DNA from: Deltaproteobacteria bacterium
GTDB lineage: Bacteria; Desulfobacterota; Desulfuromonadia; Desulfuromonadales; Geopsychrobacteraceae
DNA: 64,000 nucleotides
Direction: 5' to 3'
Assembly (NCBI GenBank): GCA_024280335.1
Contig: JAJRQI010000030.1
Span: 1-64,000, forward strand
In this document: positions 1 through 64,000 of the stretch, piece by piece
How the letters are laid out: every line of letters starts with the position of its first letter
How positions within the stretch are numbered: position 1 is the first letter of the stretch
Translations under genes and position numbers: made by a program
The notes under the pieces: model-generated
What the model was told of the DNA's origin: nothing
Seen by the model: only the letters and a program-made list of their open reading frames with translations
Database searches by the model: none

Positions 1-165
1 CTTCCTATCGCTTCCTTCAGACCCTGCCGTTACCAGCAACGCCCTTGCGATTCGGATTGTCTTCCCCCTGATCAGGGTGACGCCTGTATCTTGCAACAGG
101 CCGGGTTTGCCAGCTCCGCTGGGCAAACAAAAAGTGGATGGCACCAGCGGAGCCAATCCTAGAGT

Positions 166-317
166 CTGTCCGACAATCCATGACCGGCTGCAAACCCGGC
201 TGTTTGGCCCAGATTTCAGCTCCTTTTCGGCCCATAGCTACGGCTATGAGCTTTCAAACGAGCCAAAATCTATTCTCAAACTTCCGGATTTTCGCTTCGG
301 CCCTTATTGTCGGACAG
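166..317. repeat. MITE-like element with 12-bp perfect inverted termini
   Basis: CTGTCCGACAAT at 166-177 is perfectly complementary to ATTGTCGGACAG at 306-317, giving a 152-bp element. Near its centre is a second hairpin, CATAGC-tacg-GCTATG. No convincing gene is encoded. The sequence shows a non-autonomous palindromic element; that it is mobile is inference. Part of the terminus (TTGTCGGACTA) recurs near 20152. Nothing else recognisable was found in 1-165 or 318-458. Confidence 0.6.
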
Positions 318-458
318 CCTCCTGTGCGAGATGATCGGTTTGGTTCAGGGTTCTTACTGGTTGATCCCGGCAGCAGCTGCCACAACGAGATACTGTAATT
401 CGCGGAATCGGGCCATCGCCCTCACCAATAAAGCGAGAGATTCACGAGACAGAAGAGC

Positions 459-581
459 CTCTTGCAAAAGTCCGAAAGCTCAAACTCTCGTCATTCCCGC
501 GCAGGCGGGAATCCAGAAGTTCTCCGGGACAGCCTAGAAGCTGGATCCCCGTTTTCACGGGGATGACGACTTTTGCAAGAG
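459..581. repeat. Nested palindromic repeat element
   Basis: A perfect 14-bp inverted repeat, CTCTTGCAAAAGTC (459-472) and GACTTTTGCAAGAG (568-581), encloses a second inverted pair built on GTCATTCCCGCGCAGGCGGG and its imperfect partner ending GGGGATGACG. The inner module also occurs at 22409-22563 and 35103-35257. Such GTCATTCCCGC palindromes are common intergenic repeats in many proteobacteria. The rest of 582-783 contains no gene, only the upstream region of the flavoprotein gene. Confidence 0.65.
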
Positions 582-783
582 CCCCAGAAATAAAAAGAGT
601 TTCTTTAGCTTGAGTTTTCTTTACGATCAAAGAAAATAAAGTCGGCTGTCGGGCCGAAATCCGATAGCCTTACAGATAACGAGATGGAGACAAAAATATC
701 ATGCGGGTGACAGACACCCTCAGAACCAGCCCCCGCCCGCATCCATCACATAATGACCTTATTAAATCAATGGGAGAATCTCT

Positions 784-1419
784 ATGAAAACACTGGCATT
801 TAACGGCAGTCCGAACAAAGCAGGCAATACCTTTCATGCTATAAAAATGGTCACCGATGAACTGGAAAAAGAGGGCATTGAAACTGAAATTATCCATGTC
901 GGCAACAAAGCCATCAGAGGCTGTACCGCCTGTGGCCAGTGCAGAAAAAATATGGATGAACAATGCGTGCTGCCTGATGATGAGGTCAATCAGTGGCTGC
1001 AGCAAATGAAGCTGGCGGATGGCATCATTCTCGGCTCACCGGTCCATTATGCGGCCATGAGTGGAACCATGAAATCGTTTCTGGATCGGGCTTTTTATGT
1101 CGCCGGCGCCAATGGCGGTCTGCTGCGACACAAGGTTGGTACTTCGGTAGTGGCGGTGCGGCGCTCTGGCGGTTTGCCGACATTCAACCAGCTGAATAAT
1201 TTTCTCAATTATTCCGAAATGCTGATGCCGACCTCCAACTACTGGAATGTGATTCATGGAACCGGTCCGGGAGAAGCGACTCAAGACGCTGAGGGAGTAC
1301 AGATCATGCGGGTCTTGGGAAAGAACATGGCCTGGCTGATGAAATTGGTTGAAAACGGCCATGGCAAGGTTTTCCCTCCAGAGCAGGAAGCGAAAACCTA
1401 CATGCACTTTGTGCGCTGA
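784..1419 (+). CDS. Flavodoxin-fold NAD(P)H-dependent oxidoreductase / iron-sulfur flavoprotein family
   Basis: The 211-residue protein has the N-terminal FMN phosphate-binding loop of the NADPH-dependent FMN reductase fold (FNGSPNKAGNT, residues 5-15) and the GSPVHYAAMSG strand-loop near residue 84. A Cys cluster, CTACGQC, lies near residues 47-53, as in ISF-type flavoproteins and related quinone or nitro reductases. It is probably a cytoplasmic two-electron reductase using FMN. The substrate cannot be told from sequence. The ATG is preceded by GGGAG. It stands alone, with palindromic elements upstream and an IS-end-like stretch downstream. Fold and cofactor assignment are firm; physiological role is unknown. 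Confidence 0.85.
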   Translation: MKTLAFNGSPNKAGNTFHAIKMVTDELEKEGIETEIIHVGNKAIRGCTACGQCRKNMDEQCVLPDDEVNQWLQQMKLADGIILGSPVHYAAMSGTMKSFLDRAFYVAGANGGLLRHKVGTSVVAVRRSGGLPTFNQLNNFLNYSEMLMPTSNYWNVIHGTGPGEATQDAEGVQIMRVLGKNMAWLMKLVENGHGKVFPPEQEAKTYMHFVR

Positions 1420-1493
1420 CACTTCAAAGGACCACAGGCAGCACACCTTAGTCTGTTCAATTCCAATTTTATTTATATTTTTAGGGAGTAGCT

Positions 1494-1549
1494 GTTGAGT
1501 GCCACGACATCGTAGACACTTTTTAGTGCCAGGACATCGTGGACTCAAC
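1494..1549. repeat. Tandem 20-bp repeats inside an inverted repeat, IS-end-like remnant
   Basis: AGTGCCACGACATCGTAGAC (1498-1517) is repeated as AGTGCCAGGACATCGTGGAC (1525-1544), 18 of 20 identical, within a short flanking palindrome GTTGAG...CTCAAC. This arrangement resembles the repeated transposase-binding ends of some insertion sequences, but no transposase gene is nearby. It is interpreted, tentatively, as the relic of an IS end. The surrounding 1420-1721 stretch holds no supported gene. Confidence 0.4.
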
Positions 1550-1721
1550 CGCTAGCAACTAACACAAGTCATTGAATTGCCTAAGCATCCCGTAAATCAC
1601 CGCTTATTCAAGGGTCCAAGCATAATGCTAAGCTTTGAACATGAACCGATCTCCCGCAACGAATTACTTGTACCCTGCGGCCTTGTCCAGTAAAGTCTCT
1701 GCTCCGTATTGTTTCTTTTTC

Positions 1722-1863
1722 GGTAACTATTCAGCACGCCCGGATTTGGTGCTCTGGCAAGGCGCGAGCAGCGCAGAAGCGGAGCATACATGGTTATGTG
1801 AGCATTTGAGCAGCACAGCAACGCCGCCAGAGTGCCGAAGGCGGGATGGGCTGAATAGTTACC
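1722..1863. repeat. 142-bp MITE-like element with 14-bp TIRs and a 6-bp direct repeat
   Basis: GGTAACTATTCAGC (1722-1735) is the exact reverse complement of GCTGAATAGTTACC (1850-1863). Both ends are flanked by the same hexamer TTTTTC (1716-1721 and 1864-1869), which looks like a target-site duplication. The interior is itself a long imperfect palindrome (CTCTGGC...GCCAGAG, ACATggttATGT). It sits in the 5' region of metC, ending 47 bp before its start. The TIR resembles the ends of the elements at 29264-29405 and 53543-53683. Confidence 0.7.
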
Positions 1864-1910
1864 TTTTTCGTGAGCCCGGTGCTCCGTACAATGATCGAAA
1901 AGGTAAAAGA

Positions 1911-3077
1911 ATGAAGGGTAAAGCGACTGAGATTATCGGCAGCGGCTACGATGGCAACAGCAGCAAACTGGAGCGTTACCACTCGATCAATCCACCGATC
2001 TACCATGCCTCGACGGTGCTGTTTGAGAACTACGCCGAGCTCAAGGCCACCGGTCAGGGGAAATACGACGGTTTCACCTACGGTACCGACGGCAGCCCTA
2101 CCCAGCAGGCATTTGAACAGGCGATGACCGAACTGGAGGGGGGCTACTGGACCCGCGCTTTTCCGTCGGGGCTGCTGGCGATTACCAGTACCTTGCAGGC
2201 GTTTCTGCAGAGCGGCGACCATCTGCTGGTCTGCAACAGCGTCTACGGCCCGGTGCGCCGGTTTGCCAAGAACCTGCTGGCCAGGTTCGGCGTGGAGACC
2301 TCGTACTTTCCCGCCGATATCGGTGCCGAAATCGAGAGCTACATCACCCCGAAAACCCGTTTCATTCTGCTCGAGTCCCCCGGCTCCAACACCTTTGAAC
2401 TGCAGGATGTTCCGGCAGTGGTCAAGGTAGCGCGTAAGCACAACATCCTCACCGCCATCGACAACACCTGGGCGACGCCGCTGTTTTTTCAGCCGCTGGC
2501 CCATGGGGTCGATATTTCGATCCATTCGGTCACCAAGTACATCTCCGGCCATTCGGATGTGCTGCTCGGCAGCGTCACCATCACTGAGGCCTGCTATGAG
2601 CGCTTCCACCGGCTCTGTCGGGCACTGGAAATCTTTGCTTCACCGGATGCCTGCTATCTGGCGCTGCGCGGACTGAAAACCTTGCCGGTGCGCTTGCGGC
2701 AACACGAAAGCGCGGCGCTGGAGCTGGCCGGATGGCTGCAAGATGAAGCGGCCGTCGAGACGGTGCTGCATCCCGCCCTGCCCAGCCACCCGGAACATGC
2801 CATCTGGCAGCGGGATTTCAGCGGTTCAGCGGGGATCTTCTCCTTTGTTTTGCAGCCGCAGTACGATGAAGCGGCGGTGGCCCGCTTTGTCGACAGCCTG
2901 CAACTGTTCAGCATCGGCTACAGCTGGGGCGGCTTCAAAAGCCTGGTGACCGCCGGAAAGTTCGCCCAGTCGGAACTCTCCCGCTACCATGACCGCTGGA
3001 TGATCCGCCTGAATATCGGTCTGGAGGACGTGGCCGATCTGCAAACCGATGTGCAGCAGGCGCTGGCAAAGCTGTAG
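1911..3077 (+). CDS. metC: Cystathionine beta-lyase (Cys/Met metabolism PLP enzyme)
   Basis: This PLP-dependent trans-sulfuration enzyme is predicted to cleave cystathionine to homocysteine, pyruvate and ammonia in methionine synthesis. The 388-residue protein contains INPPIYHASTVLF near the N terminus, YGTDGSPT, and the PLP-lysine signature SVTKYISGHSD with Lys209. The ATG at 1911 is chosen because AAAAGG precedes it and because the longer open frame from 1635 would translate the MITE-like element at 1722-1863. Family members also include cystathionine gamma-synthase/lyase. The N-terminal pattern favours MetC, but specificity is inferred. Confidence 0.85.
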   Translation: MKGKATEIIGSGYDGNSSKLERYHSINPPIYHASTVLFENYAELKATGQGKYDGFTYGTDGSPTQQAFEQAMTELEGGYWTRAFPSGLLAITSTLQAFLQSGDHLLVCNSVYGPVRRFAKNLLARFGVETSYFPADIGAEIESYITPKTRFILLESPGSNTFELQDVPAVVKVARKHNILTAIDNTWATPLFFQPLAHGVDISIHSVTKYISGHSDVLLGSVTITEACYERFHRLCRALEIFASPDACYLALRGLKTLPVRLRQHESAALELAGWLQDEAAVETVLHPALPSHPEHAIWQRDFSGSAGIFSFVLQPQYDEAAVARFVDSLQLFSIGYSWGGFKSLVTAGKFAQSELSRYHDRWMIRLNIGLEDVADLQTDVQQALAKL

Positions 3078-3198
3078 CAACGCAGCAACAAGAAGGGACG
3101 ACAACCAGCGAAAAATGAAAGCCCCTTGTCATCCAGATCCAGACGACTTATGATTCTGAACTCGTAAAAATAACTCAATTTCTCCAGGAGGTATTTCT

Positions 3199-5106
3199 GT
3201 GGCACATCTGCCTGTAATTGTAGGTTTCGGTGGTATCAGCCCGGCTGGTAGAAGCTCTGCGCATCATGGTTATCGACGCTTGGTTATCGACCAGCTGGAT
3301 CAGGCAACGGCTCAGGAAACCTATGCCGATCTCGCCCAGCTGATGGGACTGACCCGCAATGAAAACGGGCAAGTCGTTGACCGGGCCGGCGCCGCGATCA
3401 GTCAGGCAGAAATTGCCCGACAGTACGCCGACCATATCAAGGACAACACCCTGATCCGCCGTCTGGAGAACAACCTCTTCGACCGGGATGCAATTCCGGA
3501 AAACCGGACCGCGACTCTCGCCGCCGAGCCGGGCAAGCCGATCAGCTTTACCCTGAAACGGAAACAACTTCCGGCCGACATCCCGGCCAACTGGCAGATC
3601 ACCGAGCTGGACAATAACAGCGTCAAGGTCGATATCGCCGATCAGCTCGAGGTTTTTCTGCCCAGCACCCGCTCCTCCAGCGTACAGAGCGCCGGGCAGC
3701 TGCCGACCGGTTTCGACCCGGAAAAGCTCTACCAGGCACGAAATCACCCCCGCGGTCTGCAGATGACTATCTACGGCGCTTCGGACGCGATTCAGTCGCT
3801 GGGGATCGATTGGGAACAGGTCCGTTCTGCCGTCGCCCCGGACCAGGTCGGAGTATTTTCCGGCAGTGCCATGGGCCAGCTCGACTATGCCGGTTCCGGG
3901 GGGATGCTGCAGGCACAGCTGACCGGCAAACGGGTCTCCTCCAAACAACTGGCGCTGGGGCTGGCAGAGATGCCGGCCGATTTCATCAACGCCTATGTCC
4001 TCGGCAGCGTCGGCACCACCGGCTGCAATGTCGGCGCCTGCGCCACCTTCATGTACAACCTGAATCTCGCCATCCGCGAAATCCAGAGCGGCCGCCGTCG
4101 TGTCGTGGTGGTCGGCAACAGCGAAGCACCGGTAACCCCCGAAATTCTAGAAGGTTACCGCACCATGGGGGCTTTAGCCGACGATCAGAAGCTGCTGGCC
4201 CTAGATCCCGAACGCAGCACGCCGGATTACCGCCGCGCCGCGCGCCCCTTCTCTGACAACTGCGGCTTCACCCTTTCGGAATCCTCGCAGTTTTTTGTGC
4301 TCTTCGACGACCAACTGGCGCTGGAGCTGGGGGCCAACATCTACGGATCGGTCGCCGATGTCTTTGTCAATGCCGACGGCTACAAAAAATCGATCCCCGG
4401 ACCCGGGGTCGGCAACTATATCACCGTGGCCAAAGCCGCCGCGGTGATCAAATCGATCATCGGCGAAGAGGGGCTGAAACAACGCAGTTTTGTCCAGGCC
4501 CACGGAACCAGCACCCCGCAGAACCGGGTGACCGAATCGCACATCCTCAACGAGGTGGCAAAAATTCACGGCATCGACCACTGGCGCGTCGCCGCGATCA
4601 AGTGCTACCTGGGACACTCGCTGGCCGTCTCTGCCGGCGATCAGCTGATGGCGTCACTGGGTGTCTGGAAATACGGCCGGATCCCGGGGATCGTCACCGT
4701 CGACAAACTGGCCGACGATGTTCACGCCAGCAACCTGAACTTCCTCCTCAAACATACCGAGGTCGGCCCCCAGGGTATGGATGCGGTGCTGATGAACGCC
4801 AAGGGCTTCGGCGGCAACAACGCCACCGGCTCGATCCTCGCGCCGCATGTAACCGAGCAGATGCTGGCCAAAAAGCACGGTGCCGCTGCCATGACCAAGT
4901 ACCGCAAGCGCAACCAGAACGTCGCCGAGACTGCCGCAAACTATGACCAGGAGACGATCGCCGGAAAGACTGCTCCCATCTACCGTTTCGACCACAACGT
5001 GGTTGCCGGGGAGGATCTGCAGATGAGCGCAGAGGAGATCAAAATACCCGGTTTCACCAGCAGCGTCAGCCTGAAGCTGGAAAATCCCTACGAGGATATG
5101 GCTTAG
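3199..5106 (+). CDS. fabY: Beta-ketoacyl-ACP synthase, FabY type
   Basis: The 635-residue ketosynthase closely resembles Pseudomonas aeruginosa FabY (about 634 residues), which condenses acetyl-CoA with malonyl-ACP to start fatty acid synthesis in place of FabH. The opening LPVIVGFGGISPAGRSS is characteristic. The thiolase-fold catalytic triad is visible: Cys281 in GACATF, His435 in QAHGTSTPQNR and His473 in CYLGHSL. The GTG start is supported by AGGAGG at 3187-3192. A hotdog thioesterase follows about 100 bp downstream, consistent with an acyl-chain context. Whether it is the main initiating enzyme here depends on a FabH elsewhere in the genome, which cannot be seen. Confidence 0.85.
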   Translation: MAHLPVIVGFGGISPAGRSSAHHGYRRLVIDQLDQATAQETYADLAQLMGLTRNENGQVVDRAGAAISQAEIARQYADHIKDNTLIRRLENNLFDRDAIPENRTATLAAEPGKPISFTLKRKQLPADIPANWQITELDNNSVKVDIADQLEVFLPSTRSSSVQSAGQLPTGFDPEKLYQARNHPRGLQMTIYGASDAIQSLGIDWEQVRSAVAPDQVGVFSGSAMGQLDYAGSGGMLQAQLTGKRVSSKQLALGLAEMPADFINAYVLGSVGTTGCNVGACATFMYNLNLAIREIQSGRRRVVVVGNSEAPVTPEILEGYRTMGALADDQKLLALDPERSTPDYRRAARPFSDNCGFTLSESSQFFVLFDDQLALELGANIYGSVADVFVNADGYKKSIPGPGVGNYITVAKAAAVIKSIIGEEGLKQRSFVQAHGTSTPQNRVTESHILNEVAKIHGIDHWRVAAIKCYLGHSLAVSAGDQLMASLGVWKYGRIPGIVTVDKLADDVHASNLNFLLKHTEVGPQGMDAVLMNAKGFGGNNATGSILAPHVTEQMLAKKHGAAAMTKYRKRNQNVAETAANYDQETIAGKTAPIYRFDHNVVAGEDLQMSAEEIKIPGFTSSVSLKLENPYEDMA

Positions 5107-5120
5107 TCTCTGCCGAAAGC

Positions 5121-5160
5121 AAGATGGACTCGGGGTGCCCACTTCAAGGGATGAATAGAT
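5121..5160. repeat. Internally deleted copy of the GTAACT-TTCAGC repeat family
   Basis: CTCGGGGTGCCCACTTCAAGGG followed directly by ATGAATAG matches the left arm and extreme right end of the elements at 29264-29405 and 53543-53683, with the middle missing. It lies between fabY and the thioesterase gene and suggests element decay. Confidence 0.45.
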
Positions 5161-5204
5161 TGCTGATGAAGTCATGTTTCGCAACGCAGAACCGGAGAAA
5201 CCCC

Positions 5205-5717
5205 ATGAGCTACAAAATCAGAAACCGTCAGAATATCTCCAAAGATTGCATGGTCTGCGGCACCGAGAACCGCTTCGGACTCAAGACCAGCTTCTACGAA
5301 ACCACCGAGAATGAAGTGATCGGCCTGTTCCAGCCGCGCGAAGAACACCAGAGCTATCCGAACATCGTCCATGGCGGAATTTCAGCAGCGATTCTGGATG
5401 AGACGATCGGCCGGGCGATCATGTCCTTTTACGATCAGGACACCTTCGGCGTAACCATCGATCTGCAGGTCCGATACCGAAAACCGGTGCCGCTGGGGGT
5501 AGAACTGAAGGTCGTCGGCCGGATCAGCAAGGACAGTGGCCGGATTTTTGAGGGAACCGGGGAACTCTACCTGCCGAACGGGGAAGTCGCAGTATCGGCC
5601 AAGGGCAAATACCTGAAACGGCAGCTGGGGCAGATCACCGACAGCGCGTTTAGCGAGGAGGGCTGGTTCTCCCCGGACGGAGAATACCCTGCGGAGATCA
5701 CCCTGGGCAAAGAATAA
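5205..5717 (+). CDS. Hotdog-fold thioesterase, PaaI family
   Basis: The 170-residue protein has the hotdog signature NIVHGGISAAILDETIGRA, where the HGG loop and the following acidic residue form the active-site region of PaaI-type acyl-CoA thioesterases. An N-terminal CMVCGTENRFGLK segment is typical of one subgroup. The ATG at 5205, with GGAGA just upstream, is preferred over a longer frame from 5124, which would read through repeat DNA. It follows fabY and may release or edit acyl thioesters, but the substrate is unknown. Confidence 0.8.
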   Translation: MSYKIRNRQNISKDCMVCGTENRFGLKTSFYETTENEVIGLFQPREEHQSYPNIVHGGISAAILDETIGRAIMSFYDQDTFGVTIDLQVRYRKPVPLGVELKVVGRISKDSGRIFEGTGELYLPNGEVAVSAKGKYLKRQLGQITDSAFSEEGWFSPDGEYPAEITLGKE

Positions 5718-5762
5718 ATTCTCGGCACGATTGCACAAAAATCGAAGGGAAAAGCCAAACCG

Positions 5763-5978
5763 ATGAACGAACCACAGCACAAAGACCCACTGCACGGCAT
5801 AACCCTGCAACAGATCGTCAACCGTCTTGTTGAGCATTACGGCTGGGATGAATTGGGCCAACAGATCGAAATCAACTGCTTCAACAGCAACCCTTCAGTG
5901 AACTCCAGTCTCAAGTTTCTGCGCAAAACACCCTGGGCCAGGAAGAAAGTTGAAGACCTCTACCTCGCGACGAAATAA
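5763..5978 (+). CDS. VF530-family small DNA-binding protein
   Basis: This 71-residue protein matches the VF530/DUF2132 family: [21 protein letters not shown] at the N terminus and the conserved [18 protein letters not shown] core. Members form a small helical fold reported to bind DNA, but their role is not established. It ends 4 bp before the helicase start, so the two are probably co-transcribed. Family assignment is strong, function unknown. Confidence 0.85.
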
Positions 5979-5982
5979 GCCG

Positions 5983-7386
5983 ATGTCATTCTCTGCTCTC
6001 GGACTCTCCAAACCGCTGCTTCGCACGCTTGATGAAGTCGGCTACCGCAAGCCCACGCCGATCCAGAGCAAGGCGATCCCGGCGATCCTCTCCGGTCAGG
6101 ATGTCATGGCCGCGGCGCAGACCGGCACCGGCAAGACTGCCGGTTTCACCCTGCCGCTGCTGCAACGTCTGGCCAGCGGCCCAAAGGTGAAATCGAACCA
6201 CATTCGCGCCCTGGTGCTGACGCCGACCCGCGAGCTGGCGGTGCAGGTTGAGCAGAGCGTCGTCGATTACGGCAGACTGCTGACACTGAAATCGGCGGTT
6301 GTCTACGGCGGGGTGAAAATCAATCCGCAGATGATGAAGCTGCGCGGCGGGGTCGACCTGCTGGTGGCGACACCGGGGCGGTTGCTCGACCTGTTCGAGC
6401 GGAACGCGATAAAGTTTTCGCAGCTCGAAACGCTGGTGTTGGATGAGGCCGACCGGATGCTCGACATGGGGTTCAGCGACGAGATCGGCAAAATCCTGGC
6501 ATTGCTGCCGAAAAAGCGCCAGACCCTGCTCTTTTCGGCGACCTTTTCCGATGAGATCCGCAAACTCAGCGACAGTCTGCTCAAGCGTCCGCTGCTGATC
6601 GAGGTCAGCCCGAGAAACTCGGCGGCAAAAAGCGTCGAACAGTGGGTCTACGAGGTCGACAAGAACAAAAAGGCAGCCCTGCTCAGCCACTTGATCCAGA
6701 GCAAAGACTGGTCGCAGCTGCTGGTTTTCATCCGCACTAAAAAGGGCGCCGACCAGCTGGTCCGACAGCTAAAGGGCGAAAACATTTCCGCCGTGGCGAT
6801 CCACGGCGACAAGAGTCAGGGTTTGCGCAGCCGCGCCCTGGCAGACTTCAAAGCAAACAAAACCCGGGTGCTGGTCGCCACCGACGTCGCCGCGCGCGGC
6901 CTCGACATCGAGCAACTGCCGCAGGTGATCAACTTCGATCTGCCCAAGGTGGCCGAAGACTACGTGCATCGCATCGGCCGCACCGGTCGGGCCGGCTGCG
7001 CCGGAGAAGCCATCTCGCTGGTCAGTGCTGATGAGGTCAAACTGCTCGCGGCAATCGAGACCCTGATCCGCCAGACCCTGGTCCGCGAGGTCGAGACCGG
7101 CTTCATCCCAAAACACAAGGTTCCCCTGACCCGTCAGCTGAAAGTGCGGACAAAGAAAGCAAAAAAACCGAAGGCACAGCAGAAACAGAACGAGGATCGA
7201 AAAACCTCCGCTGAGCAAAAAAGCGCCGACAACAGACTGCGCCAGGGCGGCAGATCGCGGGACGAGGAGAGGACTGAATCAACGCGCGGCAGCAGAGGCA
7301 GGCAGAGGCGCGGCGACAGCTCTGCCGCCGCGAAGCAACGAGGCGCCACGAAATCGAAAGCGGGACGCCGCTCCCCCAGCAGATAG
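5983..7386 (+). CDS. rhlE: ATP-dependent DEAD-box RNA helicase, RhlE-like
   Basis: The 467-residue helicase unwinds RNA duplexes in ribosome assembly or mRNA turnover. Visible motifs are the Q motif (GYRKPTPIQ), motif I AQTGTGKT (45-52), PTRELA, motif II DEAD (154-157), SAT, and the C-terminal RGLDI and HRIGRTGR motifs. The tail after about residue 385 is lysine/arginine-rich and low in complexity, as in RhlE proteins. The ATG at 5983 lies just after the stop of the VF530 gene. A longer start overlapping that gene (5950) lacks support. Confidence 0.9.
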
Positions 7387-7400
7387 CCCTCCAGGGCCCG

Positions 7401-9572
7401 CTATTTTTCTTCCTTGAGCAAACTTTTTTTCAACAGATCAAGATCATTCACCGGTTTCTGACAGCTGAAATTTTCGCACAGGTAAGCCGTGGCCCGGCCA
7501 TTTTGCATCTCCATTCCGACCAGAAAAGGCGCCAGTTTGTCGATTGCCGTTGAGTCCTCACTCGACCGCAACAGCAGGCGGGTATCAGGCATAAAACTCC
7601 CCTGCACGATGCCGAGCATGGCGTCGGTGTCGACAGCATCCGAAGTTCCGACGATGACCAGCTCACGAGTCGGCTCCAGCAGCAGGCCGGCACCGAGCAG
7701 AAACTGGGTATAGCCAGCGGGATAGCGGGAGATTTCTGCGGCGACATGGCTCATCATTGCCTGCGCCTGTTGCTGCCATTACTTATCGCCGGTCAGCAGA
7801 AATAGCCGGGCGAAAACTTCTATCGCCACAGAGCCGGTGGATGGCAGGGCCCCGTCATAGAGCTCCCGGGTTCTCAGCGGCAGATCACTGCTCGCCTCGG
7901 TTTCGTACAGCTGCCCCTGAACCATAAAGCGCTCGAGAAGTTGCTCGGCCAGATCGACGGCCTGTTGCAGGCGTTGCGGCTGCAGGCCGGCCCGGTAAAG
8001 GTCGAGCAGACCTCTGGCTAAAAATGCATAGTCAGCAGCAAAAGCCGGGATCGCCGCCTGATTCTGCCGCCAGCGGCGCAGTAATCGGCCCTTGCTGTCG
8101 CGCAGCTGGCTGAGGATGAAATCGGCACTCTTTTCCGCCGCAGCCAGCAATTCCGGATCATCAAGATAGTTTGCGCCGATGGCCAGCGAGGAGATCATCA
8201 GACCATTCCAGGCGGTCAGGACCTTGTCATCCAGAAACGGATGGGGACGCGCCTCACGGGCCCGGAACAGTGTGCGGCGATCCTCTTCCAGCTCCCGGCG
8301 CAGTTGTCCCGGAGTCATCCGCAACTTTTCAGCCCAAACGCTCAGCGGTTGCCGCAGGTGAAGAATGTTTTCGGCGGCCGCTTCGCCGGGCACCTCTGCG
8401 GCAAAATTTCCATCCTTCTGCACCTCAAAAATTTCGGCAAAACGGCTGCCGCGCGGCTCGCCGAGCAGCTCCAGAATTTTCTGATATTGCCAGACATAAA
8501 AACGCCCTTCAACCCCTTCGGAATCAGCGTCCTCGGCGCTGTAAAAGCCTCCTTTTGGATCACGCATCCGACTGAGAACGTAACTGAAGACTTCCCGGGC
8601 GGTGTCGGCGTACTCCTGCTTGCCGGTCAGTTGATAGGCCTCCAGATAGACCCGGGCCAGGCCGGACTGATCGTAGAGCATCTTCTCAAAATGCGGTACC
8701 AGCCAGTCGGCATCGGTTGAATAGCGGTGAAAACCAAAGCCCAGCTGATCATAGATACCCCCTGCGCGCATCGCCTGCAGGGTTTGCTCAACCATCTGCA
8801 GCAGCTGTTTATCGCCGCTGCGATAGTAGCGCTGCAGCAAAAAGCTGAGGCTGTGCGGGCGCGGAAATTTCGGCGCCTTGCCGAAGCCCGCCCGCTTGCG
8901 GTCGAAACTCGCACGCATGCTGGTCACTGCTTGATCGAACAATTCAGGGCTGAAAGCGGCCTTGCCTGCCGGTCTGTTCTGCGTTTTCTGCCAACGGCTG
9001 ATCAGTTGCTGGCCATTCTGGATAAGCTGCTCCGGATTTTTCCGCCAGGCGGCGGCCGCCTGGGGAAGCAGTTCAAGCAGACCGGGGCGATCATAACGCC
9101 GTGTCTTGGGTAGGTAGGTGGCCGCGTAAACCGGGATTTTTTCCGGCGTCAGCAACAGCGTCATCGGCCAACCGCCGCTGCCGCTCATCTCGATTGTCAC
9201 GCGCATATAAAACTGATCGATGTCGGGCCGCTCTTCCCGATCGACCTTAATCGCAACGTAGTCCCGGTTCAGCAATGCGGCAACCTCTGCATCGGCGAAA
9301 CTCTCCTCCTCCATGACGTGGCACCAGTGGCAGGTGGAATAGCCGATCGAAAGAAAAATCAACTTCCCTTCCTTACGAGCTTTGGCGAAAGCCTCTTCCC
9401 CCCAGGGATACCAGTCGACCGGATTGTGCGAGTGCTGCAGCAGATAGGGACTTTGTTCATCAATCAGACGATTGGTTGTTTCTTTCATCGACCACCCCGG
9501 TATCGGCAGCGCCAGCTGCACACAGAGCAGCAGGCAGAAGAGCAGCAGGCAGAAAAATCGGATGATAGGCAT
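7401..9572 (-). pseudogene. DUF255/YyaL thioredoxin-domain protein interrupted by an in-frame TAA
   Basis: The 5' part (9572 down to 7779, 597 codons) encodes a secretion signal, then the thioredoxin-like domain [18 protein letters not shown] and the (alpha/alpha)6 domain of the YyaL/SSP411 family. A TAA at 7779-7781 stops it after LLTGDK. The same frame continues without a break as WQQQAQAMMSHVAAEI and runs to 7401, supplying the missing C-terminal domain. Together they give about 723 residues, near the normal size. One C-to-T change in a CAA codon would explain it. It could be a true nonsense mutation, a sequencing error or, less likely, readthrough. GGAGGT precedes the ATG at 9572. Confidence 0.75.
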
Positions 9573-9632
9573 AAGACCTCCAAAAAAAGCAGAGGACGTC
9601 CAATCATAACCGATGTGGTCAATAATTGCAGG

Positions 9633-10883
9633 CTATGCTTTACAGAAAAGACATTTCAGGTAGCGGCTTTCGGCAAAATCGAGCGGATGGTCCAGGGCGT
9701 GGCCGGTCTCTTCGATCTGTTGCAACGGCCGACCGACTCCGGCGGCCGCGTCACACACCGTCCGGCGGAAGGCCTCGGGACTGACCGGATTCGAACAGGA
9801 GGCGAGAACGATATCCCCGCCGGGTTCGAGCAGTTTGACGCCTAACCGGGCAAGCCGACCGTAAGCATTCAACGCCTCTTTAACCTGCGAGCGGCGCACG
9901 GCGAAAGCGGGCGGGTCGATAATCACCAGCTGATACCTTTCCCCCTGTTTGACCAGCTCTGCCAGCGCCTTGAAAGCGTCACCCTCAATCGTCAGATGGC
10001 GCGCTTTGGCGACTGCGGGAATATCGGCATTCAGGGCAAAGTTGCGCACCGAGGACTCAAGTGCCGGGCCGCTCTGGTCAAGGCTGGTCACCTCTGTGGC
10101 ACCACCGCGAGCGGCGGCGAGGGAAAAACCGCCGTTGTAGGAAAAGACGTTGAGCACTCGCCGCCCCTTGGCGAGCCGCTCCACCCGGGCGCGATTGTCG
10201 CGCTGGTCGAGAAAGAAACCGGTCTTCTGTCCGCGCAGCGGGTCGACCTCGAAAATCAGTCCGTTTTCGCGGCAGGTCAGGGTTGCGCGGATCGGCGCGC
10301 CGTAGATGATCTGGCCGTCTTCGAGGCCGCGCAGCTGGTCGGGATGTTGCTTCATCCCCCGGCTTAGCCGCAGGACGATACGGGCGAGCGGTTGCTGCTC
10401 CAGCAGGCACTCAAGACAGTCGGAGAGGTGGGGAAGCCAGGCACAGCTGTAGAGCTTGACCACCGCCGTTTCGGCGTAACGATCGATGACCAGCCCCGGC
10501 AGCCCGTCGCTCTCGCCGTGAATCATCCGGTAGCCGTCGGTCTGCGTCTGCAGCAGCGAGCGGCGGCGCAAAAGCGCCTTGCGGATCCGCTCGGCAAAGA
10601 AGCTGCGGTCGATCGGTCCGGGCTTGCTGGCGCGCAAGGCACGCATGCGAATCGGCGAGAGGGGATCGTAAAGGCCGACAGCAACGAAACGTTTTTTGGC
10701 GTCGAAGACCACCGCCAGATCGCCCGGCTGACCCCGGTGGCTCTCCTGCTTGATCCGTTCCGCATAGAGCCAGGGATGGCCGCGATGCAAACTGGCCACG
10801 GCGGAGTTGCTCACCTGCAGTTTCACCGGTTTGCCGGCGCAACGCGGCCATTCGGCCAACAAAGGATGAAGACGGTCGGGCAT
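9633..10883 (-). CDS. rlmI: 23S rRNA (cytosine) methyltransferase RlmI-like
   Basis: The 416-residue protein has an N-terminal PUA-like domain (SLHRGHPWLYAERI), a central EEHxx-type region and a Rossmann SAM-dependent methyltransferase domain with VLNVFSYNGGFSLAAARGGA as motif I and IIDPPAFA as the DPP(A/F) catalytic loop. RlmI makes 5-methylcytosine at position 1962 of 23S rRNA in E. coli. The same target here is inferred. The gene starts 2 bp after the stop of the diguanylate cyclase gene, so the pair is probably transcribed together. Confidence 0.85.
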   Translation of the reverse strand: MPDRLHPLLAEWPRCAGKPVKLQVSNSAVASLHRGHPWLYAERIKQESHRGQPGDLAVVFDAKKRFVAVGLYDPLSPIRMRALRASKPGPIDRSFFAERIRKALLRRRSLLQTQTDGYRMIHGESDGLPGLVIDRYAETAVVKLYSCAWLPHLSDCLECLLEQQPLARIVLRLSRGMKQHPDQLRGLEDGQIIYGAPIRATLTCRENGLIFEVDPLRGQKTGFFLDQRDNRARVERLAKGRRVLNVFSYNGGFSLAAARGGATEVTSLDQSGPALESSVRNFALNADIPAVAKARHLTIEGDAFKALAELVKQGERYQLVIIDPPAFAVRRSQVKEALNAYGRLARLGVKLLEPGGDIVLASCSNPVSPEAFRRTVCDAAAGVGRPLQQIEETGHALDHPLDFAESRYLKCLFCKA

Positions 10884-10885
10884 AG

Positions 10886-12127
10886 CTACAACATCTCGTT
10901 GATCCGGTTACGGCCGCCATCCTTGGCCTGGTAGAGGGCAATATCAGCCCGCTTGAGGATCGCTTCACTGCTGTCCTCGCCTTCTCTCAGGGCGGTCAAT
11001 CCACCACTCAAGGTGACCTGAATCGACTGTTTGCCGGTATCGATCGGCACCTGCAGGTCGGCACAGGCTTGCCGGAGTCGTTCGGCACAGCCCCGCGCAT
11101 CAGCCAACCCCTGTCCAGGAAAAATCACCACAAACTCCTCGCCGCCATAACGGAACAGAATATCGTAGCGACGCAACTCTTTCTGCAATTCGGCCGTCAG
11201 CCCGATCAGCACCTGGTCCCCGGCCGCATGACCGTAGCTGTCGTTGATCTGCTTGAAATAATCGATATCGATCAACAGGCAGCAGAGCGGGTGCCCCAGC
11301 CGCTGTGCCTTGCTGAGCTCTATCGTCAGCAGTTCCATGCCATGGCGACGGTTGTAAATCCCGGTCAAACCATCAGAAACCGCCAGTTTTTCCACTGTCG
11401 CCCGCGCCTGATTCAGCAAGCGGACCATGCGCACGATCAGCAGATAGATGGTCACCACCAGCGCCAGAGTAACAACGATGCCATACAGCCCGATCGCCAG
11501 CATATTCCGCTGCAACTGTTGCTGCAGTTCCTGAATCGGGATCGAGACACTGATCCCCCCTCGGATATCCCCGACCTGATAGCCCTGTTGGCGATGACAA
11601 TCAAGGCAGTCTGAGGTCGTCACCAGTGGCGCCATGTAGCGAAGAACCGGCCTGCCATCGCGCTCTACCAATTGAGAAACTTCCTGCTTCCCGTTCTCAA
11701 ACGCCTGCAATGCAGCCGTTTCAAAAGGGTCGGCCCGATTGTCCGGGTTCAGAGGCTTGAGGCTGGTAATATGGAAACGCATTCCATCCTTCTGCGCCGC
11801 CAGCTCGGAAATCTCCCGGGTCATCAGTGCCGGATTTTTTTTAGTATAAACCTGCCCATCACGGGTCACGATATCGGGATTCTCCAGATAGGGGTTCGAC
11901 TCCATCCCTTTGGTCTTGCGCACATAAACCCCGCCTTGTTGGGCATTCCAAGAGCGGGTCAGAACGATATTTTGGAAATGGCTGCGGGCCTGGGAGAGGA
12001 TAGTTTCATGCAGCAAAGTCCGGGTGCGTATCGCCAATCCAAGAAAGATCCCTCCAAGGAAAATCAGGAGAACCAGGATAATAATAACCAGGGAAAAACG
12101 GATATTGTTAGGTTGAGCAGAGGTCAT
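10886..12127 (-). CDS. Membrane diguanylate cyclase with c-type-heme DUF3365 sensor domain
   Basis: This protein of about 413 residues has a first membrane helix (10-33), a periplasmic DUF3365/Tll0287-like domain ending in a CLDCH heme-binding motif (Cys174, Cys177, His178), a second helix near 205-235 and a GGDEF domain. The active-site signature is GGEEF (328-332), with an intact inhibitory RxxD site five residues before it. It should make c-di-GMP in response to a redox, gas or ligand signal at the heme. An ATG at 12127 is used. A TTG at 12190 would add 21 residues without a clear ribosome binding site. Confidence 0.85.
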   Translation of the reverse strand: MTSAQPNNIRFSLVIIILVLLIFLGGIFLGLAIRTRTLLHETILSQARSHFQNIVLTRSWNAQQGGVYVRKTKGMESNPYLENPDIVTRDGQVYTKKNPALMTREISELAAQKDGMRFHITSLKPLNPDNRADPFETAALQAFENGKQEVSQLVERDGRPVLRYMAPLVTTSDCLDCHRQQGYQVGDIRGGISVSIPIQELQQQLQRNMLAIGLYGIVVTLALVVTIYLLIVRMVRLLNQARATVEKLAVSDGLTGIYNRRHGMELLTIELSKAQRLGHPLCCLLIDIDYFKQINDSYGHAAGDQVLIGLTAELQKELRRYDILFRYGGEEFVVIFPGQGLADARGCAERLRQACADLQVPIDTGKQSIQVTLSGGLTALREGEDSSEAILKRADIALYQAKDGGRNRINEML

Positions 12128-12421
12128 GCCGTACTCACAGCGAGAGGAATAGGATTCGGGAAGTATACCCAGTCGGTCAGACTGCGTCAAAAACCGTCTT
12201 GACGATGACCTCAGGAAATCGTCACTGTCTCATATGAAACCTGTTCCTGTCTGGTAAAAACGATCTGCGGTGATTTTTGCTACACTCCAGAGACACAGAA
12301 GGTTTTAGTTTTCCTCCGGGTTCTCCAGTGATAGAATAAATTGTTGGGGGCAGCATTTCAATCGGCACTTCTCCCTGTCGCCACACAGAACCAGACCTCA
12401 ATTTAACCGCGGAGTGTCACC

Positions 12422-13516
12422 ATGAAATCGATCCTGCTGCTGATTCTGCTGCCGGTTCTGATCTCCTGCAGCGATCCGGAACCGATCCTTATCGGCTTCG
12501 TCGGAGGTTTGTCGGGCCGGGTTGCCGACCTCGGCATTGCCGGACGCAACGGGGTAATTCTGGCCACCGAACAGCTCAACCACAGCGGCGGCATCAAGGG
12601 CCGGCGCATCGATCTGTTGATCCGCGATGATCAGCAGAATCCGGCCGTCGCCCAAGCGGTGGTCAGCGAACTGCTGGAGGCCGGAGTGATTGCCATCGTC
12701 GGCCACATGACCAGTTCGATGTCGGTCAGCACCCTGCCGTTGATGAATCAGGCCAAAACCGTCATGCTCTCGCCAACGACCACCACCACTGAATTGAGTG
12801 GTATCGACGATTACTTCTTCCGCACCCTGGCCGCCACCGACCTGAACGCCGCTGTGGTTGCCGACTACCTGACTGAAACCGGCATCAAAACGGTTGCCGC
12901 CATCTATGACCAGCGCAACCTCTCCTACACCGGCAGCTGGCTGCGGGACTTCAGCCGCGCCTTTGAACGGCAGGGCGGTCAAGTCATCGCCAGGATCGGT
13001 TTTGAATCGGGCAGTGAAATCCGCTTCAGCAAGCTGGCTGAACAGATCATCAACAGCGAAGCGGAAGCCATTCTTTCAGTCGCCAATGCGCTGGATACCG
13101 CTTTTTTTGCCCAGCAACTGCGCATAAAAGATTCACAGTTACCACTGGTCGGTTGCGAATGGGCGGCGACCGAAAAGGTCATCGCCCTAGGCGGCGCGGC
13201 AGTTGAGGGGATGATCATCGATCATTTTATGGATCGCGACGACCAGCGCCCCGCATACTTGAATTTTCGCAGCAACTACCGCACACGCTTTGCCGAGGAA
13301 CCAGGTTTTGCGGCACTTGCCGCCTACGAAGCAGCCAACGCCCTGTTCACTGCGCTGGGTCAATCGACCGACCCGGCAAAGCTGAAACAGACCCTGCTCA
13401 AGATCGGAACCTTCTCCGGCGTACAGGGAGATTTCCAACTCGACGCGTTCGGCGACTCGAACCGACCGACGTTTCTGGCCAGAATAGAGAATGGAAAATT
13501 CAAGCGGATTAAATAA
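12422..13516 (+). CDS. Periplasmic solute-binding lipoprotein, branched-chain amino acid ABC (LivJ) type
   Basis: The 364-residue protein begins with a lipoprotein signal (LLPVLISC, Cys16 as lipidation site) followed by the type I periplasmic binding fold: IGFVGGLSG, GGIKGRRIDLLIRDDQQNP and the VGHMTSS loop. No transport permease or ATPase gene is adjacent. Instead its 3' end overlaps the start of a histidine kinase gene by 26 bp. It therefore more likely presents a ligand to the sensor than feeds a transporter. GGAGTG precedes the ATG. Confidence 0.85.
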   Translation: MKSILLLILLPVLISCSDPEPILIGFVGGLSGRVADLGIAGRNGVILATEQLNHSGGIKGRRIDLLIRDDQQNPAVAQAVVSELLEAGVIAIVGHMTSSMSVSTLPLMNQAKTVMLSPTTTTTELSGIDDYFFRTLAATDLNAAVVADYLTETGIKTVAAIYDQRNLSYTGSWLRDFSRAFERQGGQVIARIGFESGSEIRFSKLAEQIINSEAEAILSVANALDTAFFAQQLRIKDSQLPLVGCEWAATEKVIALGGAAVEGMIIDHFMDRDDQRPAYLNFRSNYRTRFAEEPGFAALAAYEAANALFTALGQSTDPAKLKQTLLKIGTFSGVQGDFQLDAFGDSNRPTFLARIENGKFKRIK

Positions 13517-15779
13517 GTTGCGCGCAAAAGGTTCACTGCGACGCTCGATGCTGGTGAGCCTGATGGCCACCGCGCTGATCCCGCTGTTGCTGCTGGCCAC
13601 GGCGGTGCTCTACTATCTGACCGAACGCGCCGCCGATGATGTCAGCAGCAGAAATCAGCTGCTCGGCCGCGCCATCAACGGCCAGGTTGAGCTCTTCCTG
13701 CGCGGACCGGAAACCAGCCTGATCAACCTGCGTAACTTGTATCAGTCCCACCGGGGCACTCTGGGCCATTCGTTTCAAGAAATCCTCGACGCCATGGCTG
13801 AAAGCTCCAGACTGATCGAATCGATCTTTATTCTCGACCAAAACGGAGTTGTCACAGACGTTGGACTGCCCTACAAGAGCAGCAACCTGCACAACGAGTT
13901 CATGCAGTTAACCCTTGGCCACCTCAGTTTTATCAAACAGGCCCGCCGGCAGCAAGAACCGGTCTGGTCAGACACCTTTTTATCGATCATCACCGGTAGA
14001 ACCTCGCTGGCGCTGGCCATTCCGATCGACGACAAAATCATCATCGGCAATATCAGTATCAGCCTGATCAACCGTTTCCTGAAAGAGCTCCACCAGAACA
14101 AACAGGTCGAATCGACCATTATCGACCGGCACGGCGAAATCATCGCCTGCTCACGACAGAACCATGATCTCTGCCCGACCAACCTGTGGAACCTGTCCCT
14201 GCTCCAGGTTGCAACCGTAAATGGAACCGCAACGGCAACCTACCAGTACCGGGGCGAAACCTTTCTCGGCAGTGTCACTCGAATCGACGGCCCCAACTGG
14301 TTCACCCTGGTTGCCCAGTCCAGCGCTGACGCTTACCAGCCGGTGCAGCGCACCAGTCTCCTGTTTCTGAGTGCCTTTCTGATCACTTTTGCGGTGGTCC
14401 TGCTGGTCGCATTATTAACCTCGAAAAGAATTACTGCCCCGTTGCGTCGTTTTGCTCATCAGGCCAGAGCTCTAGCCGACGGTGATTACGACCTGCAACA
14501 GCTGACCCCCGGATACACGGAGATTGCGCTGCTGGCGGACGATTTTCAGCACATGGTCGACCGGATTTCCGAGCGTGAAACGGCCCTGAAGAAAAGCGAG
14601 GAAGCTTATCGGACCCTGGCGGAAAACCTGCCGGCAATCGCCTATCGGCTGCAGATTGGTGACCGCAACCACTTGCAGTTCATGAACACTGAACACCATA
14701 AAATGACCGGCTTTGCTGACGATGACTTCAAAGATACGATCGACGGTTGCCCCCTTGAAGAGCGTATCCACCCCGATGATCGCCTTCGCTTTGTCACAAT
14801 TCTCCAGCAGGCGATCAGCGACCGGAGCCCCTTTTCCCAGGAATACCGCTTTAAACATGCCGATGGCGAATACCGCATATTTCATGAAAAAGGCAGTCCG
14901 GTCTACGCTGCAGAAGGCAGAACCAGCCATATCGACGGAGTGATTTTCGATGTCACCGAGCGTAAACAGGCCGAAGAGATCATCCTGCAAACTGAGAAAA
15001 TGCTCACCGTCGGTGGACTGGCTGCCGGCATGGCCCACGAAATCAACAACCCGCTGGCTGGCATCCTGCAAAACAGTCAACTGATCAGCCTGCGCCTGAC
15101 GACTGCAAACAGCAAAAACCTTGAGGTCGCACAGGAGCTGGGAACAGACCTGGAGCAACTGCAGAAGTATCTGAAAAAACGGCGTATCCCGCAGATGCTC
15201 GATGCGATCAGGGATTCGGGTCAGCGGGCCGCCAAGATCGTCGAGAATATTCTCGATTTCAGTCGCAAAAGTCGAACAGATTTCACCCCGCAAGCCATTC
15301 CGGAACTGATCGAAAAAGCCCTTGAACTGGCGCGTAGCGATTATGACCTACAGAAGGATTTTGACTTCCGCAGCATCGAGATCGATTGTCAGCATGCCGA
15401 GGGTCTGCCAAAAATCGACTGCGACCCCGGGCAAATCCAGCAGGTCCTGTTGAACCTGTTCAAAAACGGCGCTCAGGCGATGAATGAACAGAACAACGCA
15501 GCTCCCAGTTTTCAGCTCCGCACCTATTGCCAGCAACAGGCGGTCTGCATCGAGGTTGAGGACAACGGTCCGGGAATGCCCGAATCGGTGCAGAAAAGAA
15601 TCTTCGAGCCATTTTTCACCACCAAGGCGGTCGGCAAGGGGACCGGCCTCGGCCTTTCGATCTGCTATTTCATCATCACCGAAAAACATCATGGCCAGAT
15701 GGAGGTCTCATCAACCCCCGGTAAGGGAACCCGGTTCAAGATCTTCCTGCCTCTGACCGCTGCTGCCGATCAGCAATGA
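13491..15779 (+). CDS. Membrane sensor histidine kinase (Cache-HAMP-PAS-HisKA-HATPase)
   Basis: The 762-residue kinase has a membrane helix near 20-42, a large periplasmic sensory region of Cache type, a second helix near 290-315, HAMP, a PAS domain (about 371-490, ending VTERKQAEE), a HisKA box [11 protein letters not shown] with His516 and an HATPase domain with [16 protein letters not shown] and GTGLGLS. It overlaps the solute-binding lipoprotein gene, suggesting the two form one sensing unit. No response regulator gene adjoins it, so the partner must be elsewhere. Confidence 0.9.
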
Positions 15780-15816
15780 GCGGCTGCTTTTCTTTTCCTG
15801 TCAGCAGGATAGCGCC

Positions 15817-16236
15817 ATGAACGAACTGCAGATAACCGGGCATATCAGCATCCCGCTGAGCGAGATCGAGCTGACCGCCATCCGCGCCCAGGGTGCCGGC
15901 GGACAGAATGTCAACAAGGTGGCAACCGGCATCCATCTGCGCTTTTCGATCAGCGCTTCATCCCTGCCGGAGCGGGTCAAAACCGGTTTGCTGAGCTTGC
16001 CTGACCAGCGCATCAACAAAGAGGGGGTCATCATTATCAAATCGACCCAGTCGCGCAGTCAGGAGCAGAACCGCCAGAGCGCCTTGCAACTGCTGCAAGC
16101 GCTGGTCAAATCCTCTATGCAGAGGGTTAAACCGCGCAAAAAGACCAAACCGACCCGCAGCAGCAACAAAAAAAGGTTGGAGAAAAAGACCCAGCGCAGC
16201 CAGACGAAAACCCTTCGACAAAGAATTCCCGAATAG
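15817..16236 (+). CDS. arfB: Peptidyl-tRNA hydrolase ArfB (ribosome rescue)
   Basis: The 139-residue protein carries the release-factor catalytic GGQ motif (28-30, in RAQGAGGQNVNK) and a basic C-terminal tail rich in lysine and arginine, which in ArfB (YaeJ) enters the empty mRNA channel of stalled ribosomes. It hydrolyses peptidyl-tRNA on non-stop complexes without codon recognition. Length and architecture match the family. AGGATAG precedes the ATG. Confidence 0.9.
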   Translation: MNELQITGHISIPLSEIELTAIRAQGAGGQNVNKVATGIHLRFSISASSLPERVKTGLLSLPDQRINKEGVIIIKSTQSRSQEQNRQSALQLLQALVKSSMQRVKPRKKTKPTRSSNKKRLEKKTQRSQTKTLRQRIPE

Positions 16237-16317
16237 CCCATCCCAACTTGGTCCTTGCTGCGAGTTTTAGAATCGGGTAGATTATTAAAGTTCTCTACTT
16301 TTCAAACAAAGAATCTT

Positions 16318-18309
16318 ATGAGCCAGACAACCTACCTGATCGTTGAGCAACAGCTAAAACCGGCCGACAGCCTGCCTGAATTGCTCAAGCAGCTCTCGGC
16401 AAAGCATCAGCTTGACATCTACCAGTGCCGGCAACGACTGATCGGCCGGGGTCGCTCTCTGCTGGCCAAGGGGGCGCGGGAAAACCTGGAAAAAATTTCT
16501 CCGCTGTTGCGCAAAGCAAAAGTTTGCCACTGGCTGGTTGAACCGGGCAAGCCGCAATACCTGCCGTCACGGATTCTCAGTCTGCAGATCGACGACGACA
16601 AAATCACCTTTATCTGCCAGAAAAAAATCGTAATTTTCCCCAAAGGAGCAACCATCCTGGCGGTTTTCGCCGAAATGTCAGGCGAGTTAGCGAAGAAAAG
16701 TATCACGCATCTTTTGTCCAGCCATGCCTATCGTGGCCGCGACGATGTCCGCCATCTGCAGGAAGAGAAAATCCGCAAGATCATCCTGCAAGGCAAACCG
16801 GTCCTCGACCTCTACCTGCTTGACGAGAAAAAACGGATCAGCGCAGCGGTGCGGATCTTTCCGGGCAAGTTCAATCCGCAAGGGCTCGGCGAACGAGCGA
16901 CCCTCAGCAGCCGACAGAACCTGAGCACTCTTCTGAATCTTGCCGAAGAGTACGCCGGGCGCTTTATCCTGCAGACCGACTTCGGCCTGGTCAATTTTCC
17001 CGGCTGCACGCTGCAGCGGGAAACCCCCGAGGAGCCGGAAGCCGAGCGCAAGAACCTGATCAGCCTGGCGCGCTACGGTTGGCTGCTGGCAGATCTGGAG
17101 CGGGTCGGCACGAGCAAGCCACCGGTAACAGATGAAGCGGCGCAACGGACCGGAGCCGTAAGCGCAACGCTTTTACAGCAAAACCCGGGTCTGATGGTCG
17201 ATGACTCCGCGCAAGTGGTGCTGCCGACGGCCAAGCAGCTTGCCGCCGAAATCAATGCCGCCGACTCTGAACTCCAATCCGCTAAAACAGCAGAACCGAC
17301 CGTTGCCGATCCCGGTCTGCCCCCTCCGCCAGCGGCGATCTCCGGCGGCCAGTGGAAAGATCCGCGCTTCTGGCTCGGCAGCGCCGGAGCGGTGGTCGTG
17401 ATTGCCTTCATCCTGCTTGCCGAGTTCAGCGACGGCCGCCTGCTGCGCAGCATCGCCGAGCAGGGGTTCGCTTCGGGAGCGATCCCCTTTGCCGGCGCCG
17501 GGCTGATGTTCTGGGGCGGCTTCTATTTTCTCCGCCTGAAACGGCAGATCGAGAACACCCCGACCAGCCGGGTCCGCTCCGTCGCCATGGGGATGGTCGA
17601 AGTCAAGGGGCAGGCAATCCGTCGCTACGCGCTGCTTTCACCGATGTCGCATACACCATGCGTGTTTTACCGACTGACCCGATACCGCCGCGACCGGAAC
17701 GACCAGTGGCGGATCAGCAGCGTCAGCAGTAGCGATAATGTGCCTTTTCTGCTGGCGGACGAAACCGGCCGGGTTGAGGTCGATCCCACCGGTTGCCGGG
17801 TCACCGCCGGAACCAGACAGGAAGGGTTTCCGGGACAGGTCGGCCTGACCCGCTTCAATAATGACAGCGATGAAAAATGGCGCGAAGAGATCATCATTGA
17901 AGGCACCCTGCTCTACGTCCTCGGCTTTGCCCGGGTGAAACGCACGACCGGGCCGAACCTCAATGAGCGAAAAATTGTCGCGCTGCGCGAGCTGAAACGA
18001 AACCCACAAAATCTGCAGCAATTCGATACCGATGGTGATGGGAAAATCAGTGCAGAGGAGTGGGACGCGGCGCGTGAAGCGGTTGCTGAAAAGGTGCTGC
18101 ACGAATCGCTCAAAGAGCAACAGAAACGCAAAAAACAGGAAGAGCATGTGCTGATCGGCAAAAAAAAGGGCCGGCCGTTAGTGATCGCCGAAACCCATTC
18201 GGAGGACCACTTGACCCGGCGCTTAACGCTGTACACGCTGCCGCTGTTCATCGGCGCCGCGGCGACAACTGCCGGGAGCATCTATTTGCTACTCAACTAT
18301 CTGAATTGA
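16318..18309 (+). CDS. GIDE-domain membrane protein with EF-hand and unknown N-terminal domain
   Basis: The 663-residue protein has an unassigned N-terminal half (to about residue 290), a linker, two membrane helices near 353-372 and 385-407, a GIDE-type domain (about 410-560, containing SPMSHTPCVFYRLTRYRRDR), a canonical EF-hand loop DTDGDGKISAEE (570-581), a charged helix and a last membrane helix at about 638-660. The GIDE fold is named after a eukaryotic E3 ligase, but no RING is present here. A LemA gene follows, the usual bacterial partner. The ATG at 16318 is chosen over an upstream start at 16255. Function unknown; Ca2+ binding is predicted from the loop. Confidence 0.7.
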   Translation: MSQTTYLIVEQQLKPADSLPELLKQLSAKHQLDIYQCRQRLIGRGRSLLAKGARENLEKISPLLRKAKVCHWLVEPGKPQYLPSRILSLQIDDDKITFICQKKIVIFPKGATILAVFAEMSGELAKKSITHLLSSHAYRGRDDVRHLQEEKIRKIILQGKPVLDLYLLDEKKRISAAVRIFPGKFNPQGLGERATLSSRQNLSTLLNLAEEYAGRFILQTDFGLVNFPGCTLQRETPEEPEAERKNLISLARYGWLLADLERVGTSKPPVTDEAAQRTGAVSATLLQQNPGLMVDDSAQVVLPTAKQLAAEINAADSELQSAKTAEPTVADPGLPPPPAAISGGQWKDPRFWLGSAGAVVVIAFILLAEFSDGRLLRSIAEQGFASGAIPFAGAGLMFWGGFYFLRLKRQIENTPTSRVRSVAMGMVEVKGQAIRRYALLSPMSHTPCVFYRLTRYRRDRNDQWRISSVSSSDNVPFLLADETGRVEVDPTGCRVTAGTRQEGFPGQVGLTRFNNDSDEKWREEIIIEGTLLYVLGFARVKRTTGPNLNERKIVALRELKRNPQNLQQFDTDGDGKISAEEWDAAREAVAEKVLHESLKEQQKRKKQEEHVLIGKKKGRPLVIAETHSEDHLTRRLTLYTLPLFIGAAATTAGSIYLLLNYLN

Positions 18310-18400
18310 ACAAACCGGGCGTCCCACGGGATGCCCCTACAAAGTTTGTTCCACCGAGCAGTAGGGGCGACCCGCCGGGTCGCCCGCAGTATAAATTTCG
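18310..18400. repeat. GGGCGACCC palindromic repeat
   Basis: Two related inverted arms, GGGCGTCCCACGGGATGCCC and GGGCGACCCGCCGGGTCGCC, face each other around GTAGGGG/CCCCTAC. The same module occurs at 42106-42137 at the start of ctaB. It is an intergenic REP-type palindrome between the GIDE and LemA genes. It could also affect mRNA stability or termination. Confidence 0.6.
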
Positions 18401-18438
18401 TAATAAGATCTATAAAACACCGAAAAAGGAGGCATTCA

Positions 18439-19008
18439 ATGACCGGCTGGATCGTACTGGGAGTTATTCTACTGCTGTTGCTGGGGCTGATCAGCTATCT
18501 GATCATTATCTACAACGGTTTCGTTGCCCTGAAAAACAACATCAATCAGGACTGGAGCAATATCGATGTGCTGCTGAAGCAGCGTTATGACGAACTGCCG
18601 AAACTGATCAAGGTCTGCGAAGGCTACATGCAGCATGAACAGCAGACCCTCGAAGCCGTGGTCAAGGCGCGCTCGCAGATCAACTCGGCCCACAGCGAGG
18701 GGGAAAAACTGCAGGCGCAGAACCTGTTGAGCGACACCCTGAAGTCACTCTTCATGGTGGTCGAACGGTATCCCGACCTGAAAGCGGACAGCGGGTTTCG
18801 CCAACTGAGCAATCGGATCAGCGAGATCGAGGATCAGATCGCCGACCGGCGCGAACTTTATAATGCTGCGGTGACCATCTATAATACCCGTCTGGAGCAG
18901 TTTCCGGATCTCATCATCGCGCGGATTTTCAATTTCACCGACCGGGATCTCTGGAAGATCGATGCCGCTCATCGTCAGGATGTCGAAGTCAGCTTTCAGC
19001 ACGGCTGA
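18439..19008 (+). CDS. lemA: LemA family membrane protein
   Basis: The 189-residue protein has one N-terminal membrane helix (4-26), the LemA-defining YNGFVALKNNINQDWSNIDVLLKQRYDELPKL stretch in part, and the coiled helical domain ending in NFTDRDLWK. LemA proteins are predicted to have a short outside segment and a cytoplasmic four-helix body. Their biochemical role is not settled. AAAGGAGG precedes the ATG at 18439. The gene follows the GIDE-domain gene, a conserved pairing. Confidence 0.85.
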   Translation: MTGWIVLGVILLLLLGLISYLIIIYNGFVALKNNINQDWSNIDVLLKQRYDELPKLIKVCEGYMQHEQQTLEAVVKARSQINSAHSEGEKLQAQNLLSDTLKSLFMVVERYPDLKADSGFRQLSNRISEIEDQIADRRELYNAAVTIYNTRLEQFPDLIIARIFNFTDRDLWKIDAAHRQDVEVSFQHG

Positions 19009-19133
19009 GCACTGATGCCGGTTAAAGATCTGCGACAAGGCGACCGATGAGAGAGCTGACCCCTCTGCGTCAGGATGACGCGGAACAAACCCCCACGCCA
19101 TGGATCGGCCCGGGAACAAAAGGATTGTGATTC

Positions 19134-19718
19134 ATGCTGATGAATCATTATCTGCTTCTCGGCCTGTCGGCCGATGCCGACCAGGGGCAGATAAAAACCG
19201 CATATCGCCGAATGGCAAAACGCTTTCATCCCGATACCAACCGGGGCTCGGAAGCAGCGGCTGAACTGTTCCGTCAGCTAAACGAAGCCTACCGGATTCT
19301 CACCGACTCCGGGTTGCGAACTGCCTACGATGCCGAGCTGGCCGCTGCCAAGAACGCGGCGCAGGAGTCGCAGCCGAGCGGTGATCCGCAGCAGAAATTC
19401 AATCATTTTCTCAACTCTTTGCTGGACGCACTGTTTGTGCCCCCGGAGGATTCCTCACCGAAAACGGTCGGGAATCGGACAGCGGCACCGAAAAGTTCTG
19501 CCCCCCTTCGCCAACAACCGGACTTCAACTTTTACTACTACCTGGCGATGGAAAAAAAATCCCCGCCCTATTCCAAAGGTGGTGACGGGGTTTACCGGCG
19601 GGAAAAGTCGACCAAGACACAAAGAGTCAACAATCCAGCAAGCAAATTCTCCCGTTTTCCCGACGGCAGCCTGCTGATACTCCTCTGCAGCAGTTTCTGG
19701 AGTCTCGTAATCCAGTAA
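19134..19718 (+). CDS. J-domain protein with divergent C terminus
   Basis: The 194-residue protein has an N-terminal J domain with HPD at 32-34 (RFHPDTN) and the helix IV sequence NEAYRILTDSGLRTAYD. It should stimulate an Hsp70. After about residue 85 no Zn-finger, G/F-rich or DnaJ C-terminal domain is visible, and the tail (SPPYSKGGDGVYRREK onward) looks repeat-derived, so the native C terminus may have been lost. A second ATG two codons in (19140) is also possible. Confidence 0.75.
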   Translation: MLMNHYLLLGLSADADQGQIKTAYRRMAKRFHPDTNRGSEAAAELFRQLNEAYRILTDSGLRTAYDAELAAAKNAAQESQPSGDPQQKFNHFLNSLLDALFVPPEDSSPKTVGNRTAAPKSSAPLRQQPDFNFYYYLAMEKKSPPYSKGGDGVYRREKSTKTQRVNNPASKFSRFPDGSLLILLCSSFWSLVIQ

Positions 19719-19725
19719 AAAAACA

Positions 19726-19762
19726 GGCCATTTCGCATCAGCAAAATGGCCCGTTAATTTTC
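19726..19762 (+). terminator. Rho-independent-like terminator after the J-protein gene
   Basis: GGCCATTT (19726-19733) and AAATGGCC (19744-19751) form an 8-bp stem with a 10-nt loop, followed by the T-rich CGTTAATTTTC. Its place 8 bp after the stop codon fits termination of the LemA/J-protein transcript. The remaining 19763-20125 contains no supported gene or repeat. Confidence 0.6.
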
Positions 19763-20191
19763 GACTATCTGGGTATCGGCTAAAAGGTACGTGATACCGC
19801 ACGCTTCCAAAGCAGACGACGCTGCGTGCGCCGATTGAAATGCAAGCGACAGCTGACTTTTGACCTGCCGAACCATCGATCCAACCAATTTTCAAGCATC
19901 CGAACTATCCTTCTCAAGCAGAAAAACCGTTTAAAAACAAGCGGATCGTAGTCACCGGCGGCAACTCCGTCAAGCCTGTTTTTCGATAAAATACTGTTTT
20001 TAAAAGAGAATTCAATTTACGCCGCCAACCATGCAGAGTCTGCGGAGAATATTTTCTTATCAGCAGTTGCTGAGCCACCGATCGGGAACTCTGTTTTATG
20101 CTTATTTTACCGTCGGGGTTGCCGAATGCCCTTGACTGAGGCTAGACGGTTGTCGGACTATCCCATCACACTTGCATCCGGGGAGGAAGAG

Positions 20192-20395
20192 ATGGCCGAC
20201 AGCAACGAGAATGCCCCCATCGAACAACTGAAAATCTGCCAGCTCAGGGCGCAGGGGTTGCTGGAAGAGATCGACCGGCGCTCCACTGACCCGACCGTGG
20301 TCTGCGGTAAATGCGGCGCCAAAGCAAATCACGCTGCGCAGGTGCATAATCCGCGGCCCCTGAAAGAAGCCCGGGGCGACAGCTTCTGGAGCTGA
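20192..20395 (+). CDS. Small hypothetical protein with a CxxC pair
   Basis: The ATG at 20192 has GGGAGGA in front of it and gives 67 residues, including a helical segment LKICQLRAQGLLEEIDRR and a CGKCG knuckle that could bind a metal if paired in a dimer. It ends 17 bp before the thioesterase gene and is likely co-transcribed with it. No family is recognised. Confidence 0.6.
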   Translation: MADSNENAPIEQLKICQLRAQGLLEEIDRRSTDPTVVCGKCGAKANHAAQVHNPRPLKEARGDSFWS

Positions 20396-20412
20396 GATAT
20401 TGGAGATATCCG

Positions 20413-20826
20413 ATGGAAGAAACCGTTAATTTCTTTCGCAGCAAGGATCTGTTCGCGCGCCATGCCGGAATCGAACTGATCGCCGCCAAACCCGGCTGGG
20501 CGCAGGTTAAAATGCCGATTCAAGCGTTCCACTTCAATGGCGCGGGCACCGTGCACGGCGGCGCCATTTTCACTTTGGCCGATTTTGCTTTTGCTGTCGC
20601 TTCGAATGCGCAGGGACAACTGGCCATGGGGATCAACACCTCGACCACTTTCATCAAGGCGGCCCGCACCGGAACCCTTTACGGCGAAGCGGAGGAGATC
20701 TCCCTGAACCGTCGGCTCGGCAACTATCAGGTGAAAATCACCGATGACCGGCAACAGCTTATAGCCCTGTTTCAGGGGACTGTTTTCCGCAAGGATCAAC
20801 CACTTTTTCCGCAGGAACAAAACTAA
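20413..20826 (+). CDS. PaaI-family hotdog thioesterase
   Basis: The 137-residue protein contains the PaaI hotdog signature GTVHGGAIFTLADFAFAVASN, with the HGG oxyanion loop and the catalytic-site Asp in TLADF. It is predicted to hydrolyse small acyl-CoA thioesters. It is one base from the patatin-like gene downstream, so acyl-chain or phospholipid turnover is a plausible shared theme. A related hotdog protein lies at 5205. Confidence 0.8.
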   Translation: MEETVNFFRSKDLFARHAGIELIAAKPGWAQVKMPIQAFHFNGAGTVHGGAIFTLADFAFAVASNAQGQLAMGINTSTTFIKAARTGTLYGEAEEISLNRRLGNYQVKITDDRQQLIALFQGTVFRKDQPLFPQEQN

Positions 20827-20827
20827 T

Positions 20828-21745
20828 ATGTTCAAATGGTTCGACAATAAAAAGGTCGGTCTGGCACTGGGCGGCGGCGCCGCCCGTGGTCTGGCCCATA
20901 TCGGCGTACTACAAGCACTGGAAGAGGCCGAGGTGCCGGTGCAGATGCTGACCGGCACCAGTATGGGGGCGATTATCGGTGCCATGTATGCCGCCGATCC
21001 CCGGATCGATCTGCTGCAGGAGCGGATGCTCGAATATCTGAGCAGCGATATTTTCCGCAAAGCCCGGCTCGATTTTGTCGTTGAAAGAAAAAATAATGTC
21101 GATGGCGAAGGGCTGTTCTTCCGCTTCTCGCAACTGGCGCGAAAAAAGATTTTCTTCACCCTGGCGATGACCATGATATCCTTTGTCTCGCAGGAAACCC
21201 GCGACAAGAGCCTGGAATTTCTGCTCCCCGATATCGATATCGAAGCGACCAAACTCCCCTTTGCCGCCATCGCCCTTGACCTCGACAGCGGCAAAGAAGT
21301 GGTAATCAAATCCGGTTCCCTGCGCAAGGCCGTTGCCGCAACCAGCGCCCTGCCGGGGATTCTTCCGCCGGTCGAATACAACGGCAGGCAGTTGGTCGAC
21401 GGTGGCTGGATCAATGCCGTGCCGATCGAACCGGCCAGAGATCTGGGTGCCGATATCGTCATCGCCGTTGACGTCGGCTCCAACCTCATCGAACAGGGGG
21501 ATTCAAGCAGCGGTCTTGATATCGTTTTTCGCGCCGATGCCGCCGCCCGCAATGCCCTCTCCAACCTGCAACTGCAACAGGCCGACTTGATCGTCTGCCC
21601 ATCGGTCGGGATCACCCACTGGGCTGATTTCAGCCATGCCGATCAGATCATCGCCAATGGTCGCGACTCCACTTTGCGGCGAATTGCGGATATCAAAGCC
21701 CTGCTGAAAATGAAAACATCAAAGTTCAGCTTCTTTACAAGTTGA
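20828..21745 (+). CDS. Patatin-like phospholipase, RssA type
   Basis: The 305-residue serine esterase has the oxyanion GGGAARG (15-21), the nucleophile elbow GTSMG with Ser45, and the catalytic Asp191 in DGG, the full patatin Ser-Asp dyad. Bacterial RssA/YlbK proteins are cytoplasmic or membrane-associated lipid acyl hydrolases of uncertain substrate. It is in an apparent operon with a PaaI thioesterase and is followed 31 bp later by efpL. Confidence 0.85.
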   Translation: MFKWFDNKKVGLALGGGAARGLAHIGVLQALEEAEVPVQMLTGTSMGAIIGAMYAADPRIDLLQERMLEYLSSDIFRKARLDFVVERKNNVDGEGLFFRFSQLARKKIFFTLAMTMISFVSQETRDKSLEFLLPDIDIEATKLPFAAIALDLDSGKEVVIKSGSLRKAVAATSALPGILPPVEYNGRQLVDGGWINAVPIEPARDLGADIVIAVDVGSNLIEQGDSSSGLDIVFRADAAARNALSNLQLQQADLIVCPSVGITHWADFSHADQIIANGRDSTLRRIADIKALLKMKTSKFSFFTS

Positions 21746-21776
21746 TTGACACCTTAAGTCTCGAAGGAGAAAGCCG

Positions 21777-22340
21777 ATGATTAACGCCAGTGACCTGAAA
21801 CGCGGTCTGGTGATGAAGTTGGATGATGCCCCCTGCGTCGTCCTCGAGCTCAGCCAGCAATCCCCCACCGCCCGGGGCGGCAATACGCTGATCAAAACCA
21901 AGTTTCGCAACCTGCTGACCGGCCAGGTGCTGCAAAAAACCTTCAAATCGGGTGACCGCATCGAGGAAGCCGATTTCAACCGCCGCAAGGGACAGTTCCT
22001 CTATGCCGCAGGGGATCTGGGGGTTTTCATGGATCAGGAGAGCTACGAGCAATATGAGGTCGGCGGCGAGAGTTACGATGAAATCAGCGGCTACTTGCTG
22101 GAAGGGGGCGAGGTCACGCTCGGGATTTTCAACGAACTGGTGGTCAGTCTGGAAGTCCCGCAGGTGGTCGAACTGCTGGTCACTGAAACCGCCCCGGCAA
22201 TAAAAAATGCCACCGCAACGGCCCAGACCAAGGAAGCGATTCTGGAAACCGGCATTAGGGTGCAGGTGCCCGGCTATCTGGAAAGCGGGGAGAAAATCAA
22301 GATCGATACCCGGGAATGTCGATTTATTTCCCGAGCATAA
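21777..22340 (+). CDS. efpL: Elongation factor P-like protein EfpL (YeiP)
   Basis: The 187-residue protein is an EF-P paralogue with three beta-barrel domains. The tip loop reads QSPTARGGNTLIK, with Arg33 where EF-P has the lysine that EpmA/EpmB modify. This is the same SPTARG loop as E. coli EfpL, so lysylation is not expected. It is predicted to relieve ribosome stalling at proline and related motifs. AAGGAGA precedes the ATG. The organism should carry a separate canonical EF-P elsewhere. Confidence 0.9.
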   Translation: MINASDLKRGLVMKLDDAPCVVLELSQQSPTARGGNTLIKTKFRNLLTGQVLQKTFKSGDRIEEADFNRRKGQFLYAAGDLGVFMDQESYEQYEVGGESYDEISGYLLEGGEVTLGIFNELVVSLEVPQVVELLVTETAPAIKNATATAQTKEAILETGIRVQVPGYLESGEKIKIDTRECRFISRA

Positions 22341-22408
22341 TCAGCGATCGGGACGTTTAATTCTTGACCGCCGCACTTTTATCTGCAACATTAAATTTTC
22401 CTACTTTT

Positions 22409-22563
22409 CATTATTCCATCACACTAGTTAAAGCTATGGACTTTTGTCCAAGATTTTCAGTTGCTACTCATTTTTGTCATTCCCGCGCAGGCGGGAATCC
22501 AGTGGTTTTATGAGGCGTGGATCCCCGCATTCGCGAGGATGACGATCTTCGCCTTTGATTTTA
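22409..22563. repeat. 155-bp palindromic repeat, copy 1
   Basis: This element contains GTCATTCCCGCGCAGGCGGG and its partner ending in GAGGATGACGATC, plus about 50 bp of conserved flank on each side (including TTCAGTTGCTAC and TTTGATTTTA). It matches 35103-35257 in the opposite orientation over its whole length with few differences. It occupies the gap between efpL and the PstS-like gene. Confidence 0.75.
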
Positions 22564-22581
22564 GTGCGAAAGGTTATTTGG

Positions 22582-23355
22582 ATGAAAAAATTGCTGGTCA
22601 CATTCACCCTGGTTGCAACCTTACTGCTGACAACCAGCCCAAGCCGGGCCGCGCATGACCAGCTGGTTGCCGGGGCCGGTCCCTCAACCAAGGTGGCCGA
22701 GCTGTTCTTTGCCGAATTCTGCAAAGATCCGGCCTGCGCGGATTACCATTTTACGATTATGCAGACTTCGGTCAAACATAAGGGCGGCATCCTCTCATCA
22801 AGCCAATATCTCTTCGGCCGCACCGGACGGCCGCTGACAGCCGAGGAAAAAGCGCTGGGGAAAGAAGAGATTCTACTCGGCCGGGTGCCGATTACCTTCG
22901 CGGTCGGCTTGGAGACCGGCGTTAAGCAGCTCAGCCTGAAACAAGCAGAACAGATTTTCAGCCGAAAAATCACCAACTGGAAACAGCTCGGCGGCAAGGA
23001 TGCGACAATCATCCTGATCGGCCGGGAAGAGACTGAAGCACTCTACAGCGTCCTGAAAAAAGAGTATCCCCGCTTCAGGAATCTCACTTTTGACAAAGTG
23101 TTCAAGAAAGATCACCAGGTCGTGAAATTTCTCAAATCCCCGGCCGGAGCCCACGCCATCGGCTTCGGCGCCAAGCCGAACTTCAATCAGTACAACCTGC
23201 TGAGGGTCAAAGGTTTTTCCACTGGAGTCGCGCTGGGACTGGTCTACGACCTGGAAAACCGCAACCATCCGATCATCAAGGCAGCCGGCAAATATGCCGC
23301 TGGCTCAGCGTGGAAAAAGCAGCTGAAAAGCCTCGACATGCTGCCGGTTGACTAA
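22582..23355 (+). CDS. PstS-like periplasmic substrate-binding protein
   Basis: The 257-residue protein has a Sec signal peptide (MKKLLVTFTLVATLLLTTSPSRA) and the type II binding-protein segments seen in PstS-like domains, such as LSLKQAEQIFSRKITNWKQLGG and AIGFG. It is shorter than true PstS and has no pst transport genes next to it, so it could bind phosphate or another oxyanion in a sensing role. The ATG at 22582 directly precedes the signal peptide. Confidence 0.7.
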   Translation: MKKLLVTFTLVATLLLTTSPSRAAHDQLVAGAGPSTKVAELFFAEFCKDPACADYHFTIMQTSVKHKGGILSSSQYLFGRTGRPLTAEEKALGKEEILLGRVPITFAVGLETGVKQLSLKQAEQIFSRKITNWKQLGGKDATIILIGREETEALYSVLKKEYPRFRNLTFDKVFKKDHQVVKFLKSPAGAHAIGFGAKPNFNQYNLLRVKGFSTGVALGLVYDLENRNHPIIKAAGKYAAGSAWKKQLKSLDMLPVD

Positions 23356-23379
23356 ACGGAAAGAGACAAAGGTCCGACC

Positions 23380-23946
23380 GTGCTGACCATCGAACAGATC
23401 AACTTACGCCTGAGCAATCATCGACCACAGAGTCTGGAACTGGCAACCCGCCGTCATGCAGCAGTGGCGCTGTTGCTGAGTCCGGGTGAGCAAGGACCGG
23501 AAGTGCTGTTTATCCGTCGGGCTGAATTCGCCGGCGATCCCTGGTCGGGAGATGTCGCCTTCCCCGGCGGCGGGCTGGAAGAACAGGATAGCGGGCCGCG
23601 ACAAGCCGCCGAGCGGGAAACCCGTGAAGAGGTCGGCCTGCAACTTGAACCGCAGCAGTACCTCGGCCAACTCGACGATCTGGCCGGAGCCTATCTGCCG
23701 GTGTATATCTCCTGCTTCGTTTATCTGCTCGAAAAGAAACCGACGCTGAAACTGAACGGGGAAGTGGTCAACACCTTCTGGGTGCCGCTGGCAATATTAC
23801 AGGCCCCGGAACGGAACCAGAAAAAAACCTTTACCTATCGCGGCAGTCGGCATACCCACCCGATTATCGATCTTGGCGGCTACACCGATCGCTGCCTCTG
23901 GGGAATCAGTTACCGAATTCTGCAGCAGCTATTCAACTTAGAGTGA
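23380..23946 (+). CDS. Nudix hydrolase, CoA pyrophosphatase family
   Basis: The 188-residue protein has the CoA-ase upstream signature LFIRRAEFAGDPWSGDVAFPGG followed by a Nudix box ending AAERETREEVGL, matching NudL-like coenzyme A pyrophosphatases (UPF0035). It should cleave CoA or acyl-CoA to phosphopantetheine and 3',5'-ADP. The start is GTG. It converges with, and overlaps by 9 bp, the alpha/beta hydrolase gene on the other strand. Confidence 0.85.
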   Translation: MLTIEQINLRLSNHRPQSLELATRRHAAVALLLSPGEQGPEVLFIRRAEFAGDPWSGDVAFPGGGLEEQDSGPRQAAERETREEVGLQLEPQQYLGQLDDLAGAYLPVYISCFVYLLEKKPTLKLNGEVVNTFWVPLAILQAPERNQKKTFTYRGSRHTHPIIDLGGYTDRCLWGISYRILQQLFNLE

Positions 23947-24690
23947 AGCGATAAACTCCGCTAAAAGGGCAAAATATTCCCGCGCATTGACAAACACGAT
24001 GTCGTTATGGTTGCCCTGCGGGAAGATTTTCAACTTTTTCCGCCCGGCTGCCCACTCGTAGAGCCGCTGACCATGGCTGACATCAACCAGCCCGTCATCT
24101 TGGCAGTGCATCACCAGCAGCGGTCCCGAATAAGCAGCCATTTTCTGCTGATGGTTGAAATACTGCGCAACTAGCTGCCGAAATTCAGCCAGTCCCACCC
24201 CCAACTCCTGCGGCTCGACCCGCAGCAGCAGCCGTTCCAATACATCCGCAACACCGCTTTCGAGCACCAGTCCGGCGGCGTCAGGAAAACGCGCTGCGGC
24301 TTCAATGGCGAAGATCGAGCCGACGCTGCGACCGAAGAAAATCAATTCACCGGCCGGTTTGCCGAGCGCCTCGATGGTCGGCACGACATCCTCAAGCATC
24401 CGTCCCAACTGCGGCTCACCGGTCGACTGACCGAAACCGCGCAGCTCGGCAAGCAAGCAGTTGCAGCCCATCTGCTGAATCAGGGCGACAAAGTCACCGC
24501 ACCAATCATCGACGATCTCGCCATTGCCGTGAAAATGGACCAGGGTCTTCGCCGCCGGATCGATCTCATGGTAACTGCAGGCCAGCCACGCGTCACCGCA
24601 ATCGACCCGGAAGGGATCGCTGATCGAACCGGCACGGGGGAAGAAATAACGTTCGCTGATCAGTCGATGATTGAGCAGGTCGCTCGACAT
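23938..24690 (-). CDS. Alpha/beta hydrolase (serine esterase-like)
   Basis: The 250-residue protein shows the hydrolase fold: HFHGNGEIVDDW as oxyanion region, FGRSVGS as the nucleophile elbow (G-x-S-x-G), a late Asp in MHCQDDGLVD and His in GNHNDIVF. This is the BEM46/FrsA-like layout. The substrate is unknown. The ATG at 24690 has GAGGTG before it and is preferred over an upstream start at 24720. Confidence 0.75.
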   Translation of the reverse strand: MSSDLLNHRLISERYFFPRAGSISDPFRVDCGDAWLACSYHEIDPAAKTLVHFHGNGEIVDDWCGDFVALIQQMGCNCLLAELRGFGQSTGEPQLGRMLEDVVPTIEALGKPAGELIFFGRSVGSIFAIEAAARFPDAAGLVLESGVADVLERLLLRVEPQELGVGLAEFRQLVAQYFNHQQKMAAYSGPLLVMHCQDDGLVDVSHGQRLYEWAAGRKKLKIFPQGNHNDIVFVNAREYFALLAEFIASL

Positions 24691-24799
24691 ATTCACCTCG
24701 CAATTTAATCTCGGGGACATCCCTCAAACAGTACGAATCAGGTAAAACAATCTGCCACTAACAGGAACAAAACAATCCCTTGGATTATATCGAAATATT

Positions 24800-24835
24800 G
24801 CTGTACATTACAGCAGGTTACAGTATTTCAGTACT
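24800..24835. promoter_or_regulatory. Palindromic TACAG boxes upstream of the restriction-gene remnant
   Basis: GCTGTA-cat-TACAGC (24800-24814) is a perfect palindrome, and a second imperfect one, TACAGTATTTCAGTACTG, follows within 5 bp. The spacing suggests a repressor operator at the hsdR promoter. This is inference from symmetry alone. Confidence 0.3.
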
Positions 24836-24877
24836 GGGCGCGAGTAGCGTAGATATTATTAAAACGGAGGGCAAGAG

Positions 24878-25402
24878 TTGTTAAGAAAACCCGCAGCAAA
24901 CACTGCTCCGAGCGAAGCCGATACCCGCGCCAACTTTATCGACCCTGCGCTTGCTCTGGTCGGCTGGGATAGCAGTCAGATCCTCCTGGAATACTATTTT
25001 ACCGATGGTCGAAAACTTGCTGGAAATCAACGCGGCACCCGCTGTTTTGTCGACTATCTTCTGTACAAAAACAACCAACATCTCGCAATTATCGAGGTCA
25101 AGAAACAATCGGCTCATCCCACCCAAGGCCTCCAGCAAGCGATTGATTATGCAAATAAGCTGAGCGTTCGCTTCATCTATTCCACCAATGACCTCGGCAG
25201 AGAACTGCGCAACATCCCCTTTCACCTGGAAGCGGGAATGCAACCACGCTACTATCAGGAACTTGCCGTACACGCTGCAACGGATGCAATCGGCAGCGGC
25301 AAAGACCGGGGTTTACTGACCTTGGCGACCGGCACGGGCAAGACCTTTATCGCCTTTCAAATAGTCCACAAACTGTTTCAGCTACGCTGGAATCTTCATT
25401 GA
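24878..25402 (+). pseudogene. Truncated type I restriction enzyme R subunit (hsdR fragment)
   Basis: The 174 residues are the N-terminal nuclease domain of HsdR (VDYLLYKNNQHLAIIEVKKQSA, with the PD-(D/E)xK-type Glu-x-Lys) and the start of the helicase domain through the Walker A LATGTGKTFIAFQIVHKLFQLRWN. It then ends two residues later, where a normal HsdR would run several hundred residues more. TTG is the likely start (AACGGAGG before it). A 5'-truncated DUF559 gene begins exactly at the break. Confidence 0.8.
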
Positions 25403-25409
25403 ACGCACG

Positions 25410-25715
25410 TTGTGGGCTGAGATACGCGGCCGTCAACTACAAGGTTTTCGCTTCCGCAGGCAGCACCCCATAGGGTGCTATATTGTTGATTTTGTATGTA
25501 TACAACTGAAGCTGATTATCGAGCTGGATGGAAGTCAGCATTTAGAGCAAGAGCAATATGACAAGAAAAGATCACAGTGGTTGGAGTCGAAAGGGTACCA
25601 GGTGCTCCGCTTTTGGAACAGCGAGGTGATGGAAAATGTCGAGGATGTTATGCAGGTGATTTACAGTCATTTACCCCCATCCCAGCCTTCCCCCTTAAAA
25701 GGGGAAGGAGCATAA
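25410..25715 (+). CDS. DUF559 (Vsr-like) endonuclease-domain protein, 5'-truncated
   Basis: The protein contains the DUF559 core FRRQHPIGCYIVDFVC, LIIELDGSQH and LRFWNSEV, a small PD-(D/E)xK-like fold related to Vsr. Homologues have about 10-15 more residues at the N terminus. Here the same frame extends upstream only as ERTLWAEIRGRQ before hsdR sequence begins. Its C-terminal LPPSQPSPLKGEGA is translated repeat DNA. It may be non-functional. The start shown is a TTG with no good binding site. Confidence 0.6.
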   Translation: MWAEIRGRQLQGFRFRRQHPIGCYIVDFVCIQLKLIIELDGSQHLEQEQYDKKRSQWLESKGYQVLRFWNSEVMENVEDVMQVIYSHLPPSQPSPLKGEGA

Positions 25716-25800
25716 AGGCACAGTCCAAGTGCCCGGTGCACGCCTTTCCCCCCCCCCCTCCCCTCTTAAGGGGGAGGGGGTAACTCCGGTACAAATTTAT
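25670..25800. repeat. CCCTTAAAAGGGG-type palindromic repeats
   Basis: CCCCCTTAAAAGGGGAAGG and CCCCTCTTAAGGGGGAGGGGG are two facing palindromes with C- and G-runs. Related stretches lie at 25975-26075 and 37556-37675. These are dispersed intergenic repeats. They separate the pieces of the decayed restriction locus. Confidence 0.55.
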
Positions 25801-25821
25801 CAAAGGAAAGTTGTAACCACC

Positions 25822-25923
25822 ATGTCACTCCAACAAAAAATAGACCGTATAACCGATATCCTGCGCCGTGATGATGGCATCTCCGGAGCCATGCACTTTA
25901 ACCAGGATGGAGTCACGCTATGA
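25822..25923 (+). pseudogene. hsdM N-terminal stub
   Basis: This 33-residue frame begins MSLQQKIDRITDILRRDDG and continues ISGAMH, the highly conserved N terminus of type I modification subunits (normally about 500 residues). It ends at a TGA after LNQDGVTL-like unrelated residues. It is a relic of hsdM, following the hsdR fragment in reversed gene order. Confidence 0.65.
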
Positions 25924-25974
25924 ACAGCGCTTTCGATAATCAGAATTTCGACACTTTCCCGCGTGGCTGCAATC

Positions 25975-26078
25975 AAGTCCCTTCCCCATTCAGGGGGAAG
26001 GTCAGGATGGGGGTGGAAGCTTGTAATTATAGTCATTCAACCCCCTCCCTAACCCTCCCCCTTGCAGGGGGCAGGGAC
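25975..26078. repeat. CCCTTCCCC / CCCTCCCTAACCC repeat pair
   Basis: CCCTTCCCCATTCAGGGGGAAGG and CCCTCCCCCTTGCAGGGGGCAGGG in part form local hairpins. They belong to the same type of C/G-run repeat as 25670-25800. They sit between the hsdM stub and the Fic gene. Confidence 0.5.
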
Positions 26079-26110
26079 TTCTTGACTTGTCGATGCAGGG
26101 AGTTTGTGTA

Positions 26111-27226
26111 ATGAAACCCTATATTCCCGACACTCTCCCTCTGGATGGACTCGATTATCAATTACTCTTCGGTCTGGTGGGTGATGCCAATGCTGAACTG
26201 GCACGTTACGACGGCTTGTTGCAGGGGATACCGAATCCGGCGGTGATGCTCTCGCCATTAACCACCAGAGAAGCGGTGTTGTCTTCAAAGATTGAAGGCA
26301 CACAAGCGACAGTCGATGAGGTTTTGCAGCAGGAGGCGGGTTTAATCCAGCAGGGGGAGAAGTACAAAGATATTCAGGAAATCTCCAATTACCGTTCAGC
26401 CCTCTACCAAGCCAACGAATATCTAATCGACTATCCCATCCGCCTCGGTTTTATTCGTGAACTGCACAAGATCTTGCTCAACAGCGTGCGTGGCCAGGAT
26501 AAAACGCCGGGAGAATTCCGCACCGATCAGAACTGGATCGGTAAAGCGGGGTGCCCGATTGAAGAGGCATCTTTCGTGCCGCCGGACCCGTTGCGCTTGC
26601 AGGAGTTTTTGCAGGCGTGGGAGAATTATCTGGATAGCGACGATAGTAACTTTCTGCTGCAAACGGCGGTGGTTCATGCCCAGTTTGAATTGCTCCACCC
26701 CTTCAAAGACGGCAATGGTCGGATCGGGCGCATCCTGATCCCGCTGTTTCTGTATCAGAAGAAGCAACTCTCCCAGCCGATGTTCTATCTGAGCGAGTAT
26801 CTGGAAGCGCACCGGGATGAGTATTATCAACGACTGAAGAACATCTCAGAGAATCAGGACTGGAATGGTTGGATTGCGTTTTTCCTGCAAGCGATCACCC
26901 ATCAGGCCAGAGAGAACAGCCAGCGGGTCAAAGAGATTATGGCCTTATACGATGAAATGAAAATCAGGGTGCATGAGGTGACCCATTCGCAATATTCGGT
27001 TTATCTGCTCGACGCTATTTTCAGCAGGCCGATATTCAAGAGTTCTGATCTGGTGAATCAATTCAACCGGGATTACGGTATTCACGAAAAAACCACGCCG
27101 GGACTTTTACGCCAGTTGAGAGATGCAGATATCCTGAAAATACTCCAGCCCGCCAGCGGCAGACGCTCTTCTGTGCTCTGTTTCCCTCGTTTGATAAACC
27201 TTGCCGAAGGGAAGGATGTCGTCTGA
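26111..27226 (+). CDS. Fic family protein (AMP-transferase), class II with inhibitory helix
   Basis: The 371-residue protein has the Fic active site HPFKDGNGRIGR with His196, and an N-terminal autoinhibitory motif SSKIEG (Ser58 to Glu62-Gly63) of the (S/T)xxxE(G/N) type, which places it in class II. A winged-helix-like C-terminal domain (about 310-365) follows. Fic enzymes transfer AMP from ATP to hydroxyls of target proteins. The target is unknown. It sits beside restriction-gene relics, a common defence or mobile-island context. It looks intact. Confidence 0.9.
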   Translation: MKPYIPDTLPLDGLDYQLLFGLVGDANAELARYDGLLQGIPNPAVMLSPLTTREAVLSSKIEGTQATVDEVLQQEAGLIQQGEKYKDIQEISNYRSALYQANEYLIDYPIRLGFIRELHKILLNSVRGQDKTPGEFRTDQNWIGKAGCPIEEASFVPPDPLRLQEFLQAWENYLDSDDSNFLLQTAVVHAQFELLHPFKDGNGRIGRILIPLFLYQKKQLSQPMFYLSEYLEAHRDEYYQRLKNISENQDWNGWIAFFLQAITHQARENSQRVKEIMALYDEMKIRVHEVTHSQYSVYLLDAIFSRPIFKSSDLVNQFNRDYGIHEKTTPGLLRQLRDADILKILQPASGRRSSVLCFPRLINLAEGKDVV

Positions 27227-27346
27227 TTGGTTTGAGTAGTCTGGGAACGCCACTACCTTGCTTGCGTAGTCTGTTTCTTGAAGTGGACTACCCAACTGAG
27301 TTTGAGGCGTTTGTGGGCTCCACAAAAAAATGGCTGCGATTATTTT

Positions 27347-27482
27347 GTTGAGTGCGCGCATGCAACAAAACCACTTGTTGCGCCCAACCAACAAGATACA
27401 CTCAACAAACATCTTATTACGTTTGGACACATCGATATAAAACTGATTTGAGTAGCCAGGATCCAGACACAGGCTACTCAAA
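27347..27482. repeat. Nested inverted repeats in the Fic-ilvB gap
   Basis: TTTGTTGAGTG (27344-27354) pairs with CACTCAACAAA (27399-27409) around an inner hairpin GCAACAA/TTGTTGC (27362-27381). A separate perfect 11-bp pair, TTTGAGTAGCC/GGCTACTCAAA (27447-27482), lies just downstream. The last could act as a bidirectional terminator between convergent genes. The rest of 27227-27572 is without a supported gene. Confidence 0.55.
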
Positions 27483-27572
27483 GCGTATTCGCTGCGCTTA
27501 AACGGGAAGAAGATTCAGCGTGTCGAGGATTCCGACACACTGAGAATGGTTATAACTTCTGCCTCTTCCCGG

Positions 27573-29243
27573 TCAGTCCTCCTCAAAGACCATTTCGGTC
27601 GCGTCACTGCCCGGCAGCACCATTGGGAACGAGTAGGTATCGGGGTGGATCGGCACTTCGACCACCACCGGGCCGGGGATTTCCATCGCCTGCTGCAGCA
27701 CCGCTTGCAGATCGGACTTATCTTTGACGCGTAACGCCTTGACCCCGAAGCCTTCGGAAACCTTGCAGAAATCGACGAAATGGCCGAGACAGGTCGAGGC
27801 GTAGCGCTGGTTGAGCAGCACCTTCTGAAATTGACGGACCATCCCCAGCTTGCCGTTATTGAGGATAATGCACTTGACCGGAATGTTGTACTGCGCACAG
27901 GTCGCCAGCTCCTGGCAGTTCATCTGAAAAGCGCCATCACCGTTGATGGCAAAGATCGCCCGATCAGGATTGCCGAGCGCGGCCCCCATCGCCGCCGGCA
28001 GCGCGAAACCCATGGTGCCCAGACCGCCGCTGGTGATGTACTGGCGTGGACCGGCAAACGGCAGGTAGTTGGCGGTCCACATCTGCGACAGGCCGACATC
28101 GGAGGCGACCACCGGGCTGTCACCGGCCACTGCGGCAATCGCTTCCATCACCTCATGCGGCACCAGATGGTCCCGCTCGGGGCGCGGCAGCGGCCCCTTC
28201 TCTCTGAATTCAGCAATCTCGGCCAGCCACTCGCGGTGGTCGCTCGGTTCAACCAGCGCGACCAACTGCTCCAGCGCCTCGGCAGCGTCGCAAACGATCG
28301 GCAGACCACCCTGCACCACCTTGCGGATGCTGGAGGGATCGATATCGATATGGATAATTTTGGCATTCGGCGCAAAGGTGTCGACCTTGCCGGTCACCCG
28401 GTCATCAAAACGCACGCCGATAGCGATCAGACAATCGCACTGGCCGACCGCCTGGTTGGCATACCAGGCACCGTACATGCCGAGCATACCGACCGACAGC
28501 GGTGACTGCGGTTCCATAATGCCGATCCCCATCAGGGTGTGGGTCACCGGCAGCTGGCCCTTTTCGGCCAGCGCGCGCAACTTATCTGAAGAATTGGACA
28601 GGGTGATGCCGCCACCGGCATAGATCAGCGGCTTCTTCGCCTTGTTGATCATACTGGCAGCGCGCTTGATCTGCTTCAGGTTCAGGGTCGGTTTCTCCTG
28701 ATAACCGCGACGACCGGGTGGTTCGGCATCTACCCGCTTGATCTTCGCCCCCAGCACATCACTCGGCAGATCGATCAGCACCGGTCCCGGACGGCGGGTA
28801 CGGGCGATGTAAAAGGCTTCGTGAATGATTCGCGCCAGATCTTTGATATCGGTGACTACGTAGTTGTGCTTGGTAATCGGTCGGGTGATCCCCGCCATGT
28901 CGGCTTCCTGAAAGGCATCATTGCCGATCTCGGCGGTCGGCACCTGACAGGTCAGAGCGATCATCGGCACCGAATCCATGTAGGCGGTGGCGATCCCGGT
29001 CACCAAATTGGTCGCTCCGGGTCCCGAGGTGGTCAGGCAGACGCCGACCTGCCCGGTGGTCCGGGCATAACCGTCGGCGGCGTGGGCAGCGCCCTGCTCG
29101 TGCCGCACCAGAATATGCCGGATCTCCTTTTCATCCAACAGCGCATCGTGAACCAGCAGTGAGCGGCCGCCGGGATAACCGAAAATTGTATCCACCCCCT
29201 CCTGCTTGAGGCAGTCGAGTAAAATCTGTGCGCCGGTTTTCAT
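27573..29243 (-). CDS. ilvB: Acetolactate synthase large subunit
   Basis: The 556-residue thiamine-diphosphate enzyme condenses two pyruvates (or pyruvate and 2-oxobutyrate) in the first common step of valine, leucine and isoleucine synthesis. Motifs seen: FGYPGG, catalytic Glu49 in RHEQGAAHAADGYAR, the TTSGPGATNLVTG loop, and the ThDP-binding GDGAFQMN...NN. AAGGAGA precedes the ATG at 29243. No ilvN or ilvC follows, so the small subunit is encoded elsewhere. Upstream on the same strand are a leader peptide gene and a terminator, strongly suggesting attenuation. Confidence 0.92.
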   Translation of the reverse strand: MKTGAQILLDCLKQEGVDTIFGYPGGRSLLVHDALLDEKEIRHILVRHEQGAAHAADGYARTTGQVGVCLTTSGPGATNLVTGIATAYMDSVPMIALTCQVPTAEIGNDAFQEADMAGITRPITKHNYVVTDIKDLARIIHEAFYIARTRRPGPVLIDLPSDVLGAKIKRVDAEPPGRRGYQEKPTLNLKQIKRAASMINKAKKPLIYAGGGITLSNSSDKLRALAEKGQLPVTHTLMGIGIMEPQSPLSVGMLGMYGAWYANQAVGQCDCLIAIGVRFDDRVTGKVDTFAPNAKIIHIDIDPSSIRKVVQGGLPIVCDAAEALEQLVALVEPSDHREWLAEIAEFREKGPLPRPERDHLVPHEVMEAIAAVAGDSPVVASDVGLSQMWTANYLPFAGPRQYITSGGLGTMGFALPAAMGAALGNPDRAIFAINGDGAFQMNCQELATCAQYNIPVKCIILNNGKLGMVRQFQKVLLNQRYASTCLGHFVDFCKVSEGFGVKALRVKDKSDLQAVLQQAMEIPGPVVVEVPIHPDTYSFPMVLPGSDATEMVFEED

Positions 29244-29263
29244 ATCATTCTCCTTGATTAAAA

Positions 29264-29405
29264 TTACGTATTCAGTCGGATGGCCTCGGGGTGCCCATTT
29301 CAAGGGCTTGCTGGCGCCAGGATGGCGTCAGCAAGCCCCAAGGATGGGTGCATGCGTCCCTTGGAATGGGCAGCACGAGGCCATTTCCCGAGGGGCTGAA
29401 GTTAC
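29264..29405. repeat. MITE-like element of the GTAACT-TTCAGC family
   Basis: The element runs from ATTACGTATTCAGTCGG to GGGGCTGAAGTTAC and folds on itself through GCCTCGGGGTGCCC...GGGCAGCACGAGGC and GACGCCATCC-type inner arms. It is about 90% identical to 53543-53683 by eye. It lies within the ilvB untranslated leader, between the attenuator terminator and the ilvB start. Confidence 0.7.
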
Positions 29406-29442
29406 AAAATGACAAAGGCCGCGGTTATCTGCCCCGCGGCCT
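29403..29442 (-). terminator. Attenuator terminator of ilvB
   Basis: On the minus strand AGGCCGCGG (29442-29434) and CCGCGGCCT (29424-29416) make a perfect 9-bp GC-rich stem with a 9-nt loop, followed by TTGTCATTTTG. A second hairpin lies upstream (29491-29457: AAAGGGAGC/GCTCCCTTT). The 5' arm can alternatively pair with CGCGGCC at 29521-29515, just after the leader-peptide stop, giving a candidate antiterminator. Confidence 0.75.
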
Positions 29443-29526
29443 GCTCAACTATTTGAAAAGGGAGCGCAGGGTCAGTGCCCGAGCTCCCTTTCGATTCTTG
29501 CAATGAACCGAGGTGGCCGCGAGCCG

Positions 29527-29589
29527 TCAGGTTAGAACGACGACGACAACTGCCAGCAACAGGTTTATGCGAAGAAATATTCGAAACAT
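29527..29589 (-). CDS. ilvB leader peptide (20 residues, valine/leucine-rich)
   Basis: The 21-codon frame reads MFRIFLRINLLLAVVVVVLT and a TGA. AAGGAG lies 9 nt before the ATG (29604-29599). Twelve of 20 residues are Val, Leu or Ile, including five consecutive Val codons next to LLLA and L. This is the hallmark of a translation-attenuation leader controlled by branched-chain aminoacyl-tRNA. It is followed by mutually exclusive hairpins and then ilvB. It is not a member of a named family, but position and composition agree with known ilv leaders. Confidence 0.8.
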   Translation of the reverse strand: MFRIFLRINLLLAVVVVVLT

Positions 29590-29613
29590 GGTTATAAACT
29601 CCTTGTAGATGGG

Positions 29614-29643
29614 ACTCTAGCCGAGCAGCTTCAACTCTGTCAA
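29614..29643 (-). promoter_or_regulatory. Likely sigma-70 promoter of the ilvB leader
   Basis: On the minus strand a perfect -35 TTGACA (29643-29638) is followed after 18 bp by TAGAGT (29619-29614) as a weak -10. Transcription would begin around 29607, only a few bases ahead of the leader-peptide ribosome binding site. The short 5' end is unusual, so an alternative start further upstream is possible. Confidence 0.45.
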
Positions 29644-29790
29644 CAGAAAATATCGGCGCTGAGGTCAGCAATCAAAACAACAGAAAACCGGCACAATTCA
29701 GGATATTTCACCCTCCCACTTGTCGGCGGGCCTGCCAACAGCTAGAATTCTAACTTAATGACTCCTATTATCATCCGGAGGGATCACTAA

Positions 29791-30867
29791 ATGGGCACAG
29801 CCATTTCCAGACAAAGACTCCGTCAGGCCAAATGGGCCTACACCACCCGCCGGGTGGAACAGAAGCAGAAGTTCAGCCTGCTCAGCGGTGACCTTTCGCC
29901 GAATCCTGGCGATTTACTGCTGGCCGAAGTGGTGGAGCTCGGTCAACACAAGCGGCTGGAGTTGGTCACCAGCCGTCGCGCCACCCTGTTCGAAGGGGAT
30001 GAAATTGTTGTCGCCTACGGCAACCGCTACGCCCCCGACCAGTTTGAGGGGGTTCTCCCGGCGGCGCTCGGCAACTGCCGCCTGGTCGCCGCAGGTGGCG
30101 TCGCCGCGCGCCTGCTGAACCGGCACCAGAATGTCCGCAGCGCCACACGGATCAAACCGCTCGGGCTGCTCGCCGACAGTGACGGTCAGCGCATCAATCT
30201 GTGCGACTACCGCTTGCAGCGCTGCGAGAGTCTGCCGAAAAAACCCCTGGTTCTGGTGGTCGCCGGAACCTCCATGAACTCCGGCAAAACTACTGCCTGC
30301 GCCAATCTGGTCAAAGGGCTGGCACGTCGTAAAATCAAGGTCGCCGCCGCTAAATTCACCGGCACCGGAGCCGGGGCTGATTATCGAACCCTGGTGGATG
30401 CGGGCGCCGAGCCGGTTTTCGATTTTCTCGATGCCGGTTACGTCTCCACTTATCGGCTGGACAGGACAGAACTGCTCGACGTGGTCATGACGCTCGGTGG
30501 CGAACTGGTCGCCAGTCAACCTGAGGTCATTATCATCGAAGTCGCAGACGGCCTGCTGCAGCGGGAGACCGCCCGGCTGTTCGCCACCGGCGAGTTCACC
30601 GACTGGATCGACGGGGTGCTGTTCGCCGCCAACGATGCCCTCGGCGCCCAGGCCGGGGTGGCCTGGCTGACCGCCCGCCAATTACCGGTGATCGGGATTA
30701 CCGGGGTATTGACCTCTTCGCCGCTGGCCCGCCGGGAAGCCGAGGAGGTGACCGGTTTGCCGGTCTTCACCACCAGCTCGCTCGCCAGAGTCAGCGTTTC
30801 AGCGTTATTGCACGATTGTCTACACAGCCGACGCCGCATTGAGCAAGAACTGCTGGGCGCAACCTGA
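29791..30867 (+). CDS. P-loop NTPase-like protein of unknown function
   Basis: The 358-residue protein has an N-terminal domain of about 150 residues (ASGVAARLLNR-like region) and a P-loop domain beginning LVVAGTSMNSGKTTACANLVKGLARR, with the loop at about 159-168. AAKFTGTGAGADYRTLVDAGAEPVFDFLDAG follows, recalling dethiobiotin-synthetase/DUF1611 folds. A switch-like IIIEVADGLLQRET is seen later. Nothing identifies a substrate. GGAGGG precedes the ATG. It ends 2 bp before an ABC exporter gene, with a hydrolase gene next, so the three probably work together. Confidence 0.6.
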   Translation: MGTAISRQRLRQAKWAYTTRRVEQKQKFSLLSGDLSPNPGDLLLAEVVELGQHKRLELVTSRRATLFEGDEIVVAYGNRYAPDQFEGVLPAALGNCRLVAAGGVAARLLNRHQNVRSATRIKPLGLLADSDGQRINLCDYRLQRCESLPKKPLVLVVAGTSMNSGKTTACANLVKGLARRKIKVAAAKFTGTGAGADYRTLVDAGAEPVFDFLDAGYVSTYRLDRTELLDVVMTLGGELVASQPEVIIIEVADGLLQRETARLFATGEFTDWIDGVLFAANDALGAQAGVAWLTARQLPVIGITGVLTSSPLARREAEEVTGLPVFTTSSLARVSVSALLHDCLHSRRRIEQELLGAT

Positions 30868-30869
30868 GC

Positions 30870-32594
30870 ATGGCTGACTTACCCGCCATATTCACCCGTG
30901 GTCGACAGTGGTTGCTGGTTCGCCTGGCGATCAACGGTGCCCTTCAGGCGCTGATGATCGTCGGCTCGATGCTGCTGGTACGACATGCTTTCGACGTGAT
31001 GCTCAACCCGGCTTACGATGATCCGGAAGTGCACCTCTACGATATGTCCGATGTCGGCCAGATCGCTCTGTTCGCTGCCGGACTGCTCGCCTGCAGCGGT
31101 GCTGCCGCCTGGTTGCGATTGGTCGAGCGGGTCGATGCCGAACAGCTGGGGCAGGAATATGTCCATCGGGTCCGACTGCGGATCTTCGACCGGATGGGCC
31201 GCTTCGCTCCGCGCGCGCTCGGTCGCCGGAGTACCGGAACCGCCTCGCTGCGGTTTGTCGGCGATCTCTCGGCGATCCGCCGCTGGGTCAGTTTGGGGCT
31301 GGCGCGGATTTTGGTTGCCGGTATCGTCACCCTGCTGGCACTCAGTTTTATGGCCAGTCTCGATCCCTACCTGGCACTCGGCTGCTTTCTCCTGCTGACC
31401 CTGGGGCTGGGCTGGAACCTGCTGCTCGGTCCGCGGCTGCACCGCAGGGTGGCCGAAGCGCGCCGGTTACGCGGCCGCCTGGCGGGTAATATCAATGAAA
31501 AAATCCGTGCCTTTGCAGTCATTCAAGCGTTCAATCAGCAGCGCAATGAACGGCGCCGATTCAGCCGCCAAAGCCGGAATTTGCGCGACGCCATGGTCGA
31601 CCGCGCCAAAACCTCCTCACGGATGCGGGTCATTACCGACGGTTCTACCGCCGCGTCGATGGGGCTGGTCCTCTCGCTCGGCGCCTACGAAGTTTTCCAG
31701 GGGATGACCTCTGCAGGGAATGTCGTGGCGGCGATGGCGGTGGTCGGCTTTTTGTCGACCGCCTTCCGCGATTTGGGGCGGGTTCACGAATACTTGCAGA
31801 GCTATCGGGTTTCACGCCAGAAGATCTGCAGCTTCCTTGACACCAGGACACTGCAAGGTCGTTCACCGACACTGCCCGATCTGGACGCGAGCGCAGGAGC
31901 TCTTGAATTCCGCAACATCCAGTTGCGCGGTGCCCTGCAACAGATCGATGCCGACGTTCCAGCGGGGAGCAGAATCGCCCTGATCGGTCCGAACGGTTCG
32001 GGCAAATCGACCCTACTGCAGATTGCTGCCCGGCAGGTCGATCCGGATGGCGGGCAGGTGCTGTTCGACGGACAGGATATCCGCCGCTGCAACCTGACGT
32101 CGGTCCGGCAGGCGATCGGCATCATCAACCCCGATCTGCCGCTGCTGCGCGGATCGGTCGGTTTCAACCTGCGCTATCGTCAACCGGAGGCCCCTGAAGA
32201 GGAGATTGAGCGGGTCAAACAACTCTGCGAGCTGGAGCAACTTCTGGCGAAATTGCCAAGGGGCGAGGATTATCGATTGCAGGAGGGCGGCCAGAACCTG
32301 TCTCTCGGTCAGCGCCATCGGCTGATGATTGCCCGGGCACTGCTCGGCAACCCGCCGCTGCTGATCATCGACGAAATCGATGCCAGTCTCGACCCGGAGG
32401 CAGCGGAGGTTCTTGATCGGGTTCTGGAGCAGTATCAGGGGACCATCCTGATGGTGACCAGAGACAGACAACGGATGAGAAAAGCTGAACAGATCTGGCA
32501 TTTCGAACAGGGCAAGCTGCTCAGGATTGAGCAGCTGTCAAATCAGAACCGCCGCCTGCCGTCCCCGGAGCCCACCCCGTCGACGGCAGTTTAA
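30870..32594 (+). CDS. ABC transporter, fused permease/ATPase half-exporter
   Basis: The 574-residue protein has an N-terminal transmembrane domain (about 1-320) and an ATPase domain with Walker A GPNGSGKST (373-381), signature LSLGQ in place of LSGGQ, Walker B LLIIDEIDAS and an H-loop-region TRDRQR in place of the usual His. The noncanonical signature and the absent H-loop His may mean altered hydrolysis. It is coupled to the P-loop gene upstream and an alpha/beta hydrolase downstream. The substrate is unknown. Confidence 0.85.
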   Translation: MADLPAIFTRGRQWLLVRLAINGALQALMIVGSMLLVRHAFDVMLNPAYDDPEVHLYDMSDVGQIALFAAGLLACSGAAAWLRLVERVDAEQLGQEYVHRVRLRIFDRMGRFAPRALGRRSTGTASLRFVGDLSAIRRWVSLGLARILVAGIVTLLALSFMASLDPYLALGCFLLLTLGLGWNLLLGPRLHRRVAEARRLRGRLAGNINEKIRAFAVIQAFNQQRNERRRFSRQSRNLRDAMVDRAKTSSRMRVITDGSTAASMGLVLSLGAYEVFQGMTSAGNVVAAMAVVGFLSTAFRDLGRVHEYLQSYRVSRQKICSFLDTRTLQGRSPTLPDLDASAGALEFRNIQLRGALQQIDADVPAGSRIALIGPNGSGKSTLLQIAARQVDPDGGQVLFDGQDIRRCNLTSVRQAIGIINPDLPLLRGSVGFNLRYRQPEAPEEEIERVKQLCELEQLLAKLPRGEDYRLQEGGQNLSLGQRHRLMIARALLGNPPLLIIDEIDASLDPEAAEVLDRVLEQYQGTILMVTRDRQRMRKAEQIWHFEQGKLLRIEQLSNQNRRLPSPEPTPSTAV

Positions 32595-32621
32595 TCCCCG
32601 GTCAACATAAAAGGAGAGGTT

Positions 32622-33431
32622 ATGCCAACCCCGGCAGAGCAGGGTAAAATTCATCGCCGCATTATCGACGGCATGCAGCCGCTGGAATATTTCTGCTACC
32701 TGCCGAGCCGGCCGCAGCAGAACCGGGTCATGATCTCGATCCACGGCATCTCGCGCAATGCCGAAGAGCATGTCCAGGGGTTCATCTCACAGGCAGAAAA
32801 ATACGGCACGGCGATCATTTCTCCCCTGTTTCCTAAGCTCAACTTCCCGCGCTATCAACAACTGGGCAACTCCGCCCAGCAGGGGCGTGCCGATCAGGCC
32901 TTCGATCATATCATTCAGGATGCCTTCGAGTGGTTACAGCTGCCGGTCGGTCCATTACGGATCTTCGGCTTCTCCGGCGGCGGCCAGTTCGCCCACCGCT
33001 ACGCCATGTTCTACCCGAAGCGAGTCGAACGGCTGGTTCTGGCTGCGCCCGGCTGGTACACCTTTCCCGATCCCGACCGACATTACCCCCTTGGGCTGAG
33101 ATCAACCAAAGAGTGGCCGAAGTTGAGTTTTTCTGCCGAACGCTTTCTGAAAATCCCGACCCTGGTCACGCTCGGCGAAGAAGATGACCTGCGCGATGCG
33201 GACCTGAACAAAGCCCGTGAGATTGATGCGTTTCAGGGCTTCAACCGGATCGAACGGGGCGAACGCTGGGTCAACGCCATGCGCGCCCTTGGGCGTGCCT
33301 TTGCGGTCGCGACCGACTTCAATTACGAAAAGGTGCCGAACGCCAACCATGCCTACGAAAGCTACCAGAGCCACCCGGCCTTCGGCGAGCAGGTGTTCAG
33401 CTTTCTGTTTGCGGCGGAGAGATCAAGCTGA
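32622..33431 (+). CDS. Alpha/beta hydrolase
   Basis: The 269-residue protein has ISIHGISRNAEEH as oxyanion region, nucleophile elbow GFSGGG (IFGFSGGGQFAHR), an acidic GEEDDLRD and a late His in VPNANHAYES, giving a Ser-Asp-His triad. It resembles PHB-depolymerase/esterase-like hydrolases. AAGGAGAGG precedes the ATG. It is the third gene of the P-loop/ABC/hydrolase operon. The substrate is unknown. Confidence 0.75.
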   Translation: MPTPAEQGKIHRRIIDGMQPLEYFCYLPSRPQQNRVMISIHGISRNAEEHVQGFISQAEKYGTAIISPLFPKLNFPRYQQLGNSAQQGRADQAFDHIIQDAFEWLQLPVGPLRIFGFSGGGQFAHRYAMFYPKRVERLVLAAPGWYTFPDPDRHYPLGLRSTKEWPKLSFSAERFLKIPTLVTLGEEDDLRDADLNKAREIDAFQGFNRIERGERWVNAMRALGRAFAVATDFNYEKVPNANHAYESYQSHPAFGEQVFSFLFAAERSS

Positions 33432-33449
33432 TTTTCAGCAATGTCTCAG

Positions 33450-33869
33450 CTACAACTGGTTCCCGTCAGCAAAGGTGCGATAGGTCACGCTGTGCTGATG
33501 GTGGCCATTTTTTCTGACAATATACTTTTTATAGCGGCCCTCTTCCTGGACGATAATTCGGCACTTTTCCTTCAGATTTTCCATCTGCAGACAGATCCGG
33601 GCCCCTTTGCTGATCCGCCACTTGCCGCGGCGCGTGATCCCGTTTCGCCACTGCTCAACGGTTCCCGATGGATCGTAGTAAGTCAGGCTGGTCCGGCCCT
33701 TCTTCGCGGTAACCGACTCAACGGTTTTTCCCGAGAAGAGTTCGCGTAACTCTTGCCGGTTTAACATCCCGTCCGGAAGAATCACTTTTGCAGCGACCGG
33801 AATCGGTACCAGCAAAACCGACAGACAAACCACAAACGCCACACACAAATTACGGCCAGAGAATCCCAT
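33450..33869 (-). CDS. Secreted hypothetical protein
   Basis: The 139-residue protein has a cleavable signal (GRNLCVAFVVCLSVLLVPIPVAA) and a small beta-rich body containing LFSGKTVESV, TYYDPSGTVEQWRNG and GKWRISKGARICLQ. These resemble DUF995-like periplasmic domains. AGGTGG precedes the ATG at 33869. It converges on the hydrolase gene. Function unknown. Confidence 0.65.
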   Translation of the reverse strand: MGFSGRNLCVAFVVCLSVLLVPIPVAAKVILPDGMLNRQELRELFSGKTVESVTAKKGRTSLTYYDPSGTVEQWRNGITRRGKWRISKGARICLQMENLKEKCRIIVQEEGRYKKYIVRKNGHHQHSVTYRTFADGNQL

Positions 33870-34022
33870 AAATCCACCTTTCCTGTTTTTCACACAACCG
33901 GCAAACAAAGTTTCTGCATTATAGCGCAAAGCAGGAAACGGCGCGCAACGTCAGGAGCGAGCCGACTGTTTCTCAGTATCCTCTTCAGCACATTGATACT
34001 GACAACCTTGTTTGAATAGAGA

Positions 34023-34997
34023 TCAGTGCCCCAGGCGCGGCGCCAGCGGGATCAAGCGCTGATAATCGGCCGGCGTCAGGCTGGTCTGCCAATGACCGCT
34101 CAGCATCCCCAATAGCACCCCGCCGGCCAACAGACCGACCACCAGCAGGGCAAACAGCCAACTCGGCAGCGGCCGCCGCCAGAAACCGATGGACAAAGTA
34201 TCCGGCTGCGGACAACTGCCGACACAGGTCAGACAACCGGTGCATTCAACACTGCAGACCACCTGCTTCTTCTGCACATCGATCCGCGCCGGGCAGGCCT
34301 TGCTGCAGGCTCCGCAGGCGGTACAGGATTGCCGGTTGCGGACAATCCGCAGCGGGCTGAAAAAACTGAAGAGACCGAGTAATGCGCCGTAGGGGCAGAG
34401 ATAGCGGCACCAGAAGTTCTGATACAACACCGACAACATACTCAGCACTGCGATAACCACCAAGCTGGTCGCCGACATCCCGGTGAAAAAATGCAGCATC
34501 TTCACATCGGCAATCGCCCAGTAGGGGGTTTTGAGAAAACCCTGCAAGGCCGCCACCGGCATATCAAGCAGGATCAGCTTGGCAAAAAACAGCAGCAGCG
34601 CATACTTGCCGGTTCGCAGCAGGATATCCAGCCAGGACCAGATGCGAAAGTTCCGGCCGAAAAATTTTCGCCCCAGCTTCCACGCCCCCTCTTCCAGGGT
34701 CCCCACCGGACAGAGCCAGGAACAGAACGACTTACGTGTCAGCAGCGCCATGCCGACAAAGGTCAGAAACAGCACCAGTGCGGCCGGATGAACCGGATCG
34801 AAATAGCCGCTGGTCAGCAGCGCCTTCAGGCTGACCAGCGCGCCGATCGGCAGAAAAGCTTCCACACCTGGGGGGCGCGGATAGAACAGCCCCTGACCGC
34901 CGCTCTCGAAATAACCGACAAACAGCGCAAACTGCACGCCGAGAAAGATGCACCAGCCAAGAAAAGTCCACTGGATCAGCAGGCGCCAGCGGGTCAT
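34023..34997 (-). CDS. Membrane polyferredoxin (NapH/CcoG-like 4Fe-4S protein)
   Basis: The 324-residue protein has several membrane helices and two CxxxCP motifs inside them (SFCSWLCPVG, WCRYLCPYG), as in NapH/NosR/RdxA. Two ferredoxin clusters follow, CTACGACSKACP and CTGCLTCVGSCPQP. It should pass electrons between membrane and periplasmic partners. The ATG at 34997 has GGAG ahead of it. Starts at 35024 and 35066 have weaker support. No specific partner gene is adjacent, although a cytochrome oxidase operon lies 3.7 kb away. Confidence 0.8.
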   Translation of the reverse strand: MTRWRLLIQWTFLGWCIFLGVQFALFVGYFESGGQGLFYPRPPGVEAFLPIGALVSLKALLTSGYFDPVHPAALVLFLTFVGMALLTRKSFCSWLCPVGTLEEGAWKLGRKFFGRNFRIWSWLDILLRTGKYALLLFFAKLILLDMPVAALQGFLKTPYWAIADVKMLHFFTGMSATSLVVIAVLSMLSVLYQNFWCRYLCPYGALLGLFSFFSPLRIVRNRQSCTACGACSKACPARIDVQKKQVVCSVECTGCLTCVGSCPQPDTLSIGFWRRPLPSWLFALLVVGLLAGGVLLGMLSGHWQTSLTPADYQRLIPLAPRLGH

Positions 34998-35102
34998 GTT
35001 GCTCCAACCTTTAGATAAATTCATAAACCGGATCTTAACGGCGACAGGGATTAAACAAATCTGCACTGAAAAAGCAGGGGTTCGGAGGGGACTGAAAGTC
35101 CC

Positions 35103-35257
35103 TTAAAATCAAAGTCGAAGATCGTCATCCTCGCGAATGCGGGGATCCACGCCTCATAAAGCCACTGGATTCCCGCCTGCGCGGGAATGACAAAATGGGT
35201 AGCAACTGAAAGTCTTGGACTAAAATCCATAGTTTTTACTAGCATGATGGAACAATA
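35103..35257. repeat. 155-bp palindromic repeat, copy 2 (inverted)
   Basis: The reverse complement of this stretch matches 22409-22563 over its whole length with few mismatches, including the GTCATTCCCGC palindrome and conserved flanks. Placed in opposite orientation about 12.5 kb apart, the two copies could support inversion of the DNA between them. Confidence 0.75.
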
Positions 35258-35288
35258 AAAAACATGATGCAGGTCAATTCAGACTGGA

Positions 35289-36329
35289 TCAGCGACAATC
35301 CTGATATTCCACCAGCTCGCCGGCCTGGGTCCGGATCAACAGCCGCTCCCCCCGTTGCTCGATATATTCCGGCAGCAGCGGCACCTTGCCCTTGCCGCCC
35401 GGCAGGTCGATCACGTAATGGGGGGATGCCAATCCCGACAGCGGGCCGCGTAACGCTTTAACGATCTTTAAACCGGTCGCTATCGGGGTGCGGAAATGCG
35501 CGGTGCCGCAGGCCAGATCCATCTGATGCAGATAGTAGGGCTTGACGCGGATTTTCAGCAGACCGCGGAACAGTTCGCTGATGGTTTGCGGATCATCGTT
35601 GACACCCCGCAGCAGCACCGTCTGGTTGCCGAGCGGGATCCCGGCATCGGCCAGTTTTGCACAGGCCGCGCTCGCCGCTTCGGTAATCTCACGCGGATGA
35701 TTGAAATGGGTGTTGATGTAGAGCGGCGCAAAGCGTTTCAGCAGGGCGCAGAGTCGGTCGGTGACCCGTTGCGGCAGCGTCACCGGAATCCGGCTGCCGA
35801 TGCGGATCATCTCAACATGGGGGATGGCGTGGATGCGGTCGAGCAGATCGCCGAGCACCGGATCGGGCAACAGCAGCGGGTCGCCGCCGGAAAGAATCAC
35901 GTCGCGGATTTGCGGGGTGGCGGCGATATAATCGATCCCCTCGCGCAGTTCACGAAAACTCAGGCTCATGCTGCTGCAACCGACCTTGCGTTTGCGGGTG
36001 CAGAATCGGCAGTAGGTAGCGCAGCTGCCTGAGACCAGAAATATCGCCCGGTCGGGATAGCGATGAATCACCGCCGGAACCGGCGATAGGTTTTCTTCAC
36101 CGAGCGGATCGGTCAGACCCTCGGCGTTCAGTTCACGCACATCCGGCACGCACTGCCGCCAGATCGGGTCGTCGACCGCTTCGATCAAATCCAGATAATA
36201 ACGGCTGATCCTCAGCGGATAGCGGGCCGCAACCGCTTCGAGCGGAGTCGCATCGATGGCAAACAGCTCCGTAAGCTGCTGCGGTGTCGTCACGCACTCT
36301 TTCAGTTGCTGCTGCCAGGCTTCCTGCAT
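35289..36329 (-). CDS. KamA/EpmB-family radical SAM protein (lysine 2,3-aminomutase-like)
   Basis: The 346-residue protein has the radical SAM cluster CATYCRFC (Cys103, 107, 110) and the PLP/substrate region typical of the 2,3-aminomutase family. Its length matches EpmB, which makes beta-lysine for EF-P, rather than the larger catabolic KamA. No epmA or efp is adjacent, and the EF-P paralogue in the window (efpL) has arginine at the modified position. The start codon overlaps the stop of the MauE gene. Confidence 0.8.
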   Translation of the reverse strand: MQEAWQQQLKECVTTPQQLTELFAIDATPLEAVAARYPLRISRYYLDLIEAVDDPIWRQCVPDVRELNAEGLTDPLGEENLSPVPAVIHRYPDRAIFLVSGSCATYCRFCTRKRKVGCSSMSLSFRELREGIDYIAATPQIRDVILSGGDPLLLPDPVLGDLLDRIHAIPHVEMIRIGSRIPVTLPQRVTDRLCALLKRFAPLYINTHFNHPREITEAASAACAKLADAGIPLGNQTVLLRGVNDDPQTISELFRGLLKIRVKPYYLHQMDLACGTAHFRTPIATGLKIVKALRGPLSGLASPHYVIDLPGGKGKVPLLPEYIEQRGERLLIRTQAGELVEYQDCR

Positions 36330-36769
36330 CAGTTCTTATCCGCCGGTTGCAGTCGATAACGCAGCAGCCAGGTGGAAACCAGCAGCAACAGCAGACCGGC
36401 ATCCCGCCACAGCGCCGCCAACGGGCTGGTTTTGCTCTCTGCTCCTGGGTTGAAACAGCCGCAGTCAATGTCGATGCCGCGCACGATCAATGACGTCAGC
36501 GCCAGCATAAAGACCAGATTCAGGCCGAACAACACCACCACCGCCGGGCGCACCCGCTTGTTGAGCAGCAGCAGGAGACCGCAGAGCAGCTCCAGATAAG
36601 GCAGGGTCGCCGCCACCAAATAGTTCCAGGCGTAGGGCAGGATCTGGTAGTTTGCGACCTGCCCGGCAAAAGCGATCGGATCGGTGCCCTTGAGCACTCC
36701 GGCATAGATAAAAACCGCCGCCAGCAGCAGACGGCTGAGATGATAAACCGGTTTCGCCAGGCGTGTCAT
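36329..36769 (-). CDS. MauE/DoxX-like redox membrane protein
   Basis: This protein of 146 residues has four membrane helices and a conserved DIDCGCFN pair of cysteines near residue 93-100, as in MauE-type proteins linked to disulfide or sulfur redox. The ATG at 36769 overlaps the end of the rhodanese gene, and the gene ends inside the KamA start. The context (rhodanese next door) suggests sulfur transfer or cysteine redox at the membrane. The exact role is unknown. Confidence 0.7.
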   Translation of the reverse strand: MTRLAKPVYHLSRLLLAAVFIYAGVLKGTDPIAFAGQVANYQILPYAWNYLVAATLPYLELLCGLLLLLNKRVRPAVVVLFGLNLVFMLALTSLIVRGIDIDCGCFNPGAESKTSPLAALWRDAGLLLLLVSTWLLRYRLQPADKN

Positions 36770-37305
36770 TCGGCTCCCTCCCGCAGCGCTCGTCCGGCAT
36801 CGCGCCACTCTGGATAGCCCCCTTCAAACACCCGGACAGCCACAAAACCCTCCTTGAGCAGGATAACGCCGAGGTCGAAAGAATCGGGGCAACCGAAGCC
36901 GTTGCAATAGGCGACCAATGCCGTCTCTTTCGGCACCGTTGCGATAAAATCGGCCAGCCGCTGCGCCACTTCGCCGAGCGGCAGAGAGACCGCCCCGGCC
37001 AGGTGCGACTTGACGTAAGCATCACTGTTGCGTGCATCGATCAACAAAGCACCTTCCGCCAGCAGTTCGTCCAGTTCATCCAGCTCAATCGGATCGGGAT
37101 AGGCAACCACAGCCGCTGAGGAGACCGCCTTATCGCCGGCGGTTGGAGGCGTCGTCAGCTTTGGCACGGCAACCGTTTTACCGGTAAATGCATTCATCAC
37201 CATCGAGTAATTCAAGCTCAAACCGACCGCCGCCGCAAAGCTGCAGATAATCAGCGCCTCCAGCAAAATTCGCCGCAGGGTCGGACTGAGATGAAGATCA
37301 CTCAT
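36766..37305 (-). CDS. Membrane-anchored rhodanese-domain protein
   Basis: The 179-residue protein has one N-terminal membrane helix (about 12-35) and a rhodanese domain with the active-site cysteine Cys134 in YCNGFGC, after DARNSDAYVKSHLAGAVSLP. It should bind or transfer persulfide sulfur. It overlaps slyX by 8 bp and the MauE gene by a few bases, so this is a tight operon. The side the domain faces was not determined. Confidence 0.8.
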   Translation of the reverse strand: MSDLHLSPTLRRILLEALIICSFAAAVGLSLNYSMVMNAFTGKTVAVPKLTTPPTAGDKAVSSAAVVAYPDPIELDELDELLAEGALLIDARNSDAYVKSHLAGAVSLPLGEVAQRLADFIATVPKETALVAYCNGFGCPDSFDLGVILLKEGFVAVRVFEGGYPEWRDAGRALREGAE

Positions 37306-37492
37306 CCGGCGATTCCTCCAATGCGGGCGACATGGTGCTGATCATCTCGCGCAACCGTAGATTATCGCGGCCCAGCCGATCGATACGCCGGTTGCAGTCG
37401 GTGACAACCTCGTTCAATTCATCGACCAGTTGAGCCTGATGGCTGAAACGGATTTCGAGTTCGGTGATACGGTCTTGCAGTTCGTCACTCAT
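37298..37492 (-). CDS. slyX: SlyX family protein
   Basis: The 64-residue protein is a charged coiled coil with ELEIRFSHQAQLVDELNEVV and RLGRDNLRLREMI, matching the SlyX family, whose function remains undefined. The ATG at 37492, preceded by GGAG, is preferred over a start five codons upstream. It is the first gene of the minus-strand operon with rhodanese, MauE and KamA genes. Confidence 0.8.
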   Translation of the reverse strand: MSDELQDRITELEIRFSHQAQLVDELNEVVTDCNRRIDRLGRDNLRLREMISTMSPALEESPDE

Positions 37493-37555
37493 CGGTCTTG
37501 ACTCCATTTAATCGGCGGTGGATAAAATCGCTTTATTTTCAACTAATTAGAATGA

Positions 37556-37675
37556 ATCTCCAGCCTAACCCTTCTCCATGAGGGAGAAGGTGGCCGAAGG
37601 CCGGATGAGGGGGGGGTATTGCTGCCGTTTCCCCCCTCACCCTAACCCTCTCCCTCAGGGAGAGGGGACACATTC
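37556..37675. repeat. CCTAACCC / CCCTCACCC intergenic repeat
   Basis: CCCTTCTCCATGAGGGAGAAGG and CCCTCTCCCTCAGGGAGAGGG are two hairpins separated by GGCCGGATGAGG...CCCCTCACC. This is a widespread proteobacterial intergenic element. It fills most of the 37493-37857 gap between slyX and the SCO gene. No gene is seen there. Confidence 0.6.
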
Positions 37676-37857
37676 AGCGCATAGCTGAAGATTCGTTCTA
37701 ATCAGGTTATTTTATATCCCGCCCGCCGCTTCTTGCCAACACCCTTTTCCTCATCTAAAATTTCAGGGGGATGATTTACAAATACAGAGTGAAGCAGTAG
37801 GCTGTTCCAGTGGTTTTCAATGATGCTTTAAATACAATTGGTGCAAAAGAGGGTTTA

Positions 37858-38664
37858 ATGCTGCGCAGCCTGCCGATTCTGCTTTTCTTCTCCCTGCTGT
37901 CTGCTCTCCCCGGGCGGGCGGAAGACAGCCCCCATCAGCACGATAAAATGGCGATGCCGACGGCGCAGGACAAGGTTGAGCTGCGAGAACAACTGGGGTC
38001 GCTGCTGCCGCTGGATGTTCCATTTTACACTTCTGCCGGTGAACAGGTCCAGTTGCGGCAACTGATCGACCGGCCGACATTGATCGTGCCGGTTTACTAC
38101 CAGTGCCGCAATGTCTGCAATTTCCTGCTCGGGGGACTCGCCAGGGTGCTGCCCGAGATCCGACTGCAGGCGGGAGAAGACTACAATATTATCGCTTTCA
38201 GCTTTGATTCGAGCGAAACTCCGCAGCTGGCGGCACATAGTAAAAAGACCTTTCTGACCGCCATTCAGGCCCCTTTCCCGGCTGACTCCTGGCATTTCCT
38301 AACCGGGTCGCAGGAGAGTATCCGCAAGATCACCGACAGCGCCGGTTATTATTTTAAAAAGCAGGGGGATGACTTTCTCCACCCGATTGCTGCCTTCGTC
38401 GTCACCGCCGACGGCAAAATAGTCCGCTACCTGACCGGCCAGCGGTTTGTCCCGCTTGATGTGACCATGGCCCTGCTGGAAGCGAGTGAAGACCGGATCG
38501 GCACCCCGCTACGCAAGGCACTTGAATTCTGTTTCAGCTACGACCCGCAAGGGCGAAAATATGTTTTCAACCTGCTGCGGGTCAGCGGCACAGTGATCCT
38601 GTTGACCCTCGGCAGCTTCCTGACCTATCTGATTTTCTGCGGCAGAAGAAAGAAGAAACGATGA
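37858..38664 (+). CDS. SCO1/SenC copper chaperone for cytochrome oxidase
   Basis: The 268-residue protein has a signal or anchor sequence, the thioredoxin-like SCO fold with the copper-binding CRNVC (Cys83, Cys87) and His175 in DDFLHP, and a C-terminal membrane helix (about 240-262). It delivers copper to the CuA centre of subunit II. It is the first gene of the oxidase operon and overlaps ctaD by 4 bp. AGAGG precedes the ATG. Confidence 0.85.
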   Translation: MLRSLPILLFFSLLSALPGRAEDSPHQHDKMAMPTAQDKVELREQLGSLLPLDVPFYTSAGEQVQLRQLIDRPTLIVPVYYQCRNVCNFLLGGLARVLPEIRLQAGEDYNIIAFSFDSSETPQLAAHSKKTFLTAIQAPFPADSWHFLTGSQESIRKITDSAGYYFKKQGDDFLHPIAAFVVTADGKIVRYLTGQRFVPLDVTMALLEASEDRIGTPLRKALEFCFSYDPQGRKYVFNLLRVSGTVILLTLGSFLTYLIFCGRRKKKR

Positions 38665-40286
38665 GCGAAACCACCTCCCGTTACGGCGGCTTTTTCCAGG
38701 AAAGTCCCCGCCCCGGCATCCTCGGCTGGCTGCTGTCGACCGATCATAAGCGAATCGGCATCATGTATCTGTGCTGTATTACCACTATGTTCATCGTCGG
38801 CGTCTGCCTGGGGCTGGCGCTGCGGCTGGAATTGTTTGCGCCGGGGCCGACCATCATGGGTGCCCAGACCTACAATGCTACATTCACGGTGCACGGGGTG
38901 ATCATGATCTTCCTCTTCATCATCCCGAGCATCCCGGCGGCCTTCGGCAACCTGCTGCTGCCGATCATGATCGGTGCGCGGGATGTCAGTTTCCCGAAGC
39001 TCAACCTACTCTCCTGGTACTGTTATATCGCCGGCGCGATTCTCGCCGTATTTGCCATTTTCAGCGGCGGCGGCGCGCCCGACACCGGTTGGACCTTCTA
39101 CGTCCCGTTCAGCACCCAGACCACCACCAACGTCAACCTGGCGGTGATGGCGGCCTTCATGCTCGGCTTCTCCTCGATCCTCACCGGCATCAACTTCGTC
39201 ACCACCATCCACCGGCTGCGGGCCAAAGGGATGGGCTGGGGACGGCTGCCGCTGTTCGTCTGGACCCTCTACTCCACCGCCTGGATTCAGGTGCTGGCGA
39301 CACCGATGCTGGCTATCACCCTGGTGCTGGTGCTGATGGAGCGGGTCCTCGGCGCCGGGCTGTTCGATGCGGCCAAGGGCGGTGATCCGATCCTGTTTCA
39401 GCATCTGTTCTGGATCTATTCACACCCGGCGGTCTACATCATGATCCTGCCGGGGATGGGAGTCATCTCCGAAGTGATCCCGACCTTCGCCCGCAAGCCG
39501 CTGTTCGGCTATTGGGCGATGGCGCTGTCGAGCCTGGCGATCGCTTTTGCCGGTTCGCTGGTCTGGGCCCATCACATGTACGCCAGCGGCATGAGCGACT
39601 TCTCGATCATGATTTTTTCACTGCTGACCTTCATCGTCGCCATCCCCAGCGCGATCAAAATTTTCAACTGGGTTTCAACCCTCTACAAGGGTTCAATCCA
39701 GCTGGCCCCGCCGATGCTGTTTGCCCTCTCCTTCCTCTTTCTGTTTGCCATCGGCGGCTTGGGCGGACTGGCTCTGGGTGCGGCGGCCAGCAACATTCAC
39801 CTGCACGACACCACCTTTGTCGTCGGCCACTTCCATTACACCATGTTCGGCGGCACCGGCTTCGCCTTCTTTGCCGCCCTGCACTACTGGCTGCCAAAGT
39901 TCACCGGACGCATGTACAAACACAAACCGGCGGTGATCGCCTGGGCGCTGATGTTCGTCGGCTTCAATGTCACCTACATGGCGATGCAGGCAGTCGGTAT
40001 CCAGGGGATGCCGCGTCGCTACTACGATTATGTCCCTGAATTCACCACCCTGAATCAGGTGGCGACGGTCGGCTCCTGGGTTCTTGCCTTGGGGCTGATA
40101 ATCATGTTCGTCAATCTGTGGCAGGGGATTCGTCACGGCAGGCCGGTCGGCAACAACCCCTGGGGCGGCACCACCCTAGAATGGCAGGTGCCCTCACCGC
40201 CGCCGCTGGAAAACTTCGGCGCAGAAGACCCGGTGGTCACCAAAGGTCCCTACGATTTCAAAGGAGTGGTCGCCGATGACTATTGA
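38661..40286 (+). CDS. ctaD: Cytochrome c oxidase subunit I (A2-type aa3)
   Basis: The 541-residue membrane protein carries the low-spin heme ligands His78 and His392, high-spin heme ligand His390, and CuB ligands His255, His304 and His305. Tyr259 is the cross-linked tyrosine. The D-channel end reads YSHPAVY (253-259): Glu is absent and Tyr-Ser takes its place, the mark of A2-type heme-copper oxidases. It catalyses oxygen reduction to water at the membrane. It overlaps ctaE by 11 bp. Confidence 0.95.
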   Translation: MSETTSRYGGFFQESPRPGILGWLLSTDHKRIGIMYLCCITTMFIVGVCLGLALRLELFAPGPTIMGAQTYNATFTVHGVIMIFLFIIPSIPAAFGNLLLPIMIGARDVSFPKLNLLSWYCYIAGAILAVFAIFSGGGAPDTGWTFYVPFSTQTTTNVNLAVMAAFMLGFSSILTGINFVTTIHRLRAKGMGWGRLPLFVWTLYSTAWIQVLATPMLAITLVLVLMERVLGAGLFDAAKGGDPILFQHLFWIYSHPAVYIMILPGMGVISEVIPTFARKPLFGYWAMALSSLAIAFAGSLVWAHHMYASGMSDFSIMIFSLLTFIVAIPSAIKIFNWVSTLYKGSIQLAPPMLFALSFLFLFAIGGLGGLALGAAASNIHLHDTTFVVGHFHYTMFGGTGFAFFAALHYWLPKFTGRMYKHKPAVIAWALMFVGFNVTYMAMQAVGIQGMPRRYYDYVPEFTTLNQVATVGSWVLALGLIIMFVNLWQGIRHGRPVGNNPWGGTTLEWQVPSPPPLENFGAEDPVVTKGPYDFKGVVADDY

Positions 40287-40875
40287 ACATCGTGACGATA
40301 CCGGCGCCCGCTTCGGCATGTGGCTGTTCCTCTACACCGAAGTGATCCTGTTCAGCGGTCTGTTTATCCTCTATGCGATTTCGCTGAGCAAGTTCCCCGA
40401 GCAGTTCTCCGCCGCCAGCCACAAATTGAATATCTACTTTGGCACCGTCAATACCCTGGTGCTGCTGACCAGCAGTCTGACCTTTGCCCTGGCGGTCAGT
40501 GCCATCCAGATGGGGCGGAAAAAGCAGTGCCTGCGCTTTTGCTGGGCAACCATCGGCCTGGCAGTGGTCTTTCTGATCAACAAGTACTTCGAATGGTCGG
40601 CAGAAATCGCTCACGGCATCTACCCAGGGTCGGAGACACTGGCCGAAATGGGACCGGGGATCACCAGCTTTTTCAATCTCTACTATCTCACCACCGGGTT
40701 GCACGGACTGCATGTTTTGATCGGCGCAACCCTGATCGCCGTGGTTGCCGTACTGACTGTCAAAGACCGGGTCACCAGCGATCGCTACACCCTGTTGGAG
40801 AACAGTGCCCTCTACTGGCACCTGGTCGATCTGGTCTGGATTTTTGTTTTTCCGCTCTACTATCTGATTCTGTGA
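40276..40875 (+). CDS. ctaE: Cytochrome c oxidase subunit III
   Basis: The 199-residue protein has five predicted membrane helices, short for subunit III and typical of the bacterial type. Conserved features include FGMWLFLYTEVILF and TTGLHGLHVLIG, ending in SALYWHLVDLVWIFVFPLYYL. It stabilises subunit I and its oxygen path. AAGGAG lies before the ATG within the end of ctaD. Confidence 0.92.
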   Translation: MTIEHRDDTGARFGMWLFLYTEVILFSGLFILYAISLSKFPEQFSAASHKLNIYFGTVNTLVLLTSSLTFALAVSAIQMGRKKQCLRFCWATIGLAVVFLINKYFEWSAEIAHGIYPGSETLAEMGPGITSFFNLYYLTTGLHGLHVLIGATLIAVVAVLTVKDRVTSDRYTLLENSALYWHLVDLVWIFVFPLYYLIL

Positions 40876-40882
40876 GGTGACC

Positions 40883-41167
40883 ATGAGCGAGCAGACACAC
40901 AAAGCGGTCCCCTACCGGACCTTTATTCTGATCTGGGTTGCCCTGCTGACGCTGACCCTTACCACCGTCGCCGTCTCGCGGATCGACCTGGGCGCCTTGA
41001 ATATCTGGGCAGCGCTGCTGATCGCCTCGCTCAAGTCGAGTCTGGTGATCTTTGTCTTCATGCACCTGCGGCAGGAATCGAAACTGTTCAAGCTCGGCCT
41101 GACGGCGATGCTGGTGATTCTGGCGGTCTTCATCGGCCTGACCTTTACCGACGTTCTCTACCGTTGA
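40883..41167 (+). CDS. ctaF: Cytochrome c oxidase subunit IV (prokaryotic)
   Basis: The 94-residue protein has three membrane helices and the motifs FILIWVALLTLTLTTV and LIASLKSSLVIFVFMHL of prokaryotic subunit IV. It is an accessory small subunit of the oxidase. The ATG at 40883 is used. A GTG two codons earlier is part of its GAGGTG binding site. Confidence 0.88.
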   Translation: MSEQTHKAVPYRTFILIWVALLTLTLTTVAVSRIDLGALNIWAALLIASLKSSLVIFVFMHLRQESKLFKLGLTAMLVILAVFIGLTFTDVLYR

Positions 41168-41180
41168 TAGGGAGATTTTT

Positions 41181-42095
41181 GTGAACCTACCGACCAATCC
41201 GACCGCCCAGGCGGTCGATAGTGTGCTGATCTATATCTTCGGGTTTTCTCTGATTCTGTTGTTAGGGATTACCGTCGTGACGCTCTATTTCGTCATCAAA
41301 TACCGGCGTTCCAAGTACCCGGAGCCGACCTCAGAGGTGCACGGCAATTTCTGGCTGGAGACCGTCTGGACCGTCTTGCCGACCATCATCGTGCTGACCA
41401 TGTTCTGGTACGGCTGGACCAACTATCTCGGCCTGCGCAACGTTCCCGAAGGGGCGATGGAAATCAAGGCCACCGCGCGCATGTGGTCCTGGCAGTTTGA
41501 ATATCCCGACGGCCGCAAAGAGCGCAAGCTCTACGTTCCGGTCGGTACGCCGATCAAGATAACGATGACTTCCGTCGATGTGCTGCACAGTTTTTTCGTC
41601 CCCGCCTTCCGGATCAAGCGCGACACGGTTCCGGGGATGGAAAGCAGGGTCTGGTTCGAAGCGACCGAGCCGGGCAGTTACGACATCTTCTGCGCCGAAT
41701 ACTGCGGTGTCGGTCACGCCGATATGATGACCAGTGTCGAGGCACTCAGCGTTGCGGATTACGCCGCCTGGCTGAAGCCGGCAGCAGAGGTCACGGCAGC
41801 TCCGCCGAAACTGGAGGGTCGCCAACTGCTGGAGGAGTACGGCTGCCTCGGTTGTCACTCGGAAGACGGCAGTCAGTTGGTCGGGCCGAGCTTCAAAGGG
41901 ATTGGTCAGCGGAAAGTGCGGATCGATCGCGATGGAACCGATGAACTGATCAAGGTCGACCGCGACTACCTGATTCGCGCCATCAAGGAGCCGTCAGCCG
42001 ATATCGTCGAAGACTATCCGCCGATCATGCCGGCCGGCGACTATCTGTCGGACGAAGAGATTGATGCGATTGTGGAGCACCTGTTGAAGCAATGA
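41181..42095 (+). CDS. ctaC: Cytochrome c oxidase subunit II with fused cytochrome c domain
   Basis: The 304-residue protein has two N-terminal helices, a CuA domain with His136, Cys171, Cys175, His179 and Met182 (CAEYCGVGHADM), and a C-terminal cytochrome c domain with CLGCH (222-226) and a late PPIMPAG methionine. It accepts electrons from cytochrome c through its own heme, as in caa3 oxidases. The GTG start has GGGAG in front. Its stop overlaps the ctaB start as ATGA. Confidence 0.93.
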   Translation: MNLPTNPTAQAVDSVLIYIFGFSLILLLGITVVTLYFVIKYRRSKYPEPTSEVHGNFWLETVWTVLPTIIVLTMFWYGWTNYLGLRNVPEGAMEIKATARMWSWQFEYPDGRKERKLYVPVGTPIKITMTSVDVLHSFFVPAFRIKRDTVPGMESRVWFEATEPGSYDIFCAEYCGVGHADMMTSVEALSVADYAAWLKPAAEVTAAPPKLEGRQLLEEYGCLGCHSEDGSQLVGPSFKGIGQRKVRIDRDGTDELIKVDRDYLIRAIKEPSADIVEDYPPIMPAGDYLSDEEIDAIVEHLLKQ

Positions 42096-42979
42096 AAAAG
42101 GATCATCAAAGGCGGGCGACCCGACGGGTCGCCCCTACAGATATGGTTTGTGTCGAGGCTGGAGTGATCCGTTGGCACGCTTTTGGGCACTGGTTGAACA
42201 TCCTGCGCCGCCTCAGCCGCACTGAGCTGTCGGTCATGGTCGCGCTCTCTGGCTTAGCGGGGGTTCTGTTCGCTGGCGGGAGTTGGCAAACGGCACTACC
42301 GGTGACTGCCGGTATCTGGCTATTAGCGGCCGGCTGTTCGGCGCTCAATCAGTGGCAGGAGCAGGATCTTGATGCACGCATGCAGCGCACCCATCTGCGG
42401 CCGCTGCCGACCGGTGAGTTAAGCGGGTCGGCAGCCTTAACACTGAGTCTCGGTTGGCTGACCAGCGGAACGCTGCTACTGAGTAGCTGCGGCAGCAAAC
42501 CGCTACTGCTCGGCCTGCTGGCGGTGATCTGGTACAACGGCATCTATACCCCGTTGAAGCGCCGCACCACCTTTGCCGCGCTGCCCGGCGCGGTCTGCGG
42601 AGCGCTGCCGCCGCTGATCGGTTGGTCTGCCGCCGGCGGTTCACTGCTGGCGCCACACATCATGATTCTTGCCGGAACCCTGTTCCTCTGGCAGATTCCG
42701 CACACCTGGCTGCTGCTCTGTCACTATCGAAGTGATCTGCAACGCAGCGGCCTGCCGAACCTGTTCGAGCGGATCTCGACCGATCAACTGCTGCGCATCA
42801 ACAACTGTTGGCTGGTCGCCCTCGGCCTCTGCTACCTGCTGTTTCCGCTGTTCGACCTGATCGCCAGCCAGTTCCTGGCAACGCTTTTTATTTGCGGAAT
42901 TGCATCGTTTGCCGTCTTCATCGGCCATGAAGCAAAAAAGAGGCCTCCCGGATCACTCCGAAACGCCTCTTTCATCTGA
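42092..42979 (+). CDS. ctaB: Protoheme IX farnesyltransferase (heme O synthase), frame ends early
   Basis: This UbiA-family membrane prenyltransferase adds farnesyl to heme B for heme A synthesis. The signature ALNQWQEQDLDARMQRTHLRPLP contains the Asp-rich site. The annotated frame starts at an ATGA overlap with ctaC, but its first codons (RRATRRVAPT) are translated palindromic repeat, so a start at 42143 is an alternative. It ends at 42979 after KKRPPGSLRNASFI. In the -1 frame the expected last helix (RLFHLTNLSMALLLLVLIID) continues to a stop at 43038. Confidence 0.85.
   Translation: MKKDHQRRATRRVAPTDMVCVEAGVIRWHAFGHWLNILRRLSRTELSVMVALSGLAGVLFAGGSWQTALPVTAGIWLLAAGCSALNQWQEQDLDARMQRTHLRPLPTGELSGSAALTLSLGWLTSGTLLLSSCGSKPLLLGLLAVIWYNGIYTPLKRRTTFAALPGAVCGALPPLIGWSAAGGSLLAPHIMILAGTLFLWQIPHTWLLLCHYRSDLQRSGLPNLFERISTDQLLRINNCWLVALGLCYLLFPLFDLIASQFLATLFICGIASFAVFIGHEAKKRPPGSLRNASFI
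42106..42137. repeat. GGGCGACCC palindrome inside the 5' end of ctaB
   Basis: GGGCGACCCGACGGGTCGCCCC followed by TACA matches the right arm of the repeat at 18310-18400. Inserted just after the overlapping ctaC stop, it either adds about ten residues to the ctaB N terminus or shifts initiation downstream, and a hairpin here could reduce translation coupling. Confidence 0.6.
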
Positions 42980-43038
42980 CCAATCTGTCGATGGCCCTGC
43001 TGCTGTTGGTTCTGATTATTGACAATTTCCCCCGCTGA
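42934..43038 (+). other. Candidate -1 frameshift site and out-of-frame ctaB 3' end
   Basis: In the ctaB frame the codons GCA AAA AAG form the heptamer A AAA AAG (42934-42940), the most efficient bacterial -1 slippery sequence. Slipping gives EASRITPKRLFHLTNLSMAL and on to TGA at 43036-43038, restoring the conserved last membrane helix. An 8-bp stem AAAGAGGC/GCCTCTTT begins at the site. A lost A in an A7 run, by mutation or sequencing error, would look the same. Confidence 0.6.
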
Positions 43039-43165
43039 TTCCCCCGCGGTCAGAAGAGTATAAGGTTTCGGATCAATCGACTGCTGAAAAAACTGCCTGC
43101 TAAATACCATCCGGATAGTGGTAGCCTTCTTCGCACTGATGTCGCTCGGCTAAGATCGTAACAGT

Positions 43166-43456
43166 TTAGTTGTCCTCATTTTCAAACAGAACGACACTGC
43201 ACTTGCCACTGTCACCAGGCCCGCACTGGGCAAAGATACGAATCACCTCGGCCAGCGGCGTGGCCTTCAGTGCCAGAGAGTTACGGGCGGCCTCAGCCGC
43301 CGCGCCGACCGCCCCTGCGGCCCAGAGTCGCACCGCCTGCCGCGCCAGGTTTTCGGCCTCCTGTTCAATCTTCAACAGTGCAGAAAGATCAGCGCGACAA
43401 CGCCTGCAATCGGGGCCACCCTTGATGGCGGCCCGGCACACGGGACAACGTTGCAA
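43166..43456 (-). CDS. Zinc-ribbon protein ending the Hsp70 operon
   Basis: The 96-residue protein starts with CPVCRAAIKGGPDCRRC, a four-cysteine zinc ribbon, then one amphipathic helix region (LKIEQEAENLARQAVRLWAAG) that resembles a single TPR-like repeat. The start is a TTG with GGAAGG ahead, only 3 bp after the Hsp70 stop, so it is probably co-translated. No function is known. A substrate adaptor or scaffold for the Hsp70 is a reasonable guess. Confidence 0.6.
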   Translation of the reverse strand: MQRCPVCRAAIKGGPDCRRCRADLSALLKIEQEAENLARQAVRLWAAGAVGAAAEAARNSLALKATPLAEVIRIFAQCGPGDSGKCSVVLFENEDN

Positions 43457-43459
43457 CGC

Positions 43460-45226
43460 CTAGCCTTCCAGGTAGAAGAGGATTTCAGAAAGCTCCTCCA
43501 GGGGAGTTTCAAGGCCCGGCATATCCCCTTCAGAGAGGGCGTCGTTTATTGCCTCGATCAGATCGACCATCTCTTCGCGATCCTCAGCGGAGGCATCATC
43601 CAGCATCCTTTCGGCTTTTTCCACCACCGCCCTGGCCTGAACGATATCCCTGTGTTCGCCTTCACGACCGTCCCCGACACTGACCGCTTCCCCTTCGAAC
43701 GTCATCTCGTCAGGGTGAAAGAGGCTGTCTATCCGGCCTTTGGCCTGGGCCAACCCTGCTTCATCAAAGTGGGAGAGGGCGTTATCGATGGAAATTTTCT
43801 TCTCCAGCCCGGTCTTTTTCTCCCGTGCGGTAACGTGAAGGATGCCGTCGCTGTCAAGTGAGCACTGATTGATGATTTCGTTGCCGGCCGGAACCTTGCT
43901 CAGACCTTTGATGATGAATTCGCCGATCTTGATATTTTGCAGGGCATCCGGATTTTCGCCCTGATAGATGTTGACGATGACCTCTTCCTGGTTGTCGTGC
44001 ATGGTATAAAAAACTTCGCTTTTGGTCACCGGGATGGGGGTGTTTTTGGCGATGATCGGGACAAAATAATAGGGATAAGGCCGGCCGTCAAGTTCGTGAA
44101 AACTACTGGTGCCGAAGGTGTAGGGGGTAATATCGACCAAAACGGCAGCAACCTTTTCACCAGCGATCATCCCGGCCTGAATAGCGGCGCCGGTGGCGAC
44201 ACAGAGATCCGGATTCACCTCGCAACGCGGCTGGCTACCGAATTCCTCGTGGAGCAGTCGTTGCACCAGCGGGGTGCGGGTGGCACCGCCGACCAGCAGG
44301 ACCTCCTCGATATCGGAGACGGTCAGATCGGCGCCATTAAGGGCGGTATGGACGGCTTGGAGGGTTTCGTCAACAAAGGGGCTGATCATCGCTTCGTAAT
44401 CGCTGCGTGACAGCTCCAGGGAAAGGTGAACCGGTACGCCGTCGCGCTCGTGCAGATATTCTTCCTCAATGCGGGCAAAGGGATGATCCGAAAGGGTTCG
44501 CTTGGCCGCTTCCGCCGCCCGATCAAGCCGGGCCATCGCCTGGGCGGTTAGCTCGCCCGGTTCGACCCCCTGATTCTCTTGCAGGTGCTCGAGCAGATGA
44601 TCAACCACTTTCCGGTCGAAATCATCCCCGCCGAGACGGTTGTTACCGTGACTGGAGACGACTTCGATGATGTCGTCCTCGATTTCAACAACCGAGACAT
44701 CGAAGGTGCCCCCACCCAAATCGTAAACCAGAATCCGCTTACTTCCCTCGTGATCAGATTCATACGACAGGGCCGCTGCGGTCGGCTCGTTGATGATCTT
44801 GACCACCTCAAGTCCGGCGACCTCCCCGGCGTCCCTGGTGGCCTGACGCTGGGCGTCGGAAAAATAGGCCGGGACGGTAATCACGGCCTTCTTGACGCTG
44901 CGGCCCAGGTGCTCTTCGGCCATAAGCTTGAGCTTTTTCAGAATAATCGCGGAGATCTCGGGCGGGCTGTACGATTTTCCACCCAGACTGAGCCGGACAT
45001 CGCTGCCCATCTGGCGTTTGATCGACTTGATCGTCCGCTCAGGATAGACCTGATACTGGTTTCTGGCCGCTTCGCCGACCAGAATCTCGCCGTTGTCATC
45101 AAGACCGACGAAAGACGGCAGGATCAGGCTCTCCCCCTGCGCGATAACTCTGGCTTTGCCATCTTCGAGAACAGCAACTTCGGAGTTGGTGGTACCCAGG
45201 TCAATGCCGACAATGATATCCTTCAT
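43460..45226 (-). CDS. HscC-like Hsp70 chaperone
   Basis: The 588-residue Hsp70 has the ATPase signatures GIDLGTTNSEVAV, YDLGGGTFDVSVVEI and VLLVGGATRTPLV, a beta-rich substrate-binding domain with YTMHDNQEEVIVNIYQGEN and a short helical lid. The segments TVPAYFSDAQR and the TMH...VYQGEN region match HscC rather than the housekeeping DnaK, and it is about 50 residues shorter than DnaK. It is encoded with its own GrpE-like, J-like and TPR genes, so it probably serves a restricted client set. Confidence 0.88.
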   Translation of the reverse strand: MKDIIVGIDLGTTNSEVAVLEDGKARVIAQGESLILPSFVGLDDNGEILVGEAARNQYQVYPERTIKSIKRQMGSDVRLSLGGKSYSPPEISAIILKKLKLMAEEHLGRSVKKAVITVPAYFSDAQRQATRDAGEVAGLEVVKIINEPTAAALSYESDHEGSKRILVYDLGGGTFDVSVVEIEDDIIEVVSSHGNNRLGGDDFDRKVVDHLLEHLQENQGVEPGELTAQAMARLDRAAEAAKRTLSDHPFARIEEEYLHERDGVPVHLSLELSRSDYEAMISPFVDETLQAVHTALNGADLTVSDIEEVLLVGGATRTPLVQRLLHEEFGSQPRCEVNPDLCVATGAAIQAGMIAGEKVAAVLVDITPYTFGTSSFHELDGRPYPYYFVPIIAKNTPIPVTKSEVFYTMHDNQEEVIVNIYQGENPDALQNIKIGEFIIKGLSKVPAGNEIINQCSLDSDGILHVTAREKKTGLEKKISIDNALSHFDEAGLAQAKGRIDSLFHPDEMTFEGEAVSVGDGREGEHRDIVQARAVVEKAERMLDDASAEDREEMVDLIEAINDALSEGDMPGLETPLEELSEILFYLEG

Positions 45227-45227
45227 C

Positions 45228-45893
45228 TTATTCTTTATCCTTTATGAGTTTGTTAATTCTGACTTCTGGCATCCGCAGCAGCTCCTGCTCCCAGGAAAAC
45301 CCTTTACGCAGTTCGGCGGTCACGACGCCGTCGACCAGCTCCGGCCGGATTTCCGTTGCGGCGGCGTGCATACAAGCTGGTTCGAAACTTCGGCCGAGAA
45401 CCTCCACCTGGCGAACCTGACAGGAGGCCAGAAGCGTTTCCAGCCGGCGCAGGGTCATCTGCTGACCATCCCGCAGCCCCGCCAGCATCCGCCCGTCGCG
45501 CTTGCAGATTCGGGCAAAAAACGAAGGTCGATGCAGGGTGACGGCAGCCAGTCCTGCGCTCAACCGGTCGTGCAGCTCCAGAAGATCGCTGAGCAGGGGG
45601 CGCAGCTGCGCACGGCAGAGATCATCCCGGTCCTTACGGCTTCGGGTCAGCTCGGCGGACATCTGCTCCTGGGCCTCTTGAAGGGTTGCAAAGACCGCCT
45701 GGAACTCCTCCAGGGCGGTTTTGACCTGGCGGGATTCGATTTTAACCTCATTTTTCAGCGCCGTCAGTTCGGCAAACAGGCTGTAGAGATCGGTGCCGCC
45801 ATCGGCCGAAAGGGTTTCCAGGGCTTCTTCGGGCAGTTGCTCCAGGCAGTCGCGAAACTGCTTGGTCAGTTCATCCTTACTCATCTCATCCAT
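45228..45893 (-). CDS. GrpE-like nucleotide exchange factor
   Basis: The 221-residue protein has a long coiled coil (about 25-100) and a C-terminal half with FEPACMHAAATEIRPELVDGVVTAEL and FSWEQELLRMPEVRINK, the GrpE beta-domain pattern. It would exchange ADP for ATP on the neighbouring Hsp70. It diverges strongly from housekeeping GrpE. The ATG at 45893 lies 5 bp after the J-like gene stop with GGGTGAG before it. An upstream TTG is less likely. Confidence 0.75.
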   Translation of the reverse strand: MDEMSKDELTKQFRDCLEQLPEEALETLSADGGTDLYSLFAELTALKNEVKIESRQVKTALEEFQAVFATLQEAQEQMSAELTRSRKDRDDLCRAQLRPLLSDLLELHDRLSAGLAAVTLHRPSFFARICKRDGRMLAGLRDGQQMTLRRLETLLASCQVRQVEVLGRSFEPACMHAAATEIRPELVDGVVTAELRKGFSWEQELLRMPEVRINKLIKDKE

Positions 45894-45898
45894 GCCGC

Positions 45899-46216
45899 TC
45901 ACCCTTTGCCGATCCGGCAATCCTTGACAGCGGCGGTGAGCAGGTCGTTCATCATCTTTTCACCTGGACGTTTTCCTTCGCCAGCAGCCAGCCATTTTTC
46001 GTCCAGAAGATCCAGGTCGGGTTGCCCGTAGTGAAAGAGCCGGTATCTCAGGCGATCCTTTTCGGTTCTGATCGTCTCGAAGGCAGAACGGATTTTTTGA
46101 AAACCCCGGGGGTCGCGCTCCGGCGGGTGCTGCCGAACCTTGGCCAGGTAGGCCTTTTTGACTGCTTCATCTTCGACCGATTCAGCAAGTTCGAGGATGG
46201 AAAATGGGGTCGTCAT
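45899..46216 (-). CDS. J-like protein with HPPE in place of HPD
   Basis: The 105-residue protein reads as a J domain over residues 1-60: helix II VKKAYLAKVRQ, then HPPERDP where HPDRNP is expected, then FQKIRSAFETIRTEKDRLRYRLF. The Asp of HPD, essential for stimulating DnaK ATPase, is replaced, so it either activates only its own Hsp70 or acts as a regulator. Its start overlaps the TPR gene stop as TGATG. Its C-terminal 45 residues are unassigned. Confidence 0.7.
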   Translation of the reverse strand: MTTPFSILELAESVEDEAVKKAYLAKVRQHPPERDPRGFQKIRSAFETIRTEKDRLRYRLFHYGQPDLDLLDEKWLAAGEGKRPGEKMMNDLLTAAVKDCRIGKG

Positions 46217-48591
46217 CAGAATAGCTCCAGCTGCTCAAAGGGGTCAGTCTTGCCTTTTATGGTTTTCTTCTTCGCTTTTTTCGGTTTCTTCTTCGCTTTT
46301 TTCGGTTTCTTGAACGGAAAGGGTTCATCCCCGCCTTCTCCACCCAGAGCCCCCAGAAGGGCTTCGATAACCCTTCTGGGATTAAATTCCGGCGATTCAC
46401 CTGGGCTGAAAGGGGGCGCAAAAGGGAAAAAGTCCAGAAACTCCGCAATCAGATCCGCCACATAAAAATCGTCCCGATCCATGGCTTCACCCTTGGCCTG
46501 CTCAAGGAAATTCAGGTCTTTCTTGCTGAGGTTCTCCGGAAATCCCGCGACCTTGGCATAGAGTCGATAAAAGGTGAAGATCGGCTGGTCGGGCCAATGC
46601 TTTTCTGCCACGGTGGCAAAGGGTTGCAGCAGGTCGAAGCGCCGCTGCTGATAAAAATCGTCGCAAAGAGCGCGCGATTCCTCCTGGGAAAACCCCAGAT
46701 CGGCGGATTCTTTCAGCAGCGGCTGCAAAGGACCGTTCAACTTCTTCATGACCTCGGCAGCCTGTATCTGGTAGCTTTTGATCTGTTCAAGCAGGCGGTA
46801 GAACTCGATTTTGTTCAGCTTCACCTTGTTGCAGGCCTTGAGCTGCCGGTTGATCCGATTGCGTTTCCCTTGCGGGAGTCCCATCAGGGCGGCCTCGACT
46901 GCGGTAATCAACCAGGCCTGGCAAGGCAACCCGACCAACTGCTGTCCCGCCTCGATCAGGGTCTGCCCCTGCTGCTCCGCTTTTTCTAGGATTTTCAACA
47001 ACCCCTGACAAATAAGCGACGCCCCCTTGTGAGCTTCGCTACGCTGCTGGGTTCCGGCCAGGATAAATTCCTTGTCAGCCAACTCGAACTTGCCCGACTT
47101 AGCCAGCTTGCGGCCATGGGCAAGGTGAGCCCGCAGCAGCAGTTCTCTGACCCTGGTGTTGATCGGGTCGAGTTTCAGGATCTTTGCGGCATAGCGGGAG
47201 GTCTTCTTGAAGGCGTTGCCGTCCAAGGCTGCTTCGGCAGCGGTCAACAGGATGTCGATATCCTCGGGAAAGTGTTCCAGGGCCGGATCGAGCCACTTGC
47301 GCAGCGCCTTTTTGTCGTTCCGGCAAGCATCGAAGAGCTTCTGATAGGTCGGTTTATCCACCGGATCGTAGGCGAGGCTTTTCCCCAGATAGCCCGAACA
47401 CTCGTCCTCAAGGGTATCAAAATGCTTGTCGGCGATCTCCGCCAGATGCCGATAGACCAGGGCGATAGAAAGGTCTCTTTGCGCCGTTTGCGGGGTTTCA
47501 GCCAGCTTTTCGACATATATCTGCCAATAATCCAGGGCTGGAACCCAATCATTAAATTGCTCTAGGGCCAGAGCCTGCAGACGGATGCGTTCCGGATTGG
47601 GCAAACGGCCGAAGGCTTTGTCATAGATTTTTTCCCCCCGGGGGTAGAAGGGCAGCAGAGCCAGGCTGGTCTGCCGGGCCCATTTTGCATCGAGTTCTTT
47701 TCCCTGGCTGCAGAGCAGAGCAAGCTGTTTTTGCGGCTGGTTTTGCGCCCGAAAAAGGCCGAGCAGAACGGTGAGTCGTTTTTCATCGAACCCCCTGATG
47801 CACGCCAGCCGTTGCAGATCGGTTCGACCCATTTCGTTCAAAATGGCGGCAAGGGGCTGATCTGACTGGAGGCAACAGGCGGTGGGGCCGATCAAGGCGT
47901 AAAAAGGCGAGGACTGAGGGATTTTGGCAAAGATCCGGGCCGCACCGGCCAGATCCGATGACAGCGTCAGCAATCCTTTGAGGGCCAGAGCGAAATGTTT
48001 GTACGGAGAGCGGAAGGGAATCTGCTTGAGCGCTTGGTTCGCCCCGGTGTCCTCTTGCCGGCAATAGGCCCGCAAGGCCTCGCTGGCGAAGGGGTAATGG
48101 GCGACGATGGGAGACTCTTCGGGCAGAGCCTTGAGGAGGATTTCTTCCCCGGCAAGACACAGGGCCGCAAAGAGCTCTTCCAGGGCGGTCCCCGCCGTTG
48201 TTCCCTTGAGATGCTCCGCGTTGCGACGATACAGGTCCGCCGCTTTTTCCAGGCGGCCCGCGCCGATCAGCAACTCAATTTTGAAGGGCAGCAGGGACTC
48301 ATCCGGGGTGGTTTCCGGGCAGAAATGAGCCAGGTTGTCCAGAATAGCCAAAGCTTCCTTGGTCATCCCCTTGGCAAAAAGACCCCGAGCTCGACCCAGA
48401 TATGCCTTGGCCAACTTTTCCTGCCACTGCCGGCAAGGTTCGCTCTTCAAGAGGCGTTTGAAGACCGAAACGGCCTTGACGAAATTACCGGACCCAAGGA
48501 ACTTGTCCCCCTCAATCGCCAGAATTTCCAGCGGGATCTCCGGCAGAGAGCCTTTCCTGTTAGCTTTTCTGCGTTTTTTCGGTTTCGCCAT
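46216..48591 (-). CDS. Large TPR-like protein of the Hsp70 operon
   Basis: The 791-residue protein is mostly helical repeats (for example FVKAVSVFKRLLKSEP, ALAILDNLAHFCPE, KKTSRYAAKILKLDPINTRVRELLLRAHL), consistent with TPR or SEL1-like solenoids. A basic N terminus (KPKKRRKANRKG) and a C-terminal lysine/proline repeat (KKPKKAKKK twice) could bind nucleic acid or membranes. It leads the operon with Hsp70, GrpE-like and J-like genes. The ATG at 48591 is chosen. A 51-residue upstream extension is AT-rich and unlikely. No binding site precedes this ATG. Confidence 0.65.
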   Translation of the reverse strand: MAKPKKRRKANRKGSLPEIPLEILAIEGDKFLGSGNFVKAVSVFKRLLKSEPCRQWQEKLAKAYLGRARGLFAKGMTKEALAILDNLAHFCPETTPDESLLPFKIELLIGAGRLEKAADLYRRNAEHLKGTTAGTALEELFAALCLAGEEILLKALPEESPIVAHYPFASEALRAYCRQEDTGANQALKQIPFRSPYKHFALALKGLLTLSSDLAGAARIFAKIPQSSPFYALIGPTACCLQSDQPLAAILNEMGRTDLQRLACIRGFDEKRLTVLLGLFRAQNQPQKQLALLCSQGKELDAKWARQTSLALLPFYPRGEKIYDKAFGRLPNPERIRLQALALEQFNDWVPALDYWQIYVEKLAETPQTAQRDLSIALVYRHLAEIADKHFDTLEDECSGYLGKSLAYDPVDKPTYQKLFDACRNDKKALRKWLDPALEHFPEDIDILLTAAEAALDGNAFKKTSRYAAKILKLDPINTRVRELLLRAHLAHGRKLAKSGKFELADKEFILAGTQQRSEAHKGASLICQGLLKILEKAEQQGQTLIEAGQQLVGLPCQAWLITAVEAALMGLPQGKRNRINRQLKACNKVKLNKIEFYRLLEQIKSYQIQAAEVMKKLNGPLQPLLKESADLGFSQEESRALCDDFYQQRRFDLLQPFATVAEKHWPDQPIFTFYRLYAKVAGFPENLSKKDLNFLEQAKGEAMDRDDFYVADLIAEFLDFFPFAPPFSPGESPEFNPRRVIEALLGALGGEGGDEPFPFKKPKKAKKKPKKAKKKTIKGKTDPFEQLELF

Positions 48592-48724
48592 GGGGGTACT
48601 TAGATAAAGAAAAAGAGTTTTTGATTTTGGGCAAAAAAAAGGGAAGTCAAACTTCGAACCGACATAAAAAAATAAGTGTGTAAAACTAACATTTATAAAG
48701 GCGAAGATGAAGCGAAAAAACAAC

Positions 48725-49735
48725 CTACCTTGCGTCCACTTCAACAGCGCCGAAACCGGTCAGCACCTCCAGCAGTTCGCGCTCCAGCAGCTCGCTCAAC
48801 CGGCTGCGGGCACGAATCGCCAGCGCTTCCTGCCGGCGCGAGGACACCTTGAACGACCACTGGTGACTGCCGAAAATACGACCGCTGTTGCGCTGCTGCA
48901 GCGACAGCTGCAGAACCCCGCGCTGCCAGTACCAGCCGCCGGCCTTGAATTCTTCACTGTTCAGCTCGCCGATCAGCAGGAAATCTGCCGCTGCCGCGGT
49001 TGCGCGGTGCAAAACCCCGGCATTACCAAGGGCACCGGCCAGCAGTTCCTGTAAGCCTCCGAGGTCATCCTGAACCACCTGTGGCGCAATCTGCCAGCGG
49101 TCGAGCAATCGATCAAAATCAGCCTTTAATTCTGCCGGCTGGTACTTGGCGCTGATCCCGCTGCCGGTAATATCGACAATTGTCAGCAGCTGCTGTTCGT
49201 GCTGCCGTTTCAGCTGTGCCAGCAAGGCGGCGCGAGCGGCGGCTATCTGTTCCGGCAGAGTCTCTTTACCACCTGCGAGAGCGATATTTTCGGCGGTTTC
49301 CTCATCCAGCCGGTTGATCCGCTGACGCAGTCGATTGCCCGCCTGCAAGCGGTCAAGAACGGCCAGGGCATGGTAATCCCCGCCCGTTTCAGCGCGCCAG
49401 GTTTCGGCAATCCGGACCCCTTCGATGACCTGACTGGTCCAGGCCTGAACATCCCGAGTGATACTCGCCTGCAAACCCTGCAACCCCTCACCGCCCTGCT
49501 GCCAGATCAATTGATCGCTGCTCTGCTCACGGATCTGCACGGCGAAGATTTTCGCCAGATCGGCCCGCGCCCGATCTCGGGCAATGCCGATCATCTCCCC
49601 CTGGCCGCGACCGATTAAATAACGACCAGCGGAATAGCTGCCCGGTTCGCCGGCAATCCAGTCCGGGTTCGCGGCGGGCTGCGCACAAGCGCTCAGCAGC
49701 AAAAAACTGAGCAGGAAGATTATCTGTTTCATCAT
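48725..49735 (-). CDS. LPP20-type lipoprotein
   Basis: The 336-residue protein has a lipobox LLLSAC near Cys17, then PDWIAG and a YLIGRGQGEMIGIARDRARADLAKIFAVQI segment typical of the LPP20 domain. It is the last gene of a four-gene lipoprotein operon and starts within the end of the upstream gene. Located at the outer or inner membrane, role unknown. Confidence 0.75.
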   Translation of the reverse strand: MMKQIIFLLSFLLLSACAQPAANPDWIAGEPGSYSAGRYLIGRGQGEMIGIARDRARADLAKIFAVQIREQSSDQLIWQQGGEGLQGLQASITRDVQAWTSQVIEGVRIAETWRAETGGDYHALAVLDRLQAGNRLRQRINRLDEETAENIALAGGKETLPEQIAAARAALLAQLKRQHEQQLLTIVDITGSGISAKYQPAELKADFDRLLDRWQIAPQVVQDDLGGLQELLAGALGNAGVLHRATAAAADFLLIGELNSEEFKAGGWYWQRGVLQLSLQQRNSGRIFGSHQWSFKVSSRRQEALAIRARSRLSELLERELLEVLTGFGAVEVDAR

Positions 49736-51051
49736 TTTCTCCCGAGTAGCGAAGTTTCGGCAATGCCATGACCGGAGAGAAAAGTTTTTTCTCCGGTCCG
49801 CAGGACCACTGCCGGATAGGTAAGGCGTTCGACAACCCGACCGGCCGGATCGAGCAATTCAACGTCAAGGACGTATTCACCCGGCGACAAAGCGACCCGC
49901 GCCAGCTGAATTTCAGCCGGCAACGACAGCCAGCTGCGGGTATCGGCACGCTCACTCAGCAAGCCGGCAATATTGACCAGAAACCCGGCCAGATCGTTCT
50001 TTTTGCCCGCCTCCCGGCTCAACTGATATTTCAGCAGCGAGCGAGCTGTCAACCGGGCAATCATTGCCGGTCGGTTGGCCGCCAGCTCGGCAACCGCCAG
50101 CTCAGCAATATTTTCTACCAGCTCGGTCACCACCAGCTGTCCATCGATCAACAGTCGCGCAGCAGAAAACCCGCGTGGGCGACGCTGATATTCCGGCAGC
50201 GCGATGCGGACAAATTGTCCATGCGGCGGCACCGGCAGCGTAATCGACTGCTCAATTTTGACCGGTGCCAGGCCATTGTGAAACAGGAAGATCAGCTCCC
50301 CCTGCTGCTCCAGCATCGGCCCGTTGTCCATCCCGAACTGCTCACGATAGCGACGGTTCTCAGCAACCAATCCAAGCCGTTCGCTGCTGCGCAACAGATC
50401 GATCTGCAACTGCTTCGGCACGCTCAGCGGATAAGCTTGCGCATGCTGCTGATAGGCTTGATAGGCCAGGCGATAAGCGATCATCGCATCGCTGTACTCG
50501 CCACCGGCTTCGTAGATCAAACCACTTAAATAGCGGGCAAAAGGGTCGTTCTCGAACAGTGCCCCAAGCTCTTTATCTGCCAGCTCCCCAAGCAGCAGAT
50601 CAACTTGCAACGCCTCAACCCGGGCGGCGTCCAACTGACCAAGATTGAGATAATTGAGTGCGCTGTAGAGATTGAGCATCACCTGCTCATAGGGAGCACC
50701 AGCGTAACTGCGAGCGGTATCATTTACGATCAGGGCCGTGGTCTGCTCGCGCAGACTGAGGGCATTGAGTTGCTCAACTAACTGCTTGGCGGCGGCAAAT
50801 TCCTGATTACTTGCGGAAAAACTGCCCTTGAGCCGTAACAACATGCCGCGATTCATCAACCGGAGCAACCGATCCCGCGCCGGCGGCTCCTTCTTATCAA
50901 GCAGTTCCAGCGCCGCATCAAGCTTGTGTCCGGCCAGCTCTGCGGCAATCGGAGCGAAATTATCGCTATAGCCGGCACAACCGGCCAGAAGCCATAACAG
51001 TAGCCCGAACAGCAGTCCGCGTAACCAGTAGCTATGGGTCAAAGCCGTCAT
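49732..51051 (-). CDS. COG3014-like lipoprotein
   Basis: The 439-residue protein has a lipoprotein signal (LLLWLLAGC) and a helical repeat region (about 30-200: MLNLYSALNYLNLGQLDAARVEALQVD) followed by a beta-rich half. COG3014 proteins are encoded with LpoB-like and LPP20 lipoproteins in many Gram-negative genomes. The function is not established. Its end overlaps the LPP20 gene start. ATG at 51051 follows AAGG. Confidence 0.7.
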   Translation of the reverse strand: MTALTHSYWLRGLLFGLLLWLLAGCAGYSDNFAPIAAELAGHKLDAALELLDKKEPPARDRLLRLMNRGMLLRLKGSFSASNQEFAAAKQLVEQLNALSLREQTTALIVNDTARSYAGAPYEQVMLNLYSALNYLNLGQLDAARVEALQVDLLLGELADKELGALFENDPFARYLSGLIYEAGGEYSDAMIAYRLAYQAYQQHAQAYPLSVPKQLQIDLLRSSERLGLVAENRRYREQFGMDNGPMLEQQGELIFLFHNGLAPVKIEQSITLPVPPHGQFVRIALPEYQRRPRGFSAARLLIDGQLVVTELVENIAELAVAELAANRPAMIARLTARSLLKYQLSREAGKKNDLAGFLVNIAGLLSERADTRSWLSLPAEIQLARVALSPGEYVLDVELLDPAGRVVERLTYPAVVLRTGEKTFLSGHGIAETSLLGRK

Positions 51052-51074
51052 CGGCAAAGATCAACCTTTTCGCA

Positions 51075-51689
51075 TCAGTAACGCAGTTTGCTACGCTCGA
51101 CAAATTTTTTGATCTTCTTCTGCCCGAGCCAGACCTTGCGGTTGTCGGTCAGGCTGATCAGGGTCAGGTCGACCTGGTAGTAGCGCACCTGATCCTTGTC
51201 GGCATGATCGATGATGGTATTGATCTGCCCCTTGAGCATGAAATCGGCCCCGAGTTCCTGCCCCATGGCGTTGCGGGTCTTTTCCCGAGCATGCAGATCC
51301 TGATCTTCCCGTTCGCCGCGAATTTCCCGCCGCTCGGACGAGGATGCGACAAAATCGACCCGTCCGGAATTGACCATCGCCCGTTCGATATCAGCAACAA
51401 AGGTGTTGATATTGATATGCTCGTGGCTGAGATTACGCACCTCGCCGACGATCACTGCCGGGCGCTGCCCGGTTGCGGCCCGGTGGTCGCCGATCCAGGG
51501 GCGCTGCAGCATATCGGCGATCATCTCCGCGGATACCAGTTGCGAATCGGTATCGTTCCAGGCGCCGCTGAGATCTTTCACCTCATCCGGGGCCATCCGG
51601 CTGACTTTGGTACTGCAGGCGGACAGGGCGAGCAGGGTCGCGACGGCGACCAGCAGCAGACAAGTACGACCTAACTGACAACGCTTCAC
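51075..51689 (-). CDS. LpoB-like penicillin-binding-protein activator lipoprotein
   Basis: The 204-residue protein has a signal with LLALSAC lipobox and an LpoB-family domain (PAVIVGEVRNLSHEHININTFVADIERAMVNSGRVDFVAS). LpoB in E. coli reaches from the outer membrane to stimulate PBP1b. Here that role is inferred from the family only. Overlaps the upstream LPP20-like gene by 4 bp. Confidence 0.75.
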   Translation of the reverse strand: MKRCQLGRTCLLLVAVATLLALSACSTKVSRMAPDEVKDLSGAWNDTDSQLVSAEMIADMLQRPWIGDHRAATGQRPAVIVGEVRNLSHEHININTFVADIERAMVNSGRVDFVASSSERREIRGEREDQDLHAREKTRNAMGQELGADFMLKGQINTIIDHADKDQVRYYQVDLTLISLTDNRKVWLGQKKIKKFVERSKLRY

Positions 51690-52240
51690 TTCGACTCCTC
51701 CATCTGGCGATCAAAGATATTATCTCCGCGGGATTCTAGATATCCGCCGAACCCCTTGTTCATCTCGTGGCTTGCGGCGACGATTTTTTTCACCTGTTGC
51801 AGGTCAAGCTCGGCGATCGAATAGATACTGCCGGATTTTTTGTCTCGCCAGTGACCGATGATCCTGGTGCCATTCAGGTTGGTCTTGGTCAGGCTTTCAA
51901 TCTGCCGGGACACCGCCTGTTCGGCAGCCATTTCGCTACCCGACCCGCTGGCGGCACCATAGTCGCGATAAGCAACATCGATATAGGTCGACAGAATTCG
52001 AGCCACTTCGACCCGCGCCCGGTTATCCGCCGTGGAAATCTGCAACGACTCGTCACCCAGCGGTGGAGCCTGACCGACGCCATGGAAATAACGCCCATCC
52101 TTATCGTCAAGAATCTGGGTGCCCTCATTCACCCAATCAGGCGCACCCTTGATCCCCAGATCACTCTCGACCAGGGTTTTGCCGGAACAGCCGACCAGAA
52201 TCAGCAGTATGCTCAGTCCAACGACGATCATCCGTTTCAT
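51686..52240 (-). CDS. LPP20-like lipoprotein
   Basis: The 184-residue protein has lipobox LILVGC, then GAPDWVNEGTQIL and the LPP20-type TADNRARVEVARILSTYI. It opens the operon. AAGGAG lies about 8 nt before the ATG at 52240, preferred to an ATG three codons upstream. The paired LPP20 lipoproteins flanking LpoB and COG3014 homologues suggest an envelope complex. Confidence 0.75.
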   Translation of the reverse strand: MKRMIVVGLSILLILVGCSGKTLVESDLGIKGAPDWVNEGTQILDDKDGRYFHGVGQAPPLGDESLQISTADNRARVEVARILSTYIDVAYRDYGAASGSGSEMAAEQAVSRQIESLTKTNLNGTRIIGHWRDKKSGSIYSIAELDLQQVKKIVAASHEMNKGFGGYLESRGDNIFDRQMEESK

Positions 52241-52464
52241 AATCTGCACTCCTTGAAAAAATCATTGTTCATGATCAGCCGCTGCAACAAAGCAGACTGA
52301 CCTGTTACGAAAAAAGCGCCTCCACCTGAGTACTTTATTCGAGTATAACAATTAAGCGGGCTGACATCTGCCGCTAAATCACCGAAGCAGCGATTCCACA
52401 GCTTGACAAGCCCGGCAGAACCGCAGAGAATTGCCCGCACAACCACATTTCAAGGAGGTATCCG

Positions 52465-53004
52465 ATGCAACATTTTGCCCTGACCATCATCGGCCGTGAC
52501 CATCCCGGTATCGTTTCCCAGGTGACTGAAATCCTCTACAAACTCGGCTGTAATATCGCCGATTCCAGCTGTTCGATCCTCGGCGGCCAGTTCTCAATGA
52601 TCCTGATCATCTCCAATCCGGAGATCAGCTGCAAAGAGGATTTCGGCGACAGCTTCGCAGCGCTGGAGGAGAGCAACCTGTCGGTCTACATCCGCACCCT
52701 GAAACCTGGCGGTGAACTGCGCCCGGAGCTGGAAGGCGACCTCTGTATGATTTCGGTCTACGGTGCCGACCAGCCGGGGATCGTTTACCAGGTGGCCAAG
52801 GAGCTGGGTGATCGCAAGATCAACATCACCGACCTGAACACCAAGTTGATCGGCGAAAAAAACCGCCCGGTTTACGTGATGATGATCGAAGCGCTGCTGC
52901 CGGAAGGGATTGAAATCGAAACCGTCGAGGGCTGGATGGCAGAACTGAAACAGCGGTTGCAGGTCGACATCTCGGTCCGCTCGCTGCTGGCGGTGGAGCT
53001 GTAA
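52465..53004 (+). CDS. Double-ACT-domain protein, GcvR-like
   Basis: The 179-residue protein is two ACT domains: ALTIIGRDHPGIVSQVTEILYKLGCNI (1-80) and ISVYGADQPGIVYQVAKELGDRKINI (95-175). It has the glycine-cleavage-repressor GcvR layout, probably amino-acid-binding. AAGGAGG precedes the ATG. It abuts the def gene without a gap. No GcvA homologue is beside it, so its regulatory partner is unknown. Confidence 0.8.
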   Translation: MQHFALTIIGRDHPGIVSQVTEILYKLGCNIADSSCSILGGQFSMILIISNPEISCKEDFGDSFAALEESNLSVYIRTLKPGGELRPELEGDLCMISVYGADQPGIVYQVAKELGDRKINITDLNTKLIGEKNRPVYVMMIEALLPEGIEIETVEGWMAELKQRLQVDISVRSLLAVEL

Positions 53005-53511
53005 ATGGCGATCAAAGAGGTGCTGCTGTACCCCGATTCGCGGTTGAAAGAGATCTGCGCCCGAATTGATGAATTTGATGATTCCGCCGGAAAACTGCTG
53101 CAGGATCTGGTCGATACGATGCTCGCTGCCGGACACTCGGTCGGCGTCGCCGCCCCGCAGATCGGCGCTGTCCGCCGCGCGGTGGTGGTCGATGTCTCAA
53201 ACAGCAAACTGGGGAAAAAACAGAAAAATCACGGACTATTGCAGATGATCAACCCGGAGATCATTGAAAAGAGCGGGGATCAGGTGGTTCGCGAAGGCTG
53301 CATGTCGGTTCCCGACTACACCGGCAACGTCAACCGGGCCGAACGGATCGTCGTCCAGTTCAGCGATCCGCAGGGAAACTTACAGGTCATCAGTGCCGAG
53401 GGGTTTGAGGCGATCGCCATCCAGCACGAGCTGGATCACTTGGATGGTTTGCTGTTTCTCGACCGGGTCTCAAGTCTGAAAACCGACCTGTACCGCCGAA
53501 AACAGAAATAG
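53005..53511 (+). CDS. def: Peptide deformylase
   Basis: The 168-residue metallohydrolase removes the formyl group from new N-terminal methionines. All three motifs are present: GVAAPQIG (47-54), EGCMS with metal ligand Cys99, and HELDH with His141, catalytic Glu142 and His145. It lies directly after the ACT-domain gene, likely co-transcribed. The usual partner fmt is not adjacent. Confidence 0.93.
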   Translation: MAIKEVLLYPDSRLKEICARIDEFDDSAGKLLQDLVDTMLAAGHSVGVAAPQIGAVRRAVVVDVSNSKLGKKQKNHGLLQMINPEIIEKSGDQVVREGCMSVPDYTGNVNRAERIVVQFSDPQGNLQVISAEGFEAIAIQHELDHLDGLLFLDRVSSLKTDLYRRKQK

Positions 53512-53542
53512 GCAACCATAAATCGTTGATGCTGTCGTAAAA

Positions 53543-53683
53543 GTAACTTCAGCCGGATGGCCTCGGGGTGCCCAATTCAAGGGTGTCTGACGCCAGGATG
53601 GCGTCAGCAAGCCCCAGGGATGGGTTCATGCGGCCCTTGGAGTGGGCACCCCGAGGCCATTTACCGAGGCGCTGAATAGTAAC
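53543..53683. repeat. MITE-like element of the GTAACT-TTCAGC family
   Basis: It runs from GTAACTTCAGCCGG to GCTGAATAGTAAC, with inner arms GCCTCGGGGTGCCC and GGGCACCCCGAGGC and a further GACGCCA-ggat-TGGCGTC hairpin, so nearly the whole element folds back on itself. It closely matches 29264-29405. It fills the gap between def and the LysR gene. Confidence 0.7.
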
Positions 53684-53696
53684 TCGCCAAAAGGGA

Positions 53697-54602
53697 TCAA
53701 GCTTGCTCGTCGGCATAGCTTTCCAGCAGCAGGTCGACAACCGCCGAAACCGCCGGCGAAGGGGTCCGGCCACGCAGGGCGGCCAACCAGAATTGCCGTT
53801 TCACCCGCATCCCGGCAACCGTCACCTGAGACAACTCACCCGCTGCCAGCTCCCGTTGCACTGAACGTTGCGACACAAAAGCACAGCCGAAACCGGAAGC
53901 AACGGTCCGACAAACCGCTTCATTGCTGCCGAGCCGCGCCGCAACCGTCAACGTTTGCCGATCGACCCCGACCCGCTGCAGTTCGTTCTGCAGCGCCAGT
54001 TCACTTCCGGAGCCGCTTTCCCGCATCACAAAACAGCCGTCACGCAGTTCCTCCAGCGCAATCTCCTCCCGCTGCCACCAACGGTGCTGAGGTCCGACCA
54101 CCAACACCAGCAGATCTTTGGCCAGCGGGGTAAAAAGAAGCTGCGGGTCGGCATTGCGACTGCCGACGACCGCCAGTTCGATCTCTGCCGCGAGCAGCTT
54201 TGCGAGGATTTCGCGACTGTCACCGCTCTGCATGGTCAGAGCGATCCCCGGATAGCGTTGCCGCAAACGCCGCAGAACCGCCGGGATCAGGTGATTCGCG
54301 GGAATATTACTGGCACCGATCGTCAGGCGAACCTCCGCCAACCCCTTGAACGCCGCCAGCGACTGCAGCAGCAGATCACGCTCAGCGAGAATCCGCCGGG
54401 CATGTCGCAGAAAAACCTGCCCCCCGGCGGTCAGGATTGCGCCGTTTCGGTCACGATCCAGCAACCGGGTGCCGACTTCAGCTTCAAGTGTCGAGATATG
54501 CTGACTGACGGTCGACTGGGTCAGATGGATCGTCTCTGCGCCACGCGAGAAGCTGCCCGTTTCGACCACGGCGACAAAGAGTTCAAGCTGGCGAAGTGTC
54601 AT
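53697..54602 (-). CDS. LysR family transcriptional regulator
   Basis: The 301-residue protein has an N-terminal winged helix-turn-helix (LRQLELFVAVVETGSFSRGAETIHLTQSTVSQHIS) and a type II periplasmic-binding-like effector domain. No target operon is evident: a GGDEF-EAL gene is divergent 164 bp away and could be controlled. AGGAGC precedes the ATG. Its effector is unknown. Confidence 0.88.
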   Translation of the reverse strand: MTLRQLELFVAVVETGSFSRGAETIHLTQSTVSQHISTLEAEVGTRLLDRDRNGAILTAGGQVFLRHARRILAERDLLLQSLAAFKGLAEVRLTIGASNIPANHLIPAVLRRLRQRYPGIALTMQSGDSREILAKLLAAEIELAVVGSRNADPQLLFTPLAKDLLVLVVGPQHRWWQREEIALEELRDGCFVMRESGSGSELALQNELQRVGVDRQTLTVAARLGSNEAVCRTVASGFGCAFVSQRSVQRELAAGELSQVTVAGMRVKRQFWLAALRGRTPSPAVSAVVDLLLESYADEQA

Positions 54603-54766
54603 AACTGCTCCTATTGAAAAAACCGATCAACTTAATCGCTTTTACGAAAATTATCTATTTGCGCAGCGAATGTCAAGAAACGGAAAAACCGTTAAAAACA
54701 GGAAATAGCTGACATAATGTTCGCAATGTGTGATATTAATACAGACTAACTAAACTTATCCCATCA

Positions 54767-57103
54767 ATGTTGAATACTGAAATATCAAAGTTTGGACGGC
54801 GCATGAGAACAATCCTACGCAACTATGCACAGAGCAGTTTTGCCGATGTCCGCGGCCGGACCACACTGATCGCCAAGGCCCGCTGGCTGCTACTGTTTTT
54901 CATCACCATCTACTCGGCCGGTGCGGCGCTGCTCTATTCGATCAGTTCACAAGGCCTTCAGGCCTCCTCGCTGCAAATACTGGTCATCGCCAGCAGCTTC
55001 AGCGCCATTTTCTGCTACAACACCCTCTACTACTTTTTTTACGAATCAATCCACCAGCGCAAATGTGTCGATCATTTGCAGCTCTTTCTCGACCTGCTGT
55101 TCGTAACGATTCTGGTGTACACCAGCGGCAGCGCCTCCAGCTGGCTTTGGGCGCTCTATCTGCTGGTCACCCTGGAAGCCTCGATTCTGCTGCAAAACCG
55201 TTTGGAGGTCTGGGCGTTCGGCATCTTCGGTGGTCTGCTCTATGGCGGTCTGTTGCTGTTCGGCTATCTGGACTACCTGCCGCATGTCAAGATGCCGTTT
55301 GTTGATCCCAATCTGCACCATGAAACCCTCTACCTGCTGCTGAACTGGTTGTGGGTCTGCCTGCTGAACACAACGGTTGCCATCGCCGGAGCGGCACTGA
55401 TGACAGTGATCCGGCGTGAGCGTCTGGCGGTCGAAAAAAGCGAGCGGGCAAAAGTGGCCTTTATGGACTCGGCCAACGACCTGATTTTTCACTGCAATCC
55501 AGAGGGTAAGTTTCTCTACGTCAATCCGGCCTGGCAGCAGGCGCTGGGCTACAAGCTGAGCGATCTGGACGGCATGACGATGCTCGACTTCATCGAAGGA
55601 GATTCGAAACAGCGCTGCATCCTCGAATTCCGCAAGGCATTGCGCGGTGAAACAATCGCAACCATGGAGGGGAAGCTGCTGGCCAGCAACGGCACCTTCG
55701 TCAACGTAGAGGGATCCTTCTCCTGCACCTTTAAAGAGGATAAACCGGAATCGCTCTGGGGGATCTGCCGCGATGTCACCGCCCGCAAGGAAGCACAGGA
55801 GCAACTACACCACATCGCGCATCATGATATGCTCACCGACCTGCCGAATCGGCTGACCTTTTCCGATCGTCTGACCCAGGCGAAAGCCCTGGCTAAACGG
55901 CAGAAATCCCTGTTGGCAGTGCTGTTTCTTGATCTGGATCGCTTCAAAACGATCAACGATACCCTCGGCCACGACATCGGCGACATGATGCTGCAGGAAA
56001 CGGCAAATCGGCTGCAGAGTTGCGTCCGCGAAATCGACACGGTGTCCCGCTTCGGCGGCGATGAATTCGCCATCCTGCTGGTCAACCCCAGCTCGCTGGA
56101 GGCGATCGAACGGATTGCCCTGAAGATCCTCAAGCAGCTCGGCCAGCCGATGACGCTGGATCGAAATGAACTGTTCATTACCACCAGTATCGGCATTTCC
56201 ATCTATCCGAGCGATGCCGAACGGGGGGATGTGTTGCTCAAGAAGGCCGATATCGCCATGTATCAGGCCAAAGCTAACGGCCGCAACAATTGCCGTTTTT
56301 ATCGCCCGGAGATGGATCAACATGCCCGGCGGCGACTGGACCTGGAGAACAGCCTGCGCAAGGCGCTGGACAACCAGGAATTCTACCTTGTCTATCAGCC
56401 CAAGGTCGATCTACAGAGCGGCCAGATCACCGCCCTTGAGGCGCTGATACGTTGGCAACATCCCACGCTGGGGGTAATTCCACCCTCAGACTTCATCTCT
56501 CTGGCGGAAGAATCAGGGCTGATCGTCCCCTTGGGAGAATGGGCTTTGCGGCAAGCGTGCCGGCAAAGTTTGCAGTGGCGACAGCAGGGTGTCCCGCAAG
56601 TACGGATCGCGGTCAATGTCTCAGGATTTCAACTGGAGCGGAAAGATTTTGTTACGCAGGTCAAGGGGATTATGGAAGAAATCGGCGTCGCCGGTTCCGC
56701 GCTGGAACTGGAGATCACCGAGACGGTCATCATGCAGAATCCGGAATTCGCGGTAAAGATTCTCAATCAACTTCGCGACATGGGGATTCACATCTCGATT
56801 GACGATTTCGGTACCGGTTACTCTTCGTTGGCCCACCTGAAACGCTTTTCGGTCAACACCCTGAAAATCGATAAATCCTTTGTCGATGAAGTCGACATCA
56901 ACAGCACCGATGCAGCGATCGCAACGGCGATTATTGCCATGGCCAGAAGCCTGAACCTGTCGGTGATTGCCGAAGGGGTCGAAACCGAAGGGCAGCGTGA
57001 GTTCCTGAAGAAGGAACAGTGCAATGAAATGCAGGGTTTTCTGTTCAGTAAACCGTTACCGGCCGAGGAGGTTGTCAAACTGCTGCAGAAACAAAGCGAT
57101 TGA
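54767..57103 (+). CDS. Membrane PAS-GGDEF-EAL c-di-GMP protein
   Basis: The 778-residue protein has about six membrane helices (37-215), a PAS domain (about 228-345), GGDEF at 430-434 with an intact RxxD inhibitory site, and EAL at 558-560 (EALIRW) with NVSGFQL and DDFGTGYSSL. Both catalytic signatures look intact, so it may make and break c-di-GMP or favour one under control of PAS or membrane signals. The net activity is unknown. Confidence 0.9.
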   Translation: MLNTEISKFGRRMRTILRNYAQSSFADVRGRTTLIAKARWLLLFFITIYSAGAALLYSISSQGLQASSLQILVIASSFSAIFCYNTLYYFFYESIHQRKCVDHLQLFLDLLFVTILVYTSGSASSWLWALYLLVTLEASILLQNRLEVWAFGIFGGLLYGGLLLFGYLDYLPHVKMPFVDPNLHHETLYLLLNWLWVCLLNTTVAIAGAALMTVIRRERLAVEKSERAKVAFMDSANDLIFHCNPEGKFLYVNPAWQQALGYKLSDLDGMTMLDFIEGDSKQRCILEFRKALRGETIATMEGKLLASNGTFVNVEGSFSCTFKEDKPESLWGICRDVTARKEAQEQLHHIAHHDMLTDLPNRLTFSDRLTQAKALAKRQKSLLAVLFLDLDRFKTINDTLGHDIGDMMLQETANRLQSCVREIDTVSRFGGDEFAILLVNPSSLEAIERIALKILKQLGQPMTLDRNELFITTSIGISIYPSDAERGDVLLKKADIAMYQAKANGRNNCRFYRPEMDQHARRRLDLENSLRKALDNQEFYLVYQPKVDLQSGQITALEALIRWQHPTLGVIPPSDFISLAEESGLIVPLGEWALRQACRQSLQWRQQGVPQVRIAVNVSGFQLERKDFVTQVKGIMEEIGVAGSALELEITETVIMQNPEFAVKILNQLRDMGIHISIDDFGTGYSSLAHLKRFSVNTLKIDKSFVDEVDINSTDAAIATAIIAMARSLNLSVIAEGVETEGQREFLKKEQCNEMQGFLFSKPLPAEEVVKLLQKQSD

Positions 57104-57123
57104 AGCCGTTTTCGTAAGGGGAA

Positions 57124-57762
57124 CTAACTGCGTCCGGCCAACGCCAATCGCACCCCGAGACCGATGAGAACCACCCCCATGCCCCGTTCGACCCAATGGC
57201 CGAAACGGGTAAAGCCCTGCCTGACCCGCCGCTGGGTCAACGCCAGGCTCAAGCCGCAAAACCAGATCCCGGTCGCCAGCGACATATACAGGCCGTAGCC
57301 AAGCTGCACCTGAAACGGGGTCGCCGGGTCGATGACAACCGAAAAGAGCGACAGAAAAAACAGCGTCGCCTTGGGATTCAGGGCATTAGTTAAAAACCCG
57401 ATGCGCAGCGCTTTGCCGATCGGATACGCTGAATCCGGCGTACTGCTTCGCTCAACGGCGTTACTTTCGGCCGGGGCCGCCCGTAACGATTTCCAACCGA
57501 TAAACAGCAGGTAAGCAGCACCGATCAATTTCACCAGGTTGAACAGTTGTATCGACTGGGAGAGGATCAGACCAAGCCCGAGCATGATATAAACCACATG
57601 GACCAGAATGCCGAGGCCGATCCCGACGCTGGTCCAGACTGCCGCCTTGCGTCCCGCGACCAGACTTTGACGCAAGACCATGGCAAAATCGGGCCCGGGG
57701 CTGGCGACTGCCAGCAAGTGCACAACCGCCACGGTCAGAAACTCGGCTAAATAATCCATCAT
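57124..57762 (-). CDS. LysE/RhtC family amino acid exporter
   Basis: The 212-residue protein has six predicted helices and the family motif HLLAVASPGPDFAMVLRQSLVAGRKAAVWTS in part, plus GFLTNALNPKATLFF. It is a proton-linked exporter, probably of amino acids such as threonine or homoserine. Its start overlaps the UDG-family gene stop (TAATG). Confidence 0.85.
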   Translation of the reverse strand: MMDYLAEFLTVAVVHLLAVASPGPDFAMVLRQSLVAGRKAAVWTSVGIGLGILVHVVYIMLGLGLILSQSIQLFNLVKLIGAAYLLFIGWKSLRAAPAESNAVERSSTPDSAYPIGKALRIGFLTNALNPKATLFFLSLFSVVIDPATPFQVQLGYGLYMSLATGIWFCGLSLALTQRRVRQGFTRFGHWVERGMGVVLIGLGVRLALAGRS

Positions 57763-58436
57763 TACGTCCTCAACAGCTCTAGCAGTTGTGTCCGAAATTT
57801 TCCGGCGCCACCGTTGGCCGGATGCCGGACCTTGTCCGCCGCGATCCCTAAATCCTGCAGTTGCAGTGCCGCCTTTTCACCGACCGCAACAATCCGCAAA
57901 AACTTACCCAGCGTCAGCATCTGCCGCAGCATCAGATGACCGGCGACCAGTTCCTCCTCCTTCGGCGTCCGGTTACTGAGCAGCCCTTTTTGCGGCTGAT
58001 AGGGGTGCCAGGGGAAGGCGTTCCACAAAACGATGGAGCGTGGATCGATCTCCTGCTCGGCGATAAATCCCCAGACAATCGTAGCGGTCGGTTCGGTAAA
58101 GCCTTGCGGTTTAAACTGCGGCAAGCTGGTGCGCTGAGCGGCCAAGCCGCGAAACACCATCTCGACCGACAGACCCTTGTGTTGCAGCCCGCCCAGCAGT
58201 AATCGCTCAGAGGTCATCGGGATCCCGCTGAAATGACCACCCTGATAGCCGATCGCCTCGGCCAGCAACAGGGTTCGAGCGCTGCCGATCCGCTCCTGCA
58301 GATAGCGCTGCAATTGCTGCCGGCGCACTTGCGGACCCTGCCGGTCGATGTCGTGTTCAACATCAACCTCTCCCCAGGGGTTAAAAACATCCGCGGCTCG
58401 ATAGGCACTGAGGGAGGCGACAAACTGCTCAGGCAT
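57762..58436 (-). CDS. Uracil-DNA glycosylase superfamily protein
   Basis: The 224-residue protein resembles UDG-superfamily members: LLLAEAIGYQGGHFSGIPMTSERLL as the first active-site loop, VLWNAFPWHPYQPQ, and VAVGEKAALQLQDLG with HPANGG near the end. It probably removes uracil or another base lesion. The specific subfamily could not be fixed. It overlaps the DUF2288 gene by 8 bp and LysE at the other end. Confidence 0.7.
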   Translation of the reverse strand: MPEQFVASLSAYRAADVFNPWGEVDVEHDIDRQGPQVRRQQLQRYLQERIGSARTLLLAEAIGYQGGHFSGIPMTSERLLLGGLQHKGLSVEMVFRGLAAQRTSLPQFKPQGFTEPTATIVWGFIAEQEIDPRSIVLWNAFPWHPYQPQKGLLSNRTPKEEELVAGHLMLRQMLTLGKFLRIVAVGEKAALQLQDLGIAADKVRHPANGGAGKFRTQLLELLRT

Positions 58437-58725
58437 GGGTCGTCGCCTGAATCAGGATAAACGGCTGCACGATCAGCAGTCGAAATGGTTTTTCCAACTC
58501 AGTCTCCCAGGTCTCGATCTGCTCGCTGCCCGGTTCCGTCAGCGCACCGTCGGCAATCCAGGCCTCAACCTGCGGCTTACGATCTTCGGCCACGGCAACG
58601 GCGACATCGATCAAATCCAAGCCTTCAGTGACAATAATAATGCCCCCATGTTGCAGATGAATCCGCAGATCTTTCCAGCAGACTTCAGCTAAATCCTTCT
58701 TGAATTGATCAACAATATCCGCCAT
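58429..58725 (-). CDS. DUF2288 family protein
   Basis: The 98-residue protein matches DUF2288: CWKDLRIHLQHGGIIIVTEGLDLIDVAVAVAEDRK, WIADGALTEPGSEQIETWE and LLIVQPFILIQ. The family has no known function. AGGAGG precedes the ATG. It is the first gene of the operon with the UDG-like and LysE genes. Confidence 0.8.
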   Translation of the reverse strand: MADIVDQFKKDLAEVCWKDLRIHLQHGGIIIVTEGLDLIDVAVAVAEDRKPQVEAWIADGALTEPGSEQIETWETELEKPFRLLIVQPFILIQATTHA

Positions 58726-58892
58726 CAGAATCCTCCTGATTTAATGCGGGCTGGGGAATAACCAGTAGAACGGAACTGATCAACAACCCTGGTCCGCCAA
58801 TCAACAAAATATAACTTAAGAAAATCAACGAGCTAACCGATATAGGTGTTACCGTTAGTTTTTAACAATAGAGCAGCCATCCCAGGGAAGCT

Positions 58893-60416
58893 ATGAGCAA
58901 TACCGCTGAGCAGGGCATCGAGATCGGCGCCAAGGTTCTCCACAAGGTTGTGTTGGATGCCTACGAACTACAGCTCGAGTCCCACAACAACCAGTTGGAA
59001 TGCCTGGCCACGATCAAGGTCCACGACCTGGACAACAGCATTTCACCTGAAAATCTGATCAGCCTGCTGAAAAAGCTGAATATAACCGAAACGCTCGACC
59101 TTGAAAAGGTCGCCATCTTCTGTACCGAAGCGGCCCAGGGGGAGAATCCACAAGGGTTCCTGCTGGCCCGGGGCGAAGAAGCAACCACCGGCAAAGATGG
59201 CTGGTTCGAACTGCGGATCAACACCTTGGGCACGGAAACCACGTTCGAAGAGGACGAAAGCGGCAGGGTCGATTTCAAGGCGGTCCAGACCTTCACCAAT
59301 ATAGAACCTGGCCAACTCATCGGAATAATATCCCCCCCGGAAATCGGTACTGCGGGCAAAACGGTTACCGGCCTGACGATTCCACCGTTAACAGGCAAAC
59401 CAGCTCATCTCATCATCGGCGACGGCATCCGTCAAGCAGAAAACAGTACGGAGCTGCTGGCCGAAAAACCGGGCCGGGTGGTGCTCGAAGAAAAGCGGAT
59501 TTTTATTACCGAAGAGTTTGTTGTCAGGGGTGACGTTGACTTTAATGTCGGCAATATCAATTTTAACGGTTTTGTCGAAATCTCCGGTGATGTGCTGGAT
59601 GATTTCAACATCAAGGCGACCAAGGGAATTCAAATCAACGGTGCCGTCGGTGCCTGCCTGATCGAATCCGAGGGTCCGGTCAGTCTCGGCAGTATGGCCG
59701 GGATGGGGATCGGTCGGGTCCGCTGCAAGGGCGATTTTCAGGCCCGCTACCTCAACCATACAACCGTCGAATGCTGGGGCAACATCAGGGTCAGTTCGGA
59801 AATCCGCAACTCTATCGTCAAAGCGACCGGCTCCATCCAGCTGGAAAAGGGCAACATCAGCGGCGGACAGACGGTCGCGCTGGAAGGGATCGAAGCAAAA
59901 ACTATCGGCACCAGAGCCGGCACAAAGACCCATCTGACCGCCGGGATTTATTTTCCGGAAACCGACCGGTTGCAATTTCTTCGCCGGCAGATTAAAAGTG
60001 CCGCCTACCAAGTCAAGCGAATCCAGGAAACCCTGAAGATTCTGAATAAAAAACCGATTGAAAAGATGCACAAACCGCTACGCGAAGCGACCGAGTTACG
60101 GATCGGCATCCTCACCCAACGGCGGGTCAACCTTGACGGCGAGCGCGAAGCCTTTACGCAAGAGCTGGCCGACTTTGAAACCAAAGATCATTCGACGGCC
60201 AATGCCAAAATTAATGCTTTGGCCTCGGTGAAAGAAGGGGCTATTATCACCCTTGGCGAAACCACCGAAGAGATCAAACTGGAACTTAACGGGCCGGTTT
60301 CAATCATCGAAAACAGCCGCCAGGAGGGACTGCGTTTCCTCACCCATTCACCATTGAAAATTTCGGCTGAGTCACTGGAAGAAACGGCGGAAGAAGAGCC
60401 CAAGCCTGAAGCCTGA
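58893..60416 (+). CDS. FapA family protein (DUF342)
   Basis: The 507-residue protein contains the DUF342 beta-helical core (VRGDVDFNVGNINFNGFVEISGDVLDDFNIKATKGIQINGAV) built from polymer-like repeats, then a coiled coil (about 355-440). DUF342/FapA proteins are widespread and their role is unclear. Some are tied to polysaccharide or surface functions. GGGAAG precedes the ATG. Simple repeats begin at its stop. Confidence 0.8.
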   Translation: MSNTAEQGIEIGAKVLHKVVLDAYELQLESHNNQLECLATIKVHDLDNSISPENLISLLKKLNITETLDLEKVAIFCTEAAQGENPQGFLLARGEEATTGKDGWFELRINTLGTETTFEEDESGRVDFKAVQTFTNIEPGQLIGIISPPEIGTAGKTVTGLTIPPLTGKPAHLIIGDGIRQAENSTELLAEKPGRVVLEEKRIFITEEFVVRGDVDFNVGNINFNGFVEISGDVLDDFNIKATKGIQINGAVGACLIESEGPVSLGSMAGMGIGRVRCKGDFQARYLNHTTVECWGNIRVSSEIRNSIVKATGSIQLEKGNISGGQTVALEGIEAKTIGTRAGTKTHLTAGIYFPETDRLQFLRRQIKSAAYQVKRIQETLKILNKKPIEKMHKPLREATELRIGILTQRRVNLDGEREAFTQELADFETKDHSTANAKINALASVKEGAIITLGETTEEIKLELNGPVSIIENSRQEGLRFLTHSPLKISAESLEETAEEEPKPEA

Positions 60417-60450
60417 AGCCTGAAGGTGAAGGTGAAGGTGAAGGTGAAGG
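60402..60450. repeat. Short tandem repeats after fapA
   Basis: Three GCCTGAA units overlap the fapA stop and run into four GGTGAA units (60425-60448). A change in unit number would not alter the frame of any gene seen here, but it alters the distance to the ferritin-like gene. Simple slippage is the likely origin. Confidence 0.6.
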
Positions 60451-60508
60451 ATCATGGGGCGGAATCACTTGACACAGGAACTGAAAATCTGTCGTACGGG
60501 GGAAAACA

Positions 60509-60961
60509 TTGGCTGGCCAGGAGTTGAAGCTGGCACTGCGCAAAATGCTGCAGGTCGAGCTTGAAGCGATGCAATACTACCAGCAGACGACCCGCTTTAT
60601 GCGGGATGAAGGCGCCATCTACCATTTCAATCAGCTCGCCCAGGAAGAGCTGGAACACGCCCGCACCTTTTACGCAGTCTACCCGGATAACGACCTGCCG
60701 GAGTTCGCTGAACTGGTGAAAAATCTGCCGAATGAGAAAGCAACCCTCAAGGTGATCGACCAGCATCTGGTCGCCCGCCTGACTGAACAGCAGGCATTGC
60801 AACTGGCAATCAAACTGGAAGCCGCTGTTGCCGACCGCTTGCAGAAGATGCTGGGGCAGATCCAGGGTCCGGCCGCCCGCGCCGCCATTGAGAAGAACAT
60901 CGAATCGACGCTGGGACATCAGGAACTGATCGAGCAGGATTACCGACGGCTGTTCCGCTAA
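60509..60961 (+). CDS. Ferritin-like four-helix protein
   Basis: The 150-residue protein has carboxylate and ExxH-type features of a ferritin-like diiron fold: VELEAMQYYQQ (helix A), QEELEHARTFY (helix B with Glu-x-x-His), and paired LEAAVADRLQ plus LGHQELIEQDYRRLF. It probably binds iron in oxidative protection, like rubrerythrin-family proteins. The start is TTG with GGGGGA in front. It ends 2 bp from the convergent hemY gene. Confidence 0.75.
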   Translation: MAGQELKLALRKMLQVELEAMQYYQQTTRFMRDEGAIYHFNQLAQEELEHARTFYAVYPDNDLPEFAELVKNLPNEKATLKVIDQHLVARLTEQQALQLAIKLEAAVADRLQKMLGQIQGPAARAAIEKNIESTLGHQELIEQDYRRLFR

Positions 60962-60963
60962 GC

Positions 60964-62370
60964 TTACCGCTTTTTCAGCTGTTCAATCACCTTGGCGGCA
61001 GTGAGATTAGAGGCGTTGACACAGTCGTTCAGACCGACCCCGAAAAAAGCGTTGCCGGTCAGCAGCAGTCCGGGATTCGCGTCCAGCGCTGCGTCCAGCG
61101 CCAGCAACCGCGCAGCATGACCACGAGTGTACTGGGGGATCGCGTGGCTATGGCGAAAAATCCGCACGAACTCAGGTTCGGCACGAATCCCCATGATCTG
61201 TCGCAGGTCGGCCATGGTTCGCGCCCTGACCTCATCTTCCGATAGATCGATCGCTGCCATATTGGTCGCGCCGCCCATCATCGAGCGCAACAAGACATGC
61301 CCTTCCGGCGCCCGGTTCGGAAAAATACTTGAGTCCCACAAGGTCCCCAGAGTGTTGCGCCCTTCTGCTTTGGGGGTCAGGTAGCCGAAGCCGTTCAGGT
61401 CAAAATCGATCTGTTCACGCGGGTAGCCGAAACAGACCACGTTCATGGTCGCGTAGGGGATCTGGCGCAAAATCTCCGCAGCCTTGCCATTACTCTCCTC
61501 AAGCATCCCGGCCACGGCGTAGGACGGAGCTGCGGTGACGACAATATCGGCTTCCAACTGCTCGCCGCTCTCCAGCTGCAGCAGAAAACCATCCTGCTTC
61601 TGCTCGATCTTCAGCACCGCACTGCCGGTTTTCAGCTCGCCGCACAGCGCAGCTTGCGCTCCATCGCTCAATTGCTGGATACCCTGTTTGAAGGAGGTCA
61701 GCACCCCGCCCGGGCCGGCAGCGCTGGCAACCACTTTTCCGGCCTTCTGTTCGGTGCGCTTTTTCTTCGCCAGCATGACCATCGCCTTGATCAGCCCGCC
61801 ATACTCCTGCTCCAGCTGATAGATTCGCGGAAAGCAACTCTTCACGCTCATGGTTTCCGGGTCACCGGCAAAGATTCCGGAAACCATCGGTGCGATCAGC
61901 TTGTTCAGTGCTTCACTGCCCAAACGCCGCCGACCGAACTCGGCCAGCGTCTCATCGCTGGGATCGGTTCGCTTGGAAACCAGCGGTTCACAAGCCAGCC
62001 GCAATTTCCCCGGCCAGGAAATCAGTTTAGACTTCAAGAACGATGGCCCGTTTTCCGGCAGCTGGTGCAGGGTTTTCTCTGAATAGATAAACCGCTTGCG
62101 CGCGTTATCATCTGAACGCAGCAGCTGATCGCTGATCCCTAACTGCTGACAGAGGTCGAGGGTCATCGGCTTGCTGTCGAGAAATCCGTTCGGCCCCCAT
62201 TCACAGAGGAATCCCTCTTCCTGAATCGACCAGATCTTCCCCCCGGTTCGCTGCTGTTTCTCAACCACCAGCGTTTCAACCTCAAGCGCTGATTCCTTGG
62301 CCAACTGCTCAACGGCATATGCGGTTGCCAGCCCGCTGATCCCGGCACCTACAATCACCACACGGGTCAT
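60964..62370 (-). CDS. hemY: Protoporphyrinogen oxidase
   Basis: The 468-residue FAD enzyme (VIVGAGISGLATAYAVEQL at the N terminus) oxidises protoporphyrinogen IX to protoporphyrin IX in heme synthesis. Family segments include GGKIWSIQEEGFLCEWGPNGFL and the C-terminal LLLTGNAFFGVGLNDCVNAS. Its oxygen-linked activity fits with the heme-A oxidase genes in this window. GGAG precedes the ATG. Confidence 0.9.
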   Translation of the reverse strand: MTRVVIVGAGISGLATAYAVEQLAKESALEVETLVVEKQQRTGGKIWSIQEEGFLCEWGPNGFLDSKPMTLDLCQQLGISDQLLRSDDNARKRFIYSEKTLHQLPENGPSFLKSKLISWPGKLRLACEPLVSKRTDPSDETLAEFGRRRLGSEALNKLIAPMVSGIFAGDPETMSVKSCFPRIYQLEQEYGGLIKAMVMLAKKKRTEQKAGKVVASAAGPGGVLTSFKQGIQQLSDGAQAALCGELKTGSAVLKIEQKQDGFLLQLESGEQLEADIVVTAAPSYAVAGMLEESNGKAAEILRQIPYATMNVVCFGYPREQIDFDLNGFGYLTPKAEGRNTLGTLWDSSIFPNRAPEGHVLLRSMMGGATNMAAIDLSEDEVRARTMADLRQIMGIRAEPEFVRIFRHSHAIPQYTRGHAARLLALDAALDANPGLLLTGNAFFGVGLNDCVNASNLTAAKVIEQLKKR

Positions 62371-62552
62371 AGCTACTCCTGCTCCTCCAGATGTGTGAAC
62401 TATTGCTAATCAAGGCGAAATAGTAGCCTGTAACAGTTGGCAGGTCAAGCCTGTGATCCAGTAAAAACCGCTTCGAGTCAGCTTCCTCTTGACGCTTGCT
62501 TAGTCGGTTCTTATAGTGAGGCCTCGAATCAGATCCAACAGGAGTGACTTTC

Positions 62553-63422
62553 ATGGCTGACGATTATTATTCGACCCTCGGCGTCGAACGCAACGCCGAT
62601 GCAGCAACGATAAAAAAAGCGTACCGGAAACTGGCCCAGAAATACCATCCGGATAAAAACCCGGACGACAAACCGGCCGAGGAGCGTTTCAAGCAGATCA
62701 CCGAAGCCTACGCGGTGTTGTCCGACCCTAACAAACGCAAGCAGTACGATCAGTTCGGCGACAGCGGTTTTCACCAACGTTTCAGTCAGGAAGATATCTT
62801 CCGCAATATGGATTTCGGTGATATTTTCGGCAACAGCGGCGGTGAAGATCTGTTCAGCCAACTGTTCGGCGGCGGTCGGCGGGGCACAGCGCGCCGACCG
62901 AGCAAAGGACAGGACTATTCAATGAATATCAGTATCCCCTTCCGCCTTGCGGTACAGGGAGGGGAACGGCGCATCGATTATCGCAGCGACAGTCGGGCCG
63001 AACAGATCAAGGTCAGAATCCCGGCCGGCATCGAGCCCGGTGCCAAACTGCGCGTCACGGGTAAGGGTGGCCCCAGTCCTGCCGGCGGCCCGCCCGGTGA
63101 TCTCTTTCTACAGATCGAGATTGAGCCTGATCCGCTCTTCAGCCGCGATGGCAACGATCTGCTGGTTCAGGTAACGGTTCCCTTCAGCGGAATCTGCCTC
63201 GGCACCTCAGTGGACGTTCCGACCCTCGACAGTTCGAAACGGATTAAAATTCCAGCAGGCCTGCAACCGGGACAAAAAATCCGCTTACGGGGATTTGGCG
63301 TAGCGGCTTCCGGCAGAAAACCAGCCGGCGATCTGTATGCGGTTATCGAAGTGACCGTTCCCAAGGTCCTGAGCGAAGAGCAGAAAGAGAAAATCGAGCA
63401 GCTCTCTGCCGTCGGCCTTTAG
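62553..63422 (+). CDS. CbpA-type DnaJ co-chaperone
   Basis: The 289-residue protein has a J domain with HPD at 32-34 (YHPDKNP), a G/F-rich linker (about 75-118) and C-terminal domains CTD I and II ([15 protein letters not shown] and [15 protein letters not shown] in part). It has no zinc-finger CxxCxGxG repeats, so it is a class II DnaJ such as CbpA. CAGGAGTG precedes the ATG at 62553. It stimulates an Hsp70. Its partner is not shown here. Confidence 0.88.
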
Positions 63423-63587
63423 TCAAGTTCTTTTAATGATGCTGGTTAGTTTCCGGCCTTACCAAGGGAGAAATCAGCACCGCCCCCTCCCCCGCAGGCA
63501 AACAAAAAGCGGACAACGGGCATTTCACTTGCATGGACATTGTTCCGCACGTTATATTGCAATGCTTATTTCAGCCCGGAGCCGAAG

Positions 63588-64000
63588 GTGACCGAACGTT
63601 TACCCATCACAAATCTGCTGTTATTATTGATGTTGACAGGCTTTCTACTGGTCACCGGCAGCCTGCAATGCGCTTTTGATTGCCTGACCCGGGTAGATCA
63701 TTATCACAGTGTCGCGGAACGGGTCGCCGATTGCCACGTCGCCTCACGTCAAGCAGCTCCGGTTTCCACCTGCGCGAACAAAGCCTGCCACCAGGGAAGT
63801 CCACAACGTCAGGATCTTGTCACCCCGCAGCTATTCAGTCTGAATAACTTGACTCTCCCCCTGTCAAGTCCAGCGCGACAGCAGCTGCCATTGCTCCGTA
63901 GCGGGCAGCCCTTACCGCTTGCGCCTGTACAACAATTACTCCTGCTGGCAGATAACAGCGCGGACTTCACCGGCCCATCCCAACGACTCCGCAGTATCCG
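63588..64000 (+). CDS. Partial secreted Cys/His-rich protein running off the window
   Basis: A GTG at 63588 opens a frame that stays open to the window edge (138 codons). It begins with a signal-like segment (ITNLLLLLMLTGFLLVTGSL) and then a Cys/His-rich stretch (QCAFDCLTRVDHYHSVAERVADCH, CANKACHQG), suggesting metal binding in the periplasm. The 3' end is missing, so the family cannot be named. No gene is seen in 63423-63587. Confidence 0.5.
   Translation, partial: MTERLPITNLLLLLMLTGFLLVTGSLQCAFDCLTRVDHYHSVAERVADCHVASRQAAPVSTCANKACHQGSPQRQDLVTPQLFSLNNLTLPLSSPARQQLPLLRSGQPLPLAPVQQLLLLADNSADFTGPSQRLRSI

Follow-up and report, generated by a model that had tools for sequence, protein, structure and literature searches.

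The Acetolactate Synthase Gene and Its Upstream Region

The locus described here lies in a stretch of 64,000 nucleotides (64 kb; hereafter, the window) and is composed, on the minus strand, of a gene coding for the large subunit of acetolactate synthase (ilvB, 27573 to 29243; TIGR00118, 728.9 bits with a cutoff of 538.35) and of an upstream region that contains a promoter, a short open reading frame (ORF) and several hairpins. The IlvB protein contains three TPP-enzyme domains. This ilvB, the gene predicted to be controlled, is an orphan: a tblastn search with the genome’s own ilvN found no ilvN-like stretch in up to 1.5 kb on either side of ilvB in the window’s locus and its related loci (L001 to L029, 29 genomes). 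Downstream of the window’s ilvB there is a Fic-family gene on the opposite strand. In some relatives (L003, L004, L005, L013 and L019), ilvB is closely followed by an ORF some 250 codons long (252 in L004, where it contains FFGRSVGS) that by reading resembles an alpha/beta hydrolase and is perhaps co-transcribed with it; this ORF was not seen downstream of the window’s gene. The main ilv genes of the same genome (G000:C40) comprise an ilvB paralogue, which encodes a second acetolactate synthase, together with ilvN and an ilvD-like ORF. In the stretch covered there, which includes some 248 bases ahead of the ilvD-like ORF, no short ORF containing four Ile/Leu/Val codons in a row was found. The upstream neighbor of the attenuator region, transcribed divergently (29791 to 30867, plus strand), shows weak matches to CbiA/MobB-like P-loop proteins (E 1e-4 to 4e-4).

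All the elements between both genes are read on the minus strand. A sigma-70-like promoter (TTGACA-18-TAGAGT, 29614 to 29643) has 10 of the 12 consensus bases, and its TTGACA is kept in 25 of 26 aligned rows, the exception being L018 (TTGACG). A ribosome-binding site, AAGGAG (29599 to 29604), follows, and then a leader ORF of 20 codons, MFRIFLRINLLLAVVVVVLT (29527 to 29589), which contains the putative sensing codons GTT GTC GTC GTC GTT (five Val, 29536 to 29550). The 20-residue peptide with its Val run and good ribosome site, already pointed out in a preliminary description of this DNA, was thus found as claimed. No other ATG-started ORF of 10 to 40 codons on either strand of the 64 kb has five consecutive Val codons, and 100 randomized versions of the window (first-order Markov) contained none.

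The rest of the element can be divided into segments named A to F, of which A includes the sensing codons. Segment B, GGCTCGCGGCCACC (29512 to 29525), is located directly after the stop codon and could pair with A, C or E. Between the leader and ilvB, there are two GC-rich hairpins: C:D (29456 to 29492, −21.3 kcal/mol; C is the 5′ arm and D the 3′ arm), which is followed by TTTTC and is a possible first terminator, and E:F (29416 to 29442, −19.5 kcal/mol), the predicted terminator hairpin, followed by an interrupted T-rich tail, TTTGTCATTTT (29406 to 29416). Where a GC-rich terminator had been proposed after the leader, there is a strong and conserved hairpin, E:F, but its U-tract is weak in the window: only four T were counted in the eight bases after F, as also after D, and a mechanical terminator scan of the window listed neither hairpin. 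A long palindrome lies between the terminator and the ribosome site of ilvB (29269 to 29400). It was rejected as part of the switch, because it is a copy of a repeat, about 130 bases in length, that matches 47 places in the genome (39 of these matches span some 100 bases or more, and a second copy in the window is at 53548 to 53676), and is outside the conserved attenuator.

Conservation of the Leader Peptide

Relatives were searched in a set of 98 genomes that includes the window’s own, and genes with at least 71% identity were taken as orthologues of ilvB. Among the matches listed, at least 30 of the 98 genomes carry an orthologue (29 loci, L001 to L029, plus fragments in G001), and 28 of the 30 listed orthologues could be assessed, since the contigs of G034 and G001 contain no upstream DNA. 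A leader of 17 to 23 codons, with a motif like a ribosome site, is present in all the 28 listed orthologues with upstream DNA. At least three Val codons are found among the last nine codons of all 28 listed leaders and at least four in 26, and 22 have a run of four or more. Conservation of the peptide in relatives had been named beforehand as a test of the attenuator, and its presence in 28/28 agrees with that prediction. A first filter recovered 24 leaders, and those of L021 and L023, which have TTG/GTG starts and broken Val runs, were added by reading. In 26 of the 28 listed orthologues the leader lies no more than 650 bases upstream of ilvB; the leader of G032 (L135) is at the end of a contig whose sequence overlaps the beginning of the one with ilvB (L007), and that of G094 (L134) precedes an ilvB whose frame looks broken. 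The weakest leaders are L014, which has lost its stop and encodes an extended peptide (RRLVLP), and L135 (VVVEN). In the alignment, the start and stop contexts are both conserved and in frame (L014 lacks the stop), and the distance between them varies by whole codons.

Seven further orthologues elsewhere in the class are also preceded by a leader. As a control, ORFs with four Val or six Ile/Leu/Val codons in a row were sought upstream of 79 ilvB genes that are more distant (from L031 to L110). Three of these regions (3/79) had a qualifying ORF, versus the 22 of 28 leaders with four Val or more described above; the proportion of 3/79 is not a strict false-positive rate, because this criterion would miss true leaders with broken Val runs. 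One of the orthologues, L025 (G063:C148), seems to have a reduced attenuator with only one hairpin after A:B, and its post-stop segment seems, by reading, complementary to the 5′ arm of the terminator, with matching changes.

Covariation of the Alternative Pairings

The pairings were evaluated on two alignments, A1 (25 leaders) and A2 (34 rows, adding only nine), L025 being included in neither. In A1, the hairpins A:B, C:D and E:F have 91.4% of their cells paired and a covariation of 0.148 (0.133 in shuffled alignments, 3/500), and in A2 their covariation is 0.147 (0.130 shuffled, 1/500). The alternative set, B:C and D:E, has in A1 93.0% of its cells paired, a covariation of 0.196 versus 0.154 (sd 0.009) in the shuffles (0/500) and 19 double-changed cells versus 6.3, values that belong to helices fixed after inspecting the same 25 rows; in A2 the covariation is 0.195 versus 0.152 (0/500). 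The clearest covarying pair of B:C (column 34 with 91) is G-C in 10 rows, A-U in seven, G-U in five and unpaired in three. When the partners were slid against each other, the paired cells of both sets decreased from 90.2–93.0% to 53.3% or less. RNAalifold, run without any hint, selected B:C, E:F and four inner pairs of A:B.

The preliminary description had proposed a different antiterminator, in which the post-stop CGCGGCC (29521-29515, in B) pairs with the 5′ arm of the terminator. The partner, GGCCGCG, is indeed present in the hairpin at 29442-29416, and the pairing forms in the best fold of the window RNA, but in the relatives it shows no covariation beyond that of the shuffles: 0.087 versus 0.089 in A1 (87.5% of cells paired, 298/500) and 0.102 versus 0.102 in A2 (263/500), with the B:E pair 43-149 unpaired in 21 of the 34 rows. 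Kinship of the rows can by itself raise covariation above shuffled values in the absence of structure, so that the contrast between the two antiterminators, made on the same rows, is safer than either value. Because B:C and D:E covary beyond the shuffles and B:E does not, the comparison supports the cascade B:C plus D:E, rather than B:E, as the putative conserved antiterminator across the relatives, and B:E was ruled out as the antiterminator for the group as a whole. Sequence comparison shows the conserved leader and Val codons, the hairpins, and the covariation of both A:B/C:D/E:F and B:C/D:E.

Folding of the Leader RNAs

With the front edge of a ribosome placed some 12 bases ahead of the A site, edges at stop−9 to stop+3 represent a ribosome that sits on the Val run. 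Folding was evaluated by partition functions of the RNA that extends from this edge to the end of E. Segment E was captured by B or D with a mean probability of 0.82 with the edge at stop−3 versus 0.20 at stop+18, and the value was higher at stop−3 in 25 of 25 leaders. With permuted B segments (250 cases), the mean capture was still 0.71, which indicates that the folding result comes largely from the G+C-rich sequence, is weakly specific and adds little to the covariation.

The window’s own RNA departs from the conserved scheme. With the edge at stop−3, B:E has a mean pair probability of 0.99 (the duplex has −21.5 kcal/mol), with C:D nested inside, and B:C and D:E are near zero, making B:E the likely route in the window. 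In a fold that held only the last 30 leader bases (stop included), B:E remains at 0.91–0.97 without a ribosome, and termination without translation is, therefore, not predicted for the window. In L028, E pairs with B at 1.00, and B is also the main captor in several others (e.g., L005, L011 and L018). On the other hand, in L003, L004, L008, L010, L013, L014, L016 and L021 to L024 it is D, and hardly B, that captures E.

Proposed Mechanism and Alternative Explanations

From its layout and conservation, the element is very probably a transcription attenuator of the ribosome-mediated kind, which responds to charged tRNA-Val and governs the stand-alone acetolactate synthase of the valine pathway. 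The attenuation by branched-chain tRNA charging suggested earlier is, hence, retained, with tRNA-Val attenuation as its best reading, given the leader found in every listed orthologue with upstream DNA. The signal would be valine, and the switch would operate through translation of the leader, stalling of the ribosome, and termination or its relief. With ample valine, the ribosome would reach the stop codon and cover segment B, C:D would form, E would pair with F and transcription would end before ilvB. When valine is scarce, the ribosome would wait on the Val run, which is also part of segment A, covering A and leaving B free; B could then capture C, and D, freed in this way, could capture E, so that E:F would not form and ilvB would be transcribed. 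In the variant predicted for the window, B could capture E directly, with C:D nested.

That an ordinary terminator follows a Val-rich ORF present by chance is scarcely credible. Intergenic DNA often contains strong hairpins on their own, which would favor such a coincidence, but it was rejected on the grounds of the conservation of the leader, the Markov versions of the window and the ilvB controls described above, and the gene upstream is, moreover, divergent. An RNA acting as a riboswitch or as a protein-bound leader, in which the Val run would be incidental, is very improbable. It would fit with the observation that, by eye, the DNA of segment B and the hairpins is better conserved than the middle of the peptide. 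Against it, the Val codons at the end of the peptide are kept in all 28 listed leaders despite the varying length of the run, and no Rfam family was found in the window at its curated score. Between 29200 and 29700 the only Rfam match at E ≤ 1 was F6 (E 0.74, a chance-level match), which is inside the palindromic repeat and outside the element; a known Rfam RNA was, therefore, rejected, as none matches the element.

Other explanations keep the attenuator and differ in the pairings involved. It is unlikely that the direct pairing B:E is the only antiterminator and that C:D is a mere spacer hairpin. This arrangement is the best fold of the window RNA, B is the main captor in L028 and several other leaders, and the reduced L025, with one hairpin fewer, seems to pair B directly with the terminator arm; nevertheless, its covariation stays at the level of the shuffles in both 25 and 34 rows, and in the 11 loci listed above E is captured by D. 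Somewhat more plausible, while still doubtful, is that C:D and E:F are tandem terminators, both opened by the single rearrangement to B:C and D:E. At least five T in eight bases are found after D in 20 of 34 leaders, after F in 27 and after either of them in 32, the window (L001) and L017 being the only ones without such a tract. L021 to L024 have six or seven T after D and only two or three after F, suggesting that either hairpin may serve as a terminator. However, in the window D is followed only by CTTTTCAA, and a trade-off between both tracts is not significant (Spearman −0.26, p 0.14; −0.10, p 0.60 without L021 to L024); such a trade-off was, therefore, dropped. The tRNA-Val attenuator with the cascade B:C plus D:E across the relatives is the reading followed below.

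Distribution of the Element and a Second Target Gene

A covariance model (R1) was built from the 25 leaders of A1. In 136 genomes of the order, 43 matched at E ≤ 1e-3: 27 of these matches (E 2e-21 or better) correspond to leaders of ilvB, that of G084 (E 3.5e-13) belongs to the leader of a different gene, and the rest are weak. The class, with 277 genomes searched, gave 46 with a match at E ≤ 1e-5 (the 27 ilvB leaders and that of G084, a false match in G063 and 17 outside the order). In G063 the model missed the true leader (L025) and matched an unrelated place (E 1.5e-6). Among the 17 matches outside the order, seven precede orthologues of ilvB (70–73% identity) and seven precede an MBL-fold hydrolase, that of G233 precedes a fragment of this hydrolase, and those of G206 and G141 precede neither; the match of G141 is weak and has no leader ORF. 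The search of the class thus indicates that the element is present in several families, in a minority of the genomes searched. In 395 genomes of the phylum, 15 matched at E ≤ 1e-6, 10 of them outside the class, and the five of these that were examined (L176, L177, L178, L180 and L181) are weak and correspond to other leaders; L181 precedes an acetolactate-synthase-like ORF. In L176, L177 and L180, an ORF that we take to be TrpB is preceded by a leader-like sequence containing three Trp codons (TGGTGGTGGCAG) and by GC-rich hairpins; these are probably further attenuators with a comparable layout.

The MBL-fold hydrolase matches Pfam PF00753 and is below the cutoff of the best 25 of the 43 NCBIfam models matched. 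It was found (E ≤ 1e-50) in 13 of 271 genomes of the class, eight of them with an upstream Val-rich leader ORF (L163 to L170, in G142, G237, G211, G189, G084, G255, G143 and G257), and such a leader is absent upstream of the five lowest-scoring hydrolases (47–51% identity). Some of these leaders have impure Val runs, such as that of G084 (MITNPITTTVVAVVTFVTALRCR). Further matches have only a hydrolase fragment (L155 and L157) or no hydrolase (L161). The pairing B:C appears to be kept in the hydrolase leaders, since by reading B has GGCUC-UGCGC or a similar sequence versus GCGC-GGGCC. No ilv operon was seen beside the hydrolase gene among the neighbors read in three genomes. In G211 (L192), an ORF that by reading is like a branched-chain aminotransferase lies about 2.6 kb from the hydrolase.

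These data raise the possibility, put forward tentatively and at slightly less than even confidence, of a valine-sensing attenuator module, mobile or duplicated in the class, that would drive a small regulon of unrelated enzymes, the orphan acetolactate synthase and the MBL-fold hydrolase; in many of its instances the module would open two tandem terminators at once. If this were true, the module would implicate the hydrolase in valine or branched-chain metabolism.

Relation to Known Attenuators

Membership in the leader-peptide attenuators is supported by most of the features examined (the leader ORF with its ribosome site, the Val codons and the mutually exclusive antiterminator pairing), while the evidence is mixed for the terminator and for the effect of the stall. 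The ilvBN operon of E. coli is controlled by an attenuator with the ivbL leader, and, like the window, it has a Val-rich leader and a terminator before an acetolactate synthase gene; the likeness is one of description, and the E. coli attenuator controls ilvBN, whereas the window’s gene has no adjacent ilvN-like stretch. The attenuator of the his operon of E. coli and Salmonella alternates between A:B, C:D, E:F and B:C, D:E. The same cascade of six segments is found over the aligned relatives, but the his attenuator has His codons and another operon and no homology is claimed, and B:C and D:E are not populated in the window’s own RNA.

Among the closest published cases in the literature consulted in part is the ilvBNC leader of Corynebacterium glutamicum, MTIIRLVVVTARRLP, which contains Val codons and is followed by terminator, antiterminator and anti-antiterminator hairpins studied by mutation (PMC11857589). 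That leader is found in another bacterial group and before another operon, ilvBNC, and its terminator and antiterminator hairpins overlap (PMC11857589), whereas here two separate hairpins follow A:B and covariation points to B:C plus D:E. The ilvB-II, ilvB-OMG and ilvB RNA motifs (found in Corynebacterium, various phyla and Leptospira, respectively) also combine a conserved RNA with an upstream ORF rich in branched-chain amino acids before ilvB, and the authors suggest that attenuation is common for ilvB; our comparison with them is by description (PMC10272879). In the literature searched, we recognized no paper on this attenuator in Geobacter or Desulfuromonadales, and the older comparative attenuator surveys of Vitreschak 2004 and Lopatovskaya 2010, cited in PMC10272879, could already list it; in the text passages available from PMC2965389, ilvB and Geobacter do not appear. 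Considering the ilvBNC attenuator (PMC11857589) and the ilvB motifs with upstream ORFs (PMC10272879), both consulted in part, this kind of regulation is known and the present instance is new only within the literature searched.

Biological Significance

Through this element, valine is the predicted and conserved regulatory signal of an acetolactate synthase lacking an adjacent regulatory subunit; as a large subunit that stands alone and is attenuated by valine, this enzyme would be an isoenzyme induced on starvation. For annotation, the gain is a predicted Val attenuator in several families of one class, with pairings backed by covariation and no match in Rfam. The principle of attenuation has long been known; the same switch precedes, in some relatives, a quite different enzyme, and this common regulation would tie the MBL-fold hydrolase, so far uncharacterized, to the supply of branched-chain amino acids.
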